Assembly (NCBI GenBank): GCA_017480195.1
Contig: JAFVBE010000012.1
Coordinates: 1 to 51,908, forward strand
Direction of reading: 5' to 3'
Length of the DNA stretch: 51,908 nt
Source: Lachnospiraceae bacterium
GTDB taxonomy: Bacteria; Bacillota; Clostridia; Lachnospirales; Lachnospiraceae
Shown here piece after piece: positions 1 through 51,908 of this stretch (position 1 is the first letter of the stretch; every line of letters starts with the position of its first letter). The translations under genes and the position numbers were made by a program. The notes under the pieces are model-generated. The model worked only from the letters and a program-made list of their open reading frames with translations. It made no database searches and had not been told where the DNA came from.

Positions 1-735
1 AACCTTATCCTTAACCACACTGAAATACTGGTCATCCATCTCCTGTCCCTTTGGTCCCGGAGCACCGTATAAAGTACGGCCTGTCAGCTTCAAATCAAGT
101 CTTCTGTCATAAAGTGCTTTATCTATCAGGAAATACTCCTGCTCAGCGCCGACAGATGCATTTATCCTGTCGATGTCTTCCTTGCCGAATAATTTAAGAA
201 TTCTCTTCGCCTGATTGCTTACCGCCTCCATAGAACGAAGGAGCGGCGTCTTGAAATCCAGCGATTCACCGGTATATGATATGAATATCGTAGGGATACA
301 CAAGACCTTACAGCCATTAGGAATATCCTTAACAAACGCAGGAGAAGTACAATCCCACACTGTATAGCCTCTGGCTGAACAGGTATTTCTTACTCCACCT
401 GTTGGGAACGACGAGCCATCCGGCTCATTTTTGATAAGCTCCTTACCTGTGAACTCTGTAATAAATGTACCATCGCCTACAGGGTCCATAAAGGAATCAT
501 GCTTCTCAGCCGTTAAGTTAGTAAGCGGCTGAAACCAATGTGTATAATGTGTTGCACCAAGCTCCTTAGCCCATTCTCTCATAGCTATAGCAACCGAGTC
601 TGCTATCTCCGTATCAAGAGGTGCACCATAATCAAGTGTCTTCTTTAACTGTTTAAAAACTGCCTTAGGCAGACGCTCTCTCATTATAGCCTCGCTGAAA
701 GCACGCTTACCTAACATTTCTACTGAAACATCCAT
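1..735 (-). CDS. glnN: Type III glutamine synthetase, N-terminal part (cut by window edge)
   Basis: Translating the minus strand from an ATG at 735 gives 245 codons open to the window edge. The protein begins MDVSVEMLGKRAFSEAIMRE and contains HWFQPLT, a PTGG segment and GAEQEYF, which is the glutamate-binding region in the large GSIII class. GSIII enzymes are about 700 residues, so roughly the first third is present. The family makes glutamine from glutamate, ammonia and ATP in the cytoplasm. An AGAAAGG Shine-Dalgarno lies about 7 nt upstream of the chosen ATG; an ATG at 740 is in another frame. Family assignment is confident; the active-site C-terminal part is not visible. Confidence 0.9.
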   Translation of the reverse strand, partial: MDVSVEMLGKRAFSEAIMRERLPKAVFKQLKKTLDYGAPLDTEIADSVAIAMREWAKELGATHYTHWFQPLTNLTAEKHDSFMDPVGDGTFITEFTGKELIKNEPDGSSFPTGGVRNTCSARGYTVWDCTSPAFVKDIPNGCKVLCIPTIFISYTGESLDFKTPLLRSMEAVSNQAKRILKLFGKEDIDRINASVGAEQEYFLIDKALYDRRLDLKLTGRTLYGAPGPKGQEMDDQYFSVVKDKV

Positions 736-828
736 ATCATTTACCTTTCTTTTATGAATATATTAATGTGCCAACTCAGGCACTTAGTAACCTGATGGTT
801 TTATCCACCTATCTAAGATAACAAAATT

Positions 829-1251
829 TCACTTAAAAGGCAATAAGAAAAGTGTTACGGAAGGTAGGATACCCAATGCCTTCCTATTAATTTTTCTGGG
901 GGAATATGCAGGTACCGCATAGATTGACATTCCATACCTGTTTATTCCAATCAGCCGGCTTTTATCTATCTTTTCATTTCTTAAAAGTATGGCTCGTATT
1001 CCTTCTTCATATAATCTTCTGACAATCTCATCCGTTATGTTATCTCTTATTTGATTTTCATTCGATACATTATCAGTATATTGAGTCTCTATATCCGAAT
1101 ATACGCTTACCGCATCATAGCCCTCTGCCAGCGATACAGTATCCTCGTCTATTGCTTCCTCTATATACTCTGTCTCAAATCCCTCATCCTTAGCAATTAT
1201 TTCAAACCATATCCTGTCGTAAGGCTTCGTATCATAAAATGCTATTCTCAT
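829..1251 (-). pseudogene. Truncated D-lactate/2-hydroxyacid dehydrogenase (N-terminal remnant)
   Basis: The 140-residue product starts MRIAFYDTKPYDRIWFE and runs through to YGMSIYAVPAYSP. These match the N-terminal substrate-binding part of LdhA-type D-2-hydroxyacid dehydrogenases, where VPAYSP leads into the NAD-binding Rossmann domain. After YSP the reading becomes unrelated and stops within about 20 residues, so the cofactor domain and catalytic Arg/Glu/His are missing; intact enzymes are about 330 residues. The start is ATG 1251 because GAGGAAA stands 7 nt upstream; an in-frame ATG at 1266 has no such signal. It lies alone between glnN and a convergent-unrelated membrane gene. A non-catalytic product could still be made, but decay is the simpler reading. 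Confidence 0.75.
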
Positions 1252-1299
1252 AGTTAATTTCCTCACTAAAATAATTCTAAGATTATTTTAGTATTTGTT

Positions 1300-2979
1300 T
1301 TAACTATGTTTTTTATCCCTAACTTCCATAAAGTGCATTCCGAATTCTTTTGTAATAAATTTATTCTTTATCATCAGGTTAAGTGTATCCTTAAACTCAT
1401 TATAGCTTATTGAAGATGCCGCCATATCCTCAAGTATCGTAGAAATCCTATCTGCGTATCCGTTAGCATCAAGCACATTATCACGCACCATAATATTCGC
1501 CTTATATACATCCTTGAAGAATATATTAACACGCTTTGAGCTTGTAACCTTGTCCTCGACATCAAGGTCAAAGCCAAATATATCCACAAGCTGCTTTGCA
1601 GAATTGTTCGTAAAAAATATGCCCTGTCCTATACCGTAGAGATTCTTATAATAATTCAAATCACTGCTGTCATTGCTCTGGTTATAATCAGGCAGATAAG
1701 GTCTGAATAAATCCGTCAATATACTTTTTACATTGAATACCTCATAATCTGTATTAGTATTGACAGGCTGTTTTTTAAGATACGAAATCCTGCCAAGCTT
1801 CATTCTTGACAGCACAAGGTGACGCGGCTCATTCTCAATCAGAAGGATATGAAAATCATTCTTCTCAGTCCATATATATGCAGGCGTCTGGTATATATTG
1901 TACTTCTCACACCTGTCTATAATGGCAAGCTTATGGTCACGCTTAACCTTGAACTTGCGCAAGGTCTTCCTTATTTTCCTGAAATTATACTGTTTGACTG
2001 TATCTGATGTAATAGGCTCAGGTACAACAACCTCTTCGTGTTTCTTCTCTTTCTCTTTTTCTTTTCCTATCTCGGTCTTGCTGTACTTTAAATCCTTTCT
2101 GAGCATAGCACTGTAATTAATATCAATCTTCGCTTTAGACTTTACTGCAGGGACATCTTTAATCTTCGCAACCTTCTTAGGCTTTTCAACTATAGCCTTA
2201 GGGCTTACGACAGCTTTTTTAAGTCTTTTGTTGTGAGTGTGTTCCTTCTTTGTATGCTCTTTTTTCTCGTGTTCCTTTTTAGATTCTTTCTTAATATCGT
2301 TCTTATCTTGTTTTTCTGTTTTATTTGTCTCTTGTGGTTTAGCTTCCTTTATAGCTGCTTCCTGTAGTTGTTTTTTTACACATGTGCTTTCTTTTGATTT
2401 TTTTAATTTCATTTCATTGTCAACTTCTGATTTATCTATAGTATCAGCATTTTTAGTTTCCTCTTTACTACGCTTGGTTTTACCGTTTCTTTTTTCTTTT
2501 TTGACTTTAGCAGGCTTTTCTTTTTTCTCTTCCCGGCCTTCTTCGATTTCAGACCTTGACTTTACTTTTACGCTTCTCTTAGATAAGCTGCCTTTCTTAC
2601 TATCTCCGATTTTTTCTTCAGCTTCGGATACCGCGCTCTTAGGATTCATAAGACTTTCAGATATGAAATCTCCGACAAAGGTATCACCTGTTGCAACACC
2701 ATCGCTCGCATCCTCACTATCGTCATAAGAAGCATTATCATTAAATCCGCCGAATTCAATCTCATCATCATCAACATCTCCTGCCTGTATGCCGAAGGTC
2801 TGTGCCAGCGATACCGTTATAAAGCCTGCAAATACAGCGCCAAAAAACCATATAAGCTGTCCGAATAAAACAGCGCAGACAACCAAGCCTATCGTAGCCA
2901 TACCACATATTATTGTAGCAAGCAGAGTAAGCTTCACACCGATTGAACCATATTTGAATGTATTAATAATTCTTCTCAT
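1300..2979 (-). CDS. Membrane-anchored protein with long Lys/Glu-rich linker, unknown function
   Basis: The 559-residue protein has two hydrophobic helices near the N-terminus (about residues 14-37 and 41-61). An acidic patch and a roughly 230-residue linker very rich in Lys, Glu and Ser follow. The C-terminal domain of about 230 residues begins near KQYNFRKIRKTLRKFKVKRD and looks globular. I do not recognise that domain. The linker would hold the domain well away from the membrane on the cytoplasmic side, which is inferred from its high positive charge. A GAGG lies about 10 nt before the ATG. The upstream leader holds the tandem hairpin repeats at 3002-3138, and citrate synthase diverges beyond them. 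Confidence 0.75.
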   Translation of the reverse strand: MRRIINTFKYGSIGVKLTLLATIICGMATIGLVVCAVLFGQLIWFFGAVFAGFITVSLAQTFGIQAGDVDDDEIEFGGFNDNASYDDSEDASDGVATGDTFVGDFISESLMNPKSAVSEAEEKIGDSKKGSLSKRSVKVKSRSEIEEGREEKKEKPAKVKKEKRNGKTKRSKEETKNADTIDKSEVDNEMKLKKSKESTCVKKQLQEAAIKEAKPQETNKTEKQDKNDIKKESKKEHEKKEHTKKEHTHNKRLKKAVVSPKAIVEKPKKVAKIKDVPAVKSKAKIDINYSAMLRKDLKYSKTEIGKEKEKEKKHEEVVVPEPITSDTVKQYNFRKIRKTLRKFKVKRDHKLAIIDRCEKYNIYQTPAYIWTEKNDFHILLIENEPRHLVLSRMKLGRISYLKKQPVNTNTDYEVFNVKSILTDLFRPYLPDYNQSNDSSDLNYYKNLYGIGQGIFFTNNSAKQLVDIFGFDLDVEDKVTSSKRVNIFFKDVYKANIMVRDNVLDANGYADRISTILEDMAASSISYNEFKDTLNLMIKNKFITKEFGMHFMEVRDKKHS

Positions 2980-3001
2980 AATTTAGCTGCCTCATAAATT
3001 A

Positions 3002-3138
3002 TTCGTAATTGCACAAGGGAACCTCCACCCTATCGGGTGGTACCCCTTCGTAATTGCACAAGGGAACCTCCACCCTGTCGGGCGGCACCTCCTTCGTGTT
3101 TGCACAAGGAAACTCCCATCCTGTCGGATGGTACCCCC
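3002..3138. repeat. Three tandem 45-46 bp hairpin repeats
   Basis: Units at 3002-3046, 3047-3092 and 3093-3138 share the pattern TTCGT-N-TTGCACAAGG, then a hairpin, then GTACCCC or a variant. The hairpin stems are CCACCC/GGGTGG, CCACCC/GGGCGG (G-U paired when read as minus-strand RNA) and CCATCC/GGATGG. The first and third units differ by a matched pair of changes that keep pairing. They lie between divergent genes, in the 5' leader of the minus-strand 559-residue protein. Confidence 0.85.
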
Positions 3139-3203
3139 TTCGTGATATTTTACCATCATTTATGTAATATCTCAAATAATATTTACTAAAATAGCATTTT
3201 CAT

Positions 3204-3233
3204 TTGCATTGCCTATATGTTCTATGGTATATT
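3204..3233 (+). promoter_or_regulatory. Candidate sigma-A promoter for citrate synthase
   Basis: TTGCAT at 3204-3209 and TATATT at 3228-3233 are separated by 18 bp, and the citrate synthase start follows 27 nt downstream. It was read by eye only. Confidence 0.5.
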
Positions 3234-3259
3234 TATATCTATATAAAGGATGTGATAAT

Positions 3260-4624
3260 ATGAATCGAAATGAATATTCTGTAGTTACTCAGGAAATACG
3301 AGATTTAGCAAAAAAATGTGAGACAAATGATATAATAAATCAGGAATTATATACCAAGTATGAGGTCAAGCGAGGACTTCGTGACCTGGACGGTCGCGGC
3401 GTGCTCACAGGCCTTACTGATATTTCAACGATAAATGCGTATAAGAAGGTCGATGGTAATTTAGTTCCAATAGACGGTGAGCTTCTGTATCGCGGAATCA
3501 ATATAAATGATTTGGTGAAGGGCTTCTGGGGCGAAAAGCGTTTCGGCTATGAGGATACGGTCTATCTTTTATTATTCGGAGATTTACCAAACAAAGAACA
3601 ATTAGATGAATTCAACAGGCTGCTTGGTACATACCGTTCTCTGCCGAATAATTTCGTGCGTGACATAATTCTTCGCACTCCCGGCAAAGACATTATGAAT
3701 TCACTTGCAAAAAGTATTCTGACACTTAATACCTATGACCTTAATCCATTAGATGTCAGCATACCTAATGTGTTAAGGCAGAGTATAGAGCTTATATCAA
3801 ATTTCCCTTCGCTTGCCGTATATTCATACCTTGCGTACAGACATTATGAGCTTGGTCGGGGACTTTACATACATAATCCAAAGCCTGAGCTTTCGACAGC
3901 CGAAAATCTGTTGAGACTCCTCAGGAAGAATAAGCACTATAGCAAACTTGAAGCAAAGGTCTTAGACTTAGCGCTTGTTCTTCATGCAGAGCACGGCGGT
4001 GGTAACAACTCGACATTTACTACTCATGTTGTTACTTCATCAGGTACGGACACATATTCTTCCGTAGCCGCATCTCTTTGTTCATTAAAGGGACCGAAGC
4101 ACGGCGGTGCCAATGTCAAGGTTAAGCAGATGTTTGATGACCTTAAGGAGAATGTAACCAACTGGGAGGACAAAGGACAGATACGCGACTATTTAAGTAA
4201 TATACTGGATAAAAATGCTTTTGATAAATCAGGTCTTATATATGGTATGGGACATGCGGTTTATTCCATCTCGGATCCAAGAGCGAATATTTTTAGCAAA
4301 TTCGTCGGGTATCTCGCAAAGGAGAAAGGCAGAGAAGACGAATACGCATTATATAATAATGTTGCCGAACTCGCCAAAGAAGTTATCGCTGAGAAGAGGA
4401 AAATCTACAAGGGCGTAAGTCCTAATGTAGATTTCTACAGTGGTTTTGTATATAATATGCTCGATATTCCGGATGAGCTTTACACTCCGCTTTTCGCAGT
4501 TGCAAGAATAGCAGGATGGAGCGCACACCGTATAGAAGAGCTTATCAATGTAAACAAAATCATACGTCCTGCGTATATGTCCATATCGGATATCCGCGAA
4601 TATGTACCGCTTGAGAATAGATAA
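3260..4624 (+). CDS. gltA: Citrate synthase (Si-type)
   Basis: The 454-residue protein matches the longer clostridial form of citrate/2-methylcitrate synthase, which condenses acetyl-CoA and oxaloacetate in the cytoplasm. Catalytic-region motifs are LHAEHG (His about 242 and 245), KGPKHGGAN, GMGHAVY (His about 332) and NVDFYSG (Asp about 391). The start is ATG 3260, preceded by AAAGGA about 8 nt upstream; an in-frame ATG at 3209 would add 17 unlike residues and lacks a ribosome site. It is monocistronic in this window, with the 294-bp palindrome element downstream. In such anaerobes it probably feeds glutamate synthesis, which fits the nearby glutamine synthetase only as context. Confidence 0.93.
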   Translation: MNRNEYSVVTQEIRDLAKKCETNDIINQELYTKYEVKRGLRDLDGRGVLTGLTDISTINAYKKVDGNLVPIDGELLYRGININDLVKGFWGEKRFGYEDTVYLLLFGDLPNKEQLDEFNRLLGTYRSLPNNFVRDIILRTPGKDIMNSLAKSILTLNTYDLNPLDVSIPNVLRQSIELISNFPSLAVYSYLAYRHYELGRGLYIHNPKPELSTAENLLRLLRKNKHYSKLEAKVLDLALVLHAEHGGGNNSTFTTHVVTSSGTDTYSSVAASLCSLKGPKHGGANVKVKQMFDDLKENVTNWEDKGQIRDYLSNILDKNAFDKSGLIYGMGHAVYSISDPRANIFSKFVGYLAKEKGREDEYALYNNVAELAKEVIAEKRKIYKGVSPNVDFYSGFVYNMLDIPDELYTPLFAVARIAGWSAHRIEELINVNKIIRPAYMSISDIREYVPLENR

Positions 4625-4650
4625 GGATTTATTATCATATAAATACATAG

Positions 4651-4944
4651 GTCGGTTAGAGGGTATGGTATGCTCTAATGAATGTATTTATTTAAAGACG
4701 GCAAGACAGGAAAAAGGCAGATATGCAACATGCAATCAATTTGCTAAATCAGTCAACTCAGGTTCTTTGTCTTCACACGAAATCGAGAACTCGCTTCGCT
4801 CAAACAGCTCGATTTCTGAGTGAATCCATACGAACACTTCGTTGCTGATTTAACGCAAATCGTGCAAATTGTTGCTATATCTGCCTTTTTCCTGTCTTGC
4901 CGAACTAACATAACGCACATTAGAGCATACCCCCTCTAACCGAC
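4651..4944. repeat. 294-bp MITE-like imperfect palindrome
   Basis: The ends are inverted copies starting GTCGGTTAGAGGG, with a second strong match around CGGCAAGACAGGAAAAAGGC (left about 4699, right about 4880-4905). Arms of roughly 120 nt pair with interruptions. At the apex a second stem pairs GAAATCGAG (4779-4787) with CTCGATTTC (4808-4816). No target-site duplication was obvious. A 73-codon frame that crosses it is not credible as a gene. This element fills most of the 352-bp gap between citrate synthase and the next gene. Confidence 0.8.
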
Positions 4945-4976
4945 ACGCTACGCGTATATTAAACTGTATTTCTGCA

Positions 4977-5471
4977 TTACTTTTTTATTATAAAATTCAT
5001 AACTCCGTTAATTGAATGAATTATGAAAAATAAAGCTGCTGTTCCAACTAATAAATAATTGCTTTTCCATAATCCAAAAAATAAATAATATAGTGGAACA
5101 ACCGCAAATTGACTAATTACTATCAGCAATCCATATTGATATCCCAAATAATAAAATGCCCATCCTACAAAATTTATCAATATCATAATAATTGTTAAAG
5201 TAAAGAATACTTTTTCTTTCGTAGTTACTAATGAAAAAAATGCTACATCATCCCTGACAATCAACATTAGCAAGACCATAGATAACATACCAAAAATGTT
5301 TTGTAATATCTCAATCCATTTAATTTCATTTTGCATATTCATAATCGGATTTGATTCCGGCTTAACAATCGGCATAATGATATACGGTATTTCCTGTAGT
5401 ACAAATGCCGCAATTCCTATAAAAGATATTCCAAAATAATAGTTTCTAAATAAACGGATAAACTTTAACAT
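4977..5471 (-). CDS. Small integral membrane protein, unknown
   Basis: The 164-residue protein has about five hydrophobic segments (near residues 12-38, 56-74, 85-108, 112-132 and 138-160) separated by short loops, and no catalytic motif I recognise. The start ATG 5471 has GAGGT about 6 nt upstream. Its start overlaps the end of the SDR remnant (5465) by a few bases, so the two were probably co-transcribed. Function is unknown; a lineage-specific membrane protein is the most that can be said. Confidence 0.65.
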   Translation of the reverse strand: MLKFIRLFRNYYFGISFIGIAAFVLQEIPYIIMPIVKPESNPIMNMQNEIKWIEILQNIFGMLSMVLLMLIVRDDVAFFSLVTTKEKVFFTLTIIMILINFVGWAFYYLGYQYGLLIVISQFAVVPLYYLFFGLWKSNYLLVGTAALFFIIHSINGVMNFIIKK

Positions 5472-5722
5472 ATTATTACCTCAGCAATCCTGATTTTTAT
5501 ATATAATCCTCTATTCCTTTCATCCACTGCTTCATCACAAGTCTTTGCAGAAGTTATTCCCGGAAAATAAATTTTCTTCCCATTTCTTTGGGTTTCCGGC
5601 ATTTCCGTATCTACCCAGCCCGGACATACTGCATCAACCTTTTTGTCATTTAATATCTGCCTGACAAATTCCTGTCCTATTCCTCCGGTAGCCCCTGTTA
5701 TAACCGCAACCACTTTCCCCAT
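5465..5722 (-). pseudogene. Short-chain dehydrogenase remnant with internal deletion
   Basis: The frame begins MGKVVAVITGATGGIGQEFV, the NAD(P)-binding GxxxGxG motif of classical SDR enzymes. After about 27 residues it passes directly into VDAVCPGWVDTEM, which belongs to the segment after the catalytic Tyr-x-x-x-Lys in intact SDRs. About 120-130 residues holding the Ser/Tyr/Lys active site are therefore missing without loss of frame, and the product is only 85 residues. A GGAGG lies 6 nt before ATG 5722. It cannot be an active dehydrogenase. The lost segment explains why it sits among otherwise intact genes. Confidence 0.8.
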
Positions 5723-5814
5723 ATAAACCTCCATAAAACTACAATTAAACTTCATCAGTTATTTACTTTTCTTAATAATTAAAAACGCTGTAGCCGAAAT
5801 AATTATATAAACCA

Positions 5815-6216
5815 TCACTTAATCGGTATCCGTTTGCGTTCCTCTCCTTCTACAGCCTTTTCGGGATTAGCTATTATGATATTAAGCACGCCGTCTTTGA
5901 AAGCTGCGGTAATATCCTCCTGTTTAATCTTCTTGCCTACATAGAAGGTTCTCTTACAGCCTCCCACAAGTCTTTCGCGTCTTATGTAGTGGATTTTAGT
6001 TTCATCCTGTTCTATGGCATCATCGTATTTTCTGTTTGCTATGATGGTAAGTCTTCCGTCCACAAGCTCTGCCTGAACATACTCTCTCGAAAAGCCCGGC
6101 AGCTCTATCTCAAGGAGATAATTGCCATCCTTCTCCTGTATGTCAGTGCGCATTATCTGTGGTATACCTACCATATCGTTGTCAAATATATTGATAGTTT
6201 CATCTTCAAATAACAT
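5815..6216 (-). CDS. Hsp20/alpha-crystallin small heat shock protein
   Basis: The 133-residue protein is almost entirely an alpha-crystallin domain. ELPGFSREYVQAEL matches the conserved beta-strand start, and FKDGVLNI matches the A-x-x-x-GVL signature. A short C-terminal tail ends RIPIK, an I-x-I-type motif that docks neighbouring subunits. The family forms oligomers that hold unfolding proteins in the cytoplasm without ATP. The start has GGAGG about 8 nt upstream. A good promoter is visible just before it (6237-6264). I see no CIRCE element, so HrcA control is not indicated. Confidence 0.9.
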   Translation of the reverse strand: MLFEDETINIFDNDMVGIPQIMRTDIQEKDGNYLLEIELPGFSREYVQAELVDGRLTIIANRKYDDAIEQDETKIHYIRRERLVGGCKRTFYVGKKIKQEDITAAFKDGVLNIIIANPEKAVEGEERKRIPIK

Positions 6217-6236
6217 ATATATCGCCTCCGATATCT

Positions 6237-6264
6237 ATTATAGTCCTTGTATTTTTAAAATCAA
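6237..6264 (-). promoter_or_regulatory. Promoter of hsp20 gene
   Basis: On the minus strand TTGATT (6259-6264) and TATAAT (6237-6242) are spaced by 16 bp. A near-palindrome at 6269-6285 (AGGT-GAAATTTC-ACCT type) lies just upstream of the -35 and could be an operator. Confidence 0.6.
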
Positions 6265-6318
6265 GTCGAGGTTGAAATTTCACCTTATGCCCTTGTACTT
6301 TTCATTATTTTATCGGCG

Positions 6319-7176
6319 CTATTTTTCGCTTATATTTATGCTGCCCATATCACAGTTTATCTTTATGCTTATATCTCCGGAGGATTTGTATTCCTTACTA
6401 TTACTTTGTCCATTCACGCTTATTTCTCCCATATCTACATCAAGCGCATAGCCATAGGTTTTATCCTCATTTGGCAGAAGTCTTATATTTGCATCACCCA
6501 TATCAAGGTTGGCATCCATATATGATACGGTTACATTATTAAGGTCTGCGCTGCCCATATCCAGATTGAGCTTTACATCACCGAGATAGCAGTTGTCTGC
6601 CTTTAAGTTACCCATACCAAGATCTATATCCATACTTCCGAAATAACAATCATTTACGGTAAAGTCGCCCATATCCATATCAACTTTGATTTTCTCATAG
6701 TTACACTCGGAAATATCGAAATCCCCCATATCAATATCCACATCTAAGGACTTGAAATCAGTCTCCGCCGGATAATATATCCTGATATAGCTATCCTCAT
6801 AAGTGTTGTCCGAGAATAAATCAAAATTAATTATAAATTTGGAATTATCGTCTTTGATTGTGAGCCTGTCACTCTCCACCTTTACCGGATTAACCTCAGT
6901 GTAAGAATATATGCAGTATTCCATATAGAAATCGTCTGACGGTATAAATGTAATGTCAGCACTATCTGCATCTATATCCACATCAGTAAAGCTGTCAATC
7001 TTAGTCTTTTCGCACACATATTTTTCCATATCAGATACGGGAATTACCTTATGATGCTTCTTATCCCATACAAGGGTTGCCGTACCACCGTTAAATATTC
7101 CTATAATAGTTAATATCGCTCCCGCAAATATAAGTGAAAATGCTGTTATCAATAATATCTTAGTTGACTTCTTCAT
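6319..7176 (-). CDS. DUF4097-type beta-strand repeat protein
   Basis: The 285-residue protein has one N-terminal membrane helix (about residues 7-30). Its C-terminal half repeats a short strand unit about seven times, each with a DMG or similar core (VDIDMGDFDI, VDMDMGDFTV, IDLGMGNLKA and so on). This is the stacked beta-helix pattern of DUF4097 proteins. The main part probably lies outside the membrane. It follows the DUF1700 gene by one base and belongs to the PadR-DUF1700-DUF4097 operon, a set seen widely in Firmicutes that is thought to sense envelope state. The molecular role is unknown. Confidence 0.85.
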   Translation of the reverse strand: MKKSTKILLITAFSLIFAGAILTIIGIFNGGTATLVWDKKHHKVIPVSDMEKYVCEKTKIDSFTDVDIDADSADITFIPSDDFYMEYCIYSYTEVNPVKVESDRLTIKDDNSKFIINFDLFSDNTYEDSYIRIYYPAETDFKSLDVDIDMGDFDISECNYEKIKVDMDMGDFTVNDCYFGSMDIDLGMGNLKADNCYLGDVKLNLDMGSADLNNVTVSYMDANLDMGDANIRLLPNEDKTYGYALDVDMGEISVNGQSNSKEYKSSGDISIKINCDMGSINISEK

Positions 7177-7177
7177 A

Positions 7178-7771
7178 TTACTGCACCTCCTTATTTTTAT
7201 TCTTACCTATAGTGCTGTTAAATATCTTGCCTATAAGCCAGAAGGTAAACTGACACAGTTTTATTACAATTAGTATTGTAAGTATACTAAGCCCAACCAT
7301 ACCAAATGATATACCTATCAGCGTTATGCCCGTCATAGGTACGGAGAATAAAAATCCTATACCTGTGATGATTGTCACTACTCCCACACCAACAAATGCT
7401 AAAGCACACACAACAAATGCGAAGACAATCGCAAGCGCTGCTATAAATATTGAGAATACAACCGCAAGTGCTGCTATAGCCAAAGGCACACCTATCGGAA
7501 GTGCAAGCACTACTAATATAGCTATCAAACATCCGTGCATCTTCTTATGTACCTTCGCATCAGGGTCGTTTATTGACTTTAGCGCAGCATCACTTAGGAT
7601 AGAATTGGCAAGGTCTCTCGGACTGCCTAATTTTTCTTCTATATTCTCTCCGTTTGCCTCAAGGTCGGCAACATATTCACGATAGTATTCCATCGCATTT
7701 TTCTTTTCTTCCTTTGACAACGGATTAAGGTATCCGCTTAATTCAGTCAAATATTTCTCACTGCTCATCAT
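7178..7771 (-). CDS. DUF1700/HAAS-domain membrane protein
   Basis: The 197-residue protein opens with the HAAS-type helical region (KYLTELSGYLNPLSKEEKKN, then YYREYVADL and LGSPRDLANSIL). Strongly hydrophobic segments fill about residues 80-185, probably four membrane helices. DUF1700 proteins are normally encoded directly behind a PadR-family regulator and act with it in envelope or drug responses. The start overlaps the padR stop by 4 bases (ATGA), so translation is coupled. The DUF4097 gene follows immediately. Confidence 0.87.
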   Translation of the reverse strand: MMSSEKYLTELSGYLNPLSKEEKKNAMEYYREYVADLEANGENIEEKLGSPRDLANSILSDAALKSINDPDAKVHKKMHGCLIAILVVLALPIGVPLAIAALAVVFSIFIAALAIVFAFVVCALAFVGVGVVTIITGIGFLFSVPMTGITLIGISFGMVGLSILTILIVIKLCQFTFWLIGKIFNSTIGKNKNKEVQ

Positions 7772-8079
7772 ATTTCCCCTCCTAACAATGTATTAATCTT
7801 ATTCCTGTATTCCTTCCACTCTCGGATATAATAATCAAGCTTCTCATGTCCTGTTTCCGTAAGCGAATAATATCTCCTGTTCCTTCCTGAATCCTGCTTG
7901 TCATAAGTTGTGAGCATACCGTCCTTCTGCAATCTTCTAAGGACCGGATAAAGAGTTGACTCCGATATATCTATGACATCCTGAACTCTCTTTGTAAGTA
8001 CATATCCGTATGCATCTCCATCTAAAAGTGCTGCCATAACACACGCATCAAGAAGCGGAGCACCTAACTGATAGACCAT
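7768..8079 (-). CDS. PadR-family transcriptional regulator
   Basis: The 103-residue protein is a single PadR winged-helix domain. The DNA-recognition region includes ISESTLYPVLRRLQKDGMLTTYDKQDSGRNRRYYSLTETG in the family's usual order, and a C-terminal helix would form the dimer. PadR proteins of this short class repress their own operon. It is the first gene of the padR-DUF1700-DUF4097 operon. A strong promoter and TATAC-type inverted repeats lie upstream (8185-8243), which supports autoregulation. Confidence 0.92.
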   Translation of the reverse strand: MVYQLGAPLLDACVMAALLDGDAYGYVLTKRVQDVIDISESTLYPVLRRLQKDGMLTTYDKQDSGRNRRYYSLTETGHEKLDYYIREWKEYRNKINTLLGGEI

Positions 8080-8184
8080 AAAATCACCTGCCTTAATCTT
8101 CTATCTGCCACAAGGATAAGTGGTAAAACCTGTCCTTGCGACCTATTACTTATAATTCCAATAATATTATTCTATTAATAATAC

Positions 8185-8243
8185 TATACATTGTATAATA
8201 TTGTTCTTGAACATACTATACGACATATAATATTATTTGTCAA
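8185..8243 (-). promoter_or_regulatory. padR operon promoter with repeated operator-like sites
   Basis: Minus-strand TTGACA (8238-8243) and TATAGT (8215-8220) are spaced by 17 bp. Two related sites occur: a perfect inverted repeat TATACA-T-TGTATA at 8185-8197, just past the expected transcription start, and TATACGACATATA at 8217-8229 covering the -10. Both sit inside a longer direct repeat (ATACTATAC...TATAATATT), 32 bp apart. The rest of the 8080-8404 gap shows only a weak candidate promoter for the plus-strand gene. Confidence 0.7.
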
Positions 8244-8404
8244 TACATAAATAATATATTTATTATAAATCCTCACCTCAACCGCATTGTAACAGTTCAT
8301 TCCTGTTTGAGCACTAATCACTACATAAAACTTAATATTGAGGTTATCAGTCCGATAGAATTAATAACAAAATAATAATGTGTGAGCAATAAATGGGGAA
8401 TCTT

Positions 8405-9007
8405 ATGAACATAAGTGGAAATACATACTACATCAATCCAAACAATTGGACACTTACAACGAATCTTAAGGATACGGAAATCTATGACAATTCAACCTTC
8501 AGAGCTATGTCAATGCAATTAAGACCTGTCGATGATATGGAAAAGGTCTTGTCAACTCCAATAAAGCTGGCAAGCAAAACCTATCTTGACAAAGCAGGTA
8601 ATTCAGTAAGTTTATCTGACAATGCAAAAATAAGAGTTAATGACGGTTTTATATTGACCGTCACCCAAAATGGTGTAACCGTATCAGGAGGCAATCCCAA
8701 CAATGACAGTGCTATGCAGGAGGCACAGGATATGGCAGGAGCCTTATCCAAATTACTCCGCAACGCCGGCGGAACCTTGAAGAATTTAACTGCCTCACCA
8801 TCTTCTTATAATAAGTGGTCTGAAAATATATCAAATGTTATGAGGTATATAGGCATTGATACATCTAAGGATTTTTATGTAAATGGTATGAGATACACAA
8901 AGGATACAAACGGAAATTATATATCCGATGAAACACAACGTTTTAAAGATGCCTATGAAAAGCTTAACACATCAATAAAAGCTTATATGTCTTCACCTGT
9001 TGAATGA
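8405..9007 (+). CDS. Unknown protein, shorter member of a tandem paralogous pair
   Basis: The 200-residue product aligns along its length with the N-terminal half of the next gene. Shared blocks include DDMEKV...TPIKLA.KT.LDK, G.LTVT..GV.V.GGN, EAQDMA..L..LLRNA, and TSKDF..NGMRY.KD. No signal peptide, membrane helix or known domain is evident, and the family is not one I can name. Start ATG 8405 is preferred: its N-terminus MNISGNTYYINPN lines up with that of the paralogue and GGGGA lies 6 nt upstream. An in-frame ATG at 8393 has a weaker signal. Both genes are probably co-transcribed. Confidence 0.7.
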   Translation: MNISGNTYYINPNNWTLTTNLKDTEIYDNSTFRAMSMQLRPVDDMEKVLSTPIKLASKTYLDKAGNSVSLSDNAKIRVNDGFILTVTQNGVTVSGGNPNNDSAMQEAQDMAGALSKLLRNAGGTLKNLTASPSSYNKWSENISNVMRYIGIDTSKDFYVNGMRYTKDTNGNYISDETQRFKDAYEKLNTSIKAYMSSPVE

Positions 9008-9079
9008 AAAGAAATTTTACCCGACATTATAAGCTAAAATAGATACGGACTGATAAAATCAAGCAAAGGAGAGGAAAAT

Positions 9080-10021
9080 ATGGAAATTAATAGCGATTAC
9101 AATTATTTATATTATAATCCCACTACACATAAGCATGTTAGCATCGAGGAGAACCCTGATGTAATTAATGATAAAGATTTTTATATGCTTATGCCTATGG
9201 AATTTATACGTTCTGATGATATGGAAAAAGTAAATAATACACCTATTAAATTAGCAGGTAAAACTTCTTTAGATAAAAGCAATAACGCTTTGAATCTTGC
9301 ATCAGGTGCGACAGTAACAGTACGCGGTGGATTTAAGCTTACTGTAACAGAAAGAGGCGTTATGGTAAAGGGCGGAAATTTTGATGATGTTGAAGCAAGC
9401 TATGAGGCACAGGATATGGCGGATTCTTTGACAGCACTATTAAGAAATGCCTGTGGTATTCAGAGGTCTGTAGCAGATGGAAAAAACTTATATCAAAAAT
9501 GGACTGAGGATATATCAAAAGCTCTTTCATACTTTGGGATTAATACTTCGAAGGATTTTACAATCAATGGCATGAGATATTCAAAGGACTCCGACGGTAT
9601 ATTTCAATCAGAAGAAAAGACTATGGCGCATAAGGCATATGAACAGATGGAAAAAGCTTATTGGGAGTATAGAAATTCCGACAATAAAATAAGTCCAAAG
9701 AATTTTGTACGTGATTACTACCTGAAGACAACGCCTGATATTGTAAAAAATGCGTGGATAGAAACAGAGGAGGAAACCGGTATCAAACCACTTTACAATA
9801 ATACATGGACAGGTACATTCCAACGTATGGCAGTAGAACAGGAAATGTCATCAAAGGGAAACTACAACATACTTGGCGATACCATAGAAAGCTCTGTCTC
9901 TGCGATAAAATCCATCCTCGAAATGATAAACCTCAATCTCGACAGAGCAAATGCGGCTGATGTCTTCTTACAGAATGAAAAGGAATTTTACTCGACACTC
10001 TTAGCGAAGATAGATAAATAA
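9080..10021 (+). CDS. Unknown protein, longer member of a tandem paralogous pair
   Basis: The 313-residue product repeats the domain of the preceding gene in residues 30-185. It adds a roughly 125-residue C-terminal part, partly helical, ending DRANAADVFLQNEKEFYSTLLAKIDK. No signal sequence, membrane segment or catalytic motif was recognised. The ribosome site AAGGAGAGG about 6 nt from ATG 9080 is strong. The two genes look like a duplication followed by domain loss or gain. The gene is convergent with the MATE exporter, 8 bp away. Function is unknown. Confidence 0.75.
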   Translation: MEINSDYNYLYYNPTTHKHVSIEENPDVINDKDFYMLMPMEFIRSDDMEKVNNTPIKLAGKTSLDKSNNALNLASGATVTVRGGFKLTVTERGVMVKGGNFDDVEASYEAQDMADSLTALLRNACGIQRSVADGKNLYQKWTEDISKALSYFGINTSKDFTINGMRYSKDSDGIFQSEEKTMAHKAYEQMEKAYWEYRNSDNKISPKNFVRDYYLKTTPDIVKNAWIETEEETGIKPLYNNTWTGTFQRMAVEQEMSSKGNYNILGDTIESSVSAIKSILEMINLNLDRANAADVFLQNEKEFYSTLLAKIDK

Positions 10022-10029
10022 TCAGAGTA

Positions 10030-11406
10030 TTATATCGGCAGCTCTCTATTAACCTTTCTAAAGCATATAAGAGTGATTGCAAGTGACACCACCTCTGCCA
10101 CAAGGAAGCTCCACCAAACATTATTTACATTTCCCGTAAGTGACAAAAGCCATGCTACAGGAATTAAAACCAAAAGCTGTCTGCATATAGATACAATCAA
10201 CGAATATATACTCTGTGAAAATGCTTGGAATACCGAGCCAAGTACTATACTGCACGCTGCAATAGGGAAATGTATTGCAATAATTCTAAGTGCAGGTATT
10301 CCGATGTTAAGCATATTATCCGATGCATCGAATACTTTAAGCAGAAGTCCCGGTATAAGTTCAAATACGATTGTGCCGACAATCATTATACATATAACAA
10401 GCTTTAATGCAAACCTAAGGGACTCGTGAATTCTATCCTTTTTCCCTGCTCCAAGATTGTATGCAAGTATAGGTATTATTCCGTTATTCACTCCAAAAAC
10501 CGGCATAAAGAAGAAACTTTGAAGCTTAAAGTATGAGCCGAACACAGCAGTTGCGGTATCGGAGAACTTACCTAATATCTTATTCATGCTGTAGGTCATT
10601 ACCGAACCTATGGATATCATCAGAATTGACGGTACACCGACAGCATAAATTGTTTTAACAACTTCAGCCTTCGGCTTAAGGATTTTCTTAAAAGAAAGTC
10701 TGATATCCTTATTGAATTTTATGTTCATATATATGCCAAGACAAGATGCAGTTATCTGACCGAATACGGTCGCAACCGCTGCACCTGCTATACCCATTTT
10801 AGGGAAGCCAAGATAACCGAATATAAGAATCGGGTCAAATATCATATTAATAACCGCACCGGTAATCTGTGATATCATACTGTGAAAGGTTCTTCCTGTT
10901 GACTGGAGCAGTCTTTCAAAAGTCATCTGCATAAATACGCCAAGTGATACACAGCAGCAGATAACGGTATAGGTTGTACCATATTCCTGAATTGTAACAT
11001 TATCTGTCTGTGAGGTTATGAACGGTTTTGCAACTGTAAGCCCAACTATAAAAAATACTATATAACTGAAAAATTCAAGCAGTATACCCGTATTGGCAGC
11101 CTCATCAGCCTTATCAAAATTCTTCTCACCAAGTGACCTTGATAAAAGTGCATTTATACCGACTGCCGTTCCCGAAGCAACTGCAAACATAAGTGTCTGC
11201 ATAGGGAATGCAAGTGTAACCGCCGTAAGCGCTTCCTCGGATATTCTTGACACAAATATACTGTCTACAATATTATAGAGTGCCTGCACCAGCATTGAAA
11301 TCATCATCGGTAAAGACATAGAGACAATCAGCTTTTTGACAGGCATTGTTCCCATCTTATTTTCCTGTGGTTTTTCATTTTGTAATTCTAATTCATTATC
11401 CATCAT
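10030..11406 (-). CDS. MATE-family multidrug/Na+ antiporter
   Basis: The 458-residue protein has about twelve hydrophobic segments and the MATE features near the N-terminus, including PMMISMLVQALYNIVDSIFV and a matching second half. MATE transporters export cationic drugs or metabolites in exchange for Na+ or H+ at the cytoplasmic membrane. Length is normal for the family. The short hydrophilic N-terminus (MMDNELELQNEKPQENK) is cytoplasmic. It appears to be a single-gene unit; the substrate cannot be inferred from neighbours. Confidence 0.93.
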   Translation of the reverse strand: MMDNELELQNEKPQENKMGTMPVKKLIVSMSLPMMISMLVQALYNIVDSIFVSRISEEALTAVTLAFPMQTLMFAVASGTAVGINALLSRSLGEKNFDKADEAANTGILLEFFSYIVFFIVGLTVAKPFITSQTDNVTIQEYGTTYTVICCCVSLGVFMQMTFERLLQSTGRTFHSMISQITGAVINMIFDPILIFGYLGFPKMGIAGAAVATVFGQITASCLGIYMNIKFNKDIRLSFKKILKPKAEVVKTIYAVGVPSILMISIGSVMTYSMNKILGKFSDTATAVFGSYFKLQSFFFMPVFGVNNGIIPILAYNLGAGKKDRIHESLRFALKLVICIMIVGTIVFELIPGLLLKVFDASDNMLNIGIPALRIIAIHFPIAACSIVLGSVFQAFSQSIYSLIVSICRQLLVLIPVAWLLSLTGNVNNVWWSFLVAEVVSLAITLICFRKVNRELPI

Positions 11407-11477
11407 TAAAACTCTTTCCGTAAATAATATTTCCCCGTACTGTGTAGTTAATTATTAAAGCTTTTCTCTAAACCCAA

Positions 11478-12080
11478 TTAATCCTCATCATCTATCTCAA
11501 TGGCTTCACCATCAATTATGTCGCCACCTTTATATATTTTATTTTTCTTGGTTCTGTTAAACTGCATCCAGATACCTACAACACCGTTATATATTAGAAC
11601 TATTCCAATCAGCCTTACGATAGTATTCATAGTTCCGAAAGGATCAGCAGCAATGAGCACGCCAACACCTACAGTTATCACCGAAAATATAAGCGATGCC
11701 TGCCAGCCTGTCGCATAGTATTTCTTAAAGGTAAGTGCCTGTGCTATACCGAAAGCACCGTAAATCGCTATACCAACACCTGTAAGAATCGGAAAAATCG
11801 AAATAACAAGTCCTCGATTGGTAAGCACTATAATTCCTGCGATAATTCCAATAAATGCACCTACAAGCTGAAACATAACATATGCGTTCTTATCCTTCTG
11901 TGTAAGTGATGATATAAGCGCCACAGCTCCGGTTACAATAATTACTATACCAAGCACCTTAACCATAGTATCAAGTGTCTGTCCCGGATAGAGTAAAAGC
12001 ACAAGCCCAAGTGCCACAACAATTATCAGCTTAATAATATTAGAAAACTTAGATTTTAATTCTTCGTTATTTTTACTCAT
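11478..12080 (-). CDS. HdeD/DUF308-like membrane protein
   Basis: The 200-residue protein has six hydrophobic segments arranged as three similar pairs, as in the HdeD (DUF308) family, and ends in an acidic tail (GEAIEIDDED). HdeD proteins are membrane proteins linked to acid stress in enterobacteria; in Firmicutes the role is unknown. The start is ATG 12080 with GGAGGAAG about 6 nt upstream; an in-frame ATG at 12119 would add 13 residues overlapping that ribosome site. It stands alone between MATE and the divergent PHP gene. Confidence 0.82.
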   Translation of the reverse strand: MSKNNEELKSKFSNIIKLIIVVALGLVLLLYPGQTLDTMVKVLGIVIIVTGAVALISSLTQKDKNAYVMFQLVGAFIGIIAGIIVLTNRGLVISIFPILTGVGIAIYGAFGIAQALTFKKYYATGWQASLIFSVITVGVGVLIAADPFGTMNTIVRLIGIVLIYNGVVGIWMQFNRTKKNKIYKGGDIIDGEAIEIDDED

Positions 12081-12286
12081 CGCATCTTCCTCCTGTAGTT
12101 CTGTAAGGTTAATGTTCATTCACATATAAGCTACATTATAATAATCTACAAAAATAATATCAAGTATTTTTATAAAATAGCATAAAAATCATTTAATGAT
12201 TTAATTTTGCTATAGAGTTATTTATTTTCTTATGCTAAAATAATACCGCACAAAAATATTGCAAAAAAATAACAATAAGAAAGGAC

Positions 12287-12372
12287 ATATAATGAAATTA
12301 TTTCTGTCATTCATTATATACGGTAATATAAATGGAACTCATAGATTTACATGTACACTCAACTGCATCTGA
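12287..12372 (+). promoter_or_regulatory. Leader of PHP gene: short upstream frame and hairpin
   Basis: AGAAAGGA is followed by ATG 12292, which opens a 26-codon frame ending at 12372, 41 bases inside the PHP gene and in another frame. A 9-bp inverted repeat, ATATAATGA (12287-12295) with TCATTATAT (12311-12319), covers this ATG. It could couple or restrain PHP translation; this is an inference. Confidence 0.35.
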
Positions 12373-13171
12373 CGGCTCGCTTACACCAAGTGAGGTAGCA
12401 GACGAAGCTATCCGTATGGGACTTAAGGCTATCGCACTTACCGACCATGATACCATAGACGGTATACCTGAGATTTTAGCTTATACTAAAGATAAGGGTT
12501 TAGAGGTTGTACCGGGTGTGGAGCTTTCCTGTTATTACAACAAGCGCGAGGTACACATACTTGGATATTTTATGGATTATGAAAATGAAGAATTAAAAAA
12601 AGAACTGCAATATCTAAAGGAGCAAAGAGATAACCGCAATATAAAAATGGTTGAGCTTATGCAAAAAGACGGTCTTAATGTAACTATGGAGAAGCTGCTA
12701 CACGGTAATCCTGACAGTGTTATAACAAGAGCACATTTTGCAAGGGTTTTAGTTGAAGAAGGAATATGTAAAGATAAAGAAGTCGCTTTCAGAAAATATA
12801 TCGGTGTCGGCTGCAAATACTATCTTCCCAAGCCACAGGTGCCTTGTGAGAAGGCTATGGACATACTTAACAAATATGCTAAGTGTTCTTTTTTGGCGCA
12901 CCCATTACTATACCATTTCGGATACGCTCAAATTGAAGAATTACTGGTATATCTAAAGTCACTTGGGCTTAAGGGAGTGGAAGCCTACCACTCTTCCAAC
13001 AACGCATACGAAAGCGACAAACTCCGCTCTATCGCACTCCACCATGACCTGCTTATATCCGGCGGCTCGGATTTTCATGGTGTAGTAAAGCCTAATATTC
13101 AGATGGGCAAGGGGCGTGGCGGTATGAAGATTCCTATGAGACTGCTGGACGAGATAAAGAAATCTATATAA
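12332..13171 (+). CDS. PHP-domain phosphoesterase (YciV/RNase AM-like)
   Basis: The 279-residue protein shows the PHP metal-ligand motifs in order: DLHVHSTASDGS (His-x-His), TDHD, GVELS, HILGYF, FLAHPLLY and a final GGSDFHG. Members of this subgroup hydrolyse 3',5'-nucleoside bisphosphates or trim 5' ends of RNA using three divalent metals; the exact substrate is inferred. The start ATG 12332 has only a weak ribosome site. A short frame with a strong site (ATG 12292) overlaps it out of frame, so translation may be coupled. Single-gene unit. Confidence 0.88.
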   Translation: MELIDLHVHSTASDGSLTPSEVADEAIRMGLKAIALTDHDTIDGIPEILAYTKDKGLEVVPGVELSCYYNKREVHILGYFMDYENEELKKELQYLKEQRDNRNIKMVELMQKDGLNVTMEKLLHGNPDSVITRAHFARVLVEEGICKDKEVAFRKYIGVGCKYYLPKPQVPCEKAMDILNKYAKCSFLAHPLLYHFGYAQIEELLVYLKSLGLKGVEAYHSSNNAYESDKLRSIALHHDLLISGGSDFHGVVKPNIQMGKGRGGMKIPMRLLDEIKKSI

Positions 13172-13283
13172 TATTTACAAATGTTAACATTTAAATACAC
13201 TTAAAAAATATTTTATTATTTCCGATATTATATATAGAGATAGTTTATCTCTTTTTATCTATAACCAAAAGGAAGTGACTAAC

Positions 13284-13964
13284 ATGAAATATTTATCAAC
13301 CAAAAACGAAAAAGGCTTCACACTTGTAGAACTGATAGTAGTTATAGTTATTCTTGCCATTTTGGCAGCTATACTCGTTCCGGCACTTTTGGGATACATA
13401 GACAAAGCCAAAAAGTCAGAGGATTTGGAAAAAGCTAAGCTCTGTATGACATCTATGCAAAGTGTTTTAGTAGAACTATATGCCAAGGACCAGCCTGCGT
13501 GTATTGAGCACAACGGACAGCTTTCAAAGCCAAATGAAAACGGTACTCAATTTACATGGTATAATCCATGGCGTTTCGGAGACTTTGCCAATATGGCTGA
13601 GCTTGATTATAATAAATCAACCAATAAATATAATAATCAACCGGCGAACCTTGTTCTACTTGTGGGACATTACGGGGTTTACGGTTCTCAGAAAAGAAAT
13701 GTCGGAATAACAGTAACAGAAGCAGATAAGAAAAAAGCTTTTACCTGCTATGGTGTTATATATCAAAGAACTGAAGATTCAGAGCCATTATTTTTCGATG
13801 GTACAAATTGGAATTACGGAAAGGTCGAGCTTAAAGAAAAAAATTATACTCCGTATTTAACCATAAATGGAGAGGATATATTTGTTCAATGCTACTTTAT
13901 ATGTGACTCAAAGAGTTCAAATGTATCAGCAGCACTTACCTATCTGAAAAATTGGTCAAAATAA
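13284..13964 (+). CDS. Type IV pilin-like prepilin
   Basis: The 226-residue protein starts with a short basic leader and then GFTLVELIVVIVILAILAAI, the class III signal with the prepilin peptidase site between Gly and Phe and Glu at position 5 of the mature protein. The rest is a hydrophilic domain. It would be an inner-membrane pseudopilin or pilin subunit. No assembly ATPase, prepilin peptidase or other pilus gene is in the window, so its machinery must be elsewhere. ATG 13284 has AGGAAG about 8 nt upstream; a GTG at 13275 is possible but overlaps that site. Confidence 0.88.
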   Translation: MKYLSTKNEKGFTLVELIVVIVILAILAAILVPALLGYIDKAKKSEDLEKAKLCMTSMQSVLVELYAKDQPACIEHNGQLSKPNENGTQFTWYNPWRFGDFANMAELDYNKSTNKYNNQPANLVLLVGHYGVYGSQKRNVGITVTEADKKKAFTCYGVIYQRTEDSEPLFFDGTNWNYGKVELKEKNYTPYLTINGEDIFVQCYFICDSKSSNVSAALTYLKNWSK

Positions 13965-13984
13965 AACATGCATACAATAAAAAC

Positions 13985-14030
13985 AGGGGCTGTCACAATG
14001 ACGAATCAATCGTCTAATGTGATAGCCCCT
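13985..14030. terminator. Bidirectional terminator after pilin gene
   Basis: AGGGGCTGTCACA pairs with TGTGATAGCCCCT around a 20-base loop. Read on the minus strand the stem is followed by GTTTTTATTG. Before the element inserted, this would also have terminated the GGGtGRT gene. Confidence 0.75.
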
Positions 14031-14090
14031 ATTATTAGTTATATGTAATTTTCTCACAAAATTTCATCAAAATTTATGCTATCTAAAGAC

Positions 14091-14149
14091 ATCATAAACC
14101 CTTATAAATACTATATTTCTTAAAACTTACCAGCCTTAGCAGCCTCTTC
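14091..14149. repeat. Left attachment site (attL)
   Basis: It matches 17452-17510 with a few substitutions, including a 26-bp identical block at 14124-14149. Read on the minus strand it still encodes the C-terminus EEAAKAGKF and stop of the GGGtGRT protein, detached from the gene. Confidence 0.8.
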
Positions 14150-14184
14150 GATAAGCGCCTCCTTCCCTTTGCTTAAAGGTTTTA

Positions 14185-14212
14185 TTTGTTAATGCTGTCA
14201 AGCATTAACAAA
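14185..14212 (-). terminator. Perfect 12-bp hairpin after the Cro-like gene
   Basis: TTTGTTAATGCT pairs perfectly with AGCATTAACAAA around a GTCA loop, directly after the stop at 14213. It lacks a good T tract, so termination is plausible but unproven. Confidence 0.45.
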
Positions 14213-14458
14213 TTATGATATGGGTACTATATCATCGCATTTATGCGACTTCGTGATTAAAAAAATATCTGCTGCCTCATCAGGCTCGATCGAAAGTATT
14301 TCAACTAAATCATTAGCTTCCTTTATAGTTATAGGTTCTCCGTTGTTAGCCAATTTTCTATACAATGTTGAAGAACTTATACCTAATTTCTCAGCAACTT
14401 CAGCTATACTTTTCCCTGATTCTGCTATTTTTCCTTTCAGCTTACTTATATTCAACAC
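14213..14458 (-). CDS. XRE-family Cro-like regulator
   Basis: The 81-residue protein is mostly one helix-turn-helix: GKSIAEVAEKLGISSSTLYRKLANNG. It is divergent from the CI/LexA-like repressor across an operator array, the layout of a phage early switch. It probably binds the same sites and opposes the repressor. The start is GTG 14458 (GGAGG 4 nt away) or TTG 14455 (7 nt away); the spacing slightly favours TTG, which would make 80 residues. Nothing else follows it before the left attachment site. Confidence 0.8.
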   Translation of the reverse strand: MLNISKLKGKIAESGKSIAEVAEKLGISSSTLYRKLANNGEPITIKEANDLVEILSIEPDEAADIFLITKSHKCDDIVPIS

Positions 14459-14474
14459 TTATCCTCCTTTCCTT

Positions 14475-14592
14475 ATCGCATATATGCGATTTTATTGTAT
14501 TATAATCGCATATATGCGATATGTCAATATCAAAATTGCATTTTTGCAAAATATTTTTCATTTATGCGATTTTTTTATTGCAAATTTGCGAA
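14475..14592. promoter_or_regulatory. Five-site operator array between cro-like and CI-like genes
   Basis: Perfect palindromes ATCGCATATATGCGAT occur at 14475-14490 and 14505-14520. Weaker copies lie at 14536-14549 (TTGCATTTTTGCAA), 14555-14570 and 14578-14591 (TTGCAAATTTGCGA). The centres are about 30, 30, 20 and 22 bp apart, so sites fall on similar faces of the helix. Both divergent promoters must lie inside. Confidence 0.8.
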
Positions 14593-14629
14593 TTATATAT
14601 TAATATAGCTATTAAAGGCAGGTGATAAT

Positions 14630-15244
14630 ATGACTATAGGAAACAGAATTAAAAGTAGACGAATTGAACTCGGACTTTCAGTTGATGATTTAGCTAAAAG
14701 AATTAATAAAAACAGAGCAACAATATATAGATATGAAAAAGGTGATATTGAAAGTTTGCCAACCTCAATACTTGAGCCATTGGCAAAAGCACTTAATACC
14801 TCTCCTGAATATTTAATTGGTTGGGTTAAAACACCAATTAATAATAATGGCAGTAAGGTTGTTAATGTTCTCGGTCGTGTTTCAGCAGGTACTCCACTCG
14901 ATGCTATTGAGTATGTTATAGATACTGAGGAGATTACAGAGGAGCTTGCCAGTACCGGAAGCTTCTTCGGTTTGCAAATCAAAGGCGACAGTATGGAACC
15001 ACGCATATGTGATGGTGATGTCGTTATTGTTCGCCAGCAATCTGATGCTGAAAGCGGTGATATAGTAATCGCTATGGTTAATGGTGATGATGCTGTATGT
15101 AAGAGGCTCAAGAAATATGCTGGAGGTATAGCTCTTATATCTCTTAATACAAAATATGAACCTATGATGTTTAGTGAGGCAGAAATCGAAAGCAAACCTG
15201 TTAAGATATTAGGTAAAGTTGTGGAGCTAAGAGGTAAGTTTTAA
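14630..15244 (+). CDS. CI/LexA-like repressor with S24 peptidase domain
   Basis: The 204-residue protein has an N-terminal XRE helix-turn-helix (about residues 4-60, GLSVDDLAKRINKNRATIYRYE) and a C-terminal LexA-fold domain. GDSMEPRI carries the catalytic Ser, DAVCKRLKK the catalytic Lys, and VSAGTPL a likely Ala-Gly self-cleavage site near residue 88. Such repressors keep an element silent and are removed when RecA is activated by DNA damage. GGCAGGTGATAAT precedes the ATG. The upstream palindromes are its likely operators. Confidence 0.93.
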   Translation: MTIGNRIKSRRIELGLSVDDLAKRINKNRATIYRYEKGDIESLPTSILEPLAKALNTSPEYLIGWVKTPINNNGSKVVNVLGRVSAGTPLDAIEYVIDTEEITEELASTGSFFGLQIKGDSMEPRICDGDVVIVRQQSDAESGDIVIAMVNGDDAVCKRLKKYAGGIALISLNTKYEPMMFSEAEIESKPVKILGKVVELRGKF

Positions 15245-15344
15245 TAGTATATAATATTAAATTGTCTTGATATTTATAAAATTCTATATTAGTATAAAGT
15301 ATGCGCTCTATGAGTGTAAATTTATATTACTAAGGAGAATATAT

Positions 15345-15797
15345 ATGGGATTATTTGATATTTTATTTGATAAAACTGAGCCAGTTTATGAAAAAAAAGA
15401 AACATTTAAAGTGGTTGGAATCGACCACTATACTCAAGATATTGAAAGACTTAAGCGTATTAATCCTCTATACAGATGTGAGCCTTCTCTTATTCAAAAG
15501 ACAACATATGTTAATACAAAGATTTTTAAATATTATTTTACCAATTTTCCTGTCAAGCTGGTTGAGGAACCTAAAAATGAACATGATAAAAATGCAATTA
15601 AAGTTTTAATTTCTGGCCGCCATGTAGGATATATAGCTCGTGAGGATTGTTTGCACATAAAGAAGATAATGGCTGAATACCCTAAATATTTTGTTGATTC
15701 ATTTATAGGTGGTGGCGATTATAAAATTATTGAATCGAATGGAAGTGTATTTGATAATGACTATAAGATATCTATAAATATAACTATATATTATTAA
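15345..15797 (+). CDS. HIRAN-domain protein
   Basis: The 150-residue protein contains KLVEEPKNEHDKNAIKVLISGRHVGYIARE, here broken as the EPxNxHDxNAI block followed by the VGYIARE block. This is the HIRAN pattern, a domain known to bind 3' ends of single-stranded DNA at stalled forks in HLTF/Rad5 and found as a stand-alone protein in phages. No nuclease or helicase is attached. ATG 15345 has AAGGAG 7 nt upstream; the open frame extends to 15267 without a ribosome site. It follows the repressor and may be expressed in lysogeny, as cargo or in element DNA processing. Confidence 0.78.
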   Translation: MGLFDILFDKTEPVYEKKETFKVVGIDHYTQDIERLKRINPLYRCEPSLIQKTTYVNTKIFKYYFTNFPVKLVEEPKNEHDKNAIKVLISGRHVGYIAREDCLHIKKIMAEYPKYFVDSFIGGGDYKIIESNGSVFDNDYKISINITIYY

Positions 15798-15806
15798 AAC
15801 ATTGCT

Positions 15807-15835
15807 TTGATGCGTATTTATAATAATTTAATAGT
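15807..15835 (+). promoter_or_regulatory. Toxin promoter
   Basis: TTGATG (15807-15812) and AATAGT (15830-15835) are 17 bp apart. The following bases GTACTTAAC are the same as those after the antisense promoter, so the two promoters occupy matched places in an inverted repeat. Confidence 0.6.
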
Positions 15836-15899
15836 GTACTTAACCGGGCAGCCGAGGGGTGCAGCCATTCCGCTTTAGTCTTGGAGAGGAGTGGTGCTT

Positions 15900-15986
15900 A
15901 TGAGTTCATATGAGGAAATCATGGTGATTCTTACCATTGCATTACTTATTGTAGCTATTTTAAGTTTTACATCAAATAAGAAATAG
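15900..15986 (+). CDS. Putative holin-like toxin (Hol-Tox type), 28 residues
   Basis: The short protein reads MSSYEEIMVILTIALLIVAI then LSFTSNKK: an acidic start, one membrane helix (about residues 7-23) and a basic tail. This is the pattern of the Hol-Tox family of Firmicutes type I toxins. GAGAGGAG stands about 8 nt before the ATG. The toxin would insert in the cell's own membrane. The antisense RNA from the convergent promoter overlaps its 3' end and UTR and should be the antitoxin. It is carried by the integrative element, probably to stabilise it. Confidence 0.82.
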   Translation: MSSYEEIMVILTIALLIVAILSFTSNKK

Positions 15987-16073
15987 CACCTCAGCTCTGG
16001 TAAAGTCAGGTGCTATTCTTAGTAACTATTCTACAGAGCGGATAGGCTCCATCTATCGCTCGGCTGTCTTGTT
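15970..16073 (-). ncRNA. Antisense RNA antitoxin
   Basis: Transcription from the minus-strand promoter at 16080-16108 would start near 16073 and run into the hairpin AGCACCT/AGGTGCT (15984-16015), then TATTTCTTATTTG, giving about 100 nt. It covers the 3' end of the toxin mRNA. Because of the inverted repeat, its 5' end is also similar to the toxin mRNA's own 5' end. Ends are predicted, not measured. Confidence 0.65.
15984..16015. terminator. Shared hairpin of toxin mRNA and antisense RNA
   Basis: AGCACCT pairs with AGGTGCT. The T-rich tail (TATTTCTTATTT) lies on the minus strand, so it best serves the antisense RNA. The stem includes the toxin stop codon. Confidence 0.6.
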
Positions 16074-16079
16074 AAGTAC

Positions 16080-16108
16080 ATTATATGCTACAATCATATT
16101 TTTGTCAA
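16080..16108 (-). promoter_or_regulatory. Consensus antisense promoter
   Basis: Minus-strand TTGACA (16103-16108), 17 bp, then TATAAT (16080-16085): both boxes are full consensus. It points at the toxin gene and is clearly stronger than the toxin promoter, as expected for an antitoxin RNA. Confidence 0.8.
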
Positions 16109-16121
16109 ATCAAATGTAAAA

Positions 16122-16147
16122 CCGCCCTCTGCGCCAACAGAGGACGG
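16122..16147 (-). terminator. Hairpin upstream of antisense promoter
   Basis: CCG-CCCTCT pairs with AGAGG-CGG. Read on the minus strand a GTTTTA follows, so it may stop leftward transcription before the antisense promoter. Confidence 0.45.
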
Positions 16148-16162
16148 AATGCAACTATAAAT

Positions 16163-16253
16163 AACCAAGGTTAGATATAATCGCTCGTCAAACAAGCATA
16201 TTATATCAGATTTACCTTGGTTTAGCAACCGGGGTATTTTTATACCCTTTTTT
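16163..16253 (+). promoter_or_regulatory. Long inverted repeat and intrinsic terminator before the integrase
   Basis: AACCAAGGT..GATATAAT (16163-16181) pairs with ATTATATC..ACCTTGGTT (16200-16222). A terminator follows: GGGTATTTTTATACCC at 16232-16247 and six T at 16248-16253. The integrase ribosome site begins about 8 nt later. The arrangement looks like transcriptional attenuation, or a recombination-protein site followed by a terminator. Confidence 0.6.
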
Positions 16254-16273
16254 AAGAAAGAAGGATGATATAT

Positions 16274-17332
16274 ATGAGGTTACCAAATGGATATGGAAGT
16301 GTGTATAAACTATCGGGAAAGCGACATAATCCATATATAGCACGTAAAACTATCGGATGGCTTTTGGATGACGAGTCTGGCACATCAAAACAACAGTATG
16401 TAACTATAGGATATTATCCAACAAGAGCTGCTGCCCTTACTGCCCTTTCCAACTACAATGAAAATCCATACGATATCAAAGTTAATTCAATTACCTTTTC
16501 AGAGGTTTATGAAAAATGGTCCGAAGAACACTTTGAAAATATCGTGAGCAGTGCAAGAAGAACATGGATAAGTGCCTTTAATCACTCGAAACCTCTACAC
16601 AATATGCGTATGCGTGACATAAGACCTAATCACATGGAAGAAACCATCAAACATGCTGATGTGGGTTCAAGCACCAAGCAACGTATGAAAAGTCTGTATA
16701 ATATGATTTATAAGTATTGTCTTAAATATGACATATGTGATAAAAATTACGCTGCCCTTTGTGAAAGAGTAAAAGATGATAAGCCCACTATTATACGTAT
16801 TCCATATGCTGATAACGAAGTACAGATATTATGGGATAACTTAGACTTTCCATTTGTTGATATGGTAATTATCGGAATATATTCCGGATGGCGTCCTCAA
16901 GAGCTCACCACGCTTAAACTCTCAGATGTGGATTTAAAAAATCATACCATATTCGGAGGGCTTAAGACTGAAGCAGGGCGTAACAGATGCGTTCCAATAC
17001 ATCATATTATATATGACCTTGTTAAGATTAATTACGAAAAAGCCATTGATTTGAAGAGTCCTTATCTATTTAATGATATAAATAGCAAACATGATGTGGC
17101 GCTTACATATGATAAATACCGGAGAAGATTTGAAAAGATTAATAAAATGTTTGAGCAAATTCACCGCCCACATGATACAAGACACACATTTATCACAAAA
17201 GCAAAAGAAGCAGGTGTAAATGAACATATACTTAAGCTTATGGTAGGACATGCAGTAACCGATATTACAGAAAAGGTATATACCCACAGAACAATAGAAG
17301 AACTAAAAAAAGAGATAGAAAAAATCACATAA
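16274..17332 (+). CDS. int: Tyrosine recombinase (integrase)
   Basis: The 352-residue protein has an N-terminal DNA-binding part typical of Tn916/phage-type integrases (LPNGYGSVYKLSGKRHNP) and a core-binding domain. Its catalytic domain carries Arg in SGWRPQELTTL, Lys after GGLKTEAGR, HDTRHTF (His-x-x-Arg), VGHAV (His) and the nucleophile Tyr in EKVYTHRT. It would insert and remove the element between the 59-bp repeats. ATG 16274 is chosen because AAGGA is 8 nt upstream; an in-frame ATG at 16265 overlaps that site. It lies beside the right attachment site, as is usual. No excisionase was identified. Confidence 0.94.
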   Translation: MRLPNGYGSVYKLSGKRHNPYIARKTIGWLLDDESGTSKQQYVTIGYYPTRAAALTALSNYNENPYDIKVNSITFSEVYEKWSEEHFENIVSSARRTWISAFNHSKPLHNMRMRDIRPNHMEETIKHADVGSSTKQRMKSLYNMIYKYCLKYDICDKNYAALCERVKDDKPTIIRIPYADNEVQILWDNLDFPFVDMVIIGIYSGWRPQELTTLKLSDVDLKNHTIFGGLKTEAGRNRCVPIHHIIYDLVKINYEKAIDLKSPYLFNDINSKHDVALTYDKYRRRFEKINKMFEQIHRPHDTRHTFITKAKEAGVNEHILKLMVGHAVTDITEKVYTHRTIEELKKEIEKIT

Positions 17333-17336
17333 AATC

Positions 17337-17370
17337 AGAGGGTAACAGAACTAAATCCGTTACCCTCTTT
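17337..17370. terminator. Terminator between integrase and GGGtGRT gene
   Basis: AGAGGGTAAC pairs with GTTACCCTCT, with a TTT tail on plus and GATTTTA on minus. It replaces the GGGtGRT gene's original terminator, which the element has displaced. Confidence 0.75.
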
Positions 17371-17382
17371 GCTGTTATAATT

Positions 17383-17412
17383 TGTTAGTTGTGTGTTAGT
17401 TATGTGTTAGTT
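17383..17412. repeat. Three TGTTAGTT direct repeats, 11-bp period
   Basis: Copies at 17383-17390, 17394-17401 and 17405-17412. Their place just inside the right attachment site suggests integrase arm-binding sites. Confidence 0.6.
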
Positions 17413-17451
17413 ACGCATAAAATTTCACCTATTTTTATACAACCTAACAAT

Positions 17452-17510
17452 ATCACAAACCCTTATAAATACTATATCTCTTAGAACTTACCAGCCTTAG
17501 CAGCCTCTTC
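17452..17510. repeat. Right attachment site (attR)
   Basis: It contains the last nine codons and stop of the GGGtGRT gene. It matches 14091-14149. The gene stays intact because the element supplied or kept the same 3' end. Confidence 0.8.
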
Positions 17511-18491
17511 TATAGATACTGCAACTGCAACAGTCATACCAACCATAGGGTTGTTACCTGCACCGATAAGTCCCATCATTTCTACATGAGCAGGAACTGA
17601 TGATGAACCTGCGAACTGTGCATCTGAGTGCATACGTCCTAAGGTATCAGTCATACCGTATGAAGCAGGACCTGCTGCCATATTATCAGGGTGAAGTGTA
17701 CGACCTGTACCACCACCTGAAGCTACTGAGAAGTACTTCTTGCCCTTCTCATTACATTCCTTCTTGTATGTACCTGCTACAGGATGTTGGAATCTGGTTG
17801 GGTTAGTTGAGTTACCTGTGATTGATACATCAACGCCTTCCTTCCACATAATTGCAACGCCCTCTGGTACTGAGTTAGCACCATAACAGTTTACCTTAGC
17901 ACGAAGCCCCTCTGAATAAGACTTACGTGAAATTTCTTTAACTTCATTAGTGTATGGATCATACTCAGTCTCAACAAATGTAAATCCGTTAATACGTGAG
18001 ATAATCTGTGCAGCATCCTTACCTAAACCATTAAGGATAACTCTAAGAGGCTTCTGACGAACCTTGTTAGCCTTCTCAGCGATACCGATTGCGCCCTCTG
18101 CTGCTGCAAATGACTCATGACCTGCAAGGAATGCAAAACACTCAGTCTCTTCCTCAAGCAACATCTTACCTAAGTTACCATGTCCAAGACCAACCTTACG
18201 GGTATCTGCAACTGAGCCCGGTATACAGAAAGACTGAAGTCCCTCTCCGATTGCTGCCGCTGCGTCTGCTGCTCTTCTGCAGCCCTTCTTGATTGCTATT
18301 GCTGCACCTACAGTATAAGCCCAGCATGCATTTTCAAAACAGATAGGCTGAATGCCCTTTATCTGATTGTATACATCTAAACCAGCATCCTTTGTAATCT
18401 TCTCTGCTTCTTCTATAGAGGAGATACCATAGCTGTTTAATACTTTATTTATCTGATCAATTCTTCTTTCATATGATTCGAATAATGCCAT
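17481..18491 (-). CDS. GGGtGRT protein
   Basis: The 336-residue protein carries the name-giving GGGTGRT motif in SVASGGGTGRTLHPDNMAAG. It is rich in Gly and Ala with several conserved Cys and His (ICFENACW, GHGNLGKML, HVEMMGLIGAGNNPM). The family is conserved in anaerobes, nearly always next to a NifU-like protein, and is thought to be linked to iron-sulfur metabolism; the reaction is unknown. Here the NifU-like gene is 18 nt upstream, and AAGGAGG precedes ATG 18491, so they form an operon. The 3' end is the attachment site of the integrative element but the frame is complete. Confidence 0.92.
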   Translation of the reverse strand: MALFESYERRIDQINKVLNSYGISSIEEAEKITKDAGLDVYNQIKGIQPICFENACWAYTVGAAIAIKKGCRRAADAAAAIGEGLQSFCIPGSVADTRKVGLGHGNLGKMLLEEETECFAFLAGHESFAAAEGAIGIAEKANKVRQKPLRVILNGLGKDAAQIISRINGFTFVETEYDPYTNEVKEISRKSYSEGLRAKVNCYGANSVPEGVAIMWKEGVDVSITGNSTNPTRFQHPVAGTYKKECNEKGKKYFSVASGGGTGRTLHPDNMAAGPASYGMTDTLGRMHSDAQFAGSSSVPAHVEMMGLIGAGNNPMVGMTVAVAVSIEEAAKAGKF

Positions 18492-18509
18492 TATCGTTAC
18501 CTCCTTCTA

Positions 18510-19217
18510 TTACTTGTCCAACTCTTTATCTGTACGTGGATCAATTAACTTAACTGCATCAGCGACTCTACCATACTGTCCACAAGACTTCTCGTAAGCA
18601 GTATTAGGATCGTCACCCTTCTTGATGAAGTCAGTCATCTTACCGAGGTTAACGAACTTATAACCAATTATCAAATCTTCTGCATCCAAAGCGATAGCAG
18701 TAACATATCCCTCAGCCATCTCAAGGTAACGAGGTCCCTTAGCCAGAGTACCATACATAGTACCAACCTGTGAGCGAAGACCTTTACCTAAATCCTCAAG
18801 ACCTGCACCAACTGCAAGACCATCCTCTGAGAACGCACTCTGTGAACGACCATATACTATCTGTAAGAAAAGCTCTCTCATAGCTGTATTGATAGCATCA
18901 CATACAAGGTCAGTATTAAGTGCTTCCATAACAGTAAGACCAGGTAAAATCTCTGCTGCCATAGCTGCTGAGTGAGTCATACCTGAACAACCGATAGTTT
19001 CTACCAAAGCTTCCTGAATGATACCTTCCTTAACATTGAGTGAAAGCTTGCAAGCTCCCTGCTGTGGAGCACACCAGCCTACACCATGTGTAAAACCAGA
19101 GATATCCTTTACTTCCTTTGCCTGTACCCACTTTGCCTCTTCAGGAATAGGTGCACTGCCATGATGCACGCCCTGAGCAACCGGACACATGTTTTCAACT
19201 TCCTTTGTGTAAATCAT
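18510..19217 (-). CDS. NifU/IscU-like iron-sulfur scaffold protein paired with GGGtGRT
   Basis: The 235-residue protein has the IscU-like fold signature ETIGCSGMTHSAAMAAEILPG, plus Cys in VGWCAPQQGACK and KSCGQYGRV that could hold a cluster. It is longer than ordinary IscU (about 130 residues), with extra C-terminal sequence typical of the subgroup paired with GGGtGRT proteins. It probably carries an Fe-S cluster in the cytoplasm. AAAGGAG lies 7-8 nt before ATG 19217. First gene of a two-gene operon; the 250-bp leader (19218-19467) shows no strong promoter by eye. Confidence 0.88.
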   Translation of the reverse strand: MIYTKEVENMCPVAQGVHHGSAPIPEEAKWVQAKEVKDISGFTHGVGWCAPQQGACKLSLNVKEGIIQEALVETIGCSGMTHSAAMAAEILPGLTVMEALNTDLVCDAINTAMRELFLQIVYGRSQSAFSEDGLAVGAGLEDLGKGLRSQVGTMYGTLAKGPRYLEMAEGYVTAIALDAEDLIIGYKFVNLGKMTDFIKKGDDPNTAYEKSCGQYGRVADAVKLIDPRTDKELDK

Positions 19218-19467
19218 GTCGAAACTCCTTTCAAATATGAAATTATTACCGAATTATTCATAAAAGAATCTTATTAGGATTATAATAATCTACAAAAGCT
19301 TTCGAATAATCCGGATTTTAATAGTAACAAATCAGCCCACTATAATCATGATAAGCTCAAAGAACCTGCTGAAATTCTATTGAACAACAAATGATTATTT
19401 GTTGGAATTTATTGCTACCGAACATACAATAATTTTCTCACAAATCAGACAATAAGTCTACTGTTTT

Positions 19468-19854
19468 TTACTTTTTTTCTTTACCTAATTTGCTTTCCTT
19501 TTTATCATCCTCATCATCATCCGTATCATCTTTGATAACGGCAGAACCCGCCTTTTCAACCTCGGCTATAGCATTTTTGTGCATAGGAATTCTACAATGT
19601 CTGTCATTACCGAACTCTACAATAACTGTCGTGTCATCAACTATGTCAAGTAAAGTTCCATAGAAACCGCCTGTCGTCATAACAGTATCACCGGGCTCCA
19701 TAGAATTATGAAGGTCCTCCATCTGCTTACGCTGCTTCTTCTGTGGCAATACCATCACAAGATACATAATTCCTATAATTACCACAAAATAAATTACAAT
19801 TGCTATTCCACTCATTCCTCCGGTACTTGCAGAGGTTGCTGCTTCTAAAATCAT
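19468..19854 (-). CDS. yajC: Preprotein translocase subunit YajC
   Basis: The 128-residue protein has one N-terminal membrane helix (about residues 18-36) and then the family signature LPQKKQRKQMEDLHNSMEPG, D-VMTTGGFYGTL and IVEFGNDRHCRIPMHKNAI. YajC joins SecDF in protein export. The C-terminal 25 residues are strongly acidic then basic. It follows tgt by 18 nt, the usual neighbour in bacteria. Confidence 0.94.
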   Translation of the reverse strand: MILEAATSASTGGMSGIAIVIYFVVIIGIMYLVMVLPQKKQRKQMEDLHNSMEPGDTVMTTGGFYGTLLDIVDDTTVIVEFGNDRHCRIPMHKNAIAEVEKAGSAVIKDDTDDDEDDKKESKLGKEKK

Positions 19855-19872
19855 TTATATTTCCTCCTAAAC

Positions 19873-21003
19873 TTAATTCTTATTTTCAAAGCCGGAAAGC
19901 TTATTCCGCTTATACTCACTAAAGCGGTGCTCCTCTATGGCCTCTCGAATCTCTTTCATCATATTATTATAAAAGTACAAATTATGCAAGACGCAAAATC
20001 TCATTCCCAGCATTTCTTTCGCCTTAAGCAAATGTCTTATATATGCTCTTGAATACCTCTTACACACAGGACAGCCACAGCCCTCCTCGATAGGTTCTGT
20101 GTCTGTCTCATATTGAGCATTAAATAAGTTAAGCTTTCCATGATTAGTATACACATGTCCGTGTCTGCCGTTCCTTGACGGATATACACAGTCAAAGAAG
20201 TCAACTCCACGCTCAACTGCCTCTAAAATATTTGCAGGTGTTCCAACCCCCATAAGGTAGGTTGGTTTTTCCTTCGGAAGATACGGCACTGTTGCCTCGA
20301 TGATTCGATACATCTCCTCATGCGTTTCGCCAACAGCAAGTCCGCCTATGGCGTATCCGTCCAAATCCATATCCGATATCGCCTTAGCGTGCTCGATTCT
20401 TATATCCTCGAATACTCCTCCCTGATTGATACCAAACAACATCTGATTCTTATTAATGGTATCAGGAAGCTCATTAAGTCTCTTCATTTCAGCCTTGCAG
20501 CGCGCAAGCCATCTTGTAGTCCTGTCAACTGACGGCTGAATGTAACTCCTGTCTGCCACAGATGGCGGACACTCATCAAATGCCATAGCGATAGTCGATG
20601 CAAGATTAGACTGTATCTGCATACTCTCCTCAGGCCCCATAAATATTTTTCTGCCATCTATATGAGAATTAAAGTATACTCCCTCTTCTTTAATCTTGCG
20701 AAGTCCTGCCAGAGAGAAAACCTGAAATCCTCCTGAATCAGTAAGTATCGGCTTATCCCACGACATAAATTTGTGTAAGCCGCCCATCTTTTTAATAAGC
20801 TCGTCTCCCGGTCTTACATGCAGGTGATAGGTATTGGACAACTGAACTAAGGTTCCTATATTCTCCAAATCCTCCGTAGATACCGCACCCTTGATAGCTG
20901 CCACCGTTCCGACATTCATAAAAACAGGCGTCTGTATGACTCCATGCGGAGTATGGAGCTCACCTCTTTTTGCACTTTTCTCTGTTGTAATTAATTTATA
21001 CAT
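19873..21003 (-). CDS. tgt: tRNA-guanine transglycosylase
   Basis: The 376-residue enzyme exchanges guanine-34 of GUN-anticodon tRNAs for the queuosine precursor preQ1. TDSGGFQVFSL holds a catalytic Asp and DECPPS substrate-binding residues. The zinc site is visible as CGCPVCKRYSRAYIRHL with a later His in CVLHNLYFY. GINQGG and AIGGLAVGE line the base pocket. Length is normal. No other queuosine gene is in the window, and the operon continues with yajC. Confidence 0.96.
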   Translation of the reverse strand: MYKLITTEKSAKRGELHTPHGVIQTPVFMNVGTVAAIKGAVSTEDLENIGTLVQLSNTYHLHVRPGDELIKKMGGLHKFMSWDKPILTDSGGFQVFSLAGLRKIKEEGVYFNSHIDGRKIFMGPEESMQIQSNLASTIAMAFDECPPSVADRSYIQPSVDRTTRWLARCKAEMKRLNELPDTINKNQMLFGINQGGVFEDIRIEHAKAISDMDLDGYAIGGLAVGETHEEMYRIIEATVPYLPKEKPTYLMGVGTPANILEAVERGVDFFDCVYPSRNGRHGHVYTNHGKLNLFNAQYETDTEPIEEGCGCPVCKRYSRAYIRHLLKAKEMLGMRFCVLHNLYFYNNMMKEIREAIEEHRFSEYKRNKLSGFENKN

Positions 21004-21081
21004 ATATTCACCACTCTTTGTTTAATGCACTTCGCTCATTCTACCATAAATGCAGATATAATCAAAGTAATAAATTTGATA

Positions 21082-21140
21082 TTTTATCATTCTTTATCAT
21101 TTTTATATTCTTTTATCATTCTTTATCATTTTTTATTATT
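21082..21140. repeat. Tandem T-rich duplication upstream of tgt
   Basis: TTTTATCATTCTTTATCATT is repeated with a 29-bp period (starts 21082 and 21111). It lies between divergent genes. It may be simple low-complexity slippage. Confidence 0.55.
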
Positions 21141-21277
21141 TTCTTACTACCATTATTTATTAATACTGTCAATTATGTAAAGTCTAAATTAACTATGGAC
21201 TATTTCACATAAAAAAATTATAATATATGATGATTATTAAATCCGGACACTTAAATCCGTGTACAAAGGGGTAAACT

Positions 21278-21550
21278 ATGTTCAGAGTATGGGGCAGAAC
21301 CGTAAAACGAGGTCATACAATTAAAGAATATACAGCATGTATTGAGGACTATACCTTAAACAGAACCAGAAAGGTTTATGCCGCTTTAGATGAGATATGT
21401 CAGAATCTTAAGCTCCCCAAACCATACTGGCTCAACCTCAATCAGAAGGACTTTATACAGTTTGCAAAGACAAGATTTACTCAGGATAATTTTATGGATA
21501 AGATTGATTTTGATTATCTGGAATTTCAGGTTATAGAAGAAGATTATTGA
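21278..21550 (+). CDS. Conserved Lachnospiraceae-type small protein
   Basis: The 90-residue protein is hydrophilic without signal or membrane segment. Its middle ALDEICQNLKLPKPYWLNLN and end TRFTQDNFMDKIDFDYLEFQ resemble a small protein family I know mainly from Lachnospiraceae, of unknown function. AAAGGGG is 6 nt before the ATG. It is the first gene of a four-gene run with an ABC exporter, 14 nt ahead of the ATPase. Confidence 0.82.
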   Translation: MFRVWGRTVKRGHTIKEYTACIEDYTLNRTRKVYAALDEICQNLKLPKPYWLNLNQKDFIQFAKTRFTQDNFMDKIDFDYLEFQVIEEDY

Positions 21551-21564
21551 TTCGGGAGAAAACC

Positions 21565-22185
21565 ATGTTTAATATAGAAAACATTTCAAAAGCATATGGC
21601 AAAAAACTGATTTTAGATGATATTTCTTTCTCGGCAAATGAAGGTGAAGCTATCGGAATCTTAGGACTTAACGGTTCCGGTAAATCCACTCTGCTATCAT
21701 GTATAGCAGAGAAATATTCAGATGAAGCCATAGGCTATCTGCCACAGGAAAATCCATTATTTAACGAGTTAAAACCTGTGGACAACATTAAGATGTGGTG
21801 TGATTTAAAAAAAGATGAAATCCTGTCGCGTCTCAATGAGCCGCCTTTGGTTCAACTTGGCATTAACAGCTATATCGACACACCTGTATCCAAGCAGTCG
21901 GGCGGTATGAAAAAAAGATTAAGTCTTGCCACAGTTCTAATAAATAACCCATCCATACTTCTTATGGATGAGCCATTTGCAGCTTTAGACCTTCCCGCAA
22001 AGCAGGACATCCTCGCATATATGAGAGAATTTCTTAATAATAGAGGAACTATTATCATAGCATCTCACGAGGAGGAAATATTCAAATTCTGCAATAGGGT
22101 ATTCCTGTTAAAGAACGGCGGTCTTATTGATACCGCACAGTTGACTGCAAATAATATAAGCTATGTCGATATTCTAAGGAGTTAA
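21565..22185 (+). CDS. ABC transporter ATP-binding protein
   Basis: The 206-residue ATPase has a Walker A LGLNGSGKSTLL, Q-loop YLPQENPLF, signature QSGGMKKRLSLA, Walker B ILLMDEPFAALD and switch His in IASHEEE. It is complete but short. It would power the two membrane proteins encoded next. ATG 21565 (GGGAG 7 nt upstream) is preferred over an in-frame ATG at 21547 overlapping the previous stop. The next gene begins one base after its stop. Confidence 0.93.
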   Translation: MFNIENISKAYGKKLILDDISFSANEGEAIGILGLNGSGKSTLLSCIAEKYSDEAIGYLPQENPLFNELKPVDNIKMWCDLKKDEILSRLNEPPLVQLGINSYIDTPVSKQSGGMKKRLSLATVLINNPSILLMDEPFAALDLPAKQDILAYMREFLNNRGTIIIASHEEEIFKFCNRVFLLKNGGLIDTAQLTANNISYVDILRS

Positions 22186-22186
22186 G

Positions 22187-23308
22187 ATGACAAGAAAAAA
22201 ATTATTTTTGAACTTAATATCCGCAGATATAAAAAGATTAAAAAAATATATTCTGTCAATAGTTATTGCTATATCATTATTACTTACCTTCTGTGGTATG
22301 GCAGGTTTACTTGTGTCCAAAAACATCTACAGGGAAGATATATATAACGCCGTAAAAATAGCCTACTATGTCCCACCACAGGATAAGGATTTCAGGTATC
22401 TTTCGATGGCAGTGGATTTTCTGGAAAACCTGAAAAGTATGAACGAAACTGCAAATATAATAGAGGTTGACAGTATAGATGACGGATATGCAATGCTTGA
22501 TTCTAACGAGGTTTTATTCTTTGTAAATGTATCCGAAGGTTTTTTTGAAGGCATTATGAATGGTACAAATCCTCCTCTTGATATAATTGTCAGAGATAAT
22601 ACAAGCTTAGCATCCTATATATCCAATCAATTATTCTTATCCCTCACAGGTTATCTGGGGATCGCACAGGCAGCGATATACAGTGCACTTGATGTAGCTC
22701 GCGAAAATAATTTTACTGACGAAGAATATAGTCAGGTCTATAAAGCTTCCAACATAGTATTTCTGGAAAGAGTATTCTCAAAGGATGAAGTAATTGACGA
22801 GAAAGAAGCAACCTCCGAAGGAGGCTACAGTTTAATTGAACACTATATAAGTGTAGCTGTCCTGCTGAGTCTTCTCTTTATGTCATTTATCCTTATTCCT
22901 TATATGCAGGGTTATGATAATGGTATACGCCCAAAGCTCATGACATATCATATAGGTGGTTTTCATTTCTTTACAAGCAATTTTCTATGTGCCATACCGG
23001 CGCTTATTATAGCGTATCTGCCCTGTTATATCATAATCAGTATAATATTTGGACACATCAATCCGGTTGGTATATTAGCAGCTTTGCCAACCATAATAAG
23101 CATAGCATGTATCATTGCTCTTATTTCAAATTTAAGTAAAAATGTCTTCTCAGGAAATATGGCAATGCTTTTTATAACACTGATAATAGTCTATATAGGC
23201 GGCGGTATAATCCCAAGCTCGATGCTGCCTCATATAATTAAACAGATATCTGCATTTACACCGGGACATTATATGATTTCTAACCTTGCTTTCTCATTAT
23301 TTGGATAA
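22187..23308 (+). CDS. ABC-2 type permease
   Basis: The 373-residue protein has one N-terminal helix (about 18-45), a roughly 190-residue extracytoplasmic domain, and about five helices from residue 220 to the end. This is the ABC-2 export layout. It begins one base after the ATPase stop, so translation is probably coupled. Substrate unknown; ABC-2 exporters move peptides, polysaccharides or drugs. Confidence 0.85.
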   Translation: MTRKKLFLNLISADIKRLKKYILSIVIAISLLLTFCGMAGLLVSKNIYREDIYNAVKIAYYVPPQDKDFRYLSMAVDFLENLKSMNETANIIEVDSIDDGYAMLDSNEVLFFVNVSEGFFEGIMNGTNPPLDIIVRDNTSLASYISNQLFLSLTGYLGIAQAAIYSALDVARENNFTDEEYSQVYKASNIVFLERVFSKDEVIDEKEATSEGGYSLIEHYISVAVLLSLLFMSFILIPYMQGYDNGIRPKLMTYHIGGFHFFTSNFLCAIPALIIAYLPCYIIISIIFGHINPVGILAALPTIISIACIIALISNLSKNVFSGNMAMLFITLIIVYIGGGIIPSSMLPHIIKQISAFTPGHYMISNLAFSLFG

Positions 23309-23325
23309 AGGGAGTTAATAAAACT

Positions 23326-24273
23326 ATGAAAATGTGCAACAGATTTGTTGTTTTATCAAAGAGAATATTTAAGAAGAAATTGTATATCGCCATGCTTCTG
23401 CTCCTAATCGCATTTACCGTCGTGTATCACCTGCTTCCTGAGAGAGAGCAGAGTACCGATATAAGAGTAGGCGTATATTGTGAGGACACATCAGATTATG
23501 CCACAGCGTTTAATGATAAGCTGCTCGCAGGCAATACATTGTATAAATTTTATTTCACCGACAGCGAGAGCGGACTGCTATCGGATATCCAATCAGGCAA
23601 GGCAGAATGCGGATTTAAAATCCCTGATAATTTCTTCATTGATTATATAAAGAATTCAAGCACTGATAATAAGATAATACTTTATACTCTACCATCCACT
23701 ACTCTTGGTGCCGCTATATCTGAGACATTTTTTAACAGCGTACTTTATGTCTGCTCATTTGACATACTTATCGACAGCACTGATTTATACGATTATAGGG
23801 ATGCAGTAAAAGATAAAATGAACGCTTATATGAATGGAGATAAAATATTTAAAATGTCAGACCTGACTAACGGCGAATATGATTATGCTACTATGACCTA
23901 CAAGATAAATATACCTATACACGAAATATCTATACTGCTGATATTATTCTCAGGTCTGCTCGGGCTTTATTCCTATATTCAGGATGCCGAGAAGAATATT
24001 TATATTGCGCTGAGACGAAGTGAGCGTTTTGGCTTAAAAAGCTTATATATCATAACCGCACTTCTGCCTGTTGCATTTACAGGAATTGTTTGTATGCTAA
24101 TTTCCTCATATAACACTTCAAAGATACTTAGTCTGCTTTTGGCGACTATATTAACCTTTATATTATCATATTTTCTTAGTATATTAATTAAAAGAAGCAC
24201 CCTCTTGTCGAAGGTGCTTCCGATAATAGTGTTCATTGCTTTAGTTGTAACATTTATTATTTCTTTTATATAA
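23326..24273 (+). CDS. ABC-2 type permease, second subunit
   Basis: The 315-residue protein repeats the layout of its neighbour: helix at about 17-33, a long external domain (residues 40-200), then about four helices including ISILLILFSGLLGLYSYI. It is shorter, with fewer clear helices. Together the two likely form a heterodimeric permease with the ATPase. GGGAG about 10 nt before the ATG. Last gene of the operon. Confidence 0.82.
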   Translation: MKMCNRFVVLSKRIFKKKLYIAMLLLLIAFTVVYHLLPEREQSTDIRVGVYCEDTSDYATAFNDKLLAGNTLYKFYFTDSESGLLSDIQSGKAECGFKIPDNFFIDYIKNSSTDNKIILYTLPSTTLGAAISETFFNSVLYVCSFDILIDSTDLYDYRDAVKDKMNAYMNGDKIFKMSDLTNGEYDYATMTYKINIPIHEISILLILFSGLLGLYSYIQDAEKNIYIALRRSERFGLKSLYIITALLPVAFTGIVCMLISSYNTSKILSLLLATILTFILSYFLSILIKRSTLLSKVLPIIVFIALVVTFIISFI

Positions 24274-24300
24274 TTGCAGCGAGGTAATTAAATCCTCCGC

Positions 24301-26061
24301 CTACTTCACAACCACTTGATTTTTACCGTTTGCCTTAGCCTCATAAAGTGCAGCATCCACACGCATGGTAAATACATCTGCATCCTCGCCGTCGATGTAT
24401 TCGGTTACTCCAAGACTCATAGTCTGATGTCCGGCCAATTCAAAATTAATATCGGAGAAATTTTTCAGGAGTATATCCGCTATCATCTTCGCCTTATCAG
24501 CCGAAAATCCCGGAAGAAGCACCATAAACTCTTCTCCGCCCCAACGGCCTATATCTCCGTCTATATAGCATTCCTTCAAGGTATCCCTCAATACATCTGC
24601 AAGTCCGATTAAGACATTATCCCCTTCCTTATGTCCGTATGTATCATTTACCTTTTTAAAATCGTCCAAATCCATCATTATAAGGCTTACCTTCTCTGAT
24701 GTATCGGAATTTTCCCTGACACAGTCGCTTATTCTCCGTTGAATCTCACCACGGTTCAAAAGTCTTGTCAATGCATCTGAAATCGCTGCAATCTCAAGCT
24801 TTCTATTCGCTTCCTCCATCTCAGCAGTTGCCGCATTGATAAAGGTGGTAAGACGCTTAATCATATTAATCTTTCCACTTTTTTCTTCTTCGGAAAGCAT
24901 ATGATAAATCTCCATATCTTCGTCCGCATCACCTTCACGCATAGCAGCTACAACTAAGGTTACATTATGCTGATTTACAAATTCTTCAGTTCGAAGGAAC
25001 TCTCCTGATGTGAAAAATCCCACAGTAGGGGCTATTGCTTCAAAAGGCATTGTCTCCCTTCCGACATCTTCCGATCCCCAGTACATCAGTCGTGCCGCAC
25101 AGGAAAATACATCTATTACATCCGGCTGGAATTTCGCAACCGCAAGACTCTCCTCCTTAACGCTATCCACGATTACCTCCGGGTCACCATAGGCAAGCTT
25201 CGCACTCACATTTTCCTCTACCACGGAAGTCATATTGAGCGAACCATCCTCGTTACTTGAAGATGGTGCTCGCAGAATATCTATCCCATGATACTTATAA
25301 AATATAGGGAATTCCAGAGAATTCTCAAAAAAGTTTTCATCATTATTTATATGCAGGTATTTGTAATACACATCAAAAGCCGGCTGTCCGTCCAGCTCGT
25401 ACAATCTTGAATCCTGTGCCTTGGTTACGGTGAATTCACGACCTAACGGCTTCCAGCCTGTGATATGCATTGTAACCAGATGGAAATCATCTCCGCCCGT
25501 CATAAGAAGGACTACTCCCTGATCCATCATCTCATGCCCCTTTGAAAATACAAAGCCATTGTTCCAGCTAAGGTCAGGGCTGTATGCTCCTCCTCCGAAT
25601 ATACATACATCCTTCCTGCAATCGGTGAAGGATTCACAGAATTTTGTCATGGAAATTCCGTTTATCGTGGTAAGAAGCTCGACCGATTTTACCCAAGGAT
25701 TATCCTCTATATATTTTTTCAGACGCTGTCCTACCTCAAGTGAATGTTCTTCAATCGAAAGCTGAAATACTCTGTACTGGGTATCCGGATATTCAAACAT
25801 AGTACAGGATACACAAATATCACTCTTGCCCTTATCCCCCGATACAATATTACCACTTGTGGTACAGCCGATATATTCTGCATCAGGGAAATACTTTTCC
25901 AGATAGTCACACACAGTCCTTATGCGCTCCTTATCTACAGTCTCACAAAAGACATGGAATAAAAGCTTATGTACCATCTGACGCTTTACCCATACTCTTA
26001 GCTTTTCAAGTTCCCTTACGAATATTCTTTCATTACCGTATTCAAACTGAAATCTTTTCAT
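24301..26061 (-). CDS. FIST-domain diguanylate cyclase
   Basis: The 586-residue protein begins with a FIST sensory domain (about residues 25-230, including YIGCTTSGNIVSG), continues with the FIST C-terminal part, then a coiled linker and a GGDEF domain (about 430-586) with the active-site variant RWGGEEF and DDFKKVNDTYGHKEGD. It should make cyclic-di-GMP in response to a small ligand bound by FIST. The inhibitory RxxD site normally five residues before GGEEF is absent (Tyr and Gly there). No membrane segment. It follows yigZ by 17 nt. An AAGGA precedes the ATG. Confidence 0.92.
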   Translation of the reverse strand: MKRFQFEYGNERIFVRELEKLRVWVKRQMVHKLLFHVFCETVDKERIRTVCDYLEKYFPDAEYIGCTTSGNIVSGDKGKSDICVSCTMFEYPDTQYRVFQLSIEEHSLEVGQRLKKYIEDNPWVKSVELLTTINGISMTKFCESFTDCRKDVCIFGGGAYSPDLSWNNGFVFSKGHEMMDQGVVLLMTGGDDFHLVTMHITGWKPLGREFTVTKAQDSRLYELDGQPAFDVYYKYLHINNDENFFENSLEFPIFYKYHGIDILRAPSSSNEDGSLNMTSVVEENVSAKLAYGDPEVIVDSVKEESLAVAKFQPDVIDVFSCAARLMYWGSEDVGRETMPFEAIAPTVGFFTSGEFLRTEEFVNQHNVTLVVAAMREGDADEDMEIYHMLSEEEKSGKINMIKRLTTFINAATAEMEEANRKLEIAAISDALTRLLNRGEIQRRISDCVRENSDTSEKVSLIMMDLDDFKKVNDTYGHKEGDNVLIGLADVLRDTLKECYIDGDIGRWGGEEFMVLLPGFSADKAKMIADILLKNFSDINFELAGHQTMSLGVTEYIDGEDADVFTMRVDAALYEAKANGKNQVVVK

Positions 26062-26078
26062 TTTGTTATCCTTCCCCT

Positions 26079-26699
26079 CTACCCATAAATCTCATCAAAG
26101 GTTGAAATCTTTGCTCTCGCCGATGTCGCATCAGTTAGTTCTTTTATAATACTATCTGCCTCATTTTTCCTAAGATTTATTTTAACTAATACATCATCTG
26201 CATACACCGTATCAATTATCTTAACATCATGATTACCAAGTATATATTGCAGTTTTCCAATATCAGTATAATTCGTCCTTATGTCAGCAGGTATAAGTCT
26301 CTCCATAAGCTTAGTCTCACAATGAGAAAGTGCCTCCTTGCTCGCATCCGTATAAGCTCTTATCAGCCCGCCTGTGCCAAGCAGTGTCCCACCGAAATAC
26401 CTTGTAACCACAATACATATATTATGAATTCCTGAAGATGTAATTACTTCAAGTATGGGTTTACCTGCCGTCCCCTGTGGCTCTCCGTCATCTGAAAAAC
26501 GAAGCAAAGGCTGCTCCACACCTACAGAAAAGGCAAAGCAGTTATGTCTTGCTGCATAATGCTTTTTCTTTATCTCCTCAACAAATGCGTAGGCGTGCTC
26601 CTCTGATGAGACAGGCTTTATCTGTCCGATAAACCTTGACTTTTTTTCTACTATCTCACCTTCTCCGCCCTTGATGAGATTGATATAGCTTTCAACCAT
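26079..26699 (-). CDS. yigZ: YigZ/IMPACT-family protein
   Basis: The 206-residue protein matches the UPF0029/Impact family: KKSRFIGQIKPVSSEEHAYAF, FSDDGEPQGTAGKPILEVI and VVTRYFGGTLLGTGGLIRAY. IMPACT proteins modulate the response to translation stress in eukaryotes; the bacterial function is uncertain. It is full length. It lies just upstream of the FIST-GGDEF gene on the same strand. Confidence 0.92.
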   Translation of the reverse strand: MVESYINLIKGGEGEIVEKKSRFIGQIKPVSSEEHAYAFVEEIKKKHYAARHNCFAFSVGVEQPLLRFSDDGEPQGTAGKPILEVITSSGIHNICIVVTRYFGGTLLGTGGLIRAYTDASKEALSHCETKLMERLIPADIRTNYTDIGKLQYILGNHDVKIIDTVYADDVLVKINLRKNEADSIIKELTDATSARAKISTFDEIYG

Positions 26700-26778
26700 C
26701 CTGTTCTCCTAAAATCATATCTGACAACGCAGGAATTATACCATCTCACCTAAAGGCTCGATGGGGTTTCTCGTCAAA

Positions 26779-26805
26779 GTGTCGCTTGCGCTAGCGCAGC
26801 GACAC
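26779..26805. repeat. GC-rich hairpin after nrdR, before yigZ
   Basis: GTGTCGC-TGCGC-TA-GCGCA-GCGACAC forms a nearly perfect palindrome with one bulge. Together with 26835-26871 it probably ends nrdR transcription. Confidence 0.6.
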
Positions 26806-26834
26806 CTTTCCTCGTATTATACCATAATACACAA

Positions 26835-26871
26835 CTGCACACTACCCGATTATATTCAAGTCAGTGTGCAG
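26835..26871 (-). terminator. nrdR terminator hairpin
   Basis: CTGCACACT pairs with AGTGTGCAG. It begins 9 bp after the nrdR stop; the T tract is poor on the minus strand (TTGTGT) and better on plus (CATATTTTTA). Confidence 0.55.
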
Positions 26872-26879
26872 TCATATTT

Positions 26880-27335
26880 TTACTTAGCATTAAGGAGTTC
26901 CTTAAGCTCATTCATAAATGTATTTGCATCCTTAAACTCTCTGTAGACAGAGGCAAATCTTACATAGGCAACCTGATCCAAATCCTTAATCCTGTCCATA
27001 ACTATTTCACCTATTTCCTTGCTCTCAATCTCCTTAACCTCAAGATTAAAAATCTTATTCTCTATATCATCTATAGCCTGTTCTATATCCTGAGCAGAAA
27101 CAGGTCTCTTGTGGCATGAACGAACAATACCCGACTCAATCTTGGCTCTGTCATAGGTCTCTCTATTCTTATCCTTCTTAATAACAATAAGAGGAATTGT
27201 CTCAACCTTCTCGTAGGTGGTAAATCTTTTACCACATTCATCACACTGTCTTCTTCTTCTAATCGCCTGATTATCATCAGCAGGTCTTGAATCAATTACT
27301 CTCGTGTTATCATCTCCACAAAACGGACATCTCAT
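26880..27335 (-). CDS. nrdR: Transcriptional repressor NrdR
   Basis: The 151-residue protein has the N-terminal zinc ribbon (MRCPFCGD...RQCDECGKRF) and the ATP-cone domain (PLIVIKKDKNRETYDRAKIE). NrdR senses dATP/ATP and represses ribonucleotide reductase genes. Length is typical. The next upstream gene on the same strand is the YlmC-like gene, a frequent neighbour in Clostridia. No reductase gene is present here. Confidence 0.97.
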   Translation of the reverse strand: MRCPFCGDDNTRVIDSRPADDNQAIRRRRQCDECGKRFTTYEKVETIPLIVIKKDKNRETYDRAKIESGIVRSCHKRPVSAQDIEQAIDDIENKIFNLEVKEIESKEIGEIVMDRIKDLDQVAYVRFASVYREFKDANTFMNELKELLNAK

Positions 27336-27387
27336 ATGTTTTTCTCCTTCTTACTAACATTCTCCGCATTCGTCAGACATATTCAGC

Positions 27388-27654
27388 CTAACAGTGATTG
27401 TCGTGCATCTTATGTATATTGCAATGGTCAATATCGACCAGAACTATATCAGGACCAATCCGAACAATATCATTAAATCTTATATAATATTCCGAATTAC
27501 TACCGAAGCAGGAAAGAATCTTGCCCGGTCCCGGTACTATTATAGCCATAATTCTTCCTGTTTTGCAATCAAATTCTATATCAGCCACATATCCAAGTCT
27601 CTTACAGTCCTTACAATTAATAACTTCCTTTTCCTTTAATTCCAGAAATCGCAT
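27388..27654 (-). CDS. YlmC/YmxH-family PRC-barrel protein
   Basis: The 88-residue protein MRFLELKEKEVINCKDCKRL then GYVADIEFD and FNDIVRIGPDIVLVDI has the PRC-barrel fold and the YlmC/YmxH features, a family linked to sporulation in Clostridia and Bacilli. It ends in an unusual His/Cys-rich tail (HCNIHKMHDNHC). ATG 27654 is chosen because family members start there; ATG 27666 would add four residues. Ribosome site is weak for both. Confidence 0.85.
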   Translation of the reverse strand: MRFLELKEKEVINCKDCKRLGYVADIEFDCKTGRIMAIIVPGPGKILSCFGSNSEYYIRFNDIVRIGPDIVLVDIDHCNIHKMHDNHC

Positions 27655-27684
27655 AACAAAACCCATTTTTTGTTATTATATTCA

Positions 27685-27706
27685 GATAAGCTTAGGTTTG
27701 CTTATC
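27685..27706. terminator. Weak hairpin after rnfB
   Basis: GATAAGC pairs with GCTTATC just past the rnfB stop. No T tract, so it may be only a processing or pausing hairpin. Confidence 0.35.
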
Positions 27707-27723
27707 ACGATTTTGTCTGCCTC

Positions 27724-28512
27724 TCAGCTTATTATCTTTACAGGACATTTCTGTTTACATGCACCGCAGCCGATACATTTATCATAGTCTACATGTGCCA
27801 GCTTATTCTCAACCTTAATAGCCTCTACAGGACAGGTCTTCTGGCATATACCACAACCGATACATCCAACCTGACAAACCTGCTTGACCTCCTTGCCGCC
27901 ATCGTTGGAATTACATTCAACGACCGCTCCTGCATCATAAGGAATTATCTCGATTATATGTCTCGGGCACACTGCTACACAAGCCTCACAGGCTCTGCAT
28001 TTATCCTTGTCTATGACAGCTATTCCGTCAACTATATCTATTGCATCAAACGGACACGCCTTCTTGCAGCTTCCAAAGCCAAGACAGCCATATGCACAGC
28101 CCTTTGGACCTCCACCCGGAGTATTTGCAGCGATACGGCAATCCTTAGGTCCGACATATTCATAGGCTTCCTTAGCCTTCTCGCAATCGCCCTTACATCT
28201 TACATTGGCAACGACCTTAACTACCTCTGCATTGCCGCCTACTATCTCTGCTATAGCACTTGCCACAGGCTCTCCACCTACCGGACAACTGCCGGGCTTT
28301 GCCTCTCCTTTGGCTATAGCTGCCGCCAGACCATCACAGCCGGGATATCCACATGCACCGCAGTTATTGCCCGGAAGTGCCTCACGCACCTTTATCTCAG
28401 TCTCATTAACCTTAACCTTGAAGCTCTCGCTTGCTACACCGAGGAGGATTCCTGCAAGAATACCAACTATACCGACTACGCCCGCTGCTATTAAAACCGA
28501 AGTAATATTCAT
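27724..28512 (-). CDS. rnfB: Rnf complex subunit B (ferredoxin-type)
   Basis: The 262-residue protein has an N-terminal membrane helix, an [Fe-S] domain with NNCGACGYPGCDGLA, and several 4Fe-4S motifs: CLGFGSCKKACPFDA, CRACEACVAVCP, CIGCGICQKTCPVEA and CIGCGACKQKCPV. RnfB takes electrons from reduced ferredoxin and passes them into the membrane complex, which pumps Na+ or H+ while reducing NAD+. It is the last gene of the operon. GGAGG precedes the ATG; the rnfA stop is 15 bp upstream. Confidence 0.97.
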   Translation of the reverse strand: MNITSVLIAAGVVGIVGILAGILLGVASESFKVKVNETEIKVREALPGNNCGACGYPGCDGLAAAIAKGEAKPGSCPVGGEPVASAIAEIVGGNAEVVKVVANVRCKGDCEKAKEAYEYVGPKDCRIAANTPGGGPKGCAYGCLGFGSCKKACPFDAIDIVDGIAVIDKDKCRACEACVAVCPRHIIEIIPYDAGAVVECNSNDGGKEVKQVCQVGCIGCGICQKTCPVEAIKVENKLAHVDYDKCIGCGACKQKCPVKIIS

Positions 28513-28527
28513 AACAATCCCCTCCTT

Positions 28528-29103
28528 CTAAATCAATCCTGCAAGTCCTGCGAAGGCTATCGCCATAAGACCTGCTGATATAAGTACAATCGGAGTTCCC
28601 TTGAAGCTCTCTGGTATGCTGTCATTCTTATCAAGCTTCTCTCTTATGCCTGCCATAAGTATAAGTGCAACTGCAAATCCTACGGCAGAGAAAACTCCGT
28701 TTATAATTGATTCCAAAATGTTATACCCGCTGTCAACATTGGATATTGCAATACCAAGTACAGCACAGTTAGTAGTTATAAGCGGAAGATACACTCCCAA
28801 TGCCCTGTAAAGTGATGGGACTGATTTCTTAAGAAACATCTCTACGAACTGCACAAGCGCAGCGATAACAAGTATGAATACTATAGTGTTAAGATATGCT
28901 ATATCAAGCGGCTCAAGCACATAGTAATATATAAGGCTTGTTACCGTAGAAGAAATCGCCATAACAAATATAACCGCTCCACCCATACCTGCTGCCGTCT
29001 TAATCTGCTTGGATACACCGAGGAAAGGACATATACCTAAAAACTGAACCAATATAACATTATTTACAAACGCTGCTGAAATAGCCAATAATATAATATT
29101 CAT
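28528..29103 (-). CDS. rnfA: Rnf complex subunit A
   Basis: The 191-residue membrane protein begins MNIILLAISAAFVNNVILVQ and continues with FLGICPFLGVSKQ, the RnfA signature, with six membrane helices. With RnfE it forms the pseudo-symmetric pair that holds an [2Fe-2S] cluster in the membrane; the Cys in GICPF and TNCAVLG are the likely ligands. It starts 3 bp after rnfE ends. Confidence 0.97.
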   Translation of the reverse strand: MNIILLAISAAFVNNVILVQFLGICPFLGVSKQIKTAAGMGGAVIFVMAISSTVTSLIYYYVLEPLDIAYLNTIVFILVIAALVQFVEMFLKKSVPSLYRALGVYLPLITTNCAVLGIAISNVDSGYNILESIINGVFSAVGFAVALILMAGIREKLDKNDSIPESFKGTPIVLISAGLMAIAFAGLAGLI

Positions 29104-29106
29104 ATC

Positions 29107-29790
29107 CTAATCCTCCTTTACCTTTCCTGAGCAGAGCACATTGGCACAGCCCTCACAGTCTGCCAATTTACAAGTATTCGGTACGGTTCCGTCCTTCTTC
29201 GCCTTGCTGATATTTATCTTATTTATAATTGCAACGATAAAGGCAAGCACGAGAAATGCTCCGGGTGCCATAACAAATATTCCTATCGGCTGATAGGCAG
29301 CTAAAAGCGTATGTCCGAATATACTTCCCGAGCCAAGAAGCTCACGAACAATTCCTATAATCGTAAGTCCTAAAGTAAAACCAAGTCCCATACCCACTCC
29401 ATCAAAGAATGACGGTATGGCTGAGTTCTTGGACGCATAGCTTTCTGCTCGACCAAGTATAATACAGTTTACAACTATAAGCGGTATATACAGACCAAGA
29501 CTTGCATTAAGGCTTGGAATATATGCTTTCAGTAAAAATTGTACTACCGTTACAAATGAAGCGATAATTACTATAAACGAAGGTATTCTTACCTTATCAG
29601 GTATCAGCTTCCTAAGAAGAGAAATCATAAGATTGCTAAGTGCAAGTATTACCATAGTGGTAAGTCCCATACCCAGACCATTTATCGCAGATGTAGTGAC
29701 GGCAAGCGTCGGACACATACCAAGCATCTGTACAAAGGTAGGATTTTCTTTGATTATTCCATTATGTAGTCTCTCGGTTATCTTATTCAT
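29107..29790 (-). CDS. rnfE: Rnf complex subunit E with Cys-rich tail
   Basis: The 227-residue protein starts MNKITERLHNGIIKENPTFV with LGMCPTLAVTTSAING and VVNCIILGRAE, the RnfE signature and the partner Cys ligands of RnfA, in six helices. The C-terminus adds a tail with four Cys, CKLADCEGCANVLC, that could bind metal. ATG 29790 is chosen for its GGAGGTGA; an ATG at 29811 overlaps the preceding gene. One base separates it from the rnfDG stop. Confidence 0.95.
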   Translation of the reverse strand: MNKITERLHNGIIKENPTFVQMLGMCPTLAVTTSAINGLGMGLTTMVILALSNLMISLLRKLIPDKVRIPSFIVIIASFVTVVQFLLKAYIPSLNASLGLYIPLIVVNCIILGRAESYASKNSAIPSFFDGVGMGLGFTLGLTIIGIVRELLGSGSIFGHTLLAAYQPIGIFVMAPGAFLVLAFIVAIINKINISKAKKDGTVPNTCKLADCEGCANVLCSGKVKED

Positions 29791-29791
29791 C

Positions 29792-31324
29792 CTACTCACC
29801 TCCCAATACAACTACAAGTGTAACCGCTGCATTGACCGCATTAACAACCGCAGAGGTTGTTATGGTTGCACCCGATAAAGCATCAATCTCATTATCTGCT
29901 ACAGCACCTGTCTTAGTATAGTTAAATCCGTCTATACCGACATTCTTACCTGTAAACTGACTCTTGAACTTGTCCTTGTCAGCCTCCATACCAAGTCCGG
30001 GACTTTCATCAAGTGTAAGGAACGAGATACCTGTTATGGTCGCATCTGCCTCAAGACCTACAACTATTGTAATTTCTCCGTTGTATCCCTGATTTGTTGT
30101 AACAACCACCACATATCCGATTAAATTACCCTCTTCATCTACACCGAAGCTTATCTCGTCAATATTATCATTTAGATAGCCATAATTCTTGATTATATAA
30201 TTAACTGACTCGTAGTCGAAGTCTCCCTCCTCAAAGGTCTTAATCTCATATGCATCGGGAAGAACCTCCTTATAAGCCGCCTGCTTAGCCTTCTCCTCCG
30301 CCTGCTCAATCGGCTCCTTGGTTATGCTGTAGACTGTACCGAGTATCGCTCCCATTATAACGGTTATAAGCATAATAACTGTTATAGCTCTGAATATACC
30401 CTTGATGTCCTTCTTATCCTGTGTATCATTATCAGCACCGTTTTTATCAACAGCTATAGTCTTATCATCCGATAAAGCCTTATCGGTATTTTCAGCTTTA
30501 TCATCTGTCGCAGCTTTATCTATATCCTTGTCAGATGATTTCTCCGAACGCTTGTCTTCCTTCTTTTTCGCCTTCTCGGTCTCATCGTCAACATCCGCCT
30601 TATATCCAAACGGTTTTGGTTTCGACATAAGCTCAATAAGAGGCACCATAAGGTTAGTCATAATAATTGCATAGGACACGCCCTCTGCACCGTTTCCAAA
30701 TATTCTTAGTACAAAGGTTAAAAGTCCAAGTATCACACCATATATTATCTTACCCACAGGGGTTATAGGTGAAGTAACATAGTCAGTAGCCATAAACCAC
30801 GCACCAAGCATAAGTCCGCCGCCACAGAGTTCACAGAGCGTATAGTTCACTACATCCTTGTCCTTAACTACGGCATATATAGCTATGGCAATCGTAAATG
30901 TTCCGATATAGACCAGCGGTATCCTCGGACTGATTACTCTCTTAATCAGAAGATACGCAGCACCTATAAGAAGTGCAAGCGCTGATGTCTCGCCAATTGT
31001 ACCGGCTGTAAAGCCCATAAACATCTGCTTTAAGCTGTATGTTCCACCATTTTTAATAATGGCAAGCGGCGTAGCTGTAGTCACACCGTCATATGTAAAC
31101 TTCGTCATTGCTGCACCAAAGGACAAAATAAGAAAACATCTTGCCGCAAGTGCAGGGTTCATAAAATTCTTACCTAAACCACCGAACAACTGCTTCACAA
31201 CAATTATTGCGAATACCGAGCCCATAACCGCCATCCATATAGGAAGTGTCGGAGGAAGATTCATCGCCAGCAGAAGTCCTGTAACAACCGCCGAGAAATC
31301 ACCTATGGTAATAGGTTTTTTCAT
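29792..31324 (-). CDS. rnfD: RnfD C-terminal part fused to RnfG
   Basis: The 510-residue frame begins inside RnfD (MKKPITIGDFSAVVTGLLLA), holds its remaining helices and the FMN-site-like GVTTATPLA, and ends the D part near PKPFGY. A linker of about 65 residues rich in Asp and Lys follows, then RnfG: a membrane anchor, a periplasmic FMN-binding domain and the flavinylation motif DALSGATITT. Fusion of D to G in one frame is unusual to me. The frame continues in phase upstream into the RnfD N-terminus, separated by a TAA at 31331-31333. The ATG at 31324 has no ribosome site. Confidence 0.85.
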   Translation of the reverse strand: MKKPITIGDFSAVVTGLLLAMNLPPTLPIWMAVMGSVFAIIVVKQLFGGLGKNFMNPALAARCFLILSFGAAMTKFTYDGVTTATPLAIIKNGGTYSLKQMFMGFTAGTIGETSALALLIGAAYLLIKRVISPRIPLVYIGTFTIAIAIYAVVKDKDVVNYTLCELCGGGLMLGAWFMATDYVTSPITPVGKIIYGVILGLLTFVLRIFGNGAEGVSYAIIMTNLMVPLIELMSKPKPFGYKADVDDETEKAKKKEDKRSEKSSDKDIDKAATDDKAENTDKALSDDKTIAVDKNGADNDTQDKKDIKGIFRAITVIMLITVIMGAILGTVYSITKEPIEQAEEKAKQAAYKEVLPDAYEIKTFEEGDFDYESVNYIIKNYGYLNDNIDEISFGVDEEGNLIGYVVVVTTNQGYNGEITIVVGLEADATITGISFLTLDESPGLGMEADKDKFKSQFTGKNVGIDGFNYTKTGAVADNEIDALSGATITTSAVVNAVNAAVTLVVVLGGE

Positions 31325-31330
31325 AAAATA

Positions 31331-31531
31331 TTAATATAAGAATTCTGCCAGAACTGATGATGCTATACAGGCTACTACAAGCAACAATGCGTGAAGTCCG
31401 AAATTATACACTCCAACCGCTGTCGCAGGTACTAATGCGATAATAACATCAAACATAATATCAGCAGTAGATGCCTTGCTTCTCACATGAGGAGAAGCAG
31501 ATATTTTTAAATTCATTTCTTGACTATCCAT
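31331..31531 (-). pseudogene. rnfD: RnfD N-terminal part, cut by an in-frame stop
   Basis: These 66 residues, MDSQEMNLKISASPHVRSKA onward to SSVLAEFLY, are the start of RnfD. The next codon is TAA, followed in the same frame by Tyr-Phe-MKKPITIG, the normal continuation. A single base change in a sense codon (for example GAA to TAA) explains it. The gene may be truly broken, read through, or reflect a sequencing error; the rest of the operon is intact, which argues against long-standing loss. GGAGGGGAAG precedes the ATG. Confidence 0.8.
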
Positions 31532-31543
31532 TTTCTTCCCCTC

Positions 31544-32863
31544 CTATCTTTTCTTATTAGCAAGTATCTCTTTTCTCATACCTGCTATCGCCTGTGTAAG
31601 ATGTCTCTTAGCAGGACATACAAATGAACAGCAGCCACATTCACAGCACTCCATACCGTTGTTCTTAAGGAAGCCCTCAACATCATTTAACTCAGCCATA
31701 TCGGACAGCTCGCAAGGCATTACCCTGCCCGGACATACTGATACGCATCTTCCACACCTTATACATGCACTACTCTCATACTCCGCAACCTCATCCTTAG
31801 TAAAAGCAAGAATGGCAGATGAGGATTTGGTGGCAGGGATATCAAGTGTATATATCGCCTTACCCATCATAGGACCACCTGCAATTATCTTAGCAGGCTC
31901 CCCCTTTATACCTCCTGCTGCTTCTATAAGCTCAGCGTAATTTGTTCCTATTCTGACCTTCATATTGCATGGATTTTCTATGGCATCACCACTTACGGTT
32001 ACAATCCTGTCCATAAGAGGCTTGCCCTCTCTTACCGCCTCGCTTATCGCATAAACCGTATCAACATTATGTACTATGCAGCCTGCGTCTGCAGGAAGCA
32101 TCTTGGAATTGATATATCTTCCGGTATTCGCATAGATAAGCTGTCTCTCTGCGCCCTCAGGATATTTCGTCTTAAGCTTATTTACCGTTATGTTCGGATC
32201 ATCAGCAAGCTTCTCACGAAGCAATGCTATAGCCTTCGGCTTGTTATCCTCGATACCGATAATTCCCTTAGAATCAGGAAAAAGCTTAAGTACAAGCCTT
32301 AATCCGTCGATAACCTTGTCCGCCTCATCCATAATTCTTCTGTAATCTGAGGTAAGATAAGGCTCACACTCGGATGCGTTGACGATTATTCTGTCAATCT
32401 TGTCCGGCTCCTTAGGAGAGAGCTTAACATGTGTCGGAAAACCGGCACCACCCATACCGACTATACCTGCGTCTTTAATCGCATTTATAATCTCGTCCCT
32501 CGTGTATTCACTTATTTTCTTATCGTTTGGAATAAACTCCTTAGAATCATAGAGGCCATCATTCTCTATGACGATTGAATTGACTTTAGCACCCGAAGAA
32601 GTAAGTCTTGGCTCGATAATCTTGACCTTACCGGATATTGAAGCATGAATATTAGCCGATACAAAGCCGTCTGCCTCTGCAATAAGGTCTCCCGCCTTAA
32701 CCATATCGCCCTTTTTAACGACAGGCTTCGCAGGCTTACCGATATGCTGAGACAAAGGATATACCATATCGCCCTTCGGCAGATATTCTATGATTTCTTT
32801 GTCCATAGTAAGCTCTTTACCCTCATATGGATGAATTCCACCCTTAAAAGTATATTTCATCAT
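31544..32863 (-). CDS. rnfC: Rnf complex subunit C
   Basis: The 439-residue protein starts TFKGGIHPYEGKELT and carries the NADH/FMN domain of RnfC (IVGMGGAGFPTHVKL, NASECEPYLTSDYR), the SLBB region and two 4Fe-4S motifs: CIRCGRCVSVCPGRVMPCEL and CCECGCCSFVCPAKRHL. RnfC reduces NAD+ at the cytoplasmic face. Its start ATG 32863 is followed by a second ATG; GCGGGG stands about 6 nt upstream. 12 bp to rnfD. Confidence 0.97.
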   Translation of the reverse strand: MMKYTFKGGIHPYEGKELTMDKEIIEYLPKGDMVYPLSQHIGKPAKPVVKKGDMVKAGDLIAEADGFVSANIHASISGKVKIIEPRLTSSGAKVNSIVIENDGLYDSKEFIPNDKKISEYTRDEIINAIKDAGIVGMGGAGFPTHVKLSPKEPDKIDRIIVNASECEPYLTSDYRRIMDEADKVIDGLRLVLKLFPDSKGIIGIEDNKPKAIALLREKLADDPNITVNKLKTKYPEGAERQLIYANTGRYINSKMLPADAGCIVHNVDTVYAISEAVREGKPLMDRIVTVSGDAIENPCNMKVRIGTNYAELIEAAGGIKGEPAKIIAGGPMMGKAIYTLDIPATKSSSAILAFTKDEVAEYESSACIRCGRCVSVCPGRVMPCELSDMAELNDVEGFLKNNGMECCECGCCSFVCPAKRHLTQAIAGMRKEILANKKR

Positions 32864-32899
32864 TTATACCCCGCAACAAAAATATTTGTTACTATTTTA

Positions 32900-33436
32900 C
32901 TACAAATGAATATTTTTTACAACAAAACCTGCAAGAATTCCTATGAGAATTCCTGCTATAATTCCTGATAAAGAAAGCACCGCCATATAATAAAATATCT
33001 TCGTATTTTCTATAACTACGGCAGCCACGATAAGCTGTCCCAGATTATGCGCTACTGCTCCGCATACACTTGTACCTGTTATGGCTAAAAGCTTAAGCTT
33101 CCTGACAATAAACATAACGGCGATACTAAGCAAGGCTCCCACCATACTATATATAATCGTAGCCGGATTACCGAACAAAAGTCCCGAAAGAAGTACTCTT
33201 CCGACACTTATAATAAGTGCAGGCTTAAGACCGAGCTTAATCAAGGCAACTATAGTCACAATATTAGCCAATCCGAGCTTGATACCGGGTATGGCAAAGC
33301 TAAGCGGAACAAGTGATTCCAGATATGAAAGCACCATAGCAAGTGCAATTAACACTCCGCATAGCGCAACAAGACGGGATGAGGAATGGGTGTTATTTGA
33401 CTTTTTATTCTTTGATTTATTATCATAATCTTTCAT
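32900..33436 (-). CDS. Gx transporter family membrane protein
   Basis: The 178-residue protein has five or six helices and the pattern SFAIPGIKLGLANIVTIVAL, which marks the Gx transporter/heptaprenyl diphosphate synthase component I-like family. Members are frequently encoded beside rnf genes together with a NusG-II protein, as here. The substrate is not established; resemblance to ECF S-components suggests small-molecule uptake. N-terminus is basic and cytoplasmic. Confidence 0.87.
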   Translation of the reverse strand: MKDYDNKSKNKKSNNTHSSSRLVALCGVLIALAMVLSYLESLVPLSFAIPGIKLGLANIVTIVALIKLGLKPALIISVGRVLLSGLLFGNPATIIYSMVGALLSIAVMFIVRKLKLLAITGTSVCGAVAHNLGQLIVAAVVIENTKIFYYMAVLSLSGIIAGILIGILAGFVVKNIHL

Positions 33437-33489
33437 AATTCTTCATAAACTTTCATAGTTTAATATTTCTCTCATAATTACTCAAAAAT

Positions 33490-33840
33490 TTACTCTGTAA
33501 TCTCAATCACAAGCTTATGCGGAAGACAGATTATAGTTTCCCCCACATTACTTATCCTGCTGTGGTTTACACATATCTTATCCCGGCAGTCTGCCTCACG
33601 CACATATACCTGTCCGTCTTCTATCACGATTACATTAAAACCTGCTTCCGTCTCAAATCTGTATTCCATATCATCATCAAGAGAAAAGGTTTCTATCACA
33701 TCGCCATCTGCCGATAAAGTCACATAATAGCCTGTCCTCTTATTAAAATGAATAATCAATATAACCAATGATAAAGCAATCAGCAAAATCATTATAAATA
33801 TGATATCTCTTTTTGAAATAATCCTATCTTCATCCATCAT
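33490..33840 (-). CDS. NusG domain II-containing membrane-anchored protein
   Basis: The 116-residue protein has one N-terminal helix (about residues 11-29) and an external domain with YVTLSADGDVIETFSLDDD, ADCRDKICVNHSRISNVGET and IICLPHKLVIEI. This is the NusG domain II-like family, with conserved Cys in CRDKICV and ICLPH. It is commonly the first gene before Gx and rnf genes in Clostridia; its role in Rnf assembly is suspected but unknown. The operon promoter lies just upstream. Confidence 0.87.
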   Translation of the reverse strand: MMDEDRIISKRDIIFIMILLIALSLVILIIHFNKRTGYYVTLSADGDVIETFSLDDDMEYRFETEAGFNVIVIEDGQVYVREADCRDKICVNHSRISNVGETIICLPHKLVIEITE

Positions 33841-33879
33841 ATAAAACTTCCTAACAAGTTATTTTTATAACTCTTCATA

Positions 33880-33908
33880 ACTTTATAACTCTTCATTAAT
33901 TTTGTCAA
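33880..33908 (-). promoter_or_regulatory. Rnf operon promoter
   Basis: Minus-strand TTGACA (33903-33908), 17 bp, TAAAGT (33880-33885). A direct repeat ATGAAGAGTTATAAA follows. The -35 is 7 bp from the large palindrome. Confidence 0.75.
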
Positions 33909-33915
33909 TCAGGGC

Positions 33916-33992
33916 GTTCGCCCCAGGGGACGGGGGATAGGGGCGGAAATTAAATCTATTTTCGCCCCTATCCCCCGTCCCCTGGGGCGAAC
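33916..33992. repeat. Perfect 30-bp GC-rich inverted repeat between divergent promoters
   Basis: The arms 33916-33945 and 33963-33992 are perfect complements around a 17-base AT-rich loop. The core GGGGACGGGGGATAGGGGCG recurs at 38541-38560. The element exactly fills the space between the -35 boxes of the rnf and corC promoters. Confidence 0.9.
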
Positions 33993-33994
33993 AC

Positions 33995-34023
33995 TTGACA
34001 TTATCACTCAATATATATAAAAT
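33995..34023 (+). promoter_or_regulatory. corC/hlyC-like gene promoter
   Basis: TTGACA (33995-34000), 17 bp, TAAAAT (34018-34023), two bases from the end of the palindrome. Confidence 0.75.
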
Positions 34024-34090
34024 AATCATTTATAAACCTAAGTCTGTAGATAATGATTATCTATACAGGTACCTAAAAGGAGATGATTTT

Positions 34091-35392
34091 GTGGACGTCA
34101 GTCCCGGTTTTTTACTTATAATTATTATAATACTGCTTTTTTTATCATCATTTTTTTCATCGGCAGAGACCGCTCTTACAACAGTTAATAAGTTAAAGCT
34201 TAGGTCAAGAGCCGACGAAGGAAGCAAGAGAGCAAAAAAAGTTCTTAAGGTTACCGAACAGCCGGGCAAGCTGTTAAGCGCAATACTGATAGGTAACAAT
34301 ATTGTCAATATATCAGCCTCGGCACTTACTACGACGCTTTGTACCGATGTATTCGGCAGTAAATATATAGGATATTCCACGGGAATTTTAACATTTCTGG
34401 TTTTGATATTCGGTGAGATAACACCGAAGACCTTAGCTACAAAATACTCACTCAAGCTTTCGATGATATTTGTATATCCTATCTCATGGCTTATGTTCAT
34501 ACTTACCCCTGTTATATGGCTGTTAAACCTTATCACGGGACTTATATATAAGATATTGCATGTCGATATAGACGCAGACAACTCGCAGATGACCGAATCG
34601 GAGCTTAGAACAGTCGTAAATGTAAGCCACGAGGATGGTGTTATAGAGCCGGAAGAGAAGTTCATGATATCCAATGTAGTTGACTTCGGTGATGCGCTCT
34701 GCAAGGACATTATGATACCCCGTGCAGATATAGTATGTGCGGACGCCAATTCAAGCTACGATGAATTAATAAAGCTTTTTATGTCGGAATCCTACTCTCG
34801 TATACCAATTTATGAGGAAAGCAAGGATAATATTATCGGTATACTGTATCTTAAAGATTTATTCTATTACAGTCAGGTAAATGATACGGAATATTTTGAC
34901 TTAAGAAGCATATTAAGAAAGCCTGTCTATGTGTACGAGCACCAGAAGACAAGTCAGCTTTTTGCCGACCTTAAGACCTCGGCGGTAACTATGGCTATTG
35001 TCATAGACGAGTACGCAGTAGCCTCCGGTATCATAACTATGGAGGATTTGATAGAGGAAATCGTCGGCGAGATAAGAGACGAATACGATGAGGACGAGAA
35101 AAACCTGATTAAAGAGATTTCTGAAAATGAATATGACATAGACGCTTCAATAAAGCTTACCGACTTAAACGACGCAATTGGCACCTCGCTTACCTCAGAC
35201 AACTACGACTCACTCGGTGGCTTTGTAATCGAGATAATGGATAAGCTTCCACAAAAAGATGATGAGGCAGATTATGAAAACATACATTTTAAGGTTATAA
35301 ATGTGATAAAGAACCGTATTGACCGAATACTCGTCACAATAATATCTGATGAGGCAGGGGAAGATGATACAGACGAAGCATCACAAGAATAA
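34091..35392 (+). CDS. CNNM/CorC-HlyC family membrane protein
   Basis: The 433-residue protein has a DUF21/CNNM membrane domain (four helices, SSFFSSAETALTTVNK, GEITPKTLATKYS), two CBS domains with DIMIPRADIVCAD and SRIPIYEES, and a C-terminal CorC_HlyC domain. The family handles Mg2+ efflux or is called hemolysin-like. The start is GTG 34091: AAAGGAG is 8 nt upstream, and the open frame above it (to 33995) overlaps the promoter. Single-gene unit ended by the terminator at 35416. Confidence 0.93.
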   Translation: MDVSPGFLLIIIIILLFLSSFFSSAETALTTVNKLKLRSRADEGSKRAKKVLKVTEQPGKLLSAILIGNNIVNISASALTTTLCTDVFGSKYIGYSTGILTFLVLIFGEITPKTLATKYSLKLSMIFVYPISWLMFILTPVIWLLNLITGLIYKILHVDIDADNSQMTESELRTVVNVSHEDGVIEPEEKFMISNVVDFGDALCKDIMIPRADIVCADANSSYDELIKLFMSESYSRIPIYEESKDNIIGILYLKDLFYYSQVNDTEYFDLRSILRKPVYVYEHQKTSQLFADLKTSAVTMAIVIDEYAVASGIITMEDLIEEIVGEIRDEYDEDEKNLIKEISENEYDIDASIKLTDLNDAIGTSLTSDNYDSLGGFVIEIMDKLPQKDDEADYENIHFKVINVIKNRIDRILVTIISDEAGEDDTDEASQE

Positions 35393-35415
35393 CATATAAA
35401 TGTAAAATATCAATC

Positions 35416-35464
35416 AAAAAAGTCCTTTCTTTAGATTAGAAAAATCTAAAGAAAGGACTTTTTT
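35416..35464. terminator. Strong bidirectional terminator
   Basis: AAAAAGTCCTTTCTTTAGATT pairs almost perfectly with AATCTAAAGAAAGGACTTTTTT around a 5-base loop. It serves both the CorC/HlyC gene and the convergent EF-hand gene. Confidence 0.92.
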
Positions 35465-35474
35465 AATATAAACA

Positions 35475-36560
35475 TTAAGCAAGCTTAGCCATATCCACCT
35501 GCTGTATCGAGCCTGCCAGTCCGTTCTCATAAAGGAACACTCCCGAACGTCGCACCTGAGCATTATGTCTGTTATCCTCAAGTGACTTAAGTGCAAATTC
35601 AGTCCTTGCATTACCAAGATAAATCGCACCTAACTTAGCTTCACGAAGCGAGATAATCTTATCATTCCCTACATCGTCCTTAATCCATACGGATAACTTA
35701 TCGTAGATGGAATCCGCCTCATCAATCCAACCGTTTCCATCTTCATCATATGCAGAAAGCTCTGCGAAGCCATTCCCTGTCTTAGCGCCGAACAACTCTC
35801 TTCCATCATTGATTTTGCCATCATTATTCTTATCATAGCATAAAAATCCTGATCCCTTGGATAATAAGGAAATGCTGTCCTTTACTCCATCTGCATCAAT
35901 GTCAAACAACCACTTCTGGTCGCTGACCGAGACAGGATTAGAATCAAGGTTAATGATAAGCGGATCGGTCATAATAACCTCTGTACTCTCTGTCAGAACA
36001 TCAATCGACTCATAATACTCTCTCGACATCTCAAGTTCAAGATTAAATTCCAGAGTTCTGCCGTCAGCAGTCACAACCTGACCTGTCGTCTCAAAGCTCA
36101 TACTTGCCTGCTCATGATATTCAAACGAATGATAATCCACTCTATGCCATACATTAGGCTTTCGCTCTATTGATTGAGCGCTCGTAAGGTCAAGCGTATT
36201 TCCACCTAAAGCCGAGCTTCTGTAAGAGCTATCCCTTGCGCCTATCATAAGAGACAGCTTGTGTCGGAATTCGAGCATGAATGCTCTTAGCTGGTCAATC
36301 AGTCTCTCCGCAGCATTTTCATTCTTAGCAAAAATCGGAGATAAATTATTATACAGCTCGCTCATAAGCGGTGCCGACTCATTCGAAGCATTCTCCTGAC
36401 TTTCCTCGTAGCTTCTTTCATAGGTCGCCGAAAAAGAATTCTCAGAAAATCTCATACCGCCTGTCGATAGATTCTCCATAAGCGTCGTGTTGGTATATGA
36501 CATCGTCTTTTTCTCAGAGCTTTTCGCAGTCATACCTACTGAACTTTGGTTAATAATCAT
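35475..36560 (-). CDS. EF-hand-like calcium-binding protein, unknown role
   Basis: The 361-residue protein has no signal peptide or membrane segment. The C-terminal half holds acidic metal-loop motifs: DIDADGVKDS, DKNNDGKINDGRELFG and DEDGNGWIDEADSIYD, the layout of repeat-containing Ca2+-binding tails seen near RTX or dockerin-like proteins. The N-terminal half is Ser/Asn-rich (FSATYERSYEESQENASNES) and unknown. AAGGAGGGACAAT directly precedes ATG 36560 and is the right arm of a 13-bp inverted repeat in the leader. Confidence 0.8.
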   Translation of the reverse strand: MIINQSSVGMTAKSSEKKTMSYTNTTLMENLSTGGMRFSENSFSATYERSYEESQENASNESAPLMSELYNNLSPIFAKNENAAERLIDQLRAFMLEFRHKLSLMIGARDSSYRSSALGGNTLDLTSAQSIERKPNVWHRVDYHSFEYHEQASMSFETTGQVVTADGRTLEFNLELEMSREYYESIDVLTESTEVIMTDPLIINLDSNPVSVSDQKWLFDIDADGVKDSISLLSKGSGFLCYDKNNDGKINDGRELFGAKTGNGFAELSAYDEDGNGWIDEADSIYDKLSVWIKDDVGNDKIISLREAKLGAIYLGNARTEFALKSLEDNRHNAQVRRSGVFLYENGLAGSIQQVDMAKLA

Positions 36561-36653
36561 ATTGTCCCTCCTTCAATTCCGTATCAACGAAATCAACCAG
36601 TCTACTCATAGGAGGTAACTTCCTACAAGATATATCGACTAAGGAGGGACAAT
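36550..36653 (-). promoter_or_regulatory. Leader that can hide the SD of the EF-hand gene
   Basis: In the transcript, ATTGTCCCTCCTT (complement of 36641-36653) is a perfect 13-base complement of AAGGAGGGACAAT (36561-36573), the Shine-Dalgarno region. Between them are a small hairpin and a 19-codon frame (ATG 36609 to stop 36550) that runs over the SD and start codon. Confidence 0.65.
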
Positions 36654-36662
36654 TCTAAAGTC

Positions 36663-36956
36663 TTATTTATTTTTATTCATTCGTGCCAGAACCATATCGT
36701 AACCGTCATTCCCATAGTTAAGCGAACGGTTTACTCTGCTTATGGTGGCAGTGGAAGCACCTGTTTTGTTGGCTACCTCAATATAGGTTTTATTCTCCTT
36801 GAGCATCTTGGCAACCGCGAATCTCTGTGCTATGGATGTAACCTCATTTACCGTACAGACATCCTCAAAGAAGTCAAAGCATTCATCGATATTTTCCAAT
36901 GTAAGAATAGCCTCGAACAATTCTCTGACTGTGTCAGTTCTAATCGTCTTCCCCAT
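36663..36956 (-). CDS. yerC: YerC/TrpR-family regulator
   Basis: The 97-residue protein matches the TrpR-like YerC/YecD family: LFEAILTLENIDECFDFFED then CTVNEVTSIAQRFAVAKML and the recognition helix GASTATISRVNRSL. DNA targets are not known in Clostridia; no trp genes are nearby. It lies behind the alpha-amylase gene, 11 bp after its stop on the same strand... reading leftward the amylase gene is downstream of it, since amylase occupies higher coordinates and is transcribed first. Confidence 0.9.
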   Translation of the reverse strand: MGKTIRTDTVRELFEAILTLENIDECFDFFEDVCTVNEVTSIAQRFAVAKMLKENKTYIEVANKTGASTATISRVNRSLNYGNDGYDMVLARMNKNK

Positions 36957-36967
36957 ATTTCTCCCCT

Positions 36968-38422
36968 TTATTTATTCTCTTTCTGCACCCAGACAGCAAC
37001 AGCACCTCTGTTGACATAAAAATTACCACAACCATCTTCATCAATCTTTATGTTATACTTGGCATTGCCCATCGCATCTGAGAAATGACAGCCTGCAAAC
37101 TGCTTACCAATATACATTCTCTTGGTTCCGCCTGTACCGTCAGAGATAACTACAGCAAGACCTGACTCCTTGTGCTCCTCATCACCTTCTCTGGTCCATC
37201 CGATACAATTCGGGTCGTCAAAGTAATCATGCTGGGGACCATATGCTTTAGTCTTTCTGAGTTTTAGGAGCTTATCAAGTTCTCTCTTCTTGGACTTAAT
37301 CTTTGCTGTTGGAATACCCTTATAATCTCCATAGAATACACAAGGATAACCATCCTGTCTAAGAAGTATAAGCGCATAAGCCATAGGCTTAAACCAATCC
37401 TCAACCCAAGACTCAAGACTCTGTCCCGGCTGACTGTCGTGATTATCTACGAAGGTTACCGCCATAAGAGGATTAATCTTGGTAAGAGTACCGTCGAATA
37501 TAGTTCTTAAATCATAATTTCCATGTGCCTTTGAGCAGTTATGGAAGTTGAAATGAAGCGGTACATCAAAGAGTCTAACCTTACCCTCAGTTGCAGCTAT
37601 GTAATCCTGTAGATTATCAACATTCCAATGCCAGTATTCACCTACTGCAAAATACTCCTTACCTGTTGCTTCTTCAATCTGCTTCAACCACTCTCTGTAA
37701 AAATACTTATTAATATGCTTGACAGCATCGAATCTAAAGCCGTCAAGATTAGCAAATTCCGCATACCATTTGCCCCATCTTACAAGTTCCTCTCTGACCT
37801 CTTGATTGTCAAAATCAATATCAGCTCCCATAAGATAGTCGTAATTATCAAGTTCTTTATCTACGCTTTTATCCCATTCCTTGCCTTTGAATAAAAACAG
37901 CGATTTCCTGGCTCTGTCCTGATCCCAGTCTATACCGTCAAAATGTGTCCAGTTCCATGTAAAATCAGAGTATTTTCCCTTTCTTCCCGGAAATGTAAAC
38001 TTAGACCACGCGCCTATAGTCTTGGACTCTCCAATCATTTGGTTACGGCTGGTCTCATTGAACTCACTTGCCTTAACCTCTTCAACCTCATCTGCACCTA
38101 TCTTATGATTAAGCACAATGTCCGCATATACATTTATATCCTTTGAATGAAGCGCCTCAATAGCATCAAGGTATTCGTCCTTAGTACCATACTTGGTAGC
38201 AACAGCACCCTTCTGATTAAATTCACCCAAATCATACAAATCATACACACCATAGCCGACATCATTTACACCTGCCGCACCCTTATATGCAGGTGGCAGC
38301 CATACAGCCGTAACGCCTGCTGTCTTAAGCTTTGCAGCATCTTCCTTCAAGGTCTTCCATAGCGAACTGTCCGCAGGTAAATCCCACTCAAAATACTGCA
38401 TCATTGTACCATTCAAATCCAT
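36968..38422 (-). CDS. amyA: Cytoplasmic alpha-amylase (GH13)
   Basis: The 484-residue enzyme has the GH13 motifs DIVLNHKIGADE, GFRFDAVKHINK (nucleophile Asp), VGEYWHW (acid Glu) and FVDNHDSQPGQ. No signal peptide, as in the E. coli AmyA type that cuts internal or imported maltodextrin and glycogen. GGAGGAG precedes the ATG. yerC follows 11 bp after its stop. A promoter with TATAAT is visible at 38483-38511. Confidence 0.95.
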   Translation of the reverse strand: MDLNGTMMQYFEWDLPADSSLWKTLKEDAAKLKTAGVTAVWLPPAYKGAAGVNDVGYGVYDLYDLGEFNQKGAVATKYGTKDEYLDAIEALHSKDINVYADIVLNHKIGADEVEEVKASEFNETSRNQMIGESKTIGAWSKFTFPGRKGKYSDFTWNWTHFDGIDWDQDRARKSLFLFKGKEWDKSVDKELDNYDYLMGADIDFDNQEVREELVRWGKWYAEFANLDGFRFDAVKHINKYFYREWLKQIEEATGKEYFAVGEYWHWNVDNLQDYIAATEGKVRLFDVPLHFNFHNCSKAHGNYDLRTIFDGTLTKINPLMAVTFVDNHDSQPGQSLESWVEDWFKPMAYALILLRQDGYPCVFYGDYKGIPTAKIKSKKRELDKLLKLRKTKAYGPQHDYFDDPNCIGWTREGDEEHKESGLAVVISDGTGGTKRMYIGKQFAGCHFSDAMGNAKYNIKIDEDGCGNFYVNRGAVAVWVQKENK

Positions 38423-38482
38423 TTTATTTCTCCTCCAAAAGTATGAAATGATTTTCTTTTCGCACTTTAAAATTATGAAGTA

Positions 38483-38511
38483 ATTATATCAAAAATTTAA
38501 TTAAGAGTAAA
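38483..38511 (-). promoter_or_regulatory. Alpha-amylase promoter
   Basis: Minus-strand TTTACT (38506-38511), 17 bp, TATAAT (38483-38488). The inverted repeat GCACTTTA/TAAAGTGC (38462-38469 and 38508-38515) brackets it and could be an operator. Confidence 0.65.
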
Positions 38512-38534
38512 GTGCAAAAAGCAAAGACAACGAT

Positions 38535-38564
38535 GTCCCCGGGGACGGGGGATAGGGGCGAAAA
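38535..38564. repeat. Second copy of the GC-rich repeat core
   Basis: GTCCCCGGGGAC (38535-38546) runs into the same GGGGACGGGGGATAGGGGCG core as one arm of the palindrome at 33916-33992, followed by AAAA as there. It lies 8 bp upstream of the kinase gene's -35. Confidence 0.85.
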
Positions 38565-38571
38565 CTTTAGG

Positions 38572-38601
38572 TTGCAATCATGTACACATAAAGAGTATAA
38601 T
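38572..38601 (+). promoter_or_regulatory. Promoter of hybrid histidine kinase gene
   Basis: TTGCAA (38572-38577), 18 bp, TATAAT (38596-38601). Confidence 0.65.
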
Positions 38602-38627
38602 TAAACTATTAAATGGGAGGGGTTACT

Positions 38628-41336
38628 ATGTCATCATTATATTTGACAGATTTAATAGATAAGTCAACACTTCAGAAAATCCAGGACGCATTTTCCAATA
38701 TGGTAGGAATGGCGGCACTTACTACCGATTCAACCGGCCTGCCTGTAACTAAGGGTTCCAACTTCACCGAATACTGTATGAAATATACCAGACAGTCCAA
38801 GGTCGGCTGCGCTCGTTGTGAGGAATGTGACCGCTATGGTGCAGTCATGACTCAGGAGAGCGGACACCCAACCTCCTACTACTGTCATTCGGGCTTGATA
38901 GATTTTGCTGCGCCTATTATCGCAGACGGAAAAATGGTAGGAAGCTTTATCGGTGGACAAGTTTTGACCGAGAAACCCGACCCTGAAAAAATCAAGAAAG
39001 TAGCCGAAGAAATAGGTGTTGATTTTGATGAATACTGGGCAGCCATTGAGAAGGTACAGGTTATACCAAAAGAAAAAATAGATAATGCAACTGATTTTCT
39101 GTTCACTATAGCCTCCGTATTATCAGATATGGCTATGGGCAAGCATCAGGCTCTTATTGCCAATGTGGAAATCGAGCATGCAGCCAAGATGAAGACAGAC
39201 TTTCTGGCAAATATGAGCCATGAGATTCGTACACCTATGAATGCCATAATCGGTATGTCGGAGATGGCTCTGCGTGAAGATCTCCCTGACAATGCACGCG
39301 ACTATATCAACCAGATAAAGTCCTCCGGACGAGCTCTTTTAACAATTATCAATGACATATTAGACTTCTCTAAGATAGAATCCGGCAAGCTGGATATACA
39401 GCCTATAGAATATGACTCTATGTCATTATTTAATGATGTGGTAAACATTATACAAACACGTCTTGTAGATAAGGATGTTGAACTGTTCCTTGACATAACA
39501 CCTGATCTGCCTGTGCTTTTATATGGTGATAACATACGTATCCGCCAGATTCTTATTAATCTGGCTAATAACGCTGTCAAGTTCACTAATTCCGGCGAGA
39601 TACGAATAGTTGTTGATTTTGAACGTCATAGTGACACGCAAGGCGAGCTGACGGTCTCAGTAATTGATACAGGTATAGGAATTAAGGAAGATAATTTACA
39701 GAAAATATTCGAATCCTTCTCTCAGGTAGACAGTACCCGCAACCGAAATGTAGAAGGCACAGGTCTTGGTCTTGCCATCACACAAAGACTTATCAACCTG
39801 ATGGATGGAACACTCAATGTTGCAAGTGAATATGGAAAAGGTTCAAACTTCTCATTTACTCTCCCACAGGATATAGGCGACCCTACACCTGCCATGAATG
39901 TAATTGACAACGATAAAAAATGTGCTATTAGCATATTTAACAATGATCGTATGGCCAATTTCTTCGCATATGATACTAAGAGACTTGGTGTACAGGCATA
40001 TAAGCTTAGCAAGGATGCAGACATATATCAGAGCTATAAGTCATTATCAAGGCTCTTTCCTGATATGGAATTTTTCTTATTCTTAGACCATGATATGCTC
40101 ACTGATGACAGGAAGGAATTCATCGAAACTCATCCTGAAGTTCATGCTGCGCTTATATCGGATTTTGTTCAGGACAACAAGATAAAAATTACTAATCTTA
40201 TGATAGTAAAAAAGCCTTTGTCCTCTATGAATCTGTCGATGATTTTTAATAATGAAAAGATTGCATTTGCCCATATGTCTAAGCATGAGGACGATTCGGA
40301 CTTTATCGCACCAGAAGCGAAGGTATTAATTGTCGATGATAATATCGTCAATCTTACGGTTGCAGAGGGATTATTGGAGCCGCTTAAGCTTAACACGGCA
40401 TCTGCAACAAGCGGTATGGAAGCCATAAAGCGTATCCACGAATCCAAGTTCGACCTTATATTTATGGATCATATGATGCCTGAGATGGACGGAATAACCA
40501 CCACACAGGAAATCAGAAAAATATTTCCTGATTATAAGGATATTCCTATTATTGCCCTTACTGCAAACGCTGTCGGCAATGCCAAGGATATGTTCCTTGA
40601 GGCAGGTATGAATGACTTTATCGCAAAGCCTATCGAGGTACGTACACTTATTAAAACAGTCAAAAAATGGCTTCCTCCCGAAAAAATTCATAAGCTGTCT
40701 GAGGATGAAGCAGCCGATAATAAATCAAACAAGGATACTTCCAACGAAATCGTCATCGGAGATTTGGAAGTAGCCGAGTCAATCCGCATGCTTGGAAATG
40801 AGAAGATATACCGGAATGTATTAAAGGAATATCACCGTATGATTCCGGCAAAATCAAAATCCATACAAGACCACTATAATGCCTCTGACTGGAACTTATA
40901 CACCATAGAAGTACACGCATTGAAAAGCTCTTCCAGACAGATAGGCGCTATAGAACTATCCAATATGGCGGCACGGTTAGAAAAAGCGGGAAAAGAAAAC
41001 GATATAGAGTACATACGCGCTAACACTGAGGAAACACTGAAAAAATATCTGGAATATGATTCAATTATAGCTCCGTATTTTGCAGAGACAAAAACCACTG
41101 ATAAGAATAAAAAAACACCTGTTGATTATGATAAATTAAAGATACTCTTTGAACAACTCAGAGAAGCTATAGACAATCTTGATTCTGATGAAATGGAGAA
41201 CATATGTGATACTATAGCGGAATATCAGCTTACGGATGAGCAGGCAGAATATGCTGCCAATCTTAAGACGGCATGTGAAGATTTAGATTTTGACACATGT
41301 AATGAAATACTTGATGAGTGGGAGAATTTATTTTAA
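38628..41336 (+). CDS. Hybrid sensor histidine kinase with PocR, REC and Hpt domains
   Basis: The 902-residue protein starts with a PocR-type sensor domain (about residues 10-165, with CxxC-like GCARCEECDRYG), then HisKA (FLANMSHEIRTPMNAIIGMS, phospho-His near 200) and HATPase_c (NLANNAVKFT, DTGIGI, GTGLGLAIT). A degenerate receiver-like stretch (about 430-545) follows, then a true REC domain (VLIVDDN, LIFMDHMMPEMDG with phospho-Asp) and a C-terminal Hpt (EVHALKSSSRQIGA). It is soluble and holds a full phosphorelay. ATG 38628 (GGGAGGGG 5 nt upstream) is preferred to 38613. Output partner unknown. Confidence 0.93.
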   Translation: MSSLYLTDLIDKSTLQKIQDAFSNMVGMAALTTDSTGLPVTKGSNFTEYCMKYTRQSKVGCARCEECDRYGAVMTQESGHPTSYYCHSGLIDFAAPIIADGKMVGSFIGGQVLTEKPDPEKIKKVAEEIGVDFDEYWAAIEKVQVIPKEKIDNATDFLFTIASVLSDMAMGKHQALIANVEIEHAAKMKTDFLANMSHEIRTPMNAIIGMSEMALREDLPDNARDYINQIKSSGRALLTIINDILDFSKIESGKLDIQPIEYDSMSLFNDVVNIIQTRLVDKDVELFLDITPDLPVLLYGDNIRIRQILINLANNAVKFTNSGEIRIVVDFERHSDTQGELTVSVIDTGIGIKEDNLQKIFESFSQVDSTRNRNVEGTGLGLAITQRLINLMDGTLNVASEYGKGSNFSFTLPQDIGDPTPAMNVIDNDKKCAISIFNNDRMANFFAYDTKRLGVQAYKLSKDADIYQSYKSLSRLFPDMEFFLFLDHDMLTDDRKEFIETHPEVHAALISDFVQDNKIKITNLMIVKKPLSSMNLSMIFNNEKIAFAHMSKHEDDSDFIAPEAKVLIVDDNIVNLTVAEGLLEPLKLNTASATSGMEAIKRIHESKFDLIFMDHMMPEMDGITTTQEIRKIFPDYKDIPIIALTANAVGNAKDMFLEAGMNDFIAKPIEVRTLIKTVKKWLPPEKIHKLSEDEAADNKSNKDTSNEIVIGDLEVAESIRMLGNEKIYRNVLKEYHRMIPAKSKSIQDHYNASDWNLYTIEVHALKSSSRQIGAIELSNMAARLEKAGKENDIEYIRANTEETLKKYLEYDSIIAPYFAETKTTDKNKKTPVDYDKLKILFEQLREAIDNLDSDEMENICDTIAEYQLTDEQAEYAANLKTACEDLDFDTCNEILDEWENLF

Positions 41337-41376
41337 CAATTATCATAAATTACTCATATATCTTTGTTAAACATTT

Positions 41377-41409
41377 AAAGATGCACCGAATAGTGTGCAT
41401 CTTTTTTTA
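41377..41409 (+). terminator. Terminator of the hybrid kinase gene
   Basis: AAAGATGCAC pairs with GTGCATCTTT, followed by seven T. Confidence 0.9.
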
Positions 41410-41503
41410 ATTAATCGGTAATATTATCTCTATATTTAATTATAATTTTGTAATTCTGTGATGAATTATGAATAATTCATGGGTAAATAAAATGGGGAAA
41501 AAT

Positions 41504-41635
41504 AAGGTACCTTTATAATATATCTTAGGTCTAATAGCAGGGTACCTAAAGGTATATTATAAAGGCACTTTATATTATGTCAAGGTGTCCTAAGCGCAAA
41601 GAAAAGGTACCCGAGGTATATTAATAAGGTACCTT
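41504..41635. repeat. GGTACC-centred repeats and a 20-bp imperfect palindrome
   Basis: AAGGTACC occurs at 41504-41513 and 41626-41635, with variants GGGTACCT (about 41540) and AAGGTACCC (about 41604). CCTTTATAATATATCTTAGG (41510-41529) pairs with CCTAAAGGTATATTATAAAGG (41545-41565, one insertion). Another GGTACC is at about 42147 near the regulator's promoter. Apart from these the 41410-41640 gap holds nothing I recognise. Confidence 0.65.
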
Positions 41636-41640
41636 GAGTA

Positions 41641-41673
41641 TGCAAAAAAAAGGAAGCATTTCTAGCTTCCTTT
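41641..41673 (-). terminator. Terminator of XRE regulator gene
   Basis: AAAGGAAGC pairs with GCTTCCTTT and is followed by eight T on the minus strand. The stem begins at the gene's stop codon. Confidence 0.9.
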
Positions 41674-42064
41674 ATTTCAGAGCATTCTCTATTAACTTGA
41701 TAAGCTCCTCTTTAGTTAAAGACTTAACAGCATCATCATTTATCTCTGTAATATATGCAAATAATCTTACAAATAACAGCAACTTATCCTTATACTCAAG
41801 ACAGCTTACTGAATCTAATATGGCATCAATGCTCTTTGTCTCTCCGAACAGTGCATAATCAGCAGACATACCGTATTCTTCATGCATTTTCATAAGATAT
41901 GGCACGGTTACATTAGTCTGACCGGTCTCAATCTTCTTTAGTCCTGATACGGACATATCTAAACTTGATGCAACTTCTTTCTGCAACAGGGAATTATTAA
42001 TCCTGTAATTCTGTATTCTATATGCAATTTGTTTTTTCTTGGATGGATCAACCTTATTAGCCAT
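41672..42064 (-). CDS. XRE-family transcriptional regulator
   Basis: The 130-residue protein has a helix-turn-helix (about residues 13-60: LQKEVASSLDMSVSGLKKIETGQTN) and an alpha-helical C-terminus (KSLTKEELIKLIENALK). ATG 42064 is chosen because GGAGTG is 5 nt upstream; the open frame to 42217 adds 51 residues of AT-rich sequence unlike this family. GGTACC repeats downstream and upstream may be its operators. It faces the envelope cluster's end on the same strand. Confidence 0.82.
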   Translation of the reverse strand: MANKVDPSKKKQIAYRIQNYRINNSLLQKEVASSLDMSVSGLKKIETGQTNVTVPYLMKMHEEYGMSADYALFGETKSIDAILDSVSCLEYKDKLLLFVRLFAYITEINDDAVKSLTKEELIKLIENALK

Positions 42065-42278
42065 TTTCACTCCACACACATACTTAAAATATATAAAAAT
42101 TATACAAATTAAAAATATGTAAGTAAAGAAAACACAAGGCCTGATAGGTACCTTATTGTTGCACCTTTTATGTCCATAATTACCTATTATGTATTTCTTC
42201 AAGATTTTTATACACATTTTCCTTTCTTCAAAATTTTTCCTCTTCCATTACTCTCCACGCCCTAAATATATCAAATAT

Positions 42279-42773
42279 CTATGGTCCAAGTTGGAAATAT
42301 ATCTCCTCGTCAGAAGAAGCTCCGTTATTTTCTATAGTATATACGCTCTTGTTCCGGTCGGAGGTTATAATCATATTATTATTTTCATCAAAGTCGATGT
42401 TAATGTCAACTATAAATTCGCTATGTACATGATTATTTGTCTTAAAATATCCATATGTCAGAACGATATCCTTATCATCTATTTTCATATCTATAGTATA
42501 TTTGTGAAGGCCGTAATTAGCTGCACCGAAGTTGGATATTCTAAGGATATTATCCTCTGTCTTGGTTTTTACCGAATGGCTATTACCTGCTTCCGATGTA
42601 AAGCTTACATCCTTAATCTCTACACTATGCCCGTTAGCATTTATTGTAATCTCGCCTGTTATATAATCCCAATATGCCAATACACCTGCAAACACGATTA
42701 TTAAAGCTATTACAATTGTAAATATGATAACACTTATTTTTATCGTTTGTCTCTTTTTTTCGGCATCTTCCAT
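42279..42773 (-). CDS. Single-pass membrane protein, unknown
   Basis: The 164-residue protein has one N-terminal membrane helix (about residues 10-35) and an external beta-rich domain (ITINANGHSVEIKDVSFTSE, YTIDMKIDDKDIVLTYGYF). I recognise no family. It is the last gene of the minus-strand envelope cluster, 16 bp after the DUF5104-like lipoprotein gene. Confidence 0.65.
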   Translation of the reverse strand: MEDAEKKRQTIKISVIIFTIVIALIIVFAGVLAYWDYITGEITINANGHSVEIKDVSFTSEAGNSHSVKTKTEDNILRISNFGAANYGLHKYTIDMKIDDKDIVLTYGYFKTNNHVHSEFIVDINIDFDENNNMIITSDRNKSVYTIENNGASSDEEIYFQLGP

Positions 42774-42789
42774 TTATCCGCCTCCACGA

Positions 42790-43854
42790 CTAATAATCCG
42801 GTTTCTCCATAATATGTGAATACCAATTTTCTTCTATATAATTATATCCGCTTACCTCATATTCATCAATACTATCGTCATATATAATTTCGTTAGGAAG
42901 ATTGTTATTCTCCGAAAAAGCAACTATTTCCGGCAGTATATAAAAATGCACCTCCAGTTTATCGCCCTCCTTAATAAAACCAACATAGCAAAATATACCT
43001 TTATCAGCCATTTTACGAGATGCATCTGTGAATTCCTCATCATACAGCTTGTCAAGCATTACGCCCTGCCTGCTTTTTATACCATCATCCTTGTGAGGCT
43101 CTGTAGGCATAGGAGTCTCAAAATATATGGTACAATATCCATCCTCATTATCCATCACAGTTGCATATGCCGATACAAGAGCCTTCATATCATCACTGTT
43201 CTCATAATATATCTGATTTAAGAGTTCCACATCCTCCTGAGTATACCAATCACCCTCACTCTCCGACGAGCGATAGCCATATACATATATTCCCGGATAA
43301 TCATCATATCCATAATGATATATATGATAGCTGCGCGAAATATCTCTTCGTATTATTCCGATATTATATAATCCAACTCTTGACGGATTATCGGTGTCAT
43401 CAGCACACCATTCACTATATAGAAAATACTCCGTATCATCATCTGTTGTAAAATAACACTTTATATATATTTCAAGCAAGTGACTTCCGTCTCTGTGGGT
43501 ACTCTCACTTAAATTAGTTATCACGTCTATGTCCTTGATATTATAGCTGCAAAAATCAAAAAGCTTATCCAATTCCTGATTAATAGCATCCTCACTATTA
43601 TCATCATAGTTTAATGCATATTCCGAAAAAAGTGACATTATACGCTCCTTGTCATTATCCCCTGCAGCCTCTAATATCTCATTTGCAATCTGCTCGGCTG
43701 ATGTGCTAACCTGATAATCCGCCTTGTCATACTGAAGCCTGATTTTGTCTTTATCATTTACCTCTGTAGTTGTATCGTCTTTCCTTGTACAGCCGAATAA
43801 TGATATGGCAAGCATAAGAATTATTCCTGCTGCCATTTTCTTAGCTTTCCTCAT
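42790..43854 (-). CDS. DUF5104-like lipoprotein
   Basis: The 354-residue product starts MRKAKKMAAGIILMLAISLF with Gly-Cys, a lipoprotein signal with Cys near residue 22. The section ANEILEAAGDNDKERIMSLF then SEYALNYDDNSEDAINQELD resembles DUF5104, found in Firmicutes lipoproteins of unknown role. The rest is predicted beta-rich. ATG 43854 lies 13 bases inside the end of the preceding gene, so translation may be coupled; an in-frame start at 43887 would put a charged stretch before the signal. Confidence 0.75.
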   Translation of the reverse strand: MRKAKKMAAGIILMLAISLFGCTRKDDTTTEVNDKDKIRLQYDKADYQVSTSAEQIANEILEAAGDNDKERIMSLFSEYALNYDDNSEDAINQELDKLFDFCSYNIKDIDVITNLSESTHRDGSHLLEIYIKCYFTTDDDTEYFLYSEWCADDTDNPSRVGLYNIGIIRRDISRSYHIYHYGYDDYPGIYVYGYRSSESEGDWYTQEDVELLNQIYYENSDDMKALVSAYATVMDNEDGYCTIYFETPMPTEPHKDDGIKSRQGVMLDKLYDEEFTDASRKMADKGIFCYVGFIKEGDKLEVHFYILPEIVAFSENNNLPNEIIYDDSIDEYEVSGYNYIEENWYSHIMEKPDY

Positions 43855-44767
43855 TCTTCTTCGCCTTTCTCTTCCTGTAAATATCAATCGGTATAAATAT
43901 AACCAGCAAAGCTACAGGTATAGCAACCTTTAATGCCGACCGTCTTTTGGCATACATCTTAGCAAGGCTGTCATCATATATTTCACTTTCTATCTCAAGT
44001 ATCTGTGCTATGGTGTTAAGAGTTGTATGGCTGTAGTTGACCTTGGACATCTTATCAGCCGCATTATCCATATATATGTACCACATATATATGGTTTTAT
44101 CATTAAGCTGTATCGGTATGTCCACGACATTGACAGGTTTTCCGCATACGGAAAGTGATTTTGTCTCGTCCTCATTCGTCCAAAAGCCGAAAAATATATC
44201 ATTTCCGTCATCGGATTTTAAATAAGAATTTATATTGTACTCATCAAATATATACCATGCCGCTGCCGAATTAAGTCTGAAATAATGACTGTCCGCATAT
44301 ATGGAATTATTGATGTCCGCATATTCATAACGACTCTGATATGGTGCCGAATAGCGGTCATTTTCCTTGTGGAATTTAATTACTGCCACCCTGCCATCAA
44401 TATCATTGGTTAAATAAAATGCAGCCGCCTCAGTATCAGTCTCCAGACATATCATTAAGTCCGCAAGCTTTGAAAAGTCAGAGGATTTATTATCATCCAT
44501 AGCAGAATCTATGGAATCATACCATTTATCAGAGGTATCCTCCGAAGTATTATCCTCGTTTTTATCTTCCTTTGAAACCGGACCTATTTCTATATAATTT
44601 TCAATATAGATATTCGTACTATAAGACATAGATATATCGCCCGTATCCGTCTTGAAATAGCTCGGAACATTAAGAACAACTGCCACGACCATTAGTATGA
44701 ATATTACTGCTATTACTATAAATAATGTAATTAATGCCTTAACAAGCTTCTTTAGTCCGTTCCTCAT
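43841..44767 (-). CDS. Two-helix membrane protein, unknown
   Basis: The 308-residue protein has one N-terminal helix (about residues 8-34), a 230-residue external domain with a Ser/Asp/Glu-rich region, and a C-terminal helix (about 281-298) ending in a basic tail KRKAKKNEES. No family recognised. It sits between the four-helix neighbour and the DUF5104-like lipoprotein and overlaps the start of the latter. Its role is likely structural or in signalling at the membrane. Confidence 0.7.
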   Translation of the reverse strand: MRNGLKKLVKALITLFIVIAVIFILMVVAVVLNVPSYFKTDTGDISMSYSTNIYIENYIEIGPVSKEDKNEDNTSEDTSDKWYDSIDSAMDDNKSSDFSKLADLMICLETDTEAAAFYLTNDIDGRVAVIKFHKENDRYSAPYQSRYEYADINNSIYADSHYFRLNSAAAWYIFDEYNINSYLKSDDGNDIFFGFWTNEDETKSLSVCGKPVNVVDIPIQLNDKTIYMWYIYMDNAADKMSKVNYSHTTLNTIAQILEIESEIYDDSLAKMYAKRRSALKVAIPVALLVIFIPIDIYRKRKAKKNEES

Positions 44768-44808
44768 GAATACCTCCTAAGATTTATCCTCTTCATTTCA
44801 AGCCTCCG

Positions 44809-45468
44809 CTACGAGAACAAATTTATAACCGCCATAACCCATACAATTAAGGATATACCAATAGTTGCAAAGCCGATATACGACATATATTTTCTATCGG
44901 AGTGCAGTCCATTAATGCAAAATGTCATACCAAAGATAATGATTGCCAGTCCTAATACCCAGCCAAAAGCAATTAATATAAGTCCGACTATACCGATAAG
45001 CATTCCATATAACGCATGATTACCCATCTTTTTATCTACTTCTGCCTGCCAGTTCGCATCATAATACATACCTGCTAATCTGTGATAATCAGTCTGTACA
45101 GATGGCTGTTGCTCATATTGTGCTGACATATTATAGATTGCCCCTAATAAACCTATGACGCTCATCAAGTAGTCATAACCTGCCCTTATACTAATAAGCT
45201 GTTTATTTTCTATCGGCCATGGACCATTTCCATTACTACAATATGTAGTTATAGTTACAACATTGTTACCATTATTATTCAAATAAGAATATTCAAAGAA
45301 AAACCTCCTCATCAATATATTTCCTTTGACAAAATATTTCTTATTCTTCTTCTCAACAAGTGAAAATTTGTTAGCATTAAGCCAATTGATAATTATATTA
45401 TCAACCTGCTGCCATGGGCATGAAAACCTCATAGTGTACACACTCTTACCTCTTCCTCTTTTATCCAT
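44809..45468 (-). CDS. Membrane protein with N-terminal soluble domain, unknown
   Basis: The 219-residue protein starts MDKRGRGKSVYTMRFSCPWQ, has a soluble domain to about residue 120 and then three hydrophobic stretches (about 140-200). No known domain. ATG 45468 has AGGAGAC about 5 nt upstream; an in-frame ATG at 45492 overlaps the peptidase stop. It lies 20 bp after the clostripain-like gene ends and appears co-transcribed. Confidence 0.7.
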   Translation of the reverse strand: MDKRGRGKSVYTMRFSCPWQQVDNIIINWLNANKFSLVEKKNKKYFVKGNILMRRFFFEYSYLNNNGNNVVTITTYCSNGNGPWPIENKQLISIRAGYDYLMSVIGLLGAIYNMSAQYEQQPSVQTDYHRLAGMYYDANWQAEVDKKMGNHALYGMLIGIVGLILIAFGWVLGLAIIIFGMTFCINGLHSDRKYMSYIGFATIGISLIVWVMAVINLFS

Positions 45469-45488
45469 CTTTGTCTCCTTTCTTCCTA

Positions 45489-47567
45489 TCACTGAACAAC
45501 ATTAAGTATGTAATCATTCCCCTGCGTATCTGAAATATCAAAAATATAAACCTTTTCCGTATCAGGGTTTATATCGACCATATCAATCGTAAGCTCACCA
45601 TCAAGATGGAAAGTATCAAACCAGCCTGAATTGTGCTCCCAATCGTTTAACGGAGCCATTGAACCATCATCATTATACTTTATCACTCTTCCAAAGCAGA
45701 ATGTACTTATAATTGCATCCTGCTCCAATACAATATTTTTCTTCTGAGGCAGCGAATTAACATTAACATCATAATCCTCGTATATGCCTATTATTTTTCC
45801 TGTTGGATTCTCATCATCAACCATAACATAAATATAATAGGATTCAGATGTCAGCCATCCATCAGAATTCTTATATGTAGCCATAATCGGTATTATGTAT
45901 ATGGCATAGCCATCACCTATTTCAATATTAGCCGCACAGCAGTCAACCTGATTACCTGATGTGTCACCTAACACAAAATGCTTATTGGCAAGTGACGCAG
46001 TTAATGTTCCATCATCTGAGAGCGTAACATTTTTAGAACTTATCCATAATAAATAGCTGCCTTCAGCTAAATATTCTTCGTCTCTGTCATTCAGTTCCCA
46101 TATGCTTATACTTGCACCTGAGTAATTCGCAGCCTGCTCATCACTAAGATGGACAGAAAAACTTCCCATACTTCCCAAATCACCTATATCATTTCCGGAA
46201 CCACCTGTATCTGAAGCAATCATTACTGATGCATCCTCATTTGTAATATCATCCCATGCAGTAAGCGGCTCACCATTGAAGGTCTCGGTAAAGTTGACTA
46301 CAAACTGCATATATTCATCGCTGAAATCATTCAGTCTGTATTCGTCCACCCAATCTCCTGCATAAAGCTTATTGTTATACGGGAAGTATATGGCTATGCC
46401 ATTTGCATTATTAATATTTGTCCTTTCATATACAATCATCTCAGACAGAGAACTCTGTAACGCATCTGCCTCGTCAGCATATGATGAATGCATATTTTCA
46501 GTAAGATTGTATAAATCTACGGTATCATAGCATAAGCTGCCGTTTACTATTCCAAAAGCCTTTGTTCTGCCTCTTTGTCTTGCTATGGTTGAATACTTTC
46601 CCTCCAACAAATCACCTTCGACTACAGATATAAATGTTTCAAAATCATTCATTACTTCATCTGTCTTCGAAAGGTCAAGGCACGACAGAGAATACTCCGG
46701 TTTGTACCATACATATGAATCGTAATAATCAGCATAGGCATCAATTATAACCTTGCCCGCGCTGTCACCGGTGAAATTCTCTCCGTTACTTAATACATCA
46801 AAGCATTTATAATCCCAGCCGTCTCCTGCCTCTACCTCCTCGGACGCTATCAGGTAATTCGAATAAGGGGCGAATAAATCTGCCACCTCAAGCATTCCCA
46901 TAAGGCAGGCATCAAAGCCTATCCATTCAAATTTGTGTCCATCGGATATAAGCTTAGAATTAACGAATGCTTCGTCAAGCTCGTTCATGGTAAGTACATC
47001 ATAATTATGCCTTTCGTCCTCTCCATAGCCAAGAACAGCTCCTCCGCCATGATTCCATAGAACCATACTGTAATAATCAGCACTATAATTCTCATATACA
47101 TAGTCCATAAATGAGGTTAAGGTTTCAGGGTCTGCCATATTATCATTATCAAGGACAGTCAGCTTATCAAGCTTATCCGTACCTGGAAAAAGCTCATACA
47201 CTGCCGCCTCATCACTATCTATATCATCGTTCCACCACTCGTCTGCTCCTCCTGTACATATAACAACCTTAAGCCTGTCATTGTCAAAATTACTCTGCTG
47301 AAGCTCCTCTATATCCGAGCTTGCAAGCCCTGCCTCCGATTCCAGATTAGAGCCTACGATATAGAACATCATTACTCCGGTTCCATTCCCACCATGAGCA
47401 TAATAACTAATTAAGTTTTCCTCGTAATCAACATAAAGACTTTCTTTCGTTGATATGACATTTTCAAATTTCTTTCTTGTAGTATCGCTTTCACCATAGC
47501 TTTTATTACAGCCGGAAATAACAACACAGATTAAGAAACTCAGTACAAAAAATATTATCTTCTTCAT
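45489..47567 (-). CDS. Clostripain-family (C11) lipoprotein peptidase
   Basis: The 692-residue protein starts with a lipoprotein signal (FFVLSFLICVVISGC, lipid Cys near residue 20). The C11 catalytic pair is visible: His in LWNHGGGAVLGYG and Cys in GFDACLMGMLEVAD. C11 enzymes cut after Arg or Lys, often after self-processing. The C-terminal 250 residues form additional beta-rich domains. It should work on the outer face of the membrane. It heads the envelope cluster, with the anti-sigma gene just upstream. Confidence 0.9.
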   Translation of the reverse strand: MKKIIFFVLSFLICVVISGCNKSYGESDTTRKKFENVISTKESLYVDYEENLISYYAHGGNGTGVMMFYIVGSNLESEAGLASSDIEELQQSNFDNDRLKVVICTGGADEWWNDDIDSDEAAVYELFPGTDKLDKLTVLDNDNMADPETLTSFMDYVYENYSADYYSMVLWNHGGGAVLGYGEDERHNYDVLTMNELDEAFVNSKLISDGHKFEWIGFDACLMGMLEVADLFAPYSNYLIASEEVEAGDGWDYKCFDVLSNGENFTGDSAGKVIIDAYADYYDSYVWYKPEYSLSCLDLSKTDEVMNDFETFISVVEGDLLEGKYSTIARQRGRTKAFGIVNGSLCYDTVDLYNLTENMHSSYADEADALQSSLSEMIVYERTNINNANGIAIYFPYNNKLYAGDWVDEYRLNDFSDEYMQFVVNFTETFNGEPLTAWDDITNEDASVMIASDTGGSGNDIGDLGSMGSFSVHLSDEQAANYSGASISIWELNDRDEEYLAEGSYLLWISSKNVTLSDDGTLTASLANKHFVLGDTSGNQVDCCAANIEIGDGYAIYIIPIMATYKNSDGWLTSESYYIYVMVDDENPTGKIIGIYEDYDVNVNSLPQKKNIVLEQDAIISTFCFGRVIKYNDDGSMAPLNDWEHNSGWFDTFHLDGELTIDMVDINPDTEKVYIFDISDTQGNDYILNVVQ

Positions 47568-47610
47568 CTTTTCTCCAAATTGTTATGATATATTTTTAAT
47601 AAATTAATTA

Positions 47611-48705
47611 TTATTCAAGCTCAATAACATAAAAATACCCTTCTGAAGGATTCTCTTCATCAGGCATCACATCCTTTATAAACAGTAACGAACTAATTTC
47701 CTCCGGATTTATAATAGTTTCCAGATTAAAGTCTATAAAATAATCGTAGTCATTTTCGTAAGCCCATCCAAACACTCCCGATGCCAATGCATTATATATA
47801 CAACTTCCATCCAATAGTCTGATACCATATAAATAATGTTCAATGAAAAAATCCTCACTGTAATCTATTGAATCAGAACCGGATATGAATTCGATATATA
47901 GTCCAATTGGCGTAGCTCTTACATATGTCATAATCATTCCGGTATCGCCTATTTCTTTAGATATCGTCCATTCTTTTTTTGTGTCTCCACCGCTTAATGT
48001 CCACTCAAAATGCCATACACCCTTCGCCGCAATTTCTAAATCGTCTAATTGCAAGAACATCTCATCAGCACTGTCAAAAATACGAATTGATTTAATATCT
48101 AAAATAATTTTCTTATCTATAACACTATCTAAAATCTCATCATAGTATGAATCTATCTCGATATAGGTTTCTGCGCAGTTTGTTTCTTCATCATAGATAA
48201 ATGAATAGACTTCTTTGCCGGGCGGCTCTTTCCCATCAATCAGGACATCAAAATCAAGTATAAGCTCCCTGCCGGCATATTCTTCAAGTCCGGTTATATA
48301 CAAGCCTACAAATACATTGTCACTATCTGCAACAGTTTGTGTCACAGAAATGGCAACACCATCGCTTTCTGCATATAATATATCAGATTCGCCGCCTATA
48401 ATCCTCTGATTCATGGTAAATCCACCATTTTTCAAGATGACCTTGTCAAAAAAATCCAAAGAAAATCTATCCTCTATAACTCCGGGCCAATATATATATG
48501 ATTGTGCAGATACGGAAACAGCAGCTACACAGATGAAAACCAAAACAAATGCAACAGCATAGCGTTTAAATGGGGTTCTGAGAAAACTATTTCGTTTGGT
48601 CTTTTTTTTTGATAAACTTCCCAAAGCCTCTTCAATCTTCAAATCAACCACTTCCGGTACTTCATTATCAGATTTTATCTCTTCAATAAATGTCTCAAAA
48701 TTCAT
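47611..48705 (-). CDS. DUF4179-type anti-sigma factor
   Basis: The 364-residue protein has a cytoplasmic N-terminus (about 1-45), one membrane helix (about residues 49-68, AVAFVLVFICVAAVSVSA) and an external DUF4179-like domain. It overlaps the ECF sigma gene by 11 bases, as anti-sigma partners do. The N-terminal part would hold the sigma factor; an outside signal would release it. Sensor domain function not proven. Confidence 0.83.
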   Translation of the reverse strand: MNFETFIEEIKSDNEVPEVVDLKIEEALGSLSKKKTKRNSFLRTPFKRYAVAFVLVFICVAAVSVSAQSYIYWPGVIEDRFSLDFFDKVILKNGGFTMNQRIIGGESDILYAESDGVAISVTQTVADSDNVFVGLYITGLEEYAGRELILDFDVLIDGKEPPGKEVYSFIYDEETNCAETYIEIDSYYDEILDSVIDKKIILDIKSIRIFDSADEMFLQLDDLEIAAKGVWHFEWTLSGGDTKKEWTISKEIGDTGMIMTYVRATPIGLYIEFISGSDSIDYSEDFFIEHYLYGIRLLDGSCIYNALASGVFGWAYENDYDYFIDFNLETIINPEEISSLLFIKDVMPDEENPSEGYFYVIELE

Positions 48706-49216
48706 TTTCTCTTCCTCCCCTCTCTCCTAAAATTTTTATTCTATACTGGTCCCTTGCCTTCTTTAATCTGTCCTTTACGGTAGTTTCCTTTATGTCCAGA
48801 ATCTCTGCAATCTCTCTGATTTTATAACCTTGAACATAATAGAGAATTATCATAATTCTATATCTTTCCTCGAGATACTCAAGACTGTTTTTCCACTCGA
48901 CAGTATCAATGCCTGAATCATTAACCACTAATTCTTCTGTGAAAGACTGTGGCAATTCTTTATTGTTCTTATTAATAATCTTGTAGCAGCAATTTATGAG
49001 AATCCTTGTCATCCATGTTTTGAAATATTCGTTTTTATTAAGTGTATCCAGCTTTTCCCAGCATATCAGGATAGTATCCTGTATGGCATCACTGACATCC
49101 TCGTCATTGTCTAAGATTGCCCTCGCCACCTTATACATATTGACCTTATTTATCTGTATAAGCTCTGAAAATGCCTCTTTATTTCCACGCTTTGCCTGTT
49201 TTACCAGGTTTTTCAT
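48695..49216 (-). CDS. ECF RNA polymerase sigma factor
   Basis: The 173-residue protein has sigma-70 region 2 (EAFSELIQINKVNMYKVARA, DAIQDTILICWEKL) and region 4 (ERYRIMIILYYVQGYKIREIAEILD, ETTVKDRLKKAR). It is a typical short ECF factor. It is followed by an overlapping anti-sigma gene. A promoter with TTTACA-18-TATAAT lies at 49252-49281. Its targets probably include the envelope genes downstream; this is inference. Confidence 0.95.
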   Translation of the reverse strand: MKNLVKQAKRGNKEAFSELIQINKVNMYKVARAILDNDEDVSDAIQDTILICWEKLDTLNKNEYFKTWMTRILINCCYKIINKNNKELPQSFTEELVVNDSGIDTVEWKNSLEYLEERYRIMIILYYVQGYKIREIAEILDIKETTVKDRLKKARDQYRIKILGERGGRENEF

Positions 49217-49251
49217 CTGCCTGTTCCTCTTTTCGTAAGATGTATTTTCTC

Positions 49252-49281
49252 ATTATAGCGGCATTAAACATTAAATGTAAA
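49252..49281 (-). promoter_or_regulatory. Promoter of ECF sigma operon
   Basis: Minus-strand TTTACA (49276-49281), 18 bp, TATAAT (49252-49257). Resembles a housekeeping sigma-A promoter. Confidence 0.6.
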
Positions 49282-49376
49282 TAACCACAAAGTTTATTAT
49301 ATAATTTTTTATAAATAAACATTAAAAAATACCCACCTATATATTAGATACGAGAAAAAATGATTTGGTCGATTTT

Positions 49377-49949
49377 TTATTTATCAATATCATAAATTTT
49401 TAAAAATTCTATTACATCATCCAGAGTAATTCCATCCAAATAATATCTTACAGGATATCCCTCTCCATCATCGCCATAGAAGAATACATCCGAATCTCCA
49501 AAGGCAAGTGCCAAAATATCATTTCCTGTCTCATCCTTAAATATTAGCTCGTATGAGCCTTCCGACCAGCCTCTGCCACTCCATCCATTTATACCTTTTA
49601 CACTACTTATAAATGTACATATGGAATTTATATCTTCGCTGTCTGTAATATTTGTCTCCTTCCCATTATGACAATTTTTCAAATTAATTTCCGTCACATC
49701 GGAAAAGTCGATATTTTCAAAATCAGTTGATTTAGGATATAAATAATACGAACCATCATACACCTCAAACCAGAGTATTCTTACCGTAGTTCCTCTTAAA
49801 CCATCTAAGGTCCGGTAATTAGTAACCTGATATGTATTCAATGCAGGTATATATGCGACCGATCCACCATCCTTATATTCTATCTTTATCGGAAAAAGCA
49901 ATAATGCCAATAAAATAATTGTCAAAATTATTATAATCTTCTTTTTCAT
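49377..49949 (-). CDS. Single-pass membrane protein, unknown
   Basis: The 190-residue protein has a basic start and one membrane helix (KKKIIIILTIILLALLLF), then an external domain (YELIFKDETGNDILALAFGD). ATG 49949 has GGAGGC 8 nt upstream; ATG 49964 overlaps that site. No family recognised. It stands between the sigma operon and the VWA lipoprotein gene. Confidence 0.65.
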   Translation of the reverse strand: MKKKIIIILTIILLALLLFPIKIEYKDGGSVAYIPALNTYQVTNYRTLDGLRGTTVRILWFEVYDGSYYLYPKSTDFENIDFSDVTEINLKNCHNGKETNITDSEDINSICTFISSVKGINGWSGRGWSEGSYELIFKDETGNDILALAFGDSDVFFYGDDGEGYPVRYYLDGITLDDVIEFLKIYDIDK

Positions 49950-49982
49950 ATGCGCTGCCTCCATCTTATATAATATACCAAA

Positions 49983-50022
49983 CCTCAGGTATAAATCTAA
50001 GCTTTACACCTGAGGCTTTTTT
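49983..50022. terminator. Hairpin after VWA gene
   Basis: CCTCAGGT pairs with ACCTGAGG. The six-T tail is on the plus strand; on the minus strand, where the VWA gene ends, only GGTTTGG follows, so termination there may be partial. Confidence 0.65.
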
Positions 50023-50033
50023 ATTCAATATAA

Positions 50034-51749
50034 TTAATCCATACTGTCAAAATACTCATTCACAAGGTCTATATACTCCTGCTTGTATTCATCCTTCTTA
50101 GAATCCTTAACCGACTCAGCAAGTGAGAGTATAAGTCTTTTGTTTGTATCTCCCATATATTCGCTGTCTTTAAGATACATTCCGAATGCTGCAACAGATG
50201 CTGCCCACCTTAAGTTATCACTTCCATCCTCTGAATAGCTGTCAGTCTTGCATACGAAATCCACAAGCTTGCTGTCGTCCTCATCAGGCTCCTTGTATCT
50301 TACTCTTAAGGTAAATAATTCATCATTGTATGAGCCCTCTCCATATATCTCATTGTCTGCTCCGTCACTGTATTTTAAATCCGCTGAAGGAACATCCATA
50401 TCGGAATCTACAGGAATTATCTCATAGATTGCCGTTACACTGTGGCCTGCTCCCATCTCACCGCCATCCTTAGTATCATCATTGAAGTCCTCTGCTGCCA
50501 TTGTTCTGTTCTCATAACCGATAAGTCTGTAGCCCTTAACAAGTGCAGGATTAAATTCAACCTGAAGCTTCACATCCTTAGCAACAGTTACCATATTTGC
50601 GCCTAAATCATCAACCAATGCCTTCTTAGCCTCGAATATTGAATCAATATATGCATAGTTACCATTACCCTTGTCAGCCAATGTCTCAAGCTTGTTATCC
50701 TTGTAATTGCCATACCCTACTCCAATTACACTTAAGAATACACCTGATTTCTTCTTCTCAGTTATAAGCTGCTCGAGTGCACTCTCGCTTGTTACGCCTA
50801 CATTTAAATCTCCATCAGTAGCAAGTATTACTCTGTTATTACCACCCTTGATAAAATACTTCTCGGCTATCTGATATGCGGTCTCTATACCTGCCGCACC
50901 ATTGGTTGAGCCCCAAGCCTCAAGACCTTCTATTGCAGAGCTTATGGCATAATAATCGGAGCCCTTTGCACCCTCAAGTACAACCTCATCACCACCTGCA
51001 TAGGTTACAATAGAAACCCTGTCCTTATCTGTCAGATTTTCTGCCAGCATACACATTGACTGCTGCACCAGCGGGAGCTTGTTATCATCGAACATCGAGC
51101 CTGAGGTATCTATAAGAAACACTATATTAGACTCAGGTGCTTCAGAAAAATCAATCTTCTCAGTATTAAGCGAAACCAGTGCAAGCTGCGTATTCTCATT
51201 CCAAGGGCAGTCTGCATATTCCATATGAACTGCGAACTTATCATCACCTGTCGGAGTCTCATAATCATAATGGAAGTAATTAATCATCTCCTCTATTCTG
51301 ACCATACCGGTGTCTATTCCATATCCATTTGTTATATTTGTTCTTATCTGTGAATATGAGGCAGTATCCACATCTGCCGCGAAGGTTGAAAGCGGCGAAA
51401 GCTTAACCGACATCCAAGGATTCTCAGCGAGGTCGTTATATTCGTTGGTATTAAAATCCTCTTCACCATAATAGTAATCATCAACATCATCATAGTAGAC
51501 ATCAGCAGTCATACTGTTAATTGCCATATCATATGTTGCACCACTTTCCTCTGCCATCTCATAATACATATCTTCGTCATCATCAATATAGTCCCCCTGT
51601 ACCTCATAATCCTTTGTTGCCTCGGTGGTAGACCATTCTGTAATTGTTGTCGTTACATTCTTATCACTACCGCATGCACAAAGACCAAGCATCATCATTA
51701 CTGCAAGTAAAATTGAAATTATCTTTTTTCCTAAATACCCTTTTCTCAT
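50034..51749 (-). CDS. VWA-domain lipoprotein (YfbK-like)
   Basis: The 571-residue protein has a lipoprotein signal (LLAVMMMLGLCAC), an acidic Tyr/Asp-rich linker, the vWF_A N-terminal region (FAADVDTASYSQIRTNI), a VWA domain with the metal site DTSGSM and ATDGDLNVG, and a DUF3520-like C-terminus. It would sit on the outer membrane face, bind a partner through a metal ion, and its partner is unknown. GGAGGG precedes ATG 51749; ATG 51764 overlaps it. The 51765-51908 leader shows AT-rich sequence without a clear promoter. Confidence 0.9.
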   Translation of the reverse strand: MRKGYLGKKIISILLAVMMMLGLCACGSDKNVTTTITEWSTTEATKDYEVQGDYIDDDEDMYYEMAEESGATYDMAINSMTADVYYDDVDDYYYGEEDFNTNEYNDLAENPWMSVKLSPLSTFAADVDTASYSQIRTNITNGYGIDTGMVRIEEMINYFHYDYETPTGDDKFAVHMEYADCPWNENTQLALVSLNTEKIDFSEAPESNIVFLIDTSGSMFDDNKLPLVQQSMCMLAENLTDKDRVSIVTYAGGDEVVLEGAKGSDYYAISSAIEGLEAWGSTNGAAGIETAYQIAEKYFIKGGNNRVILATDGDLNVGVTSESALEQLITEKKKSGVFLSVIGVGYGNYKDNKLETLADKGNGNYAYIDSIFEAKKALVDDLGANMVTVAKDVKLQVEFNPALVKGYRLIGYENRTMAAEDFNDDTKDGGEMGAGHSVTAIYEIIPVDSDMDVPSADLKYSDGADNEIYGEGSYNDELFTLRVRYKEPDEDDSKLVDFVCKTDSYSEDGSDNLRWAASVAAFGMYLKDSEYMGDTNKRLILSLAESVKDSKKDEYKQEYIDLVNEYFDSMD

Positions 51750-51908
51750 AATTTTTCCCTCCATATTTTTAAATTACTGATTCTTAGTTTCTTCTAAGTT
51801 TTTCACTTTTAAACGGATATTCGATACCCCTTTTTCATGTATCTGATATATATACGCTGGGAAAATTATTTTTTATGGGAAATTTTTTAAAATTTTTTAT
51901 TTTTAATT

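Follow-up and report, generated by a model that had tools for sequence, protein, structure and literature searches.

The locus at 15807-16108 of the window (the whole 51,908-nt stretch of DNA analysed here) is very probably a toxin-antitoxin locus of a kind known from Bacillus prophages (TxpA/BsrG), and comparison with related loci strongly supports that its mirrored ends pair with each other as a helix closing the toxin mRNA. The reading we favour as a whole, with a probability of about 0.68, is a BsrG-like locus in which the toxin mRNA would be closed on itself, the antisense RNA would displace a strand of the closing helix, and the Shine-Dalgarno (SD) sequence would then be closed. A preliminary description had already proposed a type I toxin-antitoxin locus, a proposal well supported by the anatomy of the locus and by its relatives, both RNAs and the toxicity of the peptide being predictions from sequence.

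The putative toxin ORF (15900..15986, plus strand) encodes a 28-residue Hol_Tox/TxpA-BsrG-like peptide consisting of a single hydrophobic segment and a lysine tail. The Pfam model Hol_Tox scores 22.0 bits against it (E 1.4e-4), just under the cut-off of 23.3. Pfam also contains an Fst model, and at E <= 1 it gave only Hol_Tox for the window peptide, with no hit of the Fst/Ldr type. When the window peptide was taken together with its relatives, 12 of 22 peptides matched Hol_Tox at E <= 0.01 (one sequence of this set carries one wrong residue). The 28-codon ORF is preceded by GGAGAGGAG, in which the SD region was read from the sequence at 15883..15894 (plus strand), and its 3′ end is overlapped by a hairpin at 15982-16017.

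The antisense promoter, TTGACA-17-TATAAT, lies downstream of the ORF and points at it (16080..16108, minus strand, running from 16108 to 16080). A consensus scan of 1.3 kb found seven promoter-like sites, a count equal to the shuffled expectation of 6.9, and the antisense promoter was the sole one with 12/12 consensus bases. At the DNA level, a near-consensus antisense promoter recurs behind the ORF in the relatives. The putative toxin promoter, TTGATG-17-AATAGT (15807..15835, plus strand, read from the sequence), is weak and scores under the threshold of the scan; among related loci its -10 box is recognisable by eye and its -35 box is not conserved. The pair of promoters named in the preliminary description is thus present, the antisense one with the perfect consensus claimed for it and the toxin one in a weak form. 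The further claim that they are matched within an inverted repeat stands for the leaders, as 18 of the first 21 nt are identical between the predicted starts of toxin mRNA and antisense RNA, and fails for the promoters, since the symmetry begins behind the -10 boxes and leaves the -35 and spacer regions unmatched. The symmetry is a property of the transcripts, not of the promoters. The inverted repeat, as found by a repeat search, is 26 nt long and 85% identical. On a measure of leader-leader likeness the window scored 19.4 against a shuffled mean of 8.5 (0/1000 as high), and in 47 profile-only loci (67 of the 70 loci from a Hol_Tox genome search, reduced to those without near copies) toxin leaders scored 13.0 against their own antisense leader and 9.1 against those of other loci (0/10000). 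Just upstream of the antisense promoter, a strong terminator-like hairpin of 11 pairs followed by TTTT (16122-16147, minus strand) would insulate the antisense RNA from transcription entering from the right.

If the toxin mRNA passes the antisense start, its plus-strand arms at 15836-15856 (5′ arm or box A, the outer helix of the BsrG model) and 16059-16079 (3′ arm, the complement of the antisense 5′ end) form a 21-bp helix that closes it. That the ends of the toxin mRNA pair, as the preliminary description held, is strongly supported by covariation. In 101 related loci (four of 105, L229, L238, L091 and L224, were left out as mis-called), 1883 of 2084 closing-helix cells pair (90.4%), with 18.6 pairs formed with a locus's own arm and 17.8 with the arms of other loci (0/5000 permutations); the antisense-side pattern that selected these loci fixes part of the 3′ arm and not the 5′ arm. 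Single positions occur as A-U, G-C and G-U, or as C-G, U-G and U-A, for example. In 32 divergent transcripts (of 35 listed; L158, L209 and L240 were left out for odd length or start), the closing helix is 90.9% paired, compared with 84.6% in shuffles and 30-45% when slid, and both sides have changed in 10 of the 21 pairs, giving 61 double-changed cells against 19.6 in shuffles (0/500). The count of further pair types in these 32 transcripts was not beyond that in shuffles (62/500), and two columns of the helix are mostly unpaired (16/31 and 22/32 in the divergent set, 54/99 and 78/99 in the larger set). Folding of the predicted transcripts, suggested earlier as a check, was performed for 99 of the 101 loci, the set that also served for the locus-specificity tests and the SD-exposure runs; the closing helix had a mean pairing probability of 0.85, with values above 0.5 in 98 of the 99 loci.

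Where the two leaders differ, wobbles of the G-U type within the toxin mRNA are favoured (96 vs 34, 70 vs 10 and 247 vs 32 cells, the first two counts coming from 34 of the 47 profile loci, listed by hand, and 22 leader pairs), a bias that is weak when counted by columns (11 vs 8), the cells sharing ancestry, and absent from the eye-anchored A-boxes of profile loci (5 vs 6). In the window, the predicted energy of the 3′ arm is -31.7 kcal/mol when bound by the mRNA's own 5′ arm and -36.5 kcal/mol when bound by the antisense arm. As no convincing terminator was seen after 16079 in the window, we infer that the toxin mRNA extends to the 3′ arm, and where this mRNA ends is the least secure element of the reading.

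Inside the closing helix, the leader carries two further blocks on the plus strand. Box B (15853..15862), with a predicted partner just past the stop codon, corresponds to the second long-range helix of the BsrG model, and its pairing with the post-stop region is locus-specific (own -18.0, others -16.2; 0/5000 permutations, 99 loci). Box C (15864..15876), the anti-SD strand of the leader, was recognised by comparison, covariation and folds; its predicted partners are the SD sequence or the 3′ region, and its pairing with the SD sequence is likewise stronger within than between loci (own -17.3, others -14.0; 0/5000, 99 loci). The SD hairpin covaries, the box C helices (helices 2-4) being 76-82% paired with all 11 pairs double-changed in some sequence. 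The internal hairpin after the stop codon (helix 5, 15982..16017) also covaries, with 9 pairs that are 91.8% paired, six of them changed on both sides, and is presumed to be the antisense terminator as well as an internal structure in the toxin mRNA. SL1 (16032..16067, minus strand) is the 5′ hairpin of the predicted antisense RNA, and its sequence on the plus strand would form a 3′ hairpin of the toxin mRNA; its inner stem, 99.4% paired, covaries, with double changes in 4 of 5 pairs, and its outer stem is 85% paired with 1 of 5 pairs so changed. Over all helices, the 46 named pairs are 89.0% formed, compared with 79.5% in shuffles and 36-51% when slid, and 31 of them show double changes. The predicted exposure of the SD sequence falls from 0.33 in the free mRNA to 0.23 when the 3′ part is unavailable, and is lower in 85 of 99 loci. 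Because a shuffled 3′ part (three shuffles per locus) also gave 0.23, with the real 3′ part higher in 84 of 99 loci, it is the real 3′ part that appears to loosen the SD hairpin; the predicted shift is only modest.

These structures suggest the following course of events. Running from 15836 to at least 16079, the toxin mRNA would measure some 245 nt or more, be closed by the 21-bp helix and carry further long-range pairs. The strong convergent promoter would give rise to an antisense RNA, the predicted antitoxin, of about 110 nt (15970..16079, minus strand, its ends placed from the promoter and the hairpin). Along its whole length this RNA would be complementary to the mRNA's 3′ part, and its first 21 nt would nearly copy the 5′ end of that mRNA. 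The predicted overlap of the two RNAs, about 110 nt, compares with about 100-140 nt at the 3′ ends in the TxpA/BsrG type. Pairing would probably start at the internal hairpin and run on into the 3′ arm, where the antisense RNA, a perfect complement, would take the place of the mRNA's own 5′ strand, whose pairing includes mismatches and wobbles, so that it probably opens the closing helix. The freed leader would then close box C over the SD sequence, and the duplex of mRNA and antisense RNA would be open to RNase III. In this course the closing helix would be the physical path for an effect at a distance. The SD switch may not apply to the window locus, since bsrE/SR5 and txpA/RatA leave the SD sequence unchanged. 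The preliminary description had suggested that the symmetry may let one antisense RNA act at both ends; in that form the idea finds no support, since the antisense RNA begins like the toxin mRNA instead of being complementary to its start. The better account is that the antisense RNA binds at the 3′ end and thereby sets the 5′ end free.

Direct action on the SD sequence is the core of an explanation after the par/Fst model, which we consider unlikely. Both RNAs would stop at the internal hairpin (15982-16017) and overlap by about 45 nt, box C of the antisense RNA would act on the SD sequence as RNA II of pAD1 does through direct repeats, and the inverted repeat at the ends would follow incidentally from the common ancestry of the two leaders. 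The internal hairpin is indeed conserved, and the layout matches that of par as given in part of PMC7472228. It is also possible, from sequence comparison, that the anti-SD block shared by the antisense RNA and the toxin leader pairs with the toxin SD sequence in trans, the one form in which the earlier suggestion of action at both ends may survive: in the window subfamily this pairing is locus-specific (own -15.3 vs others -14.2 in 99 loci, 0/5000 permutations; 26/5000 in a second count), but in the wider Hol_Tox set it is not (1947/5000 in 37 loci; p 0.24 in 41 loci, which are the 47 minus L027, L031, L114, L119, L121 and L122, removed by hand as having no leader match). The covariation of the closing helix, in turn, suggests that the toxin mRNA runs past the internal hairpin, the wobble bias of the leaders, weak by column, points to a toxin mRNA extending as far as the 3′ arm, and the best-matching RNA family, BsrG, has a closing helix.

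It is quite improbable that the ORF is not a toxin and that the antisense RNA regulates a harmless small membrane peptide. Such a view could appeal to the Hol_Tox score of the window peptide, just below the cut-off, and to toxicity having been deduced from sequence; it is opposed by the family membership of the relatives (12 of the 22 peptides), by the strength of the antisense promoter, and by the mobile-element context, which is as reported for B. subtilis toxins of this kind in the parts of PMC6563280 and PMC4147584 that deal with them. That the symmetry serves at the DNA level, through a regulator shared by both start sites or through repeats that exchange sequence or invert the segment, is highly improbable, as the matched sequence varies between loci and agrees within a locus, unlike an operator, the -35 and spacer regions are unmatched, and the leader differences are systematic and one-directional, which argues against homogenisation of the repeats.

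The toxin-antitoxin locus is bracketed by a 119-nt direct repeat (14035-14153 and 17396-17514, 83% identical). Between the two copies lie an excisionase/antidote-like small gene (weak, below cut-off), a LexA/CI-like S24 repressor gene, a HIRAN-domain gene and a tyrosine integrase gene. At about 3.4 kb, the segment 14035-17514 is a small integrated element, and the 119-nt repeats may be related to its attachment site. Perfect palindromes, TCGCATATATGCGA, are located at 14476 and 14506 between the two divergent regulators; weaker copies occur at 14556 and 14578, with 3 mismatches each, and one with a single mismatch at 14235 inside the first gene. Allowing up to three mismatches, the palindrome has 12 matches in the whole window, compared with 3.4 in shuffles, and those within 14235-14591 are likely operators of the element's repressor.

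A DNA search revealed four more matches in the genome of the window, of which three sit together on one contig, and hits in 24 of the 145 genomes searched, the window's own included. Hol_Tox was matched in 52 of 195 genomes; this genome-wide search gave no match at E <= 0.001 in the window's own genome, because the peptide is just too weak. The antisense-start pattern TATAATRTRCTTAACAAGACAGYCGR was found in 102 stretches of the GTDB collection and in 17 viral contigs. Among the 80 stretches listed, 33 titles say Lachnospiraceae; many further titles carry the names of genera which we take to be Lachnospiraceae (Blautia, Mediterraneibacter, Eisenbergiella and Fusicatenibacter), and two Oscillospiraceae, one Succiniclasticum and one Clostridiaceae lie outside. 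A looser pattern, restricted to the antisense side, gave 153 distinct sites in the loci fetched, 130 of which carry an ORF that is short and hydrophobic and has a ribosome site (105 without near copies), the remaining 23 being without a toxin ORF under the ORF rule used. Such loci are frequent in the Lachnospiraceae genomes searched, and the BsrG/TxpA type, characterised in Bacillus, is now extended to this family.

Some loci contain more than one module. L064, in the window's genome (G000:C10:2000-6500), has three modules within about 1 kb, with two toxin types (MVTYNDLF... and MSIYETLM...), near-identical antisense starts, and different box C and SL1 sequences; L045 has two modules and L039 two toxin ORFs. 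These multi-module loci suggest that specificity is kept by the stems. A 95% identical copy of the window locus was found in the same genus (L066, G013:C56:53500-60500). Sequence resembling the window's repressor gene at its end, together with the gap that follows (window 15151-15358, 82%), lies near this copy. Farther away are stretches similar to the repressor (70%) and to the integrase (72%), as though such elements were stacked there.

As a tentative and rather doubtful generalisation, there may be a very large group of loci in gut bacteria in which the antitoxin RNA mimics the 5′ end of its target, begins at the base of the closing helix of the mRNA, invades that helix by displacing a strand and so flips box C away from the 3′ region onto the SD sequence. 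If so, the toxin mRNA would act as a switch with two states, set at one end and taking effect at the other, and this would account for the silencing of translation from afar by antitoxins that bind at the 3′ end, SR4 among them.

Among known RNA families, Rfam BsrG (RF01412) matches 15837-16102 on the toxin strand over the full model (E 1.5e-5, 30.3 bits, gathering score 55), and the outermost helix of that model is the inverted repeat. At E <= 0.1, 6 of 20 related loci also gave BsrG at the toxin on the toxin strand, with 7 matches that all stayed under the gathering score, and the other 14 gave none; in the scan of the window and the 20 related loci, no toxin or antitoxin RNA family reached its Rfam gathering score. 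In phage SPbeta, the bsrG locus, identified by the BsrG peptide, which matches SPbeta records exactly, shows the same symmetry, with CTGTACATAAAG...GCTC near the 5′ end and a near complement at the 3′ end (2/300 shuffles as good). A second SPbeta-type locus, whose peptide is presumably BsrE-like, has the same arrangement (1/300 shuffles as good), and a locus of a Streptococcus satellite phage has a raw score of 15.5 on the leader-likeness measure.

The bsrG/SR4 and bsrE/SR5 loci resemble the window locus, as predicted from its sequence, in their Hol_Tox-type peptide, their stronger convergent antisense promoter, an antisense RNA that complements the toxin mRNA in its 3′ part, a helix between the mRNA ends, a second helix past the stop codon, and the SD hairpin. 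As described in part of PMC7430163, the SR4 promoter is 6-10 times stronger, SR4 binding lengthens the SD stem of bsrG from 4 to 8 bp, and SR5 and RatA of B. subtilis bind similarly, with the SD unchanged. SR4 binds the 3′ part of bsrG mRNA, in a complex that RNase III can cut (parts of PMC7430163 and PMC4147584). By analogy, a mechanism of the bsrG/SR4 type would be the simplest account for the window locus. The two loci differ in RNA length (180 nt for SR4 and 294 nt for bsrG mRNA according to the same portion of PMC7430163, about 110 nt predicted for the window antisense RNA), and bsrG has a hairpin and T run after the closing helix where the window has only a weak one. Unlike SR4, the predicted window antisense RNA has its start precisely where the closing helix ends, and therefore both RNAs would begin nearly alike.

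txpA/RatA of the B. subtilis skin element, described in part of PMC3531473 as convergent RNAs with about 120 nt of 3′-end overlap under RNase III control, is alike by that description in having convergent RNAs that overlap at their 3′ ends, and differs in the size of TxpA (59 aa) and in an SD region unchanged by RatA. The par locus of pAD1 (RNA I/RNA II, Fst) shares convergent promoters, a common hairpin and an SD-sequestering 5′ stem-loop (part of PMC7472228), but uses direct repeats for its second pairing, whereas the inverted repeat of the window is predicted to form an mRNA helix. aapA/IsoA and hok/Sok are alike in the 5′-3′ long-distance interaction of the toxin mRNA (part of PMC6733600); there, however, the interaction itself sequesters the SD sequence and 3′ trimming activates translation, whereas the predicted free form of the window mRNA exposes the SD sequence slightly more.

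We take the then-Clostridium bolteae to be lachnospiraceous. Since TxpA-like sequences were predicted in it by a search of 2010 (cited in part of PMC6563280), this kind of locus was already known. The additions made here are the member itself, a compact layout in which both RNAs would start from the closing helix, and the covariation. The comparative data give the helices at base-pair resolution and single out mutants that bear on how an antisense RNA can control a start site lying about 180 nt from its binding site at the 3′ end.
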